Source of the DNA: a virus
Virus record (IMG/VR): IMGVR_UViG_3300032323_002850
Coordinates: 1-34,588 of that record
Length of the DNA: 34,588 nucleotides
Strand: one strand, 5' to 3'
Each line of letters begins with the position of its first letter. Position 1 is the stretch's first letter. The notes beneath the pieces were generated by a model. It was not told where the DNA came from and made no database searches. It was given only the letters and a program-made list of their open reading frames with translations. The position numbers and the translations under genes were made by a program. Below are positions 1 through 34,588 of the stretch, one piece after another.

Positions 1-72
1 ATGTCTGTCTCGGACTTATGGCCACTGAGATGAGTTACACAAGTGCCACCCCCCTTCCAAAATCGAAGCGGG
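1..72. other. left flank, probable host DNA
   Basis: No supportable gene is present; a frame from ATG at 1 closes after ten codons. The segment lies outside the outermost left-end motif and is presumed to be host or target DNA. It could not be identified. Confidence 0.35.
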
Positions 73-88
73 TGGTTATCAGTCGAGG

Positions 89-237
89 TAGATTAGAAAA
101 GCCGAAGCAGGGGGAAGGAGGCCGAAAGATCCCGAAAACAAAGGGATGTGGGATCGCCTGGGGCGAGGATCGGCTGGATCGGCAGAATTAGAAGGTTGAG
201 GCGCGGGCGTAGAGATTCCACGGATAGATTAGAAATA
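89..237 (+). repeat. left-end transposase-site cluster
   Basis: Three related motifs lie on the plus strand: TAGATTAGAAAAG (89-101), CAGAATTAGAAGG (182-194) and TAGATTAGAAATA (225-237). Their TTAGA cores start at 93, 188 and 229. The inner two are 41 bp apart, about four helical turns, and the outer one is more distant. This resembles the L1/L2/L3 arrangement of Mu, where one left site is set apart. The same core recurs inverted near the right edge. Role as transposase sites is inferred. Confidence 0.55.
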
Positions 238-247
238 ATTCGGGGGA

Positions 248-928
248 TCAGAACGGATCGTCGATCTGGCTGGGGTCGGGCTTCGCGGGGTAGGATCGGA
301 CGGATCTGCGGTCGAGATCGGCGCGGCCTTCGCGGAGGGAGATGTGGTTGCGGAGGTGCGAGAGAAGGCCGTGGAGGGTCTGGGGATCGAGACGCTCGGC
401 GAGGGTCTCCATGGTCAGGGTGGGCTTACCGGTGCGCTGACGGGCGGCGTGGAGGAGCCAGCTCGCCTCGATGTGAATGAGACCAGGCCGGACGTCAGCG
501 GCGAGGTGATCGGTAAGGGCTTGGCGGATGTGGGAGACGTAAGCCTCGGCGGTTTCCCAGGTGTCGCCGGGCTTGGTGCCTCGGTAGGTTTTTTCGCCGG
601 TCTTTAGGAGGAGATCGAACGCTTCGTCCTCGCGGCCGGCGAGGGTTAGGAAGTGGGCGCTGACGGTGCGCCAGTGGGAGCGGTTGATTTTCGAGAGTCC
701 AGACAGGCCGACAGCGGCCTGCACCTGGTCCCGGCGGAATTCATCGAAGCTCGTGGTGGCGGGGATGCTTTCCAGCGAGATCTGGTGATGCCAGGCGTCC
801 TTGGCCTGGAGGAGCAGCTTGCTGATTTCCTGGCCGGTCAAGCGTCCCTCGGCACCGGGCGTGCCGAACTTCTGCACGCGCCTTGCAGGGGGCTTGCGGG
901 ATGGCGTTTTTGGAGGGGAGGCTTTCAT
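248..928 (-). CDS. hypothetical protein, last gene of early operon
   Basis: A 226-residue soluble protein not assigned to a family. The first 25 residues are basic and proline-rich (KTPSRKPPARR), suggesting a disordered nucleic-acid-contacting tail. The rest looks helical, with a segment around residues 60-110 (FDEFRRDQVQAAVGLSGL, then HWRTVSAHFLTLAGREDEAF). The start overlaps the stop of the upstream gene by 4 nt (ATGA at 925-928), so the two are probably translationally coupled. It is the final early gene before the left phage end, where Mu-like phages often keep accessory or regulatory genes. Similarity to the Mu GemA/DUF1018 family was considered but the sequence does not support it. The reading frame is secure, the function unknown. 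Confidence 0.75.
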   Translation of the reverse strand: MKASPPKTPSRKPPARRVQKFGTPGAEGRLTGQEISKLLLQAKDAWHHQISLESIPATTSFDEFRRDQVQAAVGLSGLSKINRSHWRTVSAHFLTLAGREDEAFDLLLKTGEKTYRGTKPGDTWETAEAYVSHIRQALTDHLAADVRPGLIHIEASWLLHAARQRTGKPTLTMETLAERLDPQTLHGLLSHLRNHISLREGRADLDRRSVRSYPAKPDPSQIDDPF

Positions 929-2043
929 TTGAGGGTGAAGATTGCGGCGACCTTGCCGACGATTTCGGGGATGAGGCTGCGGAAGTGGTCGAGTCCGGCG
1001 GGGGAAAGATTCAGCTCATCGACATCCTGACCGGCGAGGCTGAGGCGGATGGCTTTCAGGGTGAGTTCGGCCACTCCCCGGTGTGTCCCTCGGGAAAGGA
1101 GTTTCGCGTCGTCGGAGATGAGGAACTCGCGGAGGAGGCGGATGGGTTTACCTGGGGGCGTCTGCCCTTCGAAAGAGAGGAAATCGAAGAGGCTTTCCAC
1201 GCGGTGGGCGCGCTCCGGATCTGCGGTGCGGGCGAAGGCGAAGGCAGCGAGGACGCCGACGTTCTTGAGGCCGGGATCCTTGGGGCGCGCGGCGATTACC
1301 AGGTCAACGGATTCCTGGAAGGCGCGGTAGATTTCCAGGGTCTGGCCGACGCTGAGGCGGCGGGTGCGATGGTTGTAGCAGAGGTTGGCAAGGGCGGCGG
1401 TGATGGATGCGATCGCGGATCCGTTTTTCATGCCGTGCTGGATCTTGAGCTGATCGGCGACGGATCTTGTGCGGCCGCGATCGACGGCATCCATGGTGGT
1501 CATTTCAGAGCCTTCGATTTTCGAGGGCAGGCCGAATGTGACCATCATCGCGACGGTCAGGCCGCTGCGGACGATGGCCGTGAGGCGGTGCTGGCCGTCG
1601 ATGAGGTGATCGCGGTCATTGAAGGCGATACCCTGGTGCGTCTGGATCCACTGGCCGTTGAGCATGTCGCGGGCGTAGGCGGCGATCACATCATCGGACA
1701 TCGGGCGGTTCACGAAGTTGTTCCGGAGCCACTGAGCGGCCATTTCAGGGGAAACGAGCATCCATTGGGTGACGACGCCCGCGTCCTCGGCGGCAAGCTT
1801 TCCGGATCTGGCGACCGGGAGCGGATTCTGCGGCCCGTGGGGGATGGAGAGCAGCCCTTTCGCCTTCGCCTGGGCGGTGATCTCCCGGATCTGGTCCGGG
1901 GTCAACGGGCCGGCGGGGACGGCTGATTTTCCGGCCACCTTGATGGTGCCGTTTTTCTGGCCGGCGCGGATGGCGGCGCGGATGATTTCGGGGTTGAAGG
2001 CGTCCTGTTCAACGCGGATTTCTGAGATGGTCAATGAGGGCAT
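925..2043 (-). CDS. ParB/DGQHR-like protein
   Basis: A protein of 372 residues. The diagnostic segment is residues 115-170: MSDDVIAAYARDMLNGQW, then GIAFNDRDHLIDGQHRLTAI, containing DGQHRL at 149-154. This is the signature of phage and plasmid proteins with a ParB N-terminal-like/DGQHR fold, a family linked to nucleotide binding and DNA transactions; the precise activity is not known. The frame is open further upstream to 2319, but that part is a shadow of the preceding gene. ATG at 2043 (MPSLTISE) is preferred and overlaps the upstream HNH gene by 35 nt. The C-terminal half is helical and without recognised motifs. A role in phage DNA metabolism or regulation is inferred only from its position in the early operon. 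Confidence 0.7.
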   Translation of the reverse strand: MPSLTISEIRVEQDAFNPEIIRAAIRAGQKNGTIKVAGKSAVPAGPLTPDQIREITAQAKAKGLLSIPHGPQNPLPVARSGKLAAEDAGVVTQWMLVSPEMAAQWLRNNFVNRPMSDDVIAAYARDMLNGQWIQTHQGIAFNDRDHLIDGQHRLTAIVRSGLTVAMMVTFGLPSKIEGSEMTTMDAVDRGRTRSVADQLKIQHGMKNGSAIASITAALANLCYNHRTRRLSVGQTLEIYRAFQESVDLVIAARPKDPGLKNVGVLAAFAFARTADPERAHRVESLFDFLSFEGQTPPGKPIRLLREFLISDDAKLLSRGTHRGVAELTLKAIRLSLAGQDVDELNLSPAGLDHFRSLIPEIVGKVAAIFTLK

Positions 2044-3157
2044 TCTTTTCGGATGGTTGGAGTTTGGAGCGGGCGAGGATGAGATTCGTTTGGGCGATGG
2101 ATTCCCGGTGCATCGCGGCGGCCTGGTTGCTGCGGCAGATGTCGTTCCGGGAAAGAAGTGCGAGGTTTGACGGATCCAGATTATTGAAATTCCCGTCCTT
2201 GATGGAGACAACGAAACCCTCCGGAACCGGCCCGTTGGAGAGGCTCCAGATGTGCCGGTGCAGGGAGAGCTTGCCGTTCTCCGTCGTCCAGCCTCCGGCG
2301 CGGAAGTATCCCCGGCCATGCCAATTCCAGAACCAAAGCTGACCCTGGAAAATCACGCCCTGCGAGCGGATGTTGATCTTGCTTTCCCAGTACAGCGAAG
2401 AGCGCCCTTCGTTGATCTTCCGGACGATCTCCCAGGCTTCCTCCGAAGCGTAATCAAAGGGGATCAGGCCGGGGGAGAAGGGGCCGGTGGGCCGGGCCGT
2501 GTGGTCATCGAGCCGGGCGCGGAGGCGGGCGATGAATTGCCCGCGCTTCTCCAGGTTCCAGTGCCGCCAATCGAGCTTGAGTTCCTCGGGGACGGCGATC
2601 TTCACGGCGGATTCCACCAGGGCGGTGATAGCCTCCTCGCTCATCGGGGTGAAAGGCTGGAAGGTGCCGTCCGGGCGGAGGCGTTGACAGTGTCGGCTGT
2701 TGTGGATGTAAGTCAGTCCGCGCTTTAAAAAAAGTGCCTTGATCGAGGATCCATGGCGCGAGTATTTGCGGCCGAGTTCGCCAAGCGAGGCACCGGCCAG
2801 GTGCTCCGCGTGCATCTGCGCGACAAGGGCGTTGAGGCGGGTCTGCGGTTCCTTGTGATTCCGGCTCAGCGGGGAGAGGCCGATGGATTTCCATGCGGCG
2901 ATGAGATCCGCAGACCGCTTGCGGCGCTTCGAGGCGAGGGCGGACACGAACGCCCCTTGCAGGTGTTCCGCATGGAGGCTGCGGAGTTCCGCCTCGGTCC
3001 AGGTGGAGTATCCCATCTTCGTGAACACGAGCCGCAACCTGCTGCCTGTCATGCCCAGCGCCGCGCCCAGCTCATCGAGCGAGCGGTTGCGCTGCGCGTG
3101 CAGCTCCCAAAGGGCATCCAGGAAGATGCGGGGGAATTTTGACTGGTTGCGGATCAT
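2009..3157 (-). CDS. HNH-type endonuclease-like protein
   Basis: A 382-residue protein. The C-terminal third carries an HNH_3-like core: LHRHIWSLSNGPVPEG (H300, H302), then IKDGNFNNLDPSNLALLSRND (N325/N326, N331). This is the arrangement of phage and intron-type HNH nucleases that bind a single metal ion and nick or cut DNA. The N-terminal 150 residues hold two similar helix-turn-helix-like stretches (RSLDELGAALGMTGSRLRLV near 25-45 and ASLGELGRKYSRHGSSIKAL near 123-142), probably for DNA recognition. The gene is unusual in sitting inside the early operon rather than next to the terminase, so it may be a free-standing homing-type nuclease or an accessory factor. ATG start; a period-7 repeat lies just upstream. 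Confidence 0.72.
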   Translation of the reverse strand: MIRNQSKFPRIFLDALWELHAQRNRSLDELGAALGMTGSRLRLVFTKMGYSTWTEAELRSLHAEHLQGAFVSALASKRRKRSADLIAAWKSIGLSPLSRNHKEPQTRLNALVAQMHAEHLAGASLGELGRKYSRHGSSIKALFLKRGLTYIHNSRHCQRLRPDGTFQPFTPMSEEAITALVESAVKIAVPEELKLDWRHWNLEKRGQFIARLRARLDDHTARPTGPFSPGLIPFDYASEEAWEIVRKINEGRSSLYWESKINIRSQGVIFQGQLWFWNWHGRGYFRAGGWTTENGKLSLHRHIWSLSNGPVPEGFVVSIKDGNFNNLDPSNLALLSRNDICRSNQAAAMHRESIAQTNLILARSKLQPSEKNALIDHLRNPR

Positions 3158-3164
3158 GGGGAAA

Positions 3165-3192
3165 GTGATCGGTGGTCAGTGATCGGTGACTG
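3165..3192. repeat. period-7 linker (GTGATCR family)
   Basis: Four consecutive heptamers, GTGATCG GTGGTCA GTGATCG GTGACTG, span the stop codon of the gene at 3176 and the short gap before the HNH gene. The last codons of the upstream gene are read from the repeat and give the ending VTDH. Confidence 0.75.
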
Positions 3193-3664
3193 GCTTTTCA
3201 TCCTTCCAGCCGACGACGATGCGGCTCTTGGCGATGCCTTTCTTGTCGCGGGAGGTGACGGCGCGGATGAAGAGGGCGAACTTTTCCGGCTCCAACAACT
3301 GGCGAGCCAGGACGCGGAGATCTTCGCCGTCTTCCGGGACGCGGACGTATTTGTTGGACTGCCTGAAAAAGCGGGGGAAGTGATCGCCGGTGATTTCGGC
3401 GGCTTCCTTGTGCATGGTGCTGTCCGGCTCGAAAGAGGCGGCGATGAGATCCGACTCGAAGCGGATCGGGATGATGCGGCTGGCGCTGCGGGCGAGGAAT
3501 TGCTTGCCTTCGCGGCGCGGATCCTGGAGGGGGATTTGCTCGCCTTCCTGTCCCGCTTTCTGGAGGCGGGCTTCGATGGCTTTCAGCTCCTCGGTGAGCT
3601 TGGCGATTTCAGCGCGGATCTGGATGCCGCGCTCGATGTCTTTTTCAATTTCGGATGGGGTCAT
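3176..3664 (-). CDS. hypothetical protein with N-terminal coiled coil
   Basis: A 162-residue protein. Residues 1-40 form a strong heptad-type helix (IEKDIERGIQIRAEIAKLTE). A mixed region follows with PIRFESDLIAASFEP and a conserved-looking patch HFPRFFRQSNKYVRV. Size, coiled-coil start and early position recall the Mu Gam host-nuclease inhibitor, but no Gam signature is visible, so this is only a hypothesis. The C-terminus (PVTDH) is translated from an intergenic period-7 repeat, which suggests the stop was captured from the linker. It is spaced 11 bp from the upstream 91-residue gene. Confidence 0.7.
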   Translation of the reverse strand: MTPSEIEKDIERGIQIRAEIAKLTEELKAIEARLQKAGQEGEQIPLQDPRREGKQFLARSASRIIPIRFESDLIAASFEPDSTMHKEAAEITGDHFPRFFRQSNKYVRVPEDGEDLRVLARQLLEPEKFALFIRAVTSRDKKGIAKSRIVVGWKDEKPVTDH

Positions 3665-3675
3665 GGTGGTGGTGA

Positions 3676-3951
3676 TCAGGAATGGATGCGGCCATTGAGG
3701 ATGCCGAGGCGGCGGTCGATGTCCGCGATGGCGCGGGCTTCGGTTTTGAAGAGGCGCTCGACGCGCTTGAGGTGCCGCTTGTGGGCTGCGCGAGCTTCTT
3801 TGGCGGCGTGGTCGGAGGCGGCGAGGGATCGGCGGAATTCCGCCTTGCAGTCGCGGGCGACTTTTGCGCGGGCGCGGGTGAGATCGCGGGCTTCGATTTT
3901 CCAGAGCTTCTTTTGCTCGGCTTCGGGTGATGTCTGTTTTTTTGCGGGCAT
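3676..3951 (-). CDS. small basic helical protein
   Basis: A 91-residue protein that is almost entirely helical and highly charged, rich in Lys, Arg and Ala (for example KEARAAHKRHLKRVERLFKT). No family is recognised. A nucleic-acid-binding or scaffolding role is possible. The start follows an A/C-rich leader made of repeated GAACCAAC-like units rather than a Shine-Dalgarno site. It belongs to the early operon between a winged-helix gene and the coiled-coil gene at 3176. Confidence 0.65.
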   Translation of the reverse strand: MPAKKQTSPEAEQKKLWKIEARDLTRARAKVARDCKAEFRRSLAASDHAAKEARAAHKRHLKRVERLFKTEARAIADIDRRLGILNGRIHS

Positions 3952-3976
3952 TGGTTCGGTTGGTTCGTTGGTTCAG
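3951..3976. repeat. TTGGTTC repeat leader
   Basis: Three near-identical units (TTGGTTCGG, TTGGTTCG, TTGGTTCAG) fill the gap between two early genes. On the coding strand they read as an ACCAA-rich leader directly before the ATG at 3951, without a Shine-Dalgarno motif. Confidence 0.6.
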
Positions 3977-4185
3977 AGAACGGGTTTTTCGGTGAGGCGA
4001 TAGACGGTGAGGGCGTCCTTTCCGGCGATCTGGATGGGGATGGTGGTGACGTAGCCGTCGCCCTGGAGCTGGCGGAGGTTGGCGGCGGTCATCGGCTCGC
4101 TGAGGCCGATGCGTCCGGCGATGGAGTCGGCGGTGGATTGGCTGACGGCGAGATCGCGGAGGATGGCGTGGTGGATAGGGGACAT
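3973..4185 (-). CDS. winged-helix DNA-binding protein
   Basis: A 70-residue protein with a compact winged-helix pattern: helix 1 (HHAILRDLAVSQ), a helix-turn-helix (TADSIAGRIGLSEPMTAANLRQL) and a wing strand pair (GDGYVTTIPI, then ALTVYRLTEKP). Such one-domain proteins act as phage transcriptional regulators. The gene is flanked by period-7 linkers and sits between the ATPase cluster and the basic helical protein. Target and direction of regulation cannot be read from the sequence. Confidence 0.65.
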   Translation of the reverse strand: MSPIHHAILRDLAVSQSTADSIAGRIGLSEPMTAANLRQLQGDGYVTTIPIQIAGKDALTVYRLTEKPVL

Positions 4186-4193
4186 GGGAAGAA

Positions 4194-4228
4194 AGTGGGA
4201 AGTGCCGAGTGATCAGTGATCGGTGGAA
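4194..4228. repeat. period-7 linker (AGTGATC family)
   Basis: Five consecutive units: AGTGGGA AGTGCCG AGTGATC AGTGATC GGTGGAA. The linker lies between two early genes and runs into the last codons of the gene at 4213, giving its ending SSSTDH. Confidence 0.75.
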
Positions 4229-4419
4229 GAGCTTGTTTTGAGGCGGCGGAGATTGGTTTGGATCTGGTCAGCGTCGTGGAGTCTCTGATCTTTAATGCAG
4301 CCACATACGGCCTGATTGACGAAGACGCCTGCGAAGTAGTAGGAGGCCGCTTCGAAATCCACCGTTCCACGGTAATGGAGGCAGGCGGATCTGATCTTTA
4401 TGATTAGGCGGAATTTCAT
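4213..4419 (-). CDS. small hypothetical protein
   Basis: A 68-residue protein (MKFRLIIKIRSACLHYRG start) with a central hydrophobic/aromatic stretch (AASYYFAGVFVNQAVCGC) and three cysteines. Its start overlaps the stop of the upstream gene by 4 nt, supporting translation from the early mRNA. Base composition is less GC-rich than its neighbours, suggesting a separate origin. A competing open frame exists on the plus strand at 4216-4407 with similar plausibility, so the call is moderate. The C-terminus derives from the adjoining period-7 repeat. Confidence 0.5.
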   Translation of the reverse strand: MKFRLIIKIRSACLHYRGTVDFEAASYYFAGVFVNQAVCGCIKDQRLHDADQIQTNLRRLKTSSSTDH

Positions 4420-4757
4420 CGGATGATTGCGTGGGCGGTTTGGCGGAGCTTGAAGGCGCGGCGGAGCATGTGCCTTGCCTGGGACTGGAGGGTGTCGGCG
4501 ACGTGGGCGATTTTCTCGGGCGGGCAGTGTGTGATGTGGCAGTAGCCTGGGGAGCCTGGGCCGGAGACGATTTCGGTGGCCGAGGTCTCCGCCGCTTTCC
4601 GGATCTGGCGGTCGGTCAGATCTAGGGCGGCGGAGAGTTGGCGGGCGGTGTGGAAGCCGGGGTTTTCGCGGAGGAAGTCGAGCACGCGCTCGGTCTCTGC
4701 GTCCTGCTGGAGCGGAGCTGCGGCGGAGGTAAAGCAGAGATCGAGTTGCGTGTTCAT
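4416..4757 (-). CDS. winged-helix protein
   Basis: A 113-residue protein. Residues 22-65 form a helix-turn-helix: ETERVLDFLRENPG, then TARQLSAALDLTDRQIRKAA, followed by a wing-like segment (EIVSGPGSPGYCHITHC). The C-terminal 40 residues are a basic amphipathic helix. It begins 2 nt after the stop of the MuB-like ATPase gene, so it is in the same translational unit. A DNA-binding regulatory or transposition-accessory role is likely; specificity is unknown. Confidence 0.65.
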   Translation of the reverse strand: MNTQLDLCFTSAAAPLQQDAETERVLDFLRENPGFHTARQLSAALDLTDRQIRKAAETSATEIVSGPGSPGYCHITHCPPEKIAHVADTLQSQARHMLRRAFKLRQTAHAIIR

Positions 4758-4759
4758 GA

Positions 4760-5827
4760 TTACTTGCTCAGGGATTGGATGTCCTTGAAGGCGGCGGTAA
4801 AGTGATCCCAGGTGTAGTCTTCCTCGCGCTTGTTGGCGTAGGCCTTGCCGTCGCGGAGGTGGAGGGTGAGCTTGCGCAGGCCGTTGGAACGGATGATGTC
4901 CTGGATGATCTCATCGGCCTCGCGGTGGATGCCGGTCGGGAGATCGAGCTGGTAGTTTTTCAGGAAGGCTGCGATGTCACCCTTCGTGGGTTTGGATCCG
5001 AGCGGGATCTGGACGGTGCCGCGGTCCACGAGCTGGGCGAGAACGGAGGCATGGACACCTTCGAAGAACTCCTTGCGGAGCAGCTCGGTGCCGGTGAGGG
5101 CGAGGCCGCAATCGGCGGTTTCCTGGATTTCGCGGAGCCACTCGCAGATGCGGACGATCGCTCCGGGTGCGCAGGTGCGGAAGACCTGGTGCAGCTCGTC
5201 GATGATGAGGAGGCGGTTGCCCTTCGATAGCATGGCGAGGATTCTTTCGCGCAGGTAATCGGAGCCGTGTCCGCCGGTGGCGATGCGCATGGAAGCGGCG
5301 ACGTGGCGCATGAACTGCACGGCGGTGCAGCCGTAGCCTGGGCAGCGGACAGCGTAGGTGAGGCCGTGGTTGTGGGTGCGCTGGTATTCGCGGATCACGG
5401 TGGATTTCCCGATGCCCATCGCGCCCCACATGATGGTGACGTTGCGCAGCGCGCGGGTCTTGTCGAAGACGGCATACATCTTGCGGGAAAGCGATGTGGT
5501 GATGAAATCCGGATTATCGACGGCATCCACGAGGTGCTCGCGGGCATGGCTCAGCTTGGCGATCTGCGATTCGACGCTGCCCTCGTAGATGCCACGGAAA
5601 AGCCGGGTGAGGGTGGTGGAGCTGACGCCGGTGATGCGGTGGAGTTCGGCAAGACCGAGGCTCTTGTCGCGTGCATGCTCGAACCAGAAGGCGAGGACAT
5701 CGCGCTGGGCGGGGGTGTATTTGTCGGCGATCACGTCGTAGAATCCCTCAATGGTGGGGCCTAGAGATTTCCCGGATCTGAGCATCTGGGCGGAGGGGGC
5801 GGGGTGTTGGATGGCGGTGGTGGACAT
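4760..5827 (-). CDS. MuB-like AAA+ ATPase, transposition target protein
   Basis: A 355-residue AAA-family ATPase. The Walker A loop is GAMGIGKST (135-143) and the Walker B strand is LLIIDE (206-211), followed by a sensor-type LTGTELL. Residues 40-85 contain a helix-turn-helix (GLAELHRITGVSSTTLTRLF), like the N-terminal HTH of Mu B. In Mu, B forms ATP-dependent filaments on target DNA and delivers it to the transposase; the same role is inferred from the motifs and proximity to the transposase gene. Order on the coding strand is transposase, an 82-residue gene, then this ATPase, as in Mu A then B. The leader upstream is a seven-unit period-7 repeat. Confidence 0.85.
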   Translation of the reverse strand: MSTTAIQHPAPSAQMLRSGKSLGPTIEGFYDVIADKYTPAQRDVLAFWFEHARDKSLGLAELHRITGVSSTTLTRLFRGIYEGSVESQIAKLSHAREHLVDAVDNPDFITTSLSRKMYAVFDKTRALRNVTIMWGAMGIGKSTVIREYQRTHNHGLTYAVRCPGYGCTAVQFMRHVAASMRIATGGHGSDYLRERILAMLSKGNRLLIIDELHQVFRTCAPGAIVRICEWLREIQETADCGLALTGTELLRKEFFEGVHASVLAQLVDRGTVQIPLGSKPTKGDIAAFLKNYQLDLPTGIHREADEIIQDIIRSNGLRKLTLHLRDGKAYANKREEDYTWDHFTAAFKDIQSLSK

Positions 5828-5845
5828 GGTGATGTTTGGATGGAG

Positions 5846-5894
5846 AGTGGGGAGTGGAAAGTGATCGGTGATCGGTGATCAGTGATCAGTGGAA
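5846..5894. repeat. seven-unit period-7 linker
   Basis: Seven contiguous heptamers (AGTGGGG, AGTGGAA, AGTGATC, GGTGATC, GGTGATC, AGTGATC, AGTGGAA) fill the junction between the 82-residue gene and the ATPase gene. This is the longest copy in the window. The stop of the upstream gene (SSSSTDH end) lies inside it. Confidence 0.8.
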
Positions 5895-6127
5895 GAGGAG
5901 GAGGCTTGGAGCTGCTCCTGTTGCGATTTGAACTCCGGGCTGAAGACTTCGCGTTCGATCATCGCGTGGCTAAGCATGCGGACTTCTTCGATGGCCAACT
6001 TCTTGACGGTGTCTGAGATTTCCAGCTTCGGATGGTCGGGAAGTTTGAAGAGGATTTCAGCGGATGATTTTCCTTCCCCTTCGGAATCGAACTCCATGGC
6101 AAAGGTGACGTTGATTTTTACTTTCAT
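5879..6127 (-). CDS. small hypothetical protein between transposase and ATPase
   Basis: An 82-residue protein starting MKVKINVTFAMEF, a beta-strand-rich opening. A region with DHPKLEISDTVKKLAIEEVR and a terminal amphipathic helix follows. No family is recognised. It lies exactly between the transposase and the MuB-like ATPase, so an accessory role in transposition is possible but not shown. The last residues are read from the period-7 repeat. Confidence 0.6.
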   Translation of the reverse strand: MKVKINVTFAMEFDSEGEGKSSAEILFKLPDHPKLEISDTVKKLAIEEVRMLSHAMIEREVFSPEFKSQQEQLQASSSSTDH

Positions 6128-6154
6128 AGCGGTGGTGGTTTGTTGGAAATGGGT

Positions 6155-8323
6155 TCAGAGGGTGTCGGGGAGGGGTTCGTCGTCGGGGAGTTCGTCGAAG
6201 GCGGAGGGGCTGGCGGGCATCGGCGCATCGGTATCCCAGTCGCGGGCATCGCCGTGCTTGTGGAGGCGGTTTCCGGCGGCGGTGCGCGCTCCAAGCTGAC
6301 CGGCGGCGCTGCGGGCTTCGGACTGGATCTCCGCATCGGAGCGCATGTCGCCGTTGGCTTTGCGGATGAGATCCTTGTTGAGCTGGTGGACGGCATCGCG
6401 GCGATCCATCTGGCCTTGCATGGCTCGTTTCACGGGGGCTTCCATGGCCCCCTGGAGGCGGGCGCGCTGCTTGAACATTTCCTCGACGGCGTTGTTGTCG
6501 CGGTGTGTGCGGACGTTCCTGGTCAGGGTGCCGAGGGGAGTGAACTGCTGGTCGCAGATGATGAGGGTGTCCGGCATCATGGGGTTGAGGTAGGCCATGA
6601 GCTTATCGCCGGGCTGGAGGAACTCGGTGCGTCCGCGCGGGGTGGTCAGCTCGGGTAGGTAGATCAGCTCCTCGCCGGGGAGGAGGTCTTCGGTGATGTG
6701 GATCTCGTGGCGATTGGTGACGGTGACGGGCTTCGCCCATGAGGTGGGGAGGAGATGGACGCTATCGAAGAGGGAGAGCTTCCTGATGCACGGATCGGCG
6801 GCTTTGACGGCGCGGGCTATCGAGGGACTCCACGGGATGATGGAGCTGAGGCTCGGATCCTCGCGCTGCTCCGCTGCGGCGTGATCGCGGAGGTGCTGCG
6901 GGAGCTTTGCAAGGTCGCTGCGGGAGCGCCACATACCGGGTTCGTCCTGCTTCCAGCGCCAGACGGGTTCCACGAAGTTGAGGGCGTTCCATCCTTCGAA
7001 ATTGTGGTCGGTGCGGTTGGCCAGGGCGTGACGGATCAGCTCGGCGATGGAGACGAACTCGACGCCGGTGAGATAGTTGGAAAGGATGCCGTCCTGGATG
7101 TGGGCCGGCAGGTCTTTCACGGCCTTGAGGATCTGCTTCTCGTATTTGGTGATGCCGTAGTTTTCCTCGGGGGAGTTCTCGACGTTGCGGCCGGTCTGGC
7201 CGATGAGCATCTGGCTGTATGTGCGCCAGAGGTGGAAGCTGGATTCGATGGGTGCCTTGAAGCGCGGGTTTCCGGACGATTGCGGGCCGTAGAGCATTTC
7301 CGCGAAGGCGGGCTTGTTGAAGAGGCCGGAGCTATCCATGCGGACGCAGCCGCCGGTGATGGCGCGGAGGGCTTCCTCGAATGAGTGATGGCCGTCGGGT
7401 GTGGAGAGCGCTTTGTTTTCCCAGGTCTTGGCGGTGCCGTGCTCCTGGATCAGCGTGGTTCCGGCGGCGTCGGTGCGGTAGCCCTCGGTGCCGAGGATGG
7501 CGATGACATACCAGACGAACTCTTTCTGCGTGAGGGTGCGGTGGGTCTGGGCGTCGGTGTCATACCAGCGCAGGCGGATGTGGGGACGGAAGGGAAAGCG
7601 GGTGAGGCGGTCGAGGGCGTGGAAGCAGAGGGGCACCATGGGGCGATCAAAGCCGGGGACGCGCACCTGGACATCGGGCTTCTCGTCATCGAAGAAGATG
7701 TATTCGAGGTATTCCGTGCCGACGCATGTGGAGAGGATGGAGGGGAGATCGCGGTAGGCGCTGATGGTGCCCTGGCTGGCGAGCTTGCGCTGGTATTTGT
7801 TCGGCTTGCATTTACGGAAGGTCTCGTAGCTGAAACCGGCGGGGTAGCCTTTGCCGCAATCGGGCGGAGGGTTGATAAAGCCGGGGATGGCCCACTTGGG
7901 ATCGCCGGTTCTGCGCCAGAGGTTCCATTGGTCGATGACCTGACGGTGGGCTTCCATCATGCCGTCCTTGGTGCGCTGGGTGTTCGTGATCAGATCCTTG
8001 AACCATTGGGCGGTGATGTCCGGGATGTGCCGCCGGCCTTTCGCGGCGAGGCGGCGCTGATCAACCAGTCCCTGCCATCCGTGCTGGCGATAGGCCTTGA
8101 TCCAGACGTCGATGGCCTGGGGGGAAATGCCGAGGGTGCGGGCGATGGTTTTCTTCACCTGGCACATGCCGCCGCGCCCCGCCTGCAAGACGGCCTGGAC
8201 GGCTCCGAGCTTGCGGAACATGTCATCCTTCTGGCCGGGGTTGAGCCGGTGCAGATCGGGCAAGCCTCCCTCGCGTGCGATGAGGTCGAGGAGGGTGTCG
8301 GGTGCGTGGGTGAGTGTTTGCAT
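6155..8323 (-). CDS. MuA-like DDE transposase
   Basis: A 722-residue protein. The N-terminal DNA-binding part has a helix-turn-helix at about 55-85 (VKKTIARTLGISPQAIDVWI) and further helices to 150. The catalytic RNase H-like core shows the first acidic residue in YIFFDDEKPDVQ (D212 or D213). The second is at LIQEHGTAKTW, where the acidic residue is Glu (E294), and the third is in FKAPIESSFHLW (E360). A C-terminal beta-barrel segment (ELIYLPELTTPRGRTEF onward) and a basic tail match the Mu A layout. The enzyme would bind the phage ends, nick them and join them to target DNA. ATG at 8323 is preferred; the upstream extension to 8392 only translates a period-7 repeat. Confidence 0.88.
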   Translation of the reverse strand: MQTLTHAPDTLLDLIAREGGLPDLHRLNPGQKDDMFRKLGAVQAVLQAGRGGMCQVKKTIARTLGISPQAIDVWIKAYRQHGWQGLVDQRRLAAKGRRHIPDITAQWFKDLITNTQRTKDGMMEAHRQVIDQWNLWRRTGDPKWAIPGFINPPPDCGKGYPAGFSYETFRKCKPNKYQRKLASQGTISAYRDLPSILSTCVGTEYLEYIFFDDEKPDVQVRVPGFDRPMVPLCFHALDRLTRFPFRPHIRLRWYDTDAQTHRTLTQKEFVWYVIAILGTEGYRTDAAGTTLIQEHGTAKTWENKALSTPDGHHSFEEALRAITGGCVRMDSSGLFNKPAFAEMLYGPQSSGNPRFKAPIESSFHLWRTYSQMLIGQTGRNVENSPEENYGITKYEKQILKAVKDLPAHIQDGILSNYLTGVEFVSIAELIRHALANRTDHNFEGWNALNFVEPVWRWKQDEPGMWRSRSDLAKLPQHLRDHAAAEQREDPSLSSIIPWSPSIARAVKAADPCIRKLSLFDSVHLLPTSWAKPVTVTNRHEIHITEDLLPGEELIYLPELTTPRGRTEFLQPGDKLMAYLNPMMPDTLIICDQQFTPLGTLTRNVRTHRDNNAVEEMFKQRARLQGAMEAPVKRAMQGQMDRRDAVHQLNKDLIRKANGDMRSDAEIQSEARSAAGQLGARTAAGNRLHKHGDARDWDTDAPMPASPSAFDELPDDEPLPDTL

Positions 8324-8330
8324 GGGAAGA

Positions 8331-8365
8331 AGTGAGCGGTGATCAGTAAGCGGTGATCGGTGGGA
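8331..8365. repeat. period-7 linker before transposase
   Basis: Five units: AGTGAGC GGTGATC AGTAAGC GGTGATC GGTGGGA. It lies directly upstream of the transposase ATG and overlaps the end of the ASCH gene, giving that protein its PPITAY ending. Confidence 0.75.
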
Positions 8366-8723
8366 GACTTGGGTTGAAGAATCCGAGGGCACCTTTGCAG
8401 GGAGCGAAGGGAAGCGGGCGGGCGTCCTGGATGACGAAGCCGTATTCGCCGAAGAACCACGGGCTGGCGTCCTGGGTGACGCAATCGGTGATGACAGCCT
8501 CGCCGATGATGCCGCCGCGCTCCAGATCCCCGAAGGCGGGAAGCTCGATGCCTTGCTCTTCCGCCATGACGGATGCGGTGGCGTAGTCGTCGCGGGTCAT
8601 GCCCTTGGAGGCATGGATGAGGAATTTTCCGCGCAGGAAGGTTTTCCAGCAGCGGTTCTCGATGTCCTTGTGGCCGTTTGCGATGAGCCATGCCCAGGGC
8701 TGGCGGATGGATAGGGCTTTCAT
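8343..8723 (-). CDS. ASCH-domain protein
   Basis: A 126-residue single-domain protein beginning MKALSIRQPWAWLIANGHKD, then IENR and a basic RGKFLIHASKGM stretch. This SIRQPWA, ENR and IHASK pattern is characteristic of the ASCH fold, a PUA-like beta-barrel that binds RNA or modified nucleosides. Some members have nucleoside-hydrolysing activity. It overlaps the upstream gene by 4 nt and precedes the transposase by 19 bp. Phage ASCH proteins could act on modified nucleotides or RNA during infection, but the substrate here is unknown. Confidence 0.8.
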   Translation of the reverse strand: MKALSIRQPWAWLIANGHKDIENRCWKTFLRGKFLIHASKGMTRDDYATASVMAEEQGIELPAFGDLERGGIIGEAVITDCVTQDASPWFFGEYGFVIQDARPLPFAPCKGALGFFNPSLPPITAY

Positions 8724-9010
8724 GGGCGGATCAGATAGTCGAGGGTGTCGAGGGCGAGCATCTTGAGCTGGTGGGCCTTCTGCTTGAGATCCGCGTGGGA
8801 GGCGGCGCGGGTTGTGTCCTTGACCTTGTTCGTGAAGTGGTTCTCGTAGGTCTCGTGGATGTCGAAGAGATCCTCGGCGGCGGAGTAGGCGGCGAGCTGG
8901 CGGGCGACGGGGGGATCCGACTTGAAGCCGGGCTGGCGGGCTACTGTGAGGATGCGGGCTTCCTCGGTGCGGAGGATGCGCTCGCGGTGGATGGGGATGA
9001 TGGGATCCAT
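8720..9010 (-). CDS. hypothetical helical protein
   Basis: A 96-residue, mainly helical protein (VARQLAAYSAAEDLFDIHET, later ADLKQKAHQLKMLALDTLDY). No family is recognised. The stop overlaps the ASCH start (ATGA, 8720-8723), implying coupled translation. A short GGTGGTC repeat precedes the start. Its conserved pairing with the ASCH gene cannot be judged from one sequence. Confidence 0.6.
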   Translation of the reverse strand: MDPIIPIHRERILRTEEARILTVARQPGFKSDPPVARQLAAYSAAEDLFDIHETYENHFTNKVKDTTRAASHADLKQKAHQLKMLALDTLDYLIRP

Positions 9011-9022
9011 GGTGGTCGGTGG

Positions 9023-9829
9023 TCAGATCCGGCGGAGGGGTTTGGTGTGTTTGGCGGCGTCGGCCTTGATGCGCTCGATGTCGGCGAGGAGGGCGCGGGC
9101 TTCGGTTTCGAGGGTGGTGAGGCTGAGGGGGGTGTCCTCGGTGGAGTGCAGGGGGAGGGCGGCGAGGAGCTTGTGATAGGACGGGTTCATCCGGGTGTTG
9201 ATGAGGCTGCTGCCGAGGCCGTCGAAGAAGTGGAAGGCGAGCTGTCCGGCGGTTTGCTCTTCGGTCTTTTTCGGATCGCCTTTTTTCACGGGCATGGGGG
9301 CGGGTTTCGGGAGGATGCCGAGTTCGCGCATGAGGCTGGCCTGCGTCTCGCCATCGGTGAGGGAGGCGATGACATCATCCACTTTCTCCCACTGGCCTTC
9401 CGTGAGGGTCAGGGGATTCTCGGAGCGGAAGAGGGCGAGGGCGTCCTTCTTGGCGAGGCCGGGGAGGGCGAGCTTTTTGGAGGTCTTGAGCTTCGCGCCG
9501 GTGGCCTCGAAAAGGCGGATGAAGACGTCGGCGCTGCGTACTGAATAGCCTGTTTCCTGCTCGACGATTTCAGGCCAGGGCAATAGGTCGGCAGACTCTG
9601 CCGACCTATTCTTGCCAAAGCAGCCGCGCTGGATTCCGTGCTCCTTCTTGAGTCCTGCGAGGATCATGCCGAGCCTGACCTGGCCGCGCAGGTAGAGGCG
9701 GCCCATGGCGCGGAGGGTGGCGGCGGTTTCGCGGGCGGCGTCCCAGGCGGGGTTGCGCGGGGAGTCGGTGGTGATCTCCGGCGCGGATGAGGGAGGGACG
9801 GTGATCAGATGCGGCTGGGTGGTTTTCAA
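9023..9829 (-). CDS. DUF3102-like protein with an inserted palindromic segment
   Basis: A 268-residue protein with a probable TTG start (MKTTQPHL). Residues 30-115 resemble the DUF3102/plasmid-phage replication-associated family: ETAATLRAMGRLYLRGQVRL, GMILAGLKKEHG, then PWPEIVEQETGYSVRSADVF. Between EHG and LPW lies the segment KNRSAESAD, encoded by a perfect 29-nt palindrome (9582-9610) that looks like an insertion in frame. The C-terminal half is helical and charged. Function is unknown; related proteins occur near plasmid partition or phage early genes. It is part of the early operon upstream of the transposase. Confidence 0.65.
   Translation of the reverse strand: MKTTQPHLITVPPSSAPEITTDSPRNPAWDAARETAATLRAMGRLYLRGQVRLGMILAGLKKEHGIQRGCFGKNRSAESADLLPWPEIVEQETGYSVRSADVFIRLFEATGAKLKTSKKLALPGLAKKDALALFRSENPLTLTEGQWEKVDDVIASLTDGETQASLMRELGILPKPAPMPVKKGDPKKTEEQTAGQLAFHFFDGLGSSLINTRMNPSYHKLLAALPLHSTEDTPLSLTTLETEARALLADIERIKADAAKHTKPLRRI
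9582..9610. repeat. 29-nt perfect palindrome inside coding sequence
   Basis: AATAGGTCGGCAGA, a single C at 9596, then TCTGCCGACCTATT: arms of 14 bp with a one-base centre. It lies within the 268-residue gene and is read in frame. No second copy was noticed in the window. Confidence 0.85.
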
Positions 9830-9839
9830 GGGAAGGTTG

Positions 9840-9867
9840 TCAGGGTTCAGTTTTCAGGTTTCAGGGA
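9840..9867. repeat. period-7 linker (TCAGGTT family)
   Basis: Four units: TCAGGGT TCAGTTT TCAGGTT TCAGGGA. A different sequence family from the GTGATC linkers but with the same 7-nt period, located just upstream of the TTG-started 268-residue gene. Confidence 0.7.
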
Positions 9868-9873
9868 AGAGGA

Positions 9874-9981
9874 TCAGCGGGAGAGGTTGCAGGGGAGGTT
9901 TCCGAAGGTGGAGCGGGCGGCGGCGGGGTTGATGCTGCGGGTGATGCCACGGCGGGCGGCATCCACGGGCGGGAGCTTCAT
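9874..9981 (-). CDS. possible short gene, basic peptide
   Basis: An open frame on the operon strand ends at 9874. The only ATG is at 9981, giving 35 residues (MKLPPVDAARRGITRSINPA onward). The frame continues open upstream to the period-7 repeat near 10120, with protein-like composition (KIRAALAAREPRLTEKALSL) but no ATG, GTG or TTG start at its beginning. Either the short form or a non-standard start is used, or it is not a gene. Low confidence. Confidence 0.3.
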   Translation of the reverse strand: MKLPPVDAARRGITRSINPAAARSTFGNLPCNLSR

Positions 9982-10111
9982 GTGGACGGGCTTGGGGCGG
10001 ATGTGGATGGGCGCGGCGCTGACGAGGGACAGGGCTTTTTCCGTGAGGCGAGGCTCGCGGGCGGCGAGGGCGGCGCGGATCTTGGCGAAGTCGGGCGTGG
10101 GTGCTGGTTTT

Positions 10112-10146
10112 ATTGAGGATTGAGGATTGATTATTGATTATTGGAA
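10112..10146. repeat. period-7 linker (ATTGAGG family)
   Basis: Five units: ATTGAGG ATTGAGG ATTGATT ATTGATT ATTGGAA. It follows the structured element at 10154-10218 on the coding strand. The same repeat family follows the sister element. Confidence 0.75.
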
Positions 10147-10153
10147 GAGAGGT

Positions 10154-10218
10154 GGGGCGGATGCGTAGTGCGGCTTACCAAGACCGTGCCAGCCCTTGCG
10201 GGTGAGGCCATCCGCCCC
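10154..10218 (-). ncRNA. candidate structured RNA, copy B
   Basis: On the minus strand a 10-bp outer stem (GGGGCGGATG with CATCCGCCCC) encloses two hairpins. The first has GCC/GGC and CCC/GGG pairs closed by a GCAA tetraloop. The second is CGGT, an 8-nt loop, then GCCG. It begins a few bases after the stop of a 26-codon membrane peptide gene. Architecture matches the copy at 10356-10421 although stem bases differ, which is compensatory change. There is no U-tract, so it is not a simple terminator. RNA identity is inferred from pairing. Confidence 0.6.
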
Positions 10219-10224
10219 GTTGTT

Positions 10225-10305
10225 TCAGGGGAGATGCTTGGAGAGGATCCAGATCAGCGCCCAGGGGGTGGCGATGAGGGTGATGTCGAAGAGGAGTGGT
10301 CTCAT
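10225..10305 (-). CDS. 26-residue hydrophobic peptide
   Basis: A 26-residue frame, MRPLLFDITLIATPWALIWI followed by LSKHLP, consisting almost wholly of one potential membrane segment. It has an ATG start inside a period-7 repeat leader and its stop is 7 nt before structured element B. Size and hydrophobicity recall type I toxin peptides or small phage membrane peptides, but no family can be named. It appears to be part of a duplicated module with the gene at 10428-10574. Confidence 0.5.
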   Translation of the reverse strand: MRPLLFDITLIATPWALIWILSKHLP

Positions 10306-10345
10306 TGGTGAATGGGGATTGAGGATTGAGGATTGGAGATTGGGG
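10304..10345. repeat. period-7 linker (ATTGAGG family), second copy
   Basis: Six units: ATTGGTG AATGGGG ATTGAGG ATTGAGG ATTGGAG ATTGGGG. It serves as the leader of the 26-residue peptide gene and follows structured element A. Confidence 0.75.
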
Positions 10346-10355
10346 AAAAGGTGGT

Positions 10356-10421
10356 GGGGAGGGTGCTTGGTGCGGCTTTATCAGACCGATCCGCGTCTTA
10401 CTGTGCGCGGACACCCTCCCC
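10356..10421 (-). ncRNA. candidate structured RNA, copy A
   Basis: On the minus strand a 10-bp outer stem (GGGGAGGGTG with CACCCTCCCC) encloses a first hairpin, TCCGCG, 10-nt loop, CGCGGA. A second hairpin, CGGT, 8-nt loop, GCCG, is shared with copy B, as is the 3' joining segment CAC(C/T)A(A/C)G. Outer-stem positions 5 and 8 differ from copy B with pairing kept (C-G to A-T and A-T to G-C). It starts 6 nt after the stop of the 48-residue membrane protein gene. Confidence 0.6.
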
Positions 10422-10427
10422 GTTGGT

Positions 10428-10574
10428 TCACCGGCCGATGAGGGCGGCGATGAGGGTGATGCCGCCGGTGAGGGCGGCGAGGATGAGGGTGGTGCGGCGG
10501 CGGTTGCGGCGGCGGTTCCGGTAGCTCTTGGGGGTGACTGAGCGGATGTGTTCGATGTAGGATTGCGTGGTCAT
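10428..10574 (-). CDS. 48-residue cationic membrane protein
   Basis: A 48-residue protein with an N-terminal soluble part (MTTQSYIEHIRSVTPKSY), a strongly basic patch (RNRRRNRRRTT) and a C-terminal membrane helix (LILAALTGGITLIAALIG). The topology would be Arg-rich side in the cytoplasm with a single pass. No family is recognised. It is followed by structured RNA A, as the 26-residue peptide is followed by B, so a module of small membrane protein, RNA element and repeat occurs twice. Proposed roles are membrane-active host-takeover peptide or toxin-like element; neither is proven. Confidence 0.6.
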   Translation of the reverse strand: MTTQSYIEHIRSVTPKSYRNRRRNRRRTTLILAALTGGITLIAALIGR

Positions 10575-10602
10575 GGTTTCAGTGGTCAGGGTTCGGTGGA
10601 GA
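10575..10602. repeat. period-7 linker (GTGGTCA family)
   Basis: Four degenerate units: GGTTTCA GTGGTCA GGGTTCG GTGGAGA. It joins the sigma-like gene to the 48-residue membrane gene and covers the stop of the former. Confidence 0.6.
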
Positions 10603-10801
10603 GGTGATGGCGGAGTTTGAGGAGGGCGGTGCGCTCCTGTTTGCGGATGTGGGATTCGGAGACGGGGATATCGAGTTCGCGGGAGAGGCGGGCGATGTAT
10701 TCGGGGGAGACGGAGCCGGGCTGCGGGGCCGCGTCCTCGGACTGCAACATGCGGAGGGCGGAGAGGGTGAGGGCGAGGTGGATGTCGGCGGTTGAGGGCA
10801 T
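10586..10801 (-). CDS. small helix-turn-helix protein resembling sigma-70 region 4
   Basis: A 71-residue protein. Residues 32-66 (SPEYIARLSRELDIPVSESH followed by IRKQERTALLKLRHHL) match the layout of sigma-70 region 4: a turn with V-S-x-S-x-I-R, then an E-R-x-A-L-x-K-L-R recognition end. No region 2 is present, so it cannot be a full sigma factor. It more likely binds DNA or RNA polymerase as a regulator or anti-sigma-like factor. It is among the first genes of the early operon, fitting a role in early gene control. Confidence 0.6.
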   Translation of the reverse strand: MPSTADIHLALTLSALRMLQSEDAAPQPGSVSPEYIARLSRELDIPVSESHIRKQERTALLKLRHHLSTEP

Positions 10802-10824
10802 GGGCAGGGGTCGGTGAAGGTGAG

Positions 10825-11028
10825 TCAGCGGGAGTAGCGGAGGCCGATTTTCACGGCGGTGGGCTGGCCGCTGAGATCGGCGTGGCGGGCGGCGAGGTAG
10901 GCGTCGGAGAGCGAACGGGTGCGGGTGAGCAGGTGGTCGGTGGGGAGGCCGAGGGCGCGTCGGCGGCGGAAGACGCGGTTGATCCGGTCGAGGATTCTTT
11001 CGAGGCGGGTGGTGCGGATGGAGGGCAT
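10825..11028 (-). CDS. small basic hypothetical protein
   Basis: A 67-residue, arginine-rich protein (MPSIRTTRLERILDRINRVF, then RRRRALGLPTDHLLTRTRSL). ATG at 11028 is chosen because the longer frame to 11091 overlaps the upstream RHH gene and translates its antiparallel content. It begins 5 nt after the RHH stop. No family is recognised; the basic helical start suggests nucleic-acid contact. Confidence 0.55.
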   Translation of the reverse strand: MPSIRTTRLERILDRINRVFRRRRALGLPTDHLLTRTRSLSDAYLAARHADLSGQPTAVKIGLRYSR

Positions 11029-11032
11029 GGGG

Positions 11033-11212
11033 TTAGCGGCTGAGGTAATAGCGGAGGGCTTTGCGGAGGATCTTGGAGCGGTCGGTGTCATCGCGTTTCA
11101 CGGCGTGATCGATCTCGGCGATGATCTCGTTGGGAACCCATGCGGCGAGGAAGGTGGAACCCTCCTTATGGACTGCTCCTCGCGGGGGGCGTTTGGTTGG
11201 CTGTGCGCTCAT
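11033..11212 (-). CDS. ribbon-helix-helix regulator (early side)
   Basis: A 59-residue protein: a basic N-terminal arm (MSAQPTKRPPRGAVHKEG), a strand (TFLAAWVP), helix 1 (NEIIAEIDHAVKRDD) and helix 2 (TDRSKILRKALRYYLSR). This is the Arc/CopG/ParD fold, whose dimers insert a two-stranded ribbon into the major groove of tandem sites. It is the first gene of the leftward operon and faces another RHH gene across 83 bp containing three 10-bp tandem repeats, its likely operator. It may be the repressor or Ner-like early regulator. Confidence 0.7.
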   Translation of the reverse strand: MSAQPTKRPPRGAVHKEGSTFLAAWVPNEIIAEIDHAVKRDDTDRSKILRKALRYYLSR

Positions 11213-11295
11213 GTTGAAAAGGTGTTTAATTGAGTTTAAGCGAGTTTACAAGAGAAAAAATTGCATTGCCCCGAAAAAGGTGTTAAAAGAACGCC
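11213..11295. promoter_or_regulatory. divergent control region
   Basis: An 83-bp, AT-rich gap separates the leftward early operon from the rightward genes. It must hold the start signals for both. No confident -35/-10 pair could be assigned on either strand. The tandem repeats at 11224-11253 lie within it. Confidence 0.65.
11224..11253 (+). promoter_or_regulatory. three tandem 10-bp repeats, probable RHH operator
   Basis: GTTTAATTGA, GTTTAAGCGA and GTTTACAAGA follow one another without gaps (consensus GTTTAANNGA). A spacing of 10 bp puts each copy on the same helix face, the normal arrangement for cooperative RHH dimers. It lies between two divergent RHH genes. Confidence 0.65.
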
Positions 11296-11628
11296 GTGCC
11301 TAGCCAAAGAGGAGCAGGGCAATCCCTAATCGGTTGCCATATTGATAATGACTTCGCCGCCGAGATCGATGCGGCGCGAGGTTCCAAGAGCCGTTCGGAT
11401 TTTTTGCGTGAGGCCATCTGGGAGTATTTGGAAAGCACGGGGAAAAGGCTTCCCGATCAATACAAGCACGCTCCAGATAGAGCAGGCAAAGGAGGCAGGC
11501 CGCGCAAGATTTCCCCGCCCCCTAGTTTAATGATGAACGAGCAGCCGGGCGAAGTGGCGAGGCAGATGATCGATCAGGCCAAGGTGAATGCGAAAACGGT
11601 TTACCCGAAAGGAAAACGGAAATCATGA
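11296..11628 (+). CDS. ribbon-helix-helix regulator (late side)
   Basis: A 110-residue protein with GTG start. The RHH core is QSLIGCHIDNDFAAEIDAAR, then SKSRSDFLREAIWEYLESTG; the C-terminus is basic and probably flexible (GRPRKISPPPS, VNAKTVYPKGKRKS). It is divergent from the other RHH gene, with the tandem 10-bp repeats between them. The pair suggests two competing regulators controlling the lysis/lysogeny decision. The stop overlaps the next ATG by 4 nt. Confidence 0.7.
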   Translation: MPSQRGAGQSLIGCHIDNDFAAEIDAARGSKSRSDFLREAIWEYLESTGKRLPDQYKHAPDRAGKGGRPRKISPPPSLMMNEQPGEVARQMIDQAKVNAKTVYPKGKRKS

Positions 11629-11897
11629 AGACTGCGAAGAAGATGAATGACAGGGACTCCGCTTTCCGGATCGGCGTGCTTGGCTACGGCGGCGCGGCGC
11701 TGCTGCTGACAGTGCTGTATGGGCCAATCGGCGCGTTTCTGCTGGTGAACCTACTGCTGTCCATGGCGCTGCTGCTGATCGGCGCGGCCATCGGCAAGGA
11801 TTGGCGCGCGGCTTTCTGGAGCGGGCTTTTCCTCTCTTTTTTCATCGGTCTGCTGGTGCTGATGGCCAGCCCGCCCGCGCAAGCGGAGAATAAGTGA
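11625..11897 (+). CDS. small membrane protein
   Basis: A 90-residue protein with two to three hydrophobic helices (GVLGYGGAALLLTVLYGPIG, AFLLVNLLLSMALLLIGAAI, and AFWSGLFLSFFIGLLVLMAS). It overlaps the regulator gene (ATGA). No family is named. It may be a membrane-located phage accessory or superinfection-related protein; this is not shown. Confidence 0.6.
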   Translation: MKTAKKMNDRDSAFRIGVLGYGGAALLLTVLYGPIGAFLLVNLLLSMALLLIGAAIGKDWRAAFWSGLFLSFFIGLLVLMASPPAQAENK

Positions 11898-11901
11898 CCC
11901 G

Positions 11902-12000
11902 ATGAATACGCCGTGGGAAAGCCGCATCATTACGGGGCTGGCTGTGCTTGGGGTGGTGTGGCTGATCAAGCTGGCGGTGTGGATCTGGAATTCGGTTTGA
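11902..12000 (+). CDS. 32-residue membrane peptide
   Basis: A 32-residue frame (MNTPWESRIITGLAVLGVVW onward) with a single membrane helix and tryptophans at both membrane borders. It starts 4 nt after the upstream stop. Short, but placement between two membrane protein genes supports it. Confidence 0.45.
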   Translation: MNTPWESRIITGLAVLGVVWLIKLAVWIWNSV

Positions 12001-12010
12001 TCTGTTAGAG
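12001..12010 (+). repeat. TCTGTTAGAG motif, copy 1
   Basis: A ten-base motif that recurs at 12362-12371 (TCTGTTAGAA) and inverted at 13308-13317. It lies directly after a stop codon, upstream of the gene at 12035. Confidence 0.45.
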
Positions 12011-12034
12011 ACCAGCGGATACTAATCTAAAGAA

Positions 12035-12319
12035 ATGAACCTTAACCATATCAGCAACCTGATCATTGGAGCCTTGGCCTTGGTGTCACTCGGCTACCTC
12101 GGGAAAACTTTGCCTGGAAAGTGGGAGATCAAACAGCGCGAAATGGTGGCTGAGCGGCAGCGTGAGATTGAGGATTACGTCGAGGCGACGATGCGTGTGT
12201 CCAGCATTCGGGAAGAGATCAAAGGACTGCCGCCGGGCGGGACGCTTGAGCACCTGCTGCTTGAGCTGAGGGATGCCGAGGCGGTGGTTAAGAGATACGA
12301 GAGCGGGCAGTTAGAGTGA
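12035..12319 (+). CDS. single-pass membrane protein with coiled-coil tail
   Basis: A 94-residue protein: an N-terminal membrane segment (LIIGALALVSLGYLGKTL) followed by a long charged helix (IKQREMVAERQREIEDYVEA) and a second helix ending the protein. The shape is that of a membrane-anchored coiled coil, as in some spanin-type or accessory lysis proteins, but it is not next to the endolysin gene. Family unknown. Confidence 0.6.
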   Translation: MNLNHISNLIIGALALVSLGYLGKTLPGKWEIKQREMVAERQREIEDYVEATMRVSSIREEIKGLPPGGTLEHLLLELRDAEAVVKRYESGQLE

Positions 12320-12361
12320 TGCTTGCGCAGCCGCCTGAAAGGACGGCTCTCCAGAATGCAA

Positions 12362-12396
12362 TCTGTTAGAAGGATTTGCGCGGGGTGTGTTATAGT
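12362..12396 (+). promoter_or_regulatory. candidate promoter with TCTGTTAGAA box
   Basis: The second TCTGTTAGA copy (12362-12371) precedes TATAGT (12391-12396), which resembles a -10 element. The ATG of the next gene is only 6 nt further on, implying a nearly leaderless transcript. Assignment is by eye and weak. Confidence 0.3.
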
Positions 12397-12402
12397 TCGG
12401 GC

Positions 12403-12675
12403 ATGGCCACGATGGAGACTCCGCTATTGCCCGGCATGAGCTGGACGGAAGGGAACACGCTGACGACGGCGACGGGTGCCAGGCTCCGGCGTTTCGGGAG
12501 CGTGCAGATGGCCTGCAAGATCCTGGATGACTGCGACCGGCATGTGATCTACGAGCTGCGCGACTCGGGGCTGATCAAGGGCTACAAGCGGCGGAGCGAT
12601 AGGATCAACAGCCATTTGAGGATTGATCTGCTATCGGTTTGGGAATACAAGCAGCGGCAGCTTGCCGGGCATTGA
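12403..12675 (+). CDS. excisionase-like/winged DNA-binding protein
   Basis: A 90-residue protein. The C-terminal two thirds (GSVQMACKILDDCDRHVIYE, then LRDSGLIKGYKRRSDRINSH) look like the MerR/excisionase-type winged helix, in which a helix-turn-helix is followed by a strand reading R-R-S-x-x-I-N and a final helix. ATG at 12403 is preferred over the upstream in-frame ATG at 12376, which would overlap the candidate promoter. Its place just before the late genes makes it a candidate late activator, the job done by C in Mu; that is inference. Confidence 0.55.
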   Translation: MATMETPLLPGMSWTEGNTLTTATGARLRRFGSVQMACKILDDCDRHVIYELRDSGLIKGYKRRSDRINSHLRIDLLSVWEYKQRQLAGH

Positions 12676-12693
12676 TTTGCGGGGCTTGCGGGT

Positions 12694-12728
12694 GAAGAAA
12701 GGGGATGATTACCCGAAGAAAGGGGATG
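12694..12728 (+). promoter_or_regulatory. two 14-bp direct repeats, 21 bp apart
   Basis: GAAGAAAGGGGATG occurs at 12694-12707 and 12715-12728. The second copy also forms a short dyad with following sequence (AAGGGGAT, GCA, ATCCCCTT). Two-turn spacing upstream of the lysis genes suggests an activator or repressor site. Confidence 0.45.
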
Positions 12729-12824
12729 CAATCCCCTTCTCCATATTCGGGCGAGTAGGCTTAACTGGGTGCGGGTGGGTGCGGGTGGAAAAGGCTTTTC
12801 CGGGATCCGTGTTTTGATGCGGGC

Positions 12825-13250
12825 ATGTCGAACGAAGCGCATCCCGTTGAGCGAATCATCACCACTTTGGAGGAGCTGAATCCCGCGAAGCCGTTTTATC
12901 TTTCGCGGACGTTCTGGGTGAACGCGATCGCGCTGCTCTCGCTGCTTTTTCCTGCGGTGCGCGAATGGGCGGCTGCCGAGCCGGAGGCTCCGTTGATCAT
13001 CCTGGCGTTTGTGAACCTTGTCCTCCGGACGGTGACACGCAGCGCGATCAGATTTTCCAGGGCTGGAGTTAGCGAAGGAGAAAACAGCGGCGGCTTCGGT
13101 GGGGGCTTGCCGCTGGTTTTGTTGCTGGTGGCAGGGTCGGCTTTGCTGGCCCTGCCATCATGCGGCAGCTCCGGCTATCCATTGGAAGGCTCGGTTTTTT
13201 ACAGGACGGACGATGGGGCGAAGGTCGGCATCGTTTACCGGGGCAAATGA
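12825..13250 (+). CDS. holin-like membrane protein with C-terminal lipobox segment
   Basis: A 141-residue protein. Residues 24-78 hold two membrane helices (FYLSRTFWVNAIALLSLLFP and APLIILAFVNLVLRTVTRSA) like class II holins. After a glycine/serine linker a third hydrophobic stretch (LPLVLLLVAGSALLALPSC) ends in a lipobox-like LPSC with Cys113, followed by a short tail GSSGYPLEGSVFYRTDDGAK. The end therefore resembles a lipoprotein signal fused to a holin-like protein. It lies upstream of the endolysin, consistent with lysis. Alternatively it is a generic inner-membrane protein. Confidence 0.6.
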   Translation: MSNEAHPVERIITTLEELNPAKPFYLSRTFWVNAIALLSLLFPAVREWAAAEPEAPLIILAFVNLVLRTVTRSAIRFSRAGVSEGENSGGFGGGLPLVLLLVAGSALLALPSCGSSGYPLEGSVFYRTDDGAKVGIVYRGK

Positions 13251-13307
13251 ATTTCAGGGGGAGCATGGCCACCGATGAGTTTCCGGACAGCCCAAGGCGA
13301 ACCCTAC

Positions 13308-13317
13308 CTCTAACAGA
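13308..13317 (-). repeat. TCTGTTAGAG motif, inverted copy
   Basis: Third occurrence of the ten-base motif, on the minus strand, 29 nt before the ATG at 13346. Confidence 0.4.
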
Positions 13318-13345
13318 ACACCAAACCGAAAGACACAGCAAGCAA

Positions 13346-13495
13346 ATGGAGCCGACGCCGATGATCATTGCAATGGGGGTGCTTGCCCTTCTCGTGATCA
13401 TGCGGCGTCGGCGGACGGGGGAAGCCAGCGACGAGGAGCTGATGGGCAGGAAGCGCGCCCAATGGGGCCAGTGGGGAAAGGACAAGGATCAATAA
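13346..13495 (+). CDS. small single-pass membrane protein
   Basis: A 49-residue protein with a membrane helix (PMIIAMGVLALLVIM), then RRRRTGEASDEELMGRKRAQ, a charged cytoplasmic tail. The start is placed at 13346 after an A/C-rich leader with no Shine-Dalgarno site, typical of the phage. A longer in-frame start exists at 13265. The gene lies in the lysis cluster. Confidence 0.5.
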   Translation: MEPTPMIIAMGVLALLVIMRRRRTGEASDEELMGRKRAQWGQWGKDKDQ

Positions 13496-13496
13496 T

Positions 13497-13670
13497 ATGA
13501 AACCGTATTTCGAATATCATCCGCATCACGCGGTGCTGATCCCGACCATCAGCATGGTCAAGGGCGAGTGCGAGTGCTGCGGCGAGGCCGGTGGCCTGCT
13601 GGTCGCCTTCGATTTCGGGTTCTGGAGCATGGGCTTCACATTTTCAAAAGGAGGGCATGGGGATGAGTGA
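13497..13670 (+). CDS. small Cys-containing hypothetical protein
   Basis: A 57-residue protein (MKPYFEYHPHHAVLIPTISM start) with a Cys cluster ECECCGE and several His residues, hinting at metal binding. It overlaps the start of the endolysin by 8 nt, so the two are likely co-translated. No family recognised. Confidence 0.5.
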   Translation: MKPYFEYHPHHAVLIPTISMVKGECECCGEAGGLLVAFDFGFWSMGFTFSKGGHGDE

Positions 13671-14271
13671 TTTCATCAACACGACCAAAAGCATCCAGCG
13701 CCATGTGGGCGTGACGGCGGATGGGGTTTTCGGGCCGGTGACTGCTTCGGCGGTGTGGAAGGCGCTGAATGCAGATAGTGATCAGGGGTCGGTGATCAGT
13801 GATCAGCAAGATGATGAGCGGACGCTGGAGAACATCGCCACGCTTGATCCGAAGTGCCGCGAGATGTTCTTGCATTTCACGAGGCTGGCGAAAGCCACGG
13901 CGGCGACGATGGGCTGCGATTATGTTTTGATTTCCGGGAACCGCTCCTACGAAGAGCAAGATGCCCTTTATGCCCAGGGACGCACGAAGCCGGGCGAGAA
14001 AGTAACGAACGCCAAGGGCGGTTACTCGAACCACAACTTCGGCATCGCGGGAGACTTCGGAGTCTTCCGGGGAAAGGCTTATCTGGACGGCACGGACGCG
14101 GCGATGGCGGCGAAGGTTCACCGGGCTTGCAGCGTGCATGCGGCGGCCTGCGGGCTTGAGTGGGGCGGATCGTGGAAGTCTTTCACGGATCTGCCGCATT
14201 ACGAGGTGCGGACAGGGCTTTCCATGGATGCGAAGCGCAAACTTATGAAAGAGAAAGGATCTGTGCTGTGA
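13663..14271 (+). CDS. endolysin, M15 peptidase with peptidoglycan-binding domain
   Basis: A 202-residue protein. Residues 8-36 form a short PG_binding_1-like repeat (IQRHVGVTADGVFGPVTASA). Residues 60-200 are an M15-type L-Ala-D-Glu/D-Ala-D-Ala peptidase: SGNRSYEEQDALYAQG, then SNHNFGIAGDFGV giving zinc ligands H124 and D131, and DLPHYEV giving H179. It cuts peptide stems of peptidoglycan at lysis. ATG at 13663 is chosen because AAGGAGGG at 13648-13655 has ideal spacing to it, one of the few clear Shine-Dalgarno sites here. The interdomain linker is encoded partly by a period-7 repeat. Confidence 0.88.
   Translation: MSDFINTTKSIQRHVGVTADGVFGPVTASAVWKALNADSDQGSVISDQQDDERTLENIATLDPKCREMFLHFTRLAKATAATMGCDYVLISGNRSYEEQDALYAQGRTKPGEKVTNAKGGYSNHNFGIAGDFGVFRGKAYLDGTDAAMAAKVHRACSVHAAACGLEWGGSWKSFTDLPHYEVRTGLSMDAKRKLMKEKGSVL
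13777..13804. repeat. period-7 repeat inside endolysin linker
   Basis: Four units, AGTGATC AGGGGTC GGTGATC AGTGATC, of the same family as the early-operon linkers. They encode residues about 39-48 between the cell-wall-binding and peptidase domains. Confidence 0.7.
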
Positions 14272-14498
14272 GACCAAGCGCCGCGATTTACGATGAACTG
14301 GTCAAGGCCGGTGATCTTGTGGAGGCCGTCAAGGGACTTGACGATCACGAGCTGCGCCAGGTGCGCGGTGCGCTGGCCCGCGGCGACTTCCCATCATGGC
14401 CTGCGGAGCGAGTGCATGGCGTCTGCATCCTTGTGGCGTGCGAACGCTTCATGTTCCCGGCGGGCGACCGCTGCCACGGATCGGAGGTGCCCCAGTGA
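14268..14498 (+). CDS. small hypothetical protein
   Basis: A 76-residue protein with GTG start overlapping the endolysin stop (GTGA). It contains a helical segment (AAIYDELVKAGDLVEAVKGL, then DDHELRQVRGALARGD) and later Cys residues (GVCILVACERFMFP). No family recognised. Overlaps at both ends show it is part of the lysis/late operon. Confidence 0.6.
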   Translation: MRPSAAIYDELVKAGDLVEAVKGLDDHELRQVRGALARGDFPSWPAERVHGVCILVACERFMFPAGDRCHGSEVPQ

Positions 14499-14917
14499 TT
14501 GCCATCGCTTCATTTTACTACTGGTGGGTGCCGATGATGGCGAATGCCTCCGGCGGGGATCAGATTTCCGCGACCGCCGTGACGGGGATCATTTCGGCGA
14601 TCTTCGCCGGTCTCGGCCTGCTGGCGGGAAAGTTCATCGAGAAGAAGAAGCAGAGCAATGAGGTCACGGTGCTGAACCAGCCGGTGGGCGTGGTGAAGCA
14701 CCAGCCCGCCGTGACATGGGCGGATCATGCGGGGCTTGTGCGGCGGGTTGACAGGATCGATTCGCACCTCGATCAGCTCCGGAAGGAAAGCTCGGATCAG
14801 TTCAAGGATCTGCTGGAGGCCGCGTCCTCCCGCGAGGCGAGGATCATCGACAAGATCGATGATGTGGCGCGTGCCATCCATGCCCGGATCGACAATTGGA
14901 AAGGGGGCACGAGATGA
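14495..14917 (+). CDS. membrane-anchored coiled-coil protein (DUF2730-like)
   Basis: A 140-residue protein with GTG start. The N-terminus has a hydrophobic segment (SFYYWWVPMMANASGG) and a second membrane helix (ATAVTGIISAIFAGLGLLAG). The C-terminal half is a coiled coil (VRRVDRIDSHLDQLRKESSD, then QFKDLLEAASSREARIIDKI). This is the shape and position of Mu gp25 (DUF2730), just before gp26 and gp27. A spanin-like or holin-accessory role is possible. It overlaps both neighbours by 4 nt. Confidence 0.6.
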   Translation: MIAIASFYYWWVPMMANASGGDQISATAVTGIISAIFAGLGLLAGKFIEKKKQSNEVTVLNQPVGVVKHQPAVTWADHAGLVRRVDRIDSHLDQLRKESSDQFKDLLEAASSREARIIDKIDDVARAIHARIDNWKGGTR

Positions 14918-15168
14918 GAACCAAGCTCATTCGCCAGACTGTCCTGGAAGCCCTTTCCATGGCGCACGGCTACGCGCTGCCTGACGAGACTTTGCACCGG
15001 CATGTGGACGCGCTGATGCGCCCGCCGCTTTCCGAAAAGGAATGGGAGGAGACGACAGGCTGGCTCGAAACCAACAACCACATCACCCGCGTGCCATCGG
15101 ACTTCGACGATACGCTGGTGCAATGGTCGATCACCGAGCGGGGGCGGACGCTCCTGGCAACACTCTAA
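14914..15168 (+). CDS. winged-helix protein, Mu gp26-like position
   Basis: An 84-residue protein (MRTKLIRQTVLEALSMAHGY start) with a winged-helix plan: helices over 1-22, helix-turn-helix near DETLHRHVDALMRPPLSEKE, and a C-terminal wing with VQWSITERGRTLLATL. The ITERGR ending is common in ArsR/PadR-type folds. Its place before the DUF3486 gene corresponds to Mu gp26. ATG at 14914 overlaps the upstream stop; the in-frame start at 14896 is less likely. Confidence 0.6.
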   Translation: MRTKLIRQTVLEALSMAHGYALPDETLHRHVDALMRPPLSEKEWEETTGWLETNNHITRVPSDFDDTLVQWSITERGRTLLATL

Positions 15169-15178
15169 CCGAACGTGA

Positions 15179-15712
15179 ATGAACGAACCGAAAAAGCCGC
15201 GGGCCGACTCCAAGCTCAAGAACCTTCCGGAAAACATCCAGGAGGGCATGTGGCTGCTGCTGCACCCATCCGATCCGGAAACGAAGGCTTACACGCTGGA
15301 GGATCTGGGCGGGCATGTGTTCGACTCGCACGGGATCTCCGTGGGCTTGTCCACGCTTTCGGAGTGGCGTGCCTGGTATTCGCTCAAGCGGCGCATGGAA
15401 GCGGCGGCGGAGCGGGCGGATCAGGCGCGGCTGGAGCTGGCGAAGGATCCGAACATTTCACCGGAGGATATCGAGCGGGTGGCGCAGACGGTTTTCACGG
15501 CGGAGACGCTCCAATCCGGGGATGTGGAGAGCTACGTGAAGCTGGCGGCGCTGGGACTCAAGCGCAGGGCGCTGGATCAGGACGAGCGGAAGCTCCGCAT
15601 TCTCGAAGCGAAGGCCAAGCAGGCGGACGAAGCAGCCGGTGTGGTGGGCAACGCGAAACTCTCGGAAGAGGAGAAGGCGAACCGGATCAGGCAGATTTTC
15701 AGGATGGGCTAA
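15179..15712 (+). CDS. terminase small subunit, DUF3486 (Mu gp27-like)
   Basis: A 177-residue, helical, basic protein (MNEPKKPRADSKLKNLPENI). It has the DUF3486-type helix-turn-helix (TLEDLGGHVFDSHGISVGLS, then TLSEWRAWYSLKRRM) and long helices after it. In Mu-like phages this protein precedes and partners the large terminase, recognising DNA for headful packaging. The stop overlaps the large-subunit start (TAATG). Confidence 0.8.
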   Translation: MNEPKKPRADSKLKNLPENIQEGMWLLLHPSDPETKAYTLEDLGGHVFDSHGISVGLSTLSEWRAWYSLKRRMEAAAERADQARLELAKDPNISPEDIERVAQTVFTAETLQSGDVESYVKLAALGLKRRALDQDERKLRILEAKAKQADEAAGVVGNAKLSEEEKANRIRQIFRMG

Positions 15713-17244
15713 TGGCAGCGAAAACCAAACAGAGCCGCGAGGCGATGGAGAAGCTGGCGGCGCAGGTCGAGACGGCGGTCAAGGCTTCGCGTGAAAATCC
15801 CCTGTGGGAAATGGCGCTGGATGACATCCGCCCGCTGGTGGATGGGCACGAGCTGGGCAGCTCGCGCAGCGGATGGAAGAATCCCTATCCCTCCTCCGAT
15901 CCGCGGTCGCTGCTGCTGGAATACCAGTTCGACAATTTCCACGACCGGGAGCGGTTCAAGATCTCGCTGCAAAGCCGCCAGAGCGGCAAGGACTTCACGG
16001 CCCAGGGCGAGGCGGCGGAGGATTGCATGGCGCGGCCTGGCACGGAATGGATGACCGCCGGCCCATCGGAGCGGCAGTCGCTCGATTCCCTGGAACAAGG
16101 GAAGACATGGGCGGAGGCGTTCGGCCTTGTGGTGGATGACTACGTGGAGCAGCGCGAGGGCGGCAGCGAGACTTTGCTGAAAAGCGCGGAGATCATCTAC
16201 TCGAACGGATCCAAGAACCGCGCCGTGCCAGGCAAGCCCTCAACGGTGCGCGGACGCAGCGCGAACCTTCTGCTGACCGAGTTTGATTTCTTCGAGGAAC
16301 CGGCCGAGACATGGAGGGCGATCCTGCCCTCGATCACCAACCCGCTGAAAGGCGGCGAGAAAAAGGTGCGCCTGATCACGACGCCGAACGGCAAGGGCGG
16401 CGCAGCGGACAAGATCTGGAGCAAGCCGCAGATCGGCAAGGCGACATGGAGCAAGCACCTGGTCACAATCTATCACGCGGTGCTGATGGGCTTGCCGGTG
16501 GACATCGCGCAGCTCAAGGAGATGTTCGACGATCCGGACGGCTGGGCACAGGAGTTCGAGTGCCGCTTCCTTGACGGATCGAACGTGCTGCTTCCCTACG
16601 AGCTGATCGCGACCTGCGAGAGTTTCGAGGCCACGGAGGTCTGGAACCTGGCGGACGGCATCGGCGGCGGGCCGTGTTTCACGGGGATCGACTTCGGACG
16701 GCAGAACGATCCTTCCGTGGCGGTGACACTGCAACGCATCGGCGGGCTGCTCGTCACCCGCGAGGTGAATCTGATGAAGCAGGTTTCCGCGCCCGACCAG
16801 CAGGACAGGATGCGGGCGGCGATCAAGGGGAGCATGCGGACATGCTTCGACTACACCGGCCCTGGTATCGGCCTAGGCGACTTCCTGGCGAAAGAGCACG
16901 GCGAGTGGAAGCCGGAGCAGCACAAGATGGGCAAGGTGGAACTCTGCACGTTCAGCGCCGGATTCAAGCGCCTCATTTTCCCCAGGCTGCGCCGCGCGTT
17001 CGAGCAGCGCGAGCTTCTCATCCCGATCTCCCGCGCGATCCGCGAGGATCTCCACGCGATGCTCCAGACCTTCACGGGCACGGAATACAACTATTGGTCG
17101 CCGCGCACGAAGGAAGGGCACTCGGATATCTGCACGGCCTATGCGCTGGCGGTGCGGGCGGCGGGCGGAGCGGTCGCTACAAGCGGCTATGAATCCATCC
17201 CATCGCTGCGCCCGGAGAACCGCCGAAAAGGAGGTGGGCTGTGA
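15712..17244 (+). CDS. terminase large subunit (Mu gp28-like)
   Basis: A 510-residue packaging motor. The ATPase part shows a Walker A variant SRQSGKD (88-94) and Walker B LLLTEFDFFEE (186-196), followed by a coupling segment LITTPNGKG. The nuclease part has the acidic triad positions D327 (FTGIDFGR), D380 (CFDYTGPG) and D472 (GHSDICTAY), typical of the RNase H-like terminase nuclease. It uses ATP to pump DNA into the procapsid and cuts it at headful length. The open frame continues upstream of 15712 but that part is a shadow of gp27. A 15-bp repeat marks its 3' end. Confidence 0.9.
   Translation: MAAKTKQSREAMEKLAAQVETAVKASRENPLWEMALDDIRPLVDGHELGSSRSGWKNPYPSSDPRSLLLEYQFDNFHDRERFKISLQSRQSGKDFTAQGEAAEDCMARPGTEWMTAGPSERQSLDSLEQGKTWAEAFGLVVDDYVEQREGGSETLLKSAEIIYSNGSKNRAVPGKPSTVRGRSANLLLTEFDFFEEPAETWRAILPSITNPLKGGEKKVRLITTPNGKGGAADKIWSKPQIGKATWSKHLVTIYHAVLMGLPVDIAQLKEMFDDPDGWAQEFECRFLDGSNVLLPYELIATCESFEATEVWNLADGIGGGPCFTGIDFGRQNDPSVAVTLQRIGGLLVTREVNLMKQVSAPDQQDRMRAAIKGSMRTCFDYTGPGIGLGDFLAKEHGEWKPEQHKMGKVELCTFSAGFKRLIFPRLRRAFEQRELLIPISRAIREDLHAMLQTFTGTEYNYWSPRTKEGHSDICTAYALAVRAAGGAVATSGYESIPSLRPENRRKGGGL
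17230..17244 (+). repeat. 15-bp junction repeat, copy 1
   Basis: GGAGGTGGGCTGTGA covers the end of the terminase gene. It recurs with one mismatch at 17382-17396 (GGAGGTGCGCTGTGA), 152 bp away, at the portal start. Confidence 0.7.
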
Positions 17245-17396
17245 AATTTTCAAATTACGCGCTCACAGGCGATTTAAGGGGGGGGTGCCTGAAATGCGCC
17301 CCATCACGCGGAGCTTTCCCAAAAACGCGCTTGCAAGGCTGTGCAAGGGGCAGTTCGGGCGATTCTGGCGATTTCCTGAGAGGAGGTGCGCTGTGA
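17241..17396 (+). CDS. possible 51-residue ORF between terminase and portal
   Basis: A frame from GTG at 17241 to TGA at 17394-17396 gives 51 residues (MKFSNYALTGDLRGGCLKCA onward), overlapping the terminase stop and the portal GTG by 4 nt each. Both overlaps and the upstream AGGAGG-like site suggest translation. Against it, codon use is unlike that of neighbours (AAA TTT TCA AAT, a run of G) and no family is recognised. It may be a duplication-born insertion in the old terminase-portal overlap. Confidence 0.35.
   Translation: MKFSNYALTGDLRGGCLKCAPSRGAFPKTRLQGCARGSSGDSGDFLRGGAL
17382..17396 (+). repeat. 15-bp junction repeat, copy 2
   Basis: Carries the Shine-Dalgarno-like AGGAGGT and the GTG start of the portal. 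Paired with 17230-17244. Confidence 0.7.
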
Positions 17397-18991
17397 TCGG
17401 TGCTCCTGTGATTTACGGCCCGGATAACCGCCCGGTGAACGCGGAGCGCGTGAAGCTGGAGAAGCAGACGCGGTTCAATGCGCTGCGGAACTGGACGCCG
17501 GAAATCCTGGTGCGTCAGCTTGAGGCTTTTTGCCGGGGCGAGATCGCGGCGCTGGCCTGGGTGATGGAGTGGCTGGAGAAGCATGACGACATCATCGCGA
17601 CGGTGGCACCGAAGGCGAAGGCGGCGGTTTCCCGCCATGGCTACGATGTGCTTCCGGTTGATGAGATCAAGCCGGAGCAGAAGCAGGCTGCTGAGGATCA
17701 GCAGGGTTTCATGCAGGAATTTTTCCAGAACCTGACCGCCAGCGATGCCGTGGAGCTGGAGGAAAGCGGCGGTATGCGCCTGCTGATCCAGCAGATCATG
17801 GATGCCTATGGGAAGAGCTACGCCGCCCATCACATCATCTGGAAGCCGAGCCGCAAGGGTCTCGGCGCGGAGCTTGTGAAGGTGCCGACGTGGTTCTTCG
17901 AAGCGACCGAGGGCAGGCTGAAATTCCTCCCCGGCATCGGGGCGCAGCGCGGTGTGGAGCTGGAGACGCTGGGCGGGCGGGATGCGTGGATGGTTTCCAA
18001 GGGACGCGGCGTGATGCTGGCGGGCGTGGTGGCGGCGATGCTGAAACGTATCCCGCTGCAAGACCTTCTCACCTATTGCGACAGGCACGGTATGCCGATG
18101 TTCCTGGGCAAGACGGCTGCGGCCCAGGGCACGCAGGGCTGGACGGACATGGCCAGCGCGGTGGCTGGCATGGGCGCGGAATACGGCGCGGTAATCAACA
18201 CGGGCGATGCCATCGAGGTGATCAATCTTGCGGGATCCAGCGGCACCCTTCCCTACACCGGACTGATCGACCGCATGGACAAGGCGCAGATCATGCTCTG
18301 GCGCGGCGGCGATCTTTCCACGATGAGCCAAAAGGACTCGACGGGATCGAATCCGCAGCAGGAAGACACCGACGAGCTGGACGCGGATAACGCGGCATGG
18401 GTTTCCGAAACGATCAACCGCAACCTCACGGCCCGTGCGATCGCATGGAAGTTCGGCAAGGCCGCGCCGGTGCTGGTGAAGGTGGTGCTGCGCACGAAGA
18501 CGCGCGACAACCTCACCCAGGACATCTCGGTGGTGAAGGAAGCCAAGGAAATGGGCGTGCGCATCAAGGCGAGCTGGTTCACCAACAAGTTCGGCATCGT
18601 GGAAGCGGATCCGGATGAAACCGCGCTGGGGGAAACCCCCAAGCCTCAGGTTCAGGCGATCCCCGAAGAGGTGAACGCGCTGAACACCTCTCCGGACACT
18701 AAGGAGCTTTTCGCGAAATCCCTGGCGAAGGCCGTGGGGGTTTCCGACCGGACTCTGGATCCGGTGAGGCCGGTGATGGAGCGGCTTGCGGCGGGCGTGC
18801 AGGACGGCGGCATGAGCGATGCCGAGTGGCTGCAAGGCTTCGAGGAGCTGGCGCTGGAACTGCCGGAATTTTTCAACCCGTTGCTCGCCGCCGAGATGGC
18901 GGAAGAGCTGGAGGGGGCGATGGGAACCGCGATCGTGAACGGTGTCCGCCAAAGCCTCATCTCAAAAAACACACCCACAAAGGAAGCCTGA
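17393..18991 (+). CDS. portal protein, DUF935 (Mu gp29-like)
   Basis: A 532-residue protein with GTG start after AGGAGGT. It follows the large terminase and has DUF935 features: early helices (EILVRQLEAFCRGEIAALAW), a DDIIATVAPKAKAAVSRHGYD stretch, and the central motif region HIIWKPSRKGLG with PTWFFEATEGRLKFL, then a helical C-terminus. The portal forms the dodecameric ring at one capsid vertex through which DNA is packaged and which joins the tail. Its length fits the family. The upstream 148 bp may hold a small coupled frame. Confidence 0.88.
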   Translation: MIGAPVIYGPDNRPVNAERVKLEKQTRFNALRNWTPEILVRQLEAFCRGEIAALAWVMEWLEKHDDIIATVAPKAKAAVSRHGYDVLPVDEIKPEQKQAAEDQQGFMQEFFQNLTASDAVELEESGGMRLLIQQIMDAYGKSYAAHHIIWKPSRKGLGAELVKVPTWFFEATEGRLKFLPGIGAQRGVELETLGGRDAWMVSKGRGVMLAGVVAAMLKRIPLQDLLTYCDRHGMPMFLGKTAAAQGTQGWTDMASAVAGMGAEYGAVINTGDAIEVINLAGSSGTLPYTGLIDRMDKAQIMLWRGGDLSTMSQKDSTGSNPQQEDTDELDADNAAWVSETINRNLTARAIAWKFGKAAPVLVKVVLRTKTRDNLTQDISVVKEAKEMGVRIKASWFTNKFGIVEADPDETALGETPKPQVQAIPEEVNALNTSPDTKELFAKSLAKAVGVSDRTLDPVRPVMERLAAGVQDGGMSDAEWLQGFEELALELPEFFNPLLAAEMAEELEGAMGTAIVNGVRQSLISKNTPTKEA

Positions 18992-18993
18992 CC

Positions 18994-20190
18994 ATGAAAC
19001 GCAAACCGACCATTTTCACCACGGCGCTGAACATCGCCACCGAAGCGATCAACGCGGCCTCCGGACTCTATCAGGAAATCAACCTTCCCGAAGGCGAGCG
19101 CGAGCTGCGCTACAAGCTCTCCGATTACGGCGAGTTCCCCGTGACCGATGTGCGCGGCAAGGACATCATCCAGGTGATCGACAAGGGCGTGGGCGAAACG
19201 CTGGCCCTGAACTTCGGAAGCCTGGCCACAAAGTTCGCGACGTTTTTCCGGGGCATCCCGATCTTCGAAGGGCATGCGGACGATGCCGCCTGGCTCGCGA
19301 AGAATCCAGGACACAAGGCAAGTGCGGTGGGCCGTATCAAATCCATCGAGGCGGAGGAGGACGGGATCTGGGTGACAAGCGTGCTGAACTCCGCAGGCGT
19401 GGAGCTGCTCGGCGGGGATGCTCCGAAATACACCGGCCACTCGCCGAACTGGAGGCTTTCCCAGATCCCAGGGCAACCTGGGAAATACAAGCCCGTCCTG
19501 CTGTGGAGCGATGCCCTGACCAACACGCCGAACATCATGACCAACACCATCGCGCTCAACTCGCTGCAAGGCGTCGAGGGCGATCCGATGGAAGAAGAAT
19601 CTCCCGCAGCCGAGGCAGGTGCCGAGGCGCAAACCGAGAACCAAAACGAAAACACAGACATGAAATTGACACCAGAAGCGCTTGCGGCTCTCGGGCTTGC
19701 CCCGGATGCGATGCCAAGCGGAGACGAACTCAGCGCGGCCATCGTAAAGATGTTCAGCGAAAAGAAAATCGCCGAAACCGAGAAGGTCGAAGCGGAAGAC
19801 AAAACCACGGCCATCAACTCCCGCCTCCGCCTTGTCGAGGACGAGCTCAAGATCGTTCGCACCAGCGCCGCCGATGTGCTGATCACCGACGCCATCAATT
19901 CCGGCCGCATCACCGATGCGGACAAGGATAGGTGGACGACGGCGCTCAACACCGACTTCACCGGTGAAAGCGCGAAGCTCACCAAGCTGATGCCCGTGCT
20001 CAACACCGGCAGCAAGCTGCCAGCCCGCGGTCGCACGGCTGCGGAAACGGTCGGCAACACCACCGAGGCGCTGAACACCGCCCTGCGCGGCATCGCCAAG
20101 GACAACAGCTTGGATCTCACCAAGGTGGCCGACTACGACAAAGCCTGGGCCATGCTCCGCACGGCGAAACCCGAACTCTTCGCCAAGTAA
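18994..20190 (+). CDS. capsid maturation protease with scaffold tail (Mu I/Z-like)
   Basis: A 398-residue protein. The N-terminal half (to about 210) resembles the Mu gpI peptidase: GIPIFEGHADDAAW with a candidate catalytic His, then TSVLNSAGVELLGGDAPK and YTGHSPNWRLSQ. After a linker rich in Glu/Asn (EAQTENQNENTD) comes an alpha-helical, acidic scaffold region (MKLTPEALAALGLAPDAMPS to the end). In Mu, the protease gene I contains the scaffold gene Z in the same frame; the same nesting is indicated here. It assembles and then matures the procapsid. It starts 2 nt after the portal stop with an A/C-rich leader. Confidence 0.82.
   Translation: MKRKPTIFTTALNIATEAINAASGLYQEINLPEGERELRYKLSDYGEFPVTDVRGKDIIQVIDKGVGETLALNFGSLATKFATFFRGIPIFEGHADDAAWLAKNPGHKASAVGRIKSIEAEEDGIWVTSVLNSAGVELLGGDAPKYTGHSPNWRLSQIPGQPGKYKPVLLWSDALTNTPNIMTNTIALNSLQGVEGDPMEEESPAAEAGAEAQTENQNENTDMKLTPEALAALGLAPDAMPSGDELSAAIVKMFSEKKIAETEKVEAEDKTTAINSRLRLVEDELKIVRTSAADVLITDAINSGRITDADKDRWTTALNTDFTGESAKLTKLMPVLNTGSKLPARGRTAAETVGNTTEALNTALRGIAKDNSLDLTKVADYDKAWAMLRTAKPELFAK
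19660..20190 (+). CDS. nested scaffold protein (Mu Z-like)
   Basis: An internal in-frame start at 19660 would give a 176-residue scaffold, the C-terminal part of the protease gene. The bases before this ATG (CAAAACGAAAACACAGAC) are the same A/C-rich, SD-less type that precedes independent genes of the phage, such as the capsid gene at 21116. The product contains helix-rich, acidic scaffold-type sequence. In Mu, Z is made this way. Expression as a separate protein is inferred. Confidence 0.55.
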   Translation: MKLTPEALAALGLAPDAMPSGDELSAAIVKMFSEKKIAETEKVEAEDKTTAINSRLRLVEDELKIVRTSAADVLITDAINSGRITDADKDRWTTALNTDFTGESAKLTKLMPVLNTGSKLPARGRTAAETVGNTTEALNTALRGIAKDNSLDLTKVADYDKAWAMLRTAKPELFAK

Positions 20191-20210
20191 GCCGAGGCAA
20201 GGAATCCGAA

Positions 20211-20241
20211 ACCAAACTCTCAAACCAAAGACCAAACAAAC
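20211..20241 (+). repeat. A/C-rich period-7 leader
   Basis: Roughly heptameric units (ACCAAAC TCTCAAA CCAAAGA CCAAACA AAC) directly before the ATG of the decoration protein gene, with no Shine-Dalgarno motif. Confidence 0.55.
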
Positions 20242-21060
20242 ATGAAACTGAAACACATCGTGGCGTTCCTGATCGCCCTCATCATCGCGCCATTCGTGGC
20301 GTTCGCCCGCGCCTTCGCCCCGTCCGGAACGGATGCGCTCAACACCGTCGCCGGCACGCATGAAAAGGGACTGGTCTCCCGCTTTGCGGAGGTTGCCTTC
20401 GCATCGGGCGCGCTGCTGGTGACCAAGGGCACGGCGGACAATGAGGTGACCCTCTGCTCCGCGACCACGCGACCTTTGGGAACCACGCATGACAAAGCGG
20501 CCATCGACACAGCAATCGGCATCTATCTCCTCGGACTCGGCGACACCCAGATGGGCATCGCGTCCGGTGCGATCACCGCCGACGCCCCGCTCTACACGGC
20601 GGCAAGCGGCAAGGTCACCGTCACGGCCACGGCAGGCTGCTGGCTGGTCGGCTACGCGCTCGCTCCGGCTGCGGATGGCGGCGAGGTGGAGTTCCTCCCA
20701 TGCGTTCCCGTCCAGGCCGGTGTGCCCGTGCTGATTTCCTCCACGGGTGGCACGGTGACCGCCGAGCAGGCGTTCGGAAACATCCACGTTTCCAACCTAG
20801 GTGCATCCGCCGCCGCCACCTTCGCGCTTCCGGCCGCATTGCCGGGCATGCGCGTCACGGCCATCGTCGAGGTTGCCCAGGAACTGCGCCTCGATCCGAA
20901 GGGCACCGAGACCATCGCACTGCCTTCCACGGGCGTGCAGGGAGCGGCCGGTAAATACCTCACCGCCGATGCCGTTGCGGAGCGTGTGCAGCTCGTCTGC
21001 CTCACCGCCGGAACATGGGATGTGGCCGCGCACCTCGGAACCTGGGCTGCCGAAGGCTGA
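20242..21060 (+). CDS. DUF2190-type capsid decoration protein with N-terminal hydrophobic segment
   Basis: A 272-residue protein. Residues 60-155 show the DUF2190/lambda D-like pattern: GALLVTKGTADNEVTLCSAT, AIGIYLLGLGDTQMGIASGA, ITADAPLYTAASGKVTVTAT, and GYALAPAADGGEVEFLPC. The C-terminal 100 residues form a separate beta-rich domain. Unusually, the first 25 residues (MKLKHIVAFLIALIIAPFVA) look like a signal peptide or membrane helix. Placed before the major capsid gene, it probably stabilises the capsid surface. The hydrophobic start may be real, or the true start may be further in. Confidence 0.65.
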   Translation: MKLKHIVAFLIALIIAPFVAFARAFAPSGTDALNTVAGTHEKGLVSRFAEVAFASGALLVTKGTADNEVTLCSATTRPLGTTHDKAAIDTAIGIYLLGLGDTQMGIASGAITADAPLYTAASGKVTVTATAGCWLVGYALAPAADGGEVEFLPCVPVQAGVPVLISSTGGTVTAEQAFGNIHVSNLGASAAATFALPAALPGMRVTAIVEVAQELRLDPKGTETIALPSTGVQGAAGKYLTADAVAERVQLVCLTAGTWDVAAHLGTWAAEG

Positions 21061-21115
21061 TCCGTAACCGCCGCAAAACGAACGACTGAAATTCCAAGAA
21101 CAGAAAACGAAAAAC

Positions 21116-22123
21116 ATGAAAGACAATCACCTGGCATTCTTCCTCGCCGCCACCGGCGCGAGCGTCATCTCCGAGACACCGATTCCCGGACAAATCACCG
21201 TCGCAAACTCCAGCCTGAATTATGCAGGATCGTTCGACGAGACCATCACCGGCTACCTCGCCGGACTTCCCTCCGACGACGAGACAGCATCGCTTGAGGC
21301 GATGTGCCCCTCGCTGCGCACGAACGACTTCTTCCGCTTCCCGAAAGCGGACGATGAGGCGTATCTGACGGAGACCGACGACAGCGACATCCGCGCACGC
21401 GGTGCGTCCTTCAAGCGCGTCCAATACAAGGGCACGCAAGTGACCGATGAGACGCAACAGAAGGGTCTCACCATGCGTGTGGATCACAAGGATCTGGCGA
21501 AGGACGGAGGCGTGATCATTCCCGGCTGGGAAAACATGTATGCCATGGAGCTGCGCAAGCGCCTTGTCCGCTCGGACAAATACCGCTTCATCGCGCTGCT
21601 TGATGCCGCTGCGAACAACGTGGCGGTCACCTTCAGCGCCGCGACCAATCCCGACGGATTGCTCCGCGCCCAGGTGAAGCGCACACGCACGGCCACCGGC
21701 CGCCGCCCCACCCATATCCTCATCGGGGATACCTCCTGGGAAGGCCGGATCGACGCATACGAAGCCGCCGCACGGACGAACCCCGGCAGCGCCAACCATG
21801 CGGACTACGATGTCGCCCGCCTCGCGAATTACCTCCGCGTGGGCAAGGTGCTGATCGAGGACGGCATGATCCAGACGGTGAAGGGTGGCACGAAGGCCGA
21901 CCAGCTCGGCCTCAAGAACTACTCCTACTCCGCCAGCGACAGCAAGATCGTGGGCGATCCGAGCAACTGTTTCCGCGCCTGGTCTCCCGTCAAGGGCGGC
22001 GGCGAGTGGGCGGTCTCCATCCAGGAGTTCGATGTCTATACCGACATCACCGTCTGGCACGAATCCAAGATCGTGATCCCGCAGACCACCGGCATCGAGA
22101 AGACCACGGTCACCCTCGCATAA
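21116..22123 (+). CDS. major capsid protein
   Basis: A 335-residue protein immediately after the decoration gene, where the capsid is expected. Sequence features fit an HK97-fold phage capsid: an N-terminal arm, central GGVIIPGWENMYAMELRKRL and DKYRFIALLDAAANNVAVTF, and a C-terminal beta region ending WHESKIVIPQTTGI. Identity with a specific Mu T-like family is not certain by eye. It would form the icosahedral shell after cleavage of the scaffold. The leader AACAGAAAACGAAAAAC is A-rich with no SD. Two covarying hairpins follow the stop. Confidence 0.82.
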   Translation: MKDNHLAFFLAATGASVISETPIPGQITVANSSLNYAGSFDETITGYLAGLPSDDETASLEAMCPSLRTNDFFRFPKADDEAYLTETDDSDIRARGASFKRVQYKGTQVTDETQQKGLTMRVDHKDLAKDGGVIIPGWENMYAMELRKRLVRSDKYRFIALLDAAANNVAVTFSAATNPDGLLRAQVKRTRTATGRRPTHILIGDTSWEGRIDAYEAAARTNPGSANHADYDVARLANYLRVGKVLIEDGMIQTVKGGTKADQLGLKNYSYSASDSKIVGDPSNCFRAWSPVKGGGEWAVSIQEFDVYTDITVWHESKIVIPQTTGIEKTTVTLA

Positions 22124-22154
22124 GCATTCCCAGGCACGACGCCTCATTGAATCA

Positions 22155-22184
22155 CCCGGCGCTCCGAAAGGGGCGTCGGGTTTT
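22155..22184 (+). terminator. hairpin 1 downstream of capsid gene
   Basis: An 11-bp stem CCCGGCGCTCC / GGGGCGTCGGG with GAAA loop (22155-22180) followed by TTTT. Rho-independent terminator-like; the GU pair shows G-U tolerance. Confidence 0.6.
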
Positions 22185-22233
22185 GGGGTGCAAGGATCAA
22201 GCATCCAGACCAAACACGAACCAAACGGAAATC

Positions 22234-22239
22234 ATGTAA
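22234..22239 (+). other. ATG-TAA start-stop pair
   Basis: An A/C-rich leader (CCAAACGGAAATC) of the type used by phage genes runs into ATG followed immediately by TAA, between the two hairpins. It may be a relic of a deleted gene or a regulatory start-stop. Confidence 0.45.
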
Positions 22240-22262
22240 CCCCAACCCTACAACCGCAATCA

Positions 22263-22292
22263 CCTGGCACTCCGAGAGGGGTGCCGGGTTTT
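22263..22292 (+). terminator. hairpin 2 downstream of capsid gene
   Basis: An 11-bp stem CCTGGCACTCC / GGGGTGCCGGG with GAGA loop (22263-22288) and TTTT. Compared with hairpin 1, a G-C pair is replaced by A-T and other pairs stay complementary. Confidence 0.6.
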
Positions 22293-22313
22293 GAGGTGCA
22301 AGGATTACACTTT

Positions 22314-22637
22314 ATGAAAACGAAACAACAACTCATGGACGCCCTGGCCGCGAAAGGCGTGGAATTCAATCCTAACTCCAAGAAGGATGAGCTTGCATTG
22401 CTAGCTCTCGACAACGGGATCCCGCTGGAAGTGGAAGGTGGCGTCGCTGGCGAAGTGAAGCCGGTCGGAGACGCGGCTCTCCAGGAAGCCCCATCCGATC
22501 ACTATGCGCAACTGCTCAAGGCAAAGCGCAAGGCCGGTCTCTCCCTGGAGCAGGCCACCGAAGTGGTCGAGCGCCAGCGCAAAACCGACATCGAGCAGGG
22601 TGTCGTGATCGCGGAGGACGCAACTCCTGAGGACTAA
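22314..22637 (+). CDS. HeH/SAP-like small head protein
   Basis: A 107-residue protein. Residues 2-33 (KTKQQLMDALAAKGVEFNPN, then SKKDELALLAL) match the short helix-extension-helix (HeH/SAP) motif found in small phage head proteins, which bind DNA or partner proteins. The rest is charged and helical (AQLLKAKRKAGLSLEQATEV). It lies between the capsid gene and the DUF1320 connector, similar to Mu gp35. No SD site is seen; A-rich sequence lies around the start. Confidence 0.6.
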   Translation: MKTKQQLMDALAAKGVEFNPNSKKDELALLALDNGIPLEVEGGVAGEVKPVGDAALQEAPSDHYAQLLKAKRKAGLSLEQATEVVERQRKTDIEQGVVIAEDATPED

Positions 22638-22640
22638 CCG

Positions 22641-23111
22641 ATGAGCGCCTGGATCACATTGACGCGAGCGCATCTGCTCTCCGCCCTTTCCAAAAAGGAG
22701 AGGGAGGATTTCGGTAAGACTTCCGTGGAAACGGAAGGGGACGACCGCGTCATCGAGATCCTGTCCGACCTCACGGCGGAGATCCGGGGCTATATCGGGA
22801 GCTGGGCGCAGAATGCCACGCTCTCGACGGATGCCACGCAGATCCCGCCGGAGTTCAAGGCGAAGGCGCTTTCCATCGCGAGGTGGCGGCTGCTGATCTC
22901 CATCCCAGGCTACACGCCGGGGGAGTCCCGCAAGCTCGACTTCGAAAAGGCCGACGCCTTTTTCAACGATGTAGCCAAGGGCAAGATCCGCCCCGCGCCC
23001 GCGGATGATGCGGTGCCGAACACGGTGCCGGAGGAAGCGCGGCAGCCGGGCATTGAGGTGGTCAGCTCCCGCCCATCCCGCACCGGCAGCGCCCGAATGA
23101 ACGGACTATAA
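22641..23111 (+). CDS. head-tail connector, DUF1320 (Mu gp36-like)
   Basis: A 156-residue protein (MSAWITLTRAHLLSALSKKE start). It has the DUF1320 pattern: short N-terminal region, central helices DRVIEILSDLTAEIRGYIGS and EFKAKALSIARWRLLISIPG, and a variable acidic tail. In Mu-like phages this gene sits after the major head gene and its product closes the head-tail joint. Length fits. Confidence 0.75.
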   Translation: MSAWITLTRAHLLSALSKKEREDFGKTSVETEGDDRVIEILSDLTAEIRGYIGSWAQNATLSTDATQIPPEFKAKALSIARWRLLISIPGYTPGESRKLDFEKADAFFNDVAKGKIRPAPADDAVPNTVPEEARQPGIEVVSSRPSRTGSARMNGL

Positions 23112-23113
23112 AA

Positions 23114-23440
23114 ATGAAAAAGCTCCCGCCCATCAAAGGACTTCTCCAGGAGATCGAGGATCTGCGCACTTATGCGGTTCGCGAGGCGGTGGCCGCTCGC
23201 TCGCAGAGCAAGGATCCGCGCGATGCCTACGAGGCCGGAGAGAATGCCGACCGGGCTGCGAAGAAGGCGGATGCCCTGGAGAAGTGGGCGCAGGAAGATG
23301 CGGATCTCATCACCCAGATCCATGCCACGGCGAATTACCTGCGCATCTCGAAACATACATCCCCGCTCCGCGCGCTGGCGCTGAGAAAAATCGAGGATGC
23401 CGAAATGATCCTGCGCCGGGAGATCGGCGACGCACCCTGA
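23114..23440 (+). CDS. hypothetical helical protein
   Basis: A 108-residue protein that is alpha-helical throughout (LLQEIEDLRTYAVREAVAAR, later KWAQEDADLITQIHATANYL). It lies 2 nt after the DUF1320 gene. No family recognised; it is expected to be a minor head or connector factor by position only. Confidence 0.55.
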   Translation: MKKLPPIKGLLQEIEDLRTYAVREAVAARSQSKDPRDAYEAGENADRAAKKADALEKWAQEDADLITQIHATANYLRISKHTSPLRALALRKIEDAEMILRREIGDAP

Positions 23441-23444
23441 ACCC

Positions 23445-24788
23445 ATGATCGACTTCACCACATCGCAGCCGCTTGAAGACGCGGTGGATTCCCTTTCGGC
23501 GCGGACGCCGGTGGGGAGTGCGATGCGTTCCGCCGAGTGGGCGGGGGTGCCGGTGGAGGTGCGCCAGCGGGCGTTCTTCATGGCCACGGTGGAGAACGAG
23601 CGGATCCTTGCGATCGCAAAGGCGAAGATTTCCCAGCGGCTGAAACTGGAACGCTCCAAGCTGGCCGATGGCGGCGAGGGCGTGACGATGGACCGGAGCC
23701 GGTTCATCGCCGAGATGCAGGACGAGCTGGAGGCCGTGGGCTACCGTCCGGATCCGGTGCTCAAGGGCGGGCTGCGGGACATTTCCTCCCACAAGCGGCT
23801 TGCCTTGGTGTGGGACATGCAGCTCGCCATGGCGGAGGGCTACGCGCAGCACAAGGCGGCGACCACCGATCCGGATGTGATGGATGCCTTCCCGGCCTGG
23901 GAGCTGGTGCGCGGTGCCGACCGCGAGAACGAGCGCGACTGGCCGGAGATCTGGGCGCAGGCGGGCGGGAATTTCTACGGCGAGCCGGGCGAGGATTACC
24001 CGCAAGCTCCGGGGCGCATGATCGCGCTGGTGACCGATCCGATCTGGACGGCGATCAGCCAGTTCGGCACGCCATGGCCTCCTTTCCGGTGGGGTTCCGG
24101 GATGATCCTGCGGAGGCTCCGCAGGCGCGTTGCGGAGGAACTGCAAGTCATCGGCCCGGATGATGTGATGCAGCCGCCGGCGGCGAAAGATTTCAACGAA
24201 GGGCTTAAAGCCAGCCTGGCGGCGATGCCGGAAAGTTCCGTGGAAAACCTGCGGAGCGAACTGGGTGACGCGGCGCGCATCGATGCGGATGCGATCGCGC
24301 TGGCACCGCGGGCCGCAGCGGACATCCCGGCGGATCTGGCGGCGCGGAGCCAGGCGATCGCGGAGGTGGTGCCGGTGGCGGATGTGCGGGTGCAGGCGGG
24401 CGTGGCGGCGGCGGGCACGGGGCGTGTAAGGCTTTTCCAAGTGACGCTCGGCGATGCGGCGGAGGTGCTGGCCTCCGCGCTGCGCAAGGTGCTGCCGCGC
24501 AACCTGCGCATCGAGGCGCGGGGCGGGAAACTTTTCGTGTGGCGCGGGGATCTGCTGGATGCGGATCCGGACGCGCTGGCTTCCGGCGATAACTCCGCGC
24601 TGCGCGGATTCGGATCCGGCAAGGGGGCGATGGTGGAGATCATCGGGCCGGCCGGTGCGGTGCTGCTCGCCTTCGAGACGGCTGCGGATGCGGCCATCGC
24701 TTACGCCCGGATGCGGGCGAAGGATTTCTCGCTCGCGCTGGGGCAGGGCTTCGGGGTGCGGATCAACGGCAAGGAGGTGAAGCTGTGA
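23445..24788 (+). CDS. minor head protein, Mu F-like (gp30)
   Basis: A 447-residue protein. Residues 130-230 resemble Mu gpF / SPP1 gp7-type head morphogenesis proteins: LALVWDMQLAMAEGYAQHKA, then DWPEIWAQAGGNFYGEPGED and FGTPWPPFRWGSGMILRRL, the P-W-P-P-F-x-W-x-S-G-M signature. The C-terminal third (from ~300) is variable and Ala/Gly-rich. It is a minor capsid component linked to portal function and DNA entry. In Mu it lies right after the portal; here it lies after DUF1320. Its stop overlaps the G-like gene by 4 nt (GTGA). Confidence 0.75.
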   Translation: MIDFTTSQPLEDAVDSLSARTPVGSAMRSAEWAGVPVEVRQRAFFMATVENERILAIAKAKISQRLKLERSKLADGGEGVTMDRSRFIAEMQDELEAVGYRPDPVLKGGLRDISSHKRLALVWDMQLAMAEGYAQHKAATTDPDVMDAFPAWELVRGADRENERDWPEIWAQAGGNFYGEPGEDYPQAPGRMIALVTDPIWTAISQFGTPWPPFRWGSGMILRRLRRRVAEELQVIGPDDVMQPPAAKDFNEGLKASLAAMPESSVENLRSELGDAARIDADAIALAPRAAADIPADLAARSQAIAEVVPVADVRVQAGVAAAGTGRVRLFQVTLGDAAEVLASALRKVLPRNLRIEARGGKLFVWRGDLLDADPDALASGDNSALRGFGSGKGAMVEIIGPAGAVLLAFETAADAAIAYARMRAKDFSLALGQGFGVRINGKEVKL

Positions 24789-25459
24789 GCGTTTCCGTGA
24801 CAGTCCGCATGTCCGGAAACAATCCGGGATTCATCGTCGCGGCGACGGTGGCACCGGAGCGCATCGAGGCGTTCAACCGCGTGCTGGCCGAGCGGCTGGC
24901 CGATGAGCTGAAGGAACACTTCACCGCCCGCAACTCCGAGCCGAACAAGATGGGCGGGGCAAAGACAGGTTTTTGGAAGGATGTGGCGCGAGCCACGGCT
25001 GTCACTGCCGTAAATGCTGCCGGTGCGGTGGTGAGCGTGGCGGAGGAAAGGTTCCGCATCCATTTTTACGGCGGGACGATCAAGCCGAAGACGGCGAAGT
25101 TCCTGACCATCCCGCTCATCCCAGGGGCGCGCGGGAAGTTCGCGAGGGACTATGAGCGCACGACCGGGCGCAAGCTTTTCAGCCTGCCTGGAGTGAATGT
25201 CCTTTTCGAGAAAAACAAGGACACGCCCGACCGCACCCTCGTGGGTGAGGAGAAGGCGCGGACGCGGGTGAAGGGCGTGCGGAAGAGCATAGGCCTCCGC
25301 GCCCGGACTCCGCTGCGGGCGGTCTATGCCCTGGCGAAATCCTCCACCATCCGCCGCGATCCGGACGCGATCCCGCCGGTGGACAAGCTGGCCGCCGCAC
25401 TGGCCGAGGAGGGCAATGATTTCCTCGCCCGCGAGATCCGGAAAGGGGGTGTGGCGTGA
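24785..25459 (+). CDS. virion morphogenesis protein, Mu G-like
   Basis: A 224-residue protein with GTG start overlapping the F-like gene. A region near 95-120 (EERFRIHFYGGTIKPKTAKF, then LTIPLIPGARGKF) has the FRIHFYGGTIKPK pattern common in phage virion-morphogenesis/tail-completion proteins. A basic segment (KARTRVKGVRKSIGLRARTP) and a helical end follow. It may complete the head-tail connection. Assignment by position and motif is moderate. Confidence 0.6.
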   Translation: MSVSVTVRMSGNNPGFIVAATVAPERIEAFNRVLAERLADELKEHFTARNSEPNKMGGAKTGFWKDVARATAVTAVNAAGAVVSVAEERFRIHFYGGTIKPKTAKFLTIPLIPGARGKFARDYERTTGRKLFSLPGVNVLFEKNKDTPDRTLVGEEKARTRVKGVRKSIGLRARTPLRAVYALAKSSTIRRDPDAIPPVDKLAAALAEEGNDFLAREIRKGGVA

Positions 25460-25896
25460 GCAAGCTTTATGATCTGCGCACCGCGCTGAAAACGCACCTG
25501 GTGGATGAGGGGCTGTTCGATGAACCCGCCATCATCATCAAGCGCCAGACGGACATCTGGAACGACATCGCCGTCGCCATCGCCTCGACGGAACACAGCG
25601 TGGCCGTGGTGATCGGCGTGGCGGAGGGAAGCTCCGCCGATGACGACGAGCTGGTCATGGATCTCACGGTGCCTGTCACCATCCTCTGCGCTCCGAGCCT
25701 GGAGGAAGGCGCGGTGCCCGAGGAGGATCTGTGGGAGGATATGGTGAAGGCCGTCCACGGCTTCGTGGTGCATCCGAGCGGGCACTGCCAGTATGAGTTC
25801 AAGTTCCGGGGCTTTTCCGACGACGTGGAGCTGGGCGACAACGCCGCCCAATGGCTGGCGAGGCAGACCGTTTTCCGCGTGAAACAGAATTTCTAA
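25456..25896 (+). CDS. tail terminator/gp37-like protein
   Basis: A 146-residue protein with GTG start overlapping the G-like stop. Content is mixed alpha/beta (KLYDLRTALKTHLVDEGLFD, and YEFKFRGFSDDVELGDNAAQ). It resembles Mu gp37-type or DUF1834 head-tail joining/tail terminator proteins in size and position before the tail genes. Role inferred. Confidence 0.5.
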   Translation: MSKLYDLRTALKTHLVDEGLFDEPAIIIKRQTDIWNDIAVAIASTEHSVAVVIGVAEGSSADDDELVMDLTVPVTILCAPSLEEGAVPEEDLWEDMVKAVHGFVVHPSGHCQYEFKFRGFSDDVELGDNAAQWLARQTVFRVKQNF

Positions 25897-25911
25897 CAAG
25901 ACCACAACGAC

Positions 25912-26097
25912 ATGAGCGAAGAGCAAAAAACAAAGAAGGCACCGGCTGCGGCGAAGGTCGCGGTGCGCGTGAAAGTGCTGAAAGGCGGCTTACAGATCAA
26001 CGGCTCCACGGCGGGAGCGGGCGCAACCTTGCGCTGCTACCAGGACGTGGCCGAGTTCCACGAAAAGCGCGGGGAGGTGAAGATCCTCGGCACCTGA
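25912..26097 (+). CDS. small hypothetical tail-region protein
   Basis: A 61-residue protein: a basic Lys/Ala-rich N-terminus (MSEEQKTKKAPAAAKVAVRV), then short strands (KVLKGGLQINGSTAGAGATL). Mu has the small gp38 at this position, which suggests it is a small structural or assembly protein. An A/C-rich, SD-less leader precedes it. Confidence 0.55.
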   Translation: MSEEQKTKKAPAAAKVAVRVKVLKGGLQINGSTAGAGATLRCYQDVAEFHEKRGEVKILGT

Positions 26098-26146
26098 AAT
26101 CTCCAAACCCTAAACTCTAAATTTTAAACTCTAAGAAAGAAACAAG
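26098..26146 (+). repeat. seven-unit period-7 leader (AAACTCT family)
   Basis: AATCTCC AAACCCT AAACTCT AAATTTT AAACTCT AAGAAAG AAACAAG fill the gap from the stop at 26097 to the tail tube ATG at 26150. Confidence 0.8.
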
Positions 26147-26149
26147 ACC

Positions 26150-26716
26150 ATGTCATACCAACTTGAAAAACTGATCCTCGGCAGCTTCGCCCACTTTGTG
26201 GAGGAGGGCACCGAATACGGCGATCCCGTCAACGAAACCGGCATCGCGCTCTATCCGAACGCGGACACCTATCCGGAGGTGTGGAACTCCATGGGCTGCG
26301 TGCTCGACTCCACGGCGGAGACGGTCACGGAAACCTACGAGGACGATTGCCCAAGCCCCTCCGGCGGCTACAAGCGCGAGACGGAAACGGCAGTCCTCCA
26401 GGACATGCTCAAGCTCTCGCTGCGCGCCCACTCCGAGCCGATCCACCGCCTGGTGTGGGGAGCCGCTGCGCCCATCGAGAACGCGGACGCTTTCACGCCG
26501 TTTGCCAAGAGCGACCGCTTCGTGCTCGGCTGGCTGCACTTCCAGCTACGCGGCCAGGACGGTGCCGACCGCATCGTCGCCGCCCTCTACGGCAAGCTCC
26601 GCCTGGATGCCGCTCCGAAGTGGGCGAAGGATCCGACAAAGCCCGCCGTCAAGTTCGAGATCATCACCTCCACGATCCAGACGGTGCTGCCGGGCGTGGT
26701 GAACGTGCCTGCCTAA
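26150..26716 (+). CDS. major tail tube protein
   Basis: A 188-residue protein, beta-rich, with paired motifs LILGSFAHFVEEGTEYGDPV and DAFTPFAKSDRFVLGWLHFQ and ending IITSTIQTVLPGVVNVPA. Size and content suit a siphovirus tube protein (hexameric rings stacked along the tail). No sheath gene follows, so the tail is non-contractile. Position after the small genes and before the tape measure region supports the call; direct family identity is not visible. Confidence 0.65.
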   Translation: MSYQLEKLILGSFAHFVEEGTEYGDPVNETGIALYPNADTYPEVWNSMGCVLDSTAETVTETYEDDCPSPSGGYKRETETAVLQDMLKLSLRAHSEPIHRLVWGAAAPIENADAFTPFAKSDRFVLGWLHFQLRGQDGADRIVAALYGKLRLDAAPKWAKDPTKPAVKFEIITSTIQTVLPGVVNVPA

Positions 26717-26723
26717 GACAGGG

Positions 26724-26744
26724 GTAGGGAATCGGGAATCAGTA
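26724..26744. repeat. period-7 linker
   Basis: GTAGGGA ATCGGGA ATCAGTA just before the leader of the next gene. A short, degenerate copy of the same period. Confidence 0.5.
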
Positions 26745-26757
26745 AGAACGCAACGCC

Positions 26758-27072
26758 ATGCCGCTCAATCCGCCGCCATCGTTAAACCCCGCCGATCCGG
26801 GCGGTATCATCGCCGCCGCCTCGCCCTCCCCCGCCGATCCCGGCGCGGTGCAGGGCGCGGCGACGGGCAGCGCGGCGGATCCGGGCGGCCTGGTGGCTGG
26901 CTCGGCATCGCCGGCTGATCCGGGGGATTTCCTCGGTGCCTCCTCTTCGGCCGGTGATCCGGGCGGGCTGAACGGCACGGCCTACCAACCCGCCACCCCT
27001 GGCGGACTGGTGCCGCCCGCCAGCAACCCGATCAACTGGGAACAATTAACCAACTGGGAATCCATCCGCTAA
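26758..27072 (+). CDS. DPG-repeat protein
   Basis: A 104-residue, low-complexity protein made of repeats centred on DPG(G) at residues 13, 27, 41, 54, 67 and TPG at 80, with 13-14-residue spacing (NPADPGGIIAA, SPADPGAVQG, SAADPGGLVAG, SPADPGDFLG, SAGDPGGLNG). It ends with a more ordered tail NPINWEQLTNWESIR. No catalytic motif. It probably forms a flexible or binding array in the tail; the motif NPADPG recurs in the protein at 28944. Confidence 0.65.
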   Translation: MPLNPPPSLNPADPGGIIAAASPSPADPGAVQGAATGSAADPGGLVAGSASPADPGDFLGASSSAGDPGGLNGTAYQPATPGGLVPPASNPINWEQLTNWESIR

Positions 27073-27085
27073 CACCAAAACGAAT

Positions 27086-27706
27086 ATGGGAAAATCACTC
27101 ACCTCACAACCGCGCGGCACCTTTGCCAACCTCGCCGCCTTCGAAACAGGCGGAGCCTTTCCGGATGACGGCGAGACACCGCAACCCCTGCTCAAGGGAG
27201 ACGGCACCGACAGCCCGCTCTCCTTCACGGAAACGAAAGCCTTCGTCGATGGAGTGGAGGTGGAGACGGTGGAGGGTGCGCAGGCAAAGGCCGATGCGGC
27301 AGAGGCTGCTGCGGCGGCCGATGCGGCAAGCCAGATCGAAGACGAACGCACCGCTCCCGCCAAGCTCACGGGCAAGCGGGTGCCTCCTCGCAAGCTCAAT
27401 ATCACCAGCTCCGCGACTCCTACGGTCAACACCGACCTATACGATTTTGTTAGTATCACGGCGCTCGCGACCGCGATCACGTCCATGACGTCCGGACTGA
27501 CCGGCACACCAGATGACGGCGAAATGCTCCTCTACCGCATCAAGGATAACGGCACCGCCCGCCCCATCACATGGGGCGCGTCTTTCGAGGCAAAAGGAGC
27601 GATCCTGCCTATTACCACGGTAATTTCGAAAACGCTCCATGTCCTGTTTATATGGGACTCGGTCTCTGCGAAATGGGGTTGCTTATCCACCGCTCAAGAA
27701 ATCTAA
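27086..27706 (+). CDS. tail fibre/receptor-binding-like protein
   Basis: A 206-residue protein. Residues 70-95 are an Ala-rich helical stretch (AQAKADAAEAAAAADAASQI) of the kind that trimerises phage fibres. The C-terminal domain (VNTDLYDFVSITALATAITS, later ARPITWGASFEAKGAILPIT and WDSVSAKWGCLSTAQEI) resembles beta-rich tip domains of phage fibres. It is followed at once by an SGNH hydrolase gene. Likely surface-contact protein; target unknown. Confidence 0.55.
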   Translation: MGKSLTSQPRGTFANLAAFETGGAFPDDGETPQPLLKGDGTDSPLSFTETKAFVDGVEVETVEGAQAKADAAEAAAAADAASQIEDERTAPAKLTGKRVPPRKLNITSSATPTVNTDLYDFVSITALATAITSMTSGLTGTPDDGEMLLYRIKDNGTARPITWGASFEAKGAILPITTVISKTLHVLFIWDSVSAKWGCLSTAQEI

Positions 27707-27707
27707 C

Positions 27708-28892
27708 ATGAGATTCATCCCCTGGAGCACCCGTCCCAAACAGATCGACCTCGCGGTGATCGCATTCGCTGGCGACTCGATCACCGACCAGAACTCGGCC
27801 ACGAATTTGTATGGTACCCGTGGATATGCGTCATGGCTCAAATATCTGACCGAATGTCCCTTCGATTTCGTTCCGCGTCTCGTATCAGCTTACGACCAGA
27901 ACCCGGATTATGACTTCGGCTACGGGTCATACTCACCCGCCAACTTCCTGAACGGAAAGCCATCCGGTGATGGGGTCTATCCCATGACCGACATCGCCAC
28001 CGCCGACCCCAACGTGGTATTTGTTTGCTTGGGATCCAATACTGGATCATCTGATATCGCGAGCATCCTGGCAATATGGGATCAATTCATAGCTGATGGA
28101 CGTGAGGTGATCGGCTCGGAAATTTTACCCAGAAAGATTGGGACGTTTGGATATACGTCCGAACGCTTAGCTACCTGCTACGCGAACAATGCAACCCTCA
28201 AGGCCGCTGCCGCCGCTCGCGGAATGCTGTTTGCCGAGTGGGCGCACACGGTAACGGAAACTCCGGGATCGGACGCATCCCTGCTCTACACTTCCGACGG
28301 AGTCCACCCAAACATTCAGGGGGCATACCGCATGGGGGATTATCTGCGCACGTTCCTCGCTCCGTATCTCCCACCGGCTTTCAGCGTGCCTGCCAGCGGC
28401 AGTCCATTGTGGCTGACCAACAATCCATACATGACGGGGGATGTGTCGGGAGGTGCCGCCGGATTCACCTTCACGGGGCACGCCTCACGAAGCAAAGTCA
28501 CGGATGGGGACGGGACGGTTTGGCAACGCATCACTTCCTCCCAAGCATTTAACGCAAGCGACACTCTCCGGCAAAGCGCCGGAACAACCACGGCAGTGGC
28601 GGGCGACGTGGTGAGAGGAGTTTGCCGCGTGCGGCCAGTCGCAAGCGGCTGGGACATCACCGGATTGCAGTTGCTCCTCTACTCGACCGTCAGCGGGTCA
28701 ACGACTCTAGTCCGGACTGACATGTACGTCACGACGCAAACGGCCGGCCTTCTTTTCAACCCGTCTGCCGGACTGCTCATGACACCCGCCTACACCGTCC
28801 CAGCGGGCGCGACCGGACTCTTCACCTACCTCATAAACCACGGCTCGGGCACTATGGACGTGCGGCAACTCGGAGCCATCAAAGTCGGATAA
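27708..28892 (+). CDS. SGNH-family tail hydrolase (esterase/deacetylase-like)
   Basis: A 394-residue protein. The N-terminal 230 residues have the SGNH fold signatures: AGDSITD with the catalytic Ser24, CLGSN with Asn111, and DGVHP giving D197 and H200. It would remove acetyl or ester groups from surface polysaccharide to expose the receptor. The C-terminal 160 residues are a jelly-roll/CBM-like beta-sandwich (FTFTGHASRSKVTDGDGTVW; LRQSAGTTTAVAGDVVRGVC), a probable glycan-binding module. The in-frame start at 27639 overlaps the upstream gene; ATG 27708 follows the stop by 1 nt and is preferred. Confidence 0.8.
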   Translation: MRFIPWSTRPKQIDLAVIAFAGDSITDQNSATNLYGTRGYASWLKYLTECPFDFVPRLVSAYDQNPDYDFGYGSYSPANFLNGKPSGDGVYPMTDIATADPNVVFVCLGSNTGSSDIASILAIWDQFIADGREVIGSEILPRKIGTFGYTSERLATCYANNATLKAAAAARGMLFAEWAHTVTETPGSDASLLYTSDGVHPNIQGAYRMGDYLRTFLAPYLPPAFSVPASGSPLWLTNNPYMTGDVSGGAAGFTFTGHASRSKVTDGDGTVWQRITSSQAFNASDTLRQSAGTTTAVAGDVVRGVCRVRPVASGWDITGLQLLLYSTVSGSTTLVRTDMYVTTQTAGLLFNPSAGLLMTPAYTVPAGATGLFTYLINHGSGTMDVRQLGAIKVG

Positions 28893-28943
28893 TCTCCATG
28901 CACCCCCTACCGCGCTACCCACGCCCAAATTTCTCCTAAGCAC

Positions 28944-29444
28944 ATGGCCGACGTCCGCTCATCCTGGAAGCTCACATGGGATCCCGAAGGGACTCCCGTG
29001 GTGCTGCTTGACATCGGCGACAGGGTCGCCTCCGAGATCCTCTGGCCATCCGAGCGGGGGGCGGAGGTGGTGCCGTTGCCGGATGCGGATGTGCCGTTCC
29101 TGCGTGACAGCGGCAACCAGGCGATCCGGATCTCCTATGACCGCATCGAGCAGGGCACCGGCTCCCATGCCAGCGTCTGCAAGGCGATCATGGCCCGGCT
29201 GATCCAGCACGGCACGCTCGCCAAAAAGCCCGTGAAGATCGAGGCGGCGGGCGTGGCGGATGTTCACTGGATGGCGGAGGCCGCGCTCGCCCCGCGCATG
29301 GAGCCGGGCATCCGCGTCTCCGGACGCAGCGAATATGCCACCCGCTACACCCTCATCCTCGCAGGCATCGAGGCGGTGGATACCGAGGAGGATCCTCTCG
29401 CCCTCCCCGAAAACAACCCCGCCGATCCCGGCTCACTGATCTGA
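28944..29444 (+). CDS. hypothetical tail protein with NPADPG end
   Basis: A 166-residue, probably beta-rich protein (MADVRSSWKLTWDPEGTPVV; LDIGDRVASEILWPSERGAE) with a helical middle (YDRIEQGTGSHASVCKAIMA). It ends PENNPADPGSLI, the same motif repeated in the protein at 26758. Located just upstream of the tape measure; could be a tail-initiator or tail-tube-associated component. Family not recognised. Confidence 0.5.
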   Translation: MADVRSSWKLTWDPEGTPVVLLDIGDRVASEILWPSERGAEVVPLPDADVPFLRDSGNQAIRISYDRIEQGTGSHASVCKAIMARLIQHGTLAKKPVKIEAAGVADVHWMAEAALAPRMEPGIRVSGRSEYATRYTLILAGIEAVDTEEDPLALPENNPADPGSLI

Positions 29445-29448
29445 TCCC

Positions 29449-31194
29449 ATGGCAAACGACAAGGACATCCAGATCGGCATCAACACCACGGCGGACACCT
29501 CCGGAGCGAAACAAGCCGAGGCCGCGCTCGACAAGGTGACCGAGGCCACCAAGGAAGTCGCCCAAGCCGAGGCCACCGGCTTCGGGCGCGATACCGCAGC
29601 CGCGAGACGCATCGCCGCGCTGGAGGAGGCGGAGTCCTTGGCCGAGCAGGCGAAGGCGGTGGAAAAGCTGGGCGAGGCGACCAAGGAAACGGCGCTGGAA
29701 CTGCCCGCCCTAAGCGAGGCGGACATCGTTGCCGAGGGGGTCGAAAGGCTCGGAAAAGGATCGGCGGATGCCGCCGTGAAATCCGGAGGACTCGGCAGAG
29801 CGCTGGCGGGACTGATCGGAGAAGTCAACCTCTACGCCGCCGCTCTCTCATTGGGATGGCAGGCGGCAAAGGGCTGGATCGATTCCCAAAAAGCCCTCAA
29901 TGACATCGCTGACATCGGGGTGGATGACATCGACAGGCTGGCACGGTCCGCCAACATGGCGGCGGCGGCGGAACAGGCGGCGGCGCGGGGAGCCGAGGCA
30001 TTGGCGGCGGCGCGCAGGCAAGCGGAGCAGATCACGCGGCAGAGCACGGATGCCGAGAAAGATTTTCACACGGCGCTGACCGAGACCATCGCCAAAGAAA
30101 CCGAACTGCGCCGCCTCCGAGATGTGCTTGCGGACAAGGAAATGGCGGTGGAGCTGGCCAAGGCCGAGGGAGATCCGGAGGCGCAGGCCGCCATCCGGGA
30201 AAAAGCGAGGCAAGCGGCGGCGGCGAGGGAAAGGCAGGATCTGGAAGCGGACATCAGCATGCAGCGCAAGATCAAGGATCAGGCGGCGGCGGAGTTCCTC
30301 CGGCTGGACGAACAGGAATCCTCAGCAAGAGGCAAGGCGGGGGCGCTGGAAGGAACAGCAACCACACAGGAGCAGGCCGCTGCGGGGAACCGGGATCTGG
30401 CGGAAAAAATGGAGAAGCAAAGGCAGGATGCTCTCCAGCGCAAAGCGGCGGCGGAGGAACTGGCTGGCAATTTTTGGACACCCACAGTCAGGAAGAACGC
30501 CGCCAAGGAAATCATCGCGGAAGAAACCGAAAATGCGGCAAAGCTGGAAAAACAGAGGGAGGTTTTCAAGAACCGCGCGACCGAACTGGAGGGGCTGGCC
30601 AAGGCCACCCGCACCCTGGCCGATGCCGAAAAACAAGCAGCAGAGAATCTGGCGCGCCGCCGGGACGCGGTGAATGAAACCTACGGGGAGGCGACCAAGG
30701 AAGAGGAGCGGCTGACCACGACCGTGAAACCTTTTGTGGGGCAAAGACAAGGCTTGGAAGACGAGGCCGCACAGGCTCTGGAGGAGAGCCGCAAGCGCGC
30801 CGCTGCCGCTGAGCTGCGCGAAAAGGAACGCAGGGCCGCGGAGCAGCAAGCGGAACGCGAAAAAAGCAGGCGCAACGCCGAGCGGGATTTGGAAACGGAC
30901 ATCACCGGCTTAGGCCGGGACGCGGCGGAGGCCACCAAGGGACTCGGTGCATCCAGCTCGATAAATCCGGAAGGATTCAACACGCTCGCAACCAAAATCG
31001 CCAGGAAGGGCGATCCTGAGGGTGACAGGGTGGACTTGGCGGCTTTCCTGGAAAAGGTATCCATGTTGGTGGATGCCATCCCGGACTCCAAATCGTCTAG
31101 CGAGGAGGCCGAAAAACTCCGCGAGGTGGAACGCAAAATCGAACGGAAAGTGGCCTACCTTTCCGAGCGCATTTCAAGAGTCGAAAACCAATGA
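29449..31194 (+). CDS. tape-measure-like coiled-coil protein
   Basis: A 581-residue protein, strongly helical and Ala/Glu/Lys/Arg-rich, with a short hydrophobic window about residue 125 (AGLIGEVNLYAAALSLGWQA). Heptad-rich stretches cover most of the rest (ARQAAAARERQDLEADISMQ; LREKERRAAEQQAEREKSRR). Tape measure proteins are long coiled coils that set tail length, so this suggests a short tail. Its stop overlaps the next start. Alternative: other coiled-coil tail scaffold. Confidence 0.7.
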   Translation: MANDKDIQIGINTTADTSGAKQAEAALDKVTEATKEVAQAEATGFGRDTAAARRIAALEEAESLAEQAKAVEKLGEATKETALELPALSEADIVAEGVERLGKGSADAAVKSGGLGRALAGLIGEVNLYAAALSLGWQAAKGWIDSQKALNDIADIGVDDIDRLARSANMAAAAEQAAARGAEALAAARRQAEQITRQSTDAEKDFHTALTETIAKETELRRLRDVLADKEMAVELAKAEGDPEAQAAIREKARQAAAARERQDLEADISMQRKIKDQAAAEFLRLDEQESSARGKAGALEGTATTQEQAAAGNRDLAEKMEKQRQDALQRKAAAEELAGNFWTPTVRKNAAKEIIAEETENAAKLEKQREVFKNRATELEGLAKATRTLADAEKQAAENLARRRDAVNETYGEATKEEERLTTTVKPFVGQRQGLEDEAAQALEESRKRAAAAELREKERRAAEQQAEREKSRRNAERDLETDITGLGRDAAEATKGLGASSSINPEGFNTLATKIARKGDPEGDRVDLAAFLEKVSMLVDAIPDSKSSSEEAEKLREVERKIERKVAYLSERISRVENQ

Positions 31195-33326
31195 GCTGGA
31201 CGATCACCAACCCGGCGGGCGCAGGCACCGTGACCCTCGCTTCCCTCGCTCTGGCAGATCCGGAGATCGAGTTCCGCACCATGGGTGTGTCCACCGCCCG
31301 GATGGGAGGGCTGCGGCCTCTGGACTCCGAGGAGGATTGGTGGCCGTTCGACACGGAGATCACCCTCTACCTGGACGGGAATCCCCAATACACCGGACGG
31401 GTCCAGGAATCCCCGGACAGCGCATCCGGACGCAGCAGCCGCCGCGATCTGTTTTTAGCGGACGCATGGAAGGATTTCTCCGAGGTGATCTACTGCGAGC
31501 CGTGGGGTGTCGGCAGCGGCTCCCAACTCTACCCGCGCGCCATCCTCGGACTCAACGCAGCAGGCGTGCAGATCAGCACCGGCGGGCAGATCGGGGAGGT
31601 GATCGACTACCTTATCGAGCGGGGCGTGAACATCGCGAAAGGCACCATCGCCACGGGGCATGTGCTCTGGCCTAGCGAGGTGCGGAATGTCTCGTGCGAA
31701 TCCATCATCGTAGGAGAGATGAGATTCCATCCGGACTGGGTCGCGTGGCTGGATCATACCGTTGTCCCGCCCGTGTTCCACGCCCGCCCGAAAAGCGACC
31801 TGGACGCAGTCACGATCGACATCCTGGAGGACAAGGTGGCCGCCCGCCGATGGGCCGAGGTGAAGCGCAACGTGCCCCTCGGTGTGGAGATCGTTTATGA
31901 AAGCGCCAGCACCATCGATGGCGAGGTTTACCGCACCCCATACATCGACAGCGCAGGAGAAGTCTCAGGCCGCCGCGTGATGCGGGCGATGCTCGATCTG
32001 GAGGGGATGGACATGCAGACCCAGAAAGCCCGCGTGCGGACGCGCGACATACCGGATGAGGGCGATACCGAGGAGGAGATCACCGCCCAAAAGGATTTCC
32101 TGATGGCGAATTTCCCGAAGCTCGCGGATCTGCCCTTGGCCGCATGGACGGTGGAGAACTTCCAGACGGCTCTTGTGCCCGATCCGGGCGGGCATCCGGA
32201 TGAGATTTCCCCCCAGGCGCTGCGCCTCATCCCGGAGGTGAAATCCGAGATCCCGCGCCAGCTCGTAAACGGACAGATCGAGGACTGGATGCGGAAAAAA
32301 GTGGGGCAGATCACCGTCACCTACGATCTCGTGGTGACTCCCGAGGCCGGGGCGCTCGGTGCGGGCGCGGTGGAGCCTTTCGCGGGCGAATCTCTCACAT
32401 TCACGATCACCGCCACGAACGCGACCACCCGCCGATACAAGGGCATCAGCTCATTCACGGAGGGTGAGGGCAGGCCGGTGGGTCTCGCGGCTGCGTTGTT
32501 CGCAAGCGCCACCGAGCAACAGTACGAGGGATTCATCACCACCGCCCACGATGCCACCCCGCCCGGACGCTGGCACGGCAAGCGGCTCATCGTAAAAAAG
32601 GGACTCACCACGCTGATCCCGGCGGCGGTCGTCACCAATGCGGCCGTTTCCCCCCAATCCGGACGGCGCACCATCAGCTTCGGCCCCATGCCACACCTCA
32701 CCGCCGGAGACTTCCTGGAATTGCAACGGCTATTCAACCGCCGCCCGCCGAAATGGATGAGTCCGGAGGAACGCACCAGCAATGAGATCGGATCGGAAAG
32801 CAACGCTTCAAGCAAAGGCGACACCGTAACCGGCTACGACCAGCCACAGACCATCGTGCCCCCGCGCGGTGGAGGCGGGGCGGAACCAGCCCCGCTCACC
32901 CCGTTCCTTTGGGCGGATGGAGTGGATACGAAGCTCTCGATCACGCCGGGTCTGATCGATTCCATCACACCCACTCTCGGCGCGGCTTCCCTTACGGATG
33001 ATCCGGCTCCGAGCGTCACTCTGACCACGGCCACGAAGCTCTGGCTTGTCCTGGAATTCGAGCCGGAATCGGAAAACGAGGGATCGTTGTACTGGATCGC
33101 CCCCGGCGGGACGCTCATCTCCGCCGAGTTCGAGCTTTCCGCCACCAAGCCAGCGGAAACGGAAGCGAGCGTCACTGAGGCCGGAGTGGTCACCAACGGC
33201 GTTTATTCCATTCTTTGGGCGGAGATCACGGAGGTTTCCGGCAATCTCACGCTGGCCGTCACCCGCACCGGCAACCGCATCACCGGATTCTGCCCCCCGA
33301 ACGTTTTAACTTATTTCCCCGGATGA
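31191..33326 (+). CDS. baseplate hub/tail-tip protein (large)
   Basis: A 711-residue protein following the tape measure, the usual place of hub or tip proteins. The N-terminal ~330 residues are mixed alpha/beta (MSWTITNPAGAGTVTLASLA; EITLYLDGNPQYTGRVQESP) and recall the tail-tip/gp27-like domain of siphophages. The middle and C-terminus are beta-rich, with a Gly-rich linker PPRGGGGAEP about residue 560. The product likely forms the central tip hub. Exact family not assigned. Start overlaps the tape measure stop (ATGA). Confidence 0.65.
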   Translation: MSWTITNPAGAGTVTLASLALADPEIEFRTMGVSTARMGGLRPLDSEEDWWPFDTEITLYLDGNPQYTGRVQESPDSASGRSSRRDLFLADAWKDFSEVIYCEPWGVGSGSQLYPRAILGLNAAGVQISTGGQIGEVIDYLIERGVNIAKGTIATGHVLWPSEVRNVSCESIIVGEMRFHPDWVAWLDHTVVPPVFHARPKSDLDAVTIDILEDKVAARRWAEVKRNVPLGVEIVYESASTIDGEVYRTPYIDSAGEVSGRRVMRAMLDLEGMDMQTQKARVRTRDIPDEGDTEEEITAQKDFLMANFPKLADLPLAAWTVENFQTALVPDPGGHPDEISPQALRLIPEVKSEIPRQLVNGQIEDWMRKKVGQITVTYDLVVTPEAGALGAGAVEPFAGESLTFTITATNATTRRYKGISSFTEGEGRPVGLAAALFASATEQQYEGFITTAHDATPPGRWHGKRLIVKKGLTTLIPAAVVTNAAVSPQSGRRTISFGPMPHLTAGDFLELQRLFNRRPPKWMSPEERTSNEIGSESNASSKGDTVTGYDQPQTIVPPRGGGGAEPAPLTPFLWADGVDTKLSITPGLIDSITPTLGAASLTDDPAPSVTLTTATKLWLVLEFEPESENEGSLYWIAPGGTLISAEFELSATKPAETEASVTEAGVVTNGVYSILWAEITEVSGNLTLAVTRTGNRITGFCPPNVLTYFPG

Positions 33327-34204
33327 GCTGCTGCTGCCTGATTCCCTCGCCTCCTCCGGTCGTGGAGTTCATCTCGGAGGGATACCAGATCGCGGACTGG
33401 ATTTTCAAGCCGGAGACGGATGCCCTGATCCCCTCGGATTATTTTACGGTCAAGTGGCTGGGGGCGACTACGACTCATTCCGGTTCTTACGAGGAGGAAG
33501 TTTGGTGCGATGATCCGTCCACGGACTGGTGGGAGAAGTACATTTCCGCGCTGGATACCACCTTCAACTACACAACCGTTGATGGTTTCACGGAGACGTG
33601 CGAATCCTCGGGAACCGGCACGGGGCAGTACATGCTGCGCCCTCAGATGTGTGATGATCCTCCCGTGGCCGATTTGAGCGTGAACGATCAGGCGACGTTC
33701 GATTACGTCACCGCCTGCTATACCGACGAGGGATTGCCCACGATCGTGACGAGCAGCGACATCAACGGAGACCCCTTGGTCGGGCGGTATGAGTTGGATT
33801 TCGTTCCTGTCGAATTCGGAGACGTGACTGTCGAGCTGATCATCGGTGACGATCACGTCGCGCAAAAAATCACCTCGGATTGGGATGGCCTGGTGGATGG
33901 GAATCGGCATTTCACCGGCGGCAGCATTTTCCAGAGCGGCTATCACACGCTAGCACCCATCACCGCCCGCATCACGCCTGAGCCGACGGTGATTTTCCAG
34001 CAGGTTTTCTACAAGCTCGTCTTCAAATACTGGGATGACACCGAGCCGACAGTCATCGAAGAGGGCGAGTGGACCTACCTCCAAGGGGATGATCCGAAAG
34101 ACGTCACCTTCACGCCCTTGCGCCCAGGCAGCCAAGCCAAACTAACACTCCATCACCGATGCAGCAGGAACATGCCCTTCGAGAAGATAATAGCCGCACA
34201 ATAG
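33323..34204 (+). CDS. tail protein with Cys-rich start
   Basis: A 293-residue protein beginning MSCCCLIPSPPPVVEFISEG, with three adjacent cysteines and a proline stretch, then beta-rich sequence (IADWIFKPETDALIPSDYFT; EFGDVTVELIIGDDHVAQKI). It overlaps the hub stop by 4 nt. Likely a tail-tip or fibre-attachment component; adjacent cysteines could form disulphides outside the cell. Family unknown. ATG at 33323 is chosen over an upstream in-frame start that shadows the hub gene. Confidence 0.6.
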   Translation: MSCCCLIPSPPPVVEFISEGYQIADWIFKPETDALIPSDYFTVKWLGATTTHSGSYEEEVWCDDPSTDWWEKYISALDTTFNYTTVDGFTETCESSGTGTGQYMLRPQMCDDPPVADLSVNDQATFDYVTACYTDEGLPTIVTSSDINGDPLVGRYELDFVPVEFGDVTVELIIGDDHVAQKITSDWDGLVDGNRHFTGGSIFQSGYHTLAPITARITPEPTVIFQQVFYKLVFKYWDDTEPTVIEEGEWTYLQGDDPKDVTFTPLRPGSQAKLTLHHRCSRNMPFEKIIAAQ

Positions 34205-34383
34205 CCGTCGGAAAATACCGGGTGGAAACGCCGTCCGAAGTCCCGACTCCATCCTCTGCCGCACAGGTAAGGTGGCGGCAGAAGGGCAACGTGGACGGGC
34301 ATGTCTATCGCGGGCAGGAAATCGTCGTCCGGTGCAAAGCGTGCCCGCAAAGCCCTCATCAGCCCTCCGATCAAGAGGCATAA
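34159..34383 (+). CDS. possible small terminal gene
   Basis: A 74-residue frame (MQQEHALREDNSRTIAVGKY start), overlapping the previous gene by 46 nt in another frame. Contents are polar (VRWRQKGNVDGHVYRGQEIV) with a CKAC pair near the end. No family recognised; plausible last late gene before the right end, but the evidence is weak. Confidence 0.4.
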   Translation: MQQEHALREDNSRTIAVGKYRVETPSEVPTPSSAAQVRWRQKGNVDGHVYRGQEIVVRCKACPQSPHQPSDQEA

Positions 34384-34430
34384 CATCGCCCTGCACCCTT
34401 CCCGCAAGCCCCCTGCAACCGCGCTTCCGG

Positions 34431-34479
34431 CTAATCAGCACTCCAGTTTTCTAAAGTGTCAGTGGAATGATCTAATCTG
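34431..34479 (-). repeat. right-end transposase-site cluster
   Basis: On the minus strand three copies of the left-end core appear: CAGATTAGA (34471-34479), CTTTAGAAAA (34447-34456) and TGATTAG (34431-34437). Core starts are 21 and 20 bp apart, about two helical turns, like Mu R1/R2/R3. Orientation is inverted relative to the left cluster. Confidence 0.55.
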
Positions 34480-34588
34480 AAAAGGCCGGTTACCCCGCGA
34501 GACTAAGGCTGGTGCCGGAGCCGCCGCGAGATCTCATGCGGGGCAGCGTTTCCTTCGCTTACCCACCGATGGCTCTGGCAAGGTAAAG
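34480..34588. other. right flank with an inverted repeat
   Basis: Beyond the right-end sites the sequence shows no supportable gene. An imperfect inverted repeat (CCCCGCGAGA at 34493-34502 with TCTC-AT-GCGGGG at 34532-34543) could be a host terminator or part of the junction. Presumed host DNA. Confidence 0.35.

Follow-up and report, generated by a model that had tools for sequence, protein, structure and literature searches.

The window analysed here, the whole 34588-nucleotide stretch of the IMG/VR record IMGVR_UViG_3300032323_002850, belongs to a Mu-like phage that encodes a MuA-like transposase, a MuB/TniB-like ATPase and a Mu-type portal. One of its genes, whose neighbors are the transposition genes, carries a perfect palindrome within the coding sequence. 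The following features are relevant:

4760-5827, minus strand: MuB/TniB-like ATPase (context).
6155-8392, minus strand: MuA-like transposase (phrog_310, E 6.8e-13; 95% amino acid identity in the related phage G001).
9023-9829, minus strand: DUF3102-like protein of 268 amino acids, probably DNA-binding (HTH-like segment LPWPEIVEQETGYSVRSADVFIRLFEA), based on profile, alignment and fold match.
9584-9634, minus strand: in-frame insert of 17 codons (IQRGCFGKNRSAESADL) relative to the DUF3102 family, based on an alignment gap, identities and models.
9582-9610, no strand: perfect palindrome, proposed DNA-binding site in the gene, based on the sequence and a covarying counterpart at 23179-23201 of G001.
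17141-18991, plus strand: open reading frame with a Mu-type portal protein domain (context).

G001 (IMGVR_UViG_3300044616_002294) was the only related phage found in IMG/VR, and searches for more relatives, with the transposase, with MuB and with a profile built from two sequences, recovered this record only. A gene for 126 amino acids (8343-8723; phrog_3193, E 5e-54) adjoins the transposase gene in both phages. AT-rich reiterated stretches of the CTGAAAACTGAAC and AATCAATAATCAATCC types are located between genes of the otherwise GC-rich phage, at 9836-9865, 10114-10161 and 10313-10360 of the window and at 2770-2810 and 3815-3850 of locus L002.

The palindrome at 9582-9610 reads AATAGGTCGGCAGA C TCTGCCGACCTATT and consists of two 14-bp arms, 100% complementary, around a centre of 1 nt, exactly the sequence that the original prediction had placed in an early gene of 268 residues. 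It is far beyond chance, since arms of odd-centred palindromes never exceeded 10 bp in 60 copies of the window generated by a Markov model, and it is the sole odd-centred palindrome of such size in the window. Further half-sites with up to 2 mismatches were not found elsewhere in the window, and a lone match with 3 mismatches corresponds to chance level. The palindrome lies inside the minus-strand open reading frame and is translated without a stop. The idea of a methylation site was considered and rejected; GANTC sites are mildly scarce (101 seen versus 118 expected, and 77 versus 109).

The protein encoded at 9023-9829 appears to be a remote and divergent member of the DUF3102 family (PF11300) that falls below the Pfam cut-off. 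The whole protein gave a weak match of 12.6 bits beginning right after the insert, which separates the long first helix (EHG) from the LPW segment, and the whole G001 protein scored about 14.4-15.5 bits. Joining EHG to LPW by omission of the 17 residues raised the score to 18.9 bits (E 0.0018) with profile positions 8-83 contiguous, and that of the G001 relative to 22.1 bits (E 1.9e-4), whereas deletions of like size elsewhere in the protein did not improve it. The gathering score of 24.4 was reached by neither protein, even without the insert. The family core HG - LPW - S..(S/T)A..(F/Y)(I/M)RL is present, including the invariant residues G65, W85 and A100, and in an alignment with 18 viral DUF3102 proteins (E/Q)WLPW directly follows HG in nearly all of them. 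The top viral fold match of the window protein was likewise a DUF3102 protein (E 0.02). AlphaFold models of the window protein and its orthologue are poor (pLDDT 45 and 58), and both place the insert in a loop that joins helix 27-63 to helix 85-93. Searches of the PDB by sequence and by fold gave no usable match for either protein, and the ParB N-terminal domain (ParB_N) was matched neither in the window protein nor in six DUF3102 proteins scanned. The earlier suggestion that the EHG and LPW..EIV segments are contiguous in related proteins is supported by the contiguous DUF3102 match and its higher score without the 17 residues. Its further claim of a palindrome inserted in frame holds in part: the frame is read through without a stop, but with 29 bp, a length not divisible by three, the palindrome by itself would shift the frame as an insert, and the unit that differs from the DUF3102 relatives is the stretch of 17 residues.

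The orthologue in G001 is 81% identical to the window protein, and both comprise 268 amino acids. The original prediction had expected homologues to differ in length; none of this is seen against the orthologue, which is half of what it had named as evidence against itself. At the equivalent position (23179-23201) G001 has a different perfect palindrome, ACCTTGCCAGA G TCTGGCAAGGT, with 11-bp arms. The centre CAGAGTCTG is common to both palindromes, is read in the same frame (GAG TCT, Glu-Ser) and occurs once per record; CAGANTCTG is also found exactly once in the window and once in G001. At pairs 5, 7, 9 and 10 from the axis both sides have changed, so that 4 of the 11 pairs differ and none is broken, an outcome with a chance of about 1.5e-4 on the assumption that the arms change independently. 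This has occurred in a region where DNA identity between the phages drops to 25% (codons 66-84, 19 codons), compared to 96% before and 88% after it. Hence the palindrome either arose before these phages diverged or was exchanged for a similar one, and it has been kept as a palindrome. The presumed recognition segment of the protein is nearly identical in both phages, although the arms differ at these 4 of 11 pairs.

DUF3102 genes occur in phages and plasmids of Bacillota, Alphaproteobacteria, Leptospira and others. For comparison, 24 viral DUF3102 loci were fetched using a DUF3102 consensus peptide as query, and plasmid genes were found using a viral DUF3102 sequence. Genes L027-L065 were counted as positive when 10 or more of the 13 pairs of a CAAAT..ATTTG-type dyad were formed; by this threshold, an in-gene dyad of about 26 bp (CAAATnCG..CGnATTTG) was present in 26 of 34 distinct genes from phages and plasmids, a proportion that is not a population frequency since both samples were picked by sequence search. 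No clear in-gene dyad was seen in L029, L030, L037, L049 and L063. The dyad usually lies 33-34 codons after HG in the same codon phase, and shifts along with the linker where this is longer. Many viral loci contain perfect or near-perfect in-gene palindromes, e.g. CAAATCCGACAACGTTGTCGGATTTG in L032 and AAATGTTGATACGTATCAACATTT in L048, and seven viral open reading frames have palindromes with 12-13-bp arms, whereas arms in the flanks never exceeded 8 bp. Among the plasmids, in-gene palindromes were found in genes of Lactiplantibacillus (L059, 14+14 bp), Levilactobacillus (L051, L058), Methylorubrum (L062), Alicyclobacillus (L055) and Leptospira (L056). Shuffling of synonymous codons rarely reproduced the dyad overall, and in most genes 0 of 60 shuffles did so. 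That most of the other sampled genes have an in-gene palindrome at a fixed place suggests a cis-acting site that belongs to the gene. Long palindromes were also observed outside the DUF3102 genes in L060 (2520-2557, 17-bp arms) and L059 (2363-2394, 14-bp arms).

In 23 aligned sites 92% of the cells pair, and 59 cells are changed on both sides compared to 17 (s.d. 3) in shuffles; sliding the alignment by one column lowers pairing to 36-42%. Covariation extends to the innermost pairs (columns 12/15, with two-sided changes in 12 cells), with AACGTT, AGCGCT, ATCGAT and TACGTA as centres. As a hairpin loop does not need such pairs, we read the site as two-fold symmetric duplex DNA, and the covarying, loop-free centre suggests a dimer that binds the double strand. 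Most DUF3102 records have one paired site. An exception is G300 (L066), in which three copies of AAATACGAA-N6-TTCGTATTT (2280-2303, 8332-8355 and 12748-12771) lie outside its DUF3102 gene (9594-9941); one copy is situated close to the end of a different open reading frame.

The window gene deviates from this pattern. Its protein shares with DUF3102 the helix - HG - LPW - S.R.A...FIRL core, and the two have in common an early or replication context and, as found here, an in-gene palindrome. It differs by the 17 residues between HG and LPW, by its score below the cut-off and by the lack of the canonical site segment, and its palindrome, of another sequence, lies earlier, within the insert. Accordingly, the gene has no CAAAT..ATTTG dyad about 33 codons after HG, and a well-paired AAAT-N14..18-ATTT was not found in the window; what it does have is a single strong covarying in-gene dyad. 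This palindrome precedes the HTH-like segment instead of following it, is odd-centred and is without AAAT..ATTT edges. Assignment of the window palindrome to the canonical motif was tried and rejected because the half-site scores disagree: 0.8% of shuffles were as similar to the family matrix as the window half-site, but 35% in the case of G001, and a shared motif is not claimed from this inconsistent comparison. With the canonical segment missing and a covarying palindrome in the insert, the simplest joint reading is that this divergent DUF3102-like protein has its DNA site at a different position of its own gene.

An RNA hairpin in the early mRNA, selected for base pairing and acting by pausing, translation control or RNA stability, would explain several of these properties. 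RNA folding of both palindrome cores is very stable (z -6.2 and -5.0), the changes in the arms are compensatory and the palindrome is located in the early operon. However, covarying innermost pairs are not required of a loop, and the three copies in G300 lie outside the DUF3102 gene. Moreover, the T-run of an intrinsic terminator is absent 3' of the stem at 9582-9610, the palindrome is not among the predicted terminator-like sites, and an Rfam search gave no match. A hairpin is thus considered unlikely.

The palindrome could also be a mutational by-product without function, if template switching in a weakly constrained loop remakes or repairs the inverted repeat. Template switching can alter both arms at once, and the amino acid identity of the loop between the two phages is only 16%. 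Yet centre and frame were kept in both phages, and drift does not explain why dyads across the family keep one place and one codon phase, which renders this explanation quite improbable.

Also improbable is a mobile palindromic element, either of the Rickettsia type (RPE) raised by the original prediction or REP-like, that entered a protein loop without disturbing the reading frame. Like the Rickettsia elements, the palindrome is in frame in a protein gene; relative to DUF3102 the insert is in frame in a predicted loop, and it is hypervariable between conserved flanks. In contrast to these elements, its length is not a multiple of three, dispersed copies were not found in the virus and genome contigs searched and it covaries with its orthologue. 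The exact core had 0 matches in other virus contigs and one in genome contigs, at an unrelated terminator-like place. This place, at 52-88 of a Bacteroidales contig (L003; AAAAGGTCGGCAGAATCTGCCGACCTTTTTTT), probably has the palindrome core by chance, and no DUF3102 was found in the 296 genomes around it. The 17-bp cores of both palindromes matched only scattered sites in virus contigs, with little extension and no element family, and blastn against plasmids and phages gave matches at chance level only. The window has one copy, G001 a different palindrome, and the only orthologue, far from lacking a palindrome, has one at the same place that covaries and is not identical. The lack of dispersed copies in these collections together with this covarying counterpart makes a Rickettsia-type element unlikely.

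We return to a duplex DNA site in a DUF3102-like gene, most likely bound by the gene's own protein as a dimer, which we favour with moderate confidence on the basis of comparative sequence evidence. The protein would bind the palindrome within its own coding sequence, and the window palindrome would correspond to the canonical site of the DUF3102 family, at another place and with another sequence. Points against this reading are the weak DUF3102 match, the deviating position, centre and edges of the window palindrome, the inconsistent half-site scores, the conserved recognition segment despite differing arms, the poor models, the single orthologue and the DUF3102 genes that show no clear dyad. 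Binding may control the early operon by autoregulation or mark the element for replication or partition. The latter role is favoured by the genes that surround DUF3102 in other elements. In two plasmids of Roseomonas the ParA gene immediately precedes DUF3102, although both of these DUF3102 genes are without the canonical dyad; in a plasmid of Methylobacterium it is nearby in divergent orientation. Primase, DnaB helicase or SSB are encoded near other DUF3102 genes, and some are located beside terminase genes.

Sites within the gene of the cognate protein have precedents. The centromere-binding protein of Bacillus has its site in its own gene (spo0J/parS). The likeness consists in a palindrome inside the gene of a presumed DNA-binding protein and in the ParA genes adjoining some plasmid DUF3102 genes; in contrast, the ParB N-terminal domain was not found, ParA was not recognised beside the window gene, and there is usually one site. 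In phage lambda the initiator gene O contains the origin, which has iterons. Here, too, a cis site lies within an early protein gene, and DnaB and primase are encoded near DUF3102 genes, but one dyad takes the place of the iterons and the window comes from a transposing, Mu-type phage.

More tentatively, DUF3102 may represent a broad group of palindrome-binding proteins, so far not recognised as such, each with its cognate site located in its own coding sequence. Gene and site would then always be passed on as one unit, and in the two Mu-like phages the site would have shifted to another loop of the gene with a change of sequence. Judged by titles and abstracts, none of the three open-access papers found to name the family treats its function. 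A covarying duplex site in the gene points to a role of DUF3102 in replication or partition, or in early control. With such a site inside the gene of its own protein, the same DNA would be under selection as protein-coding sequence and as DNA site at once.
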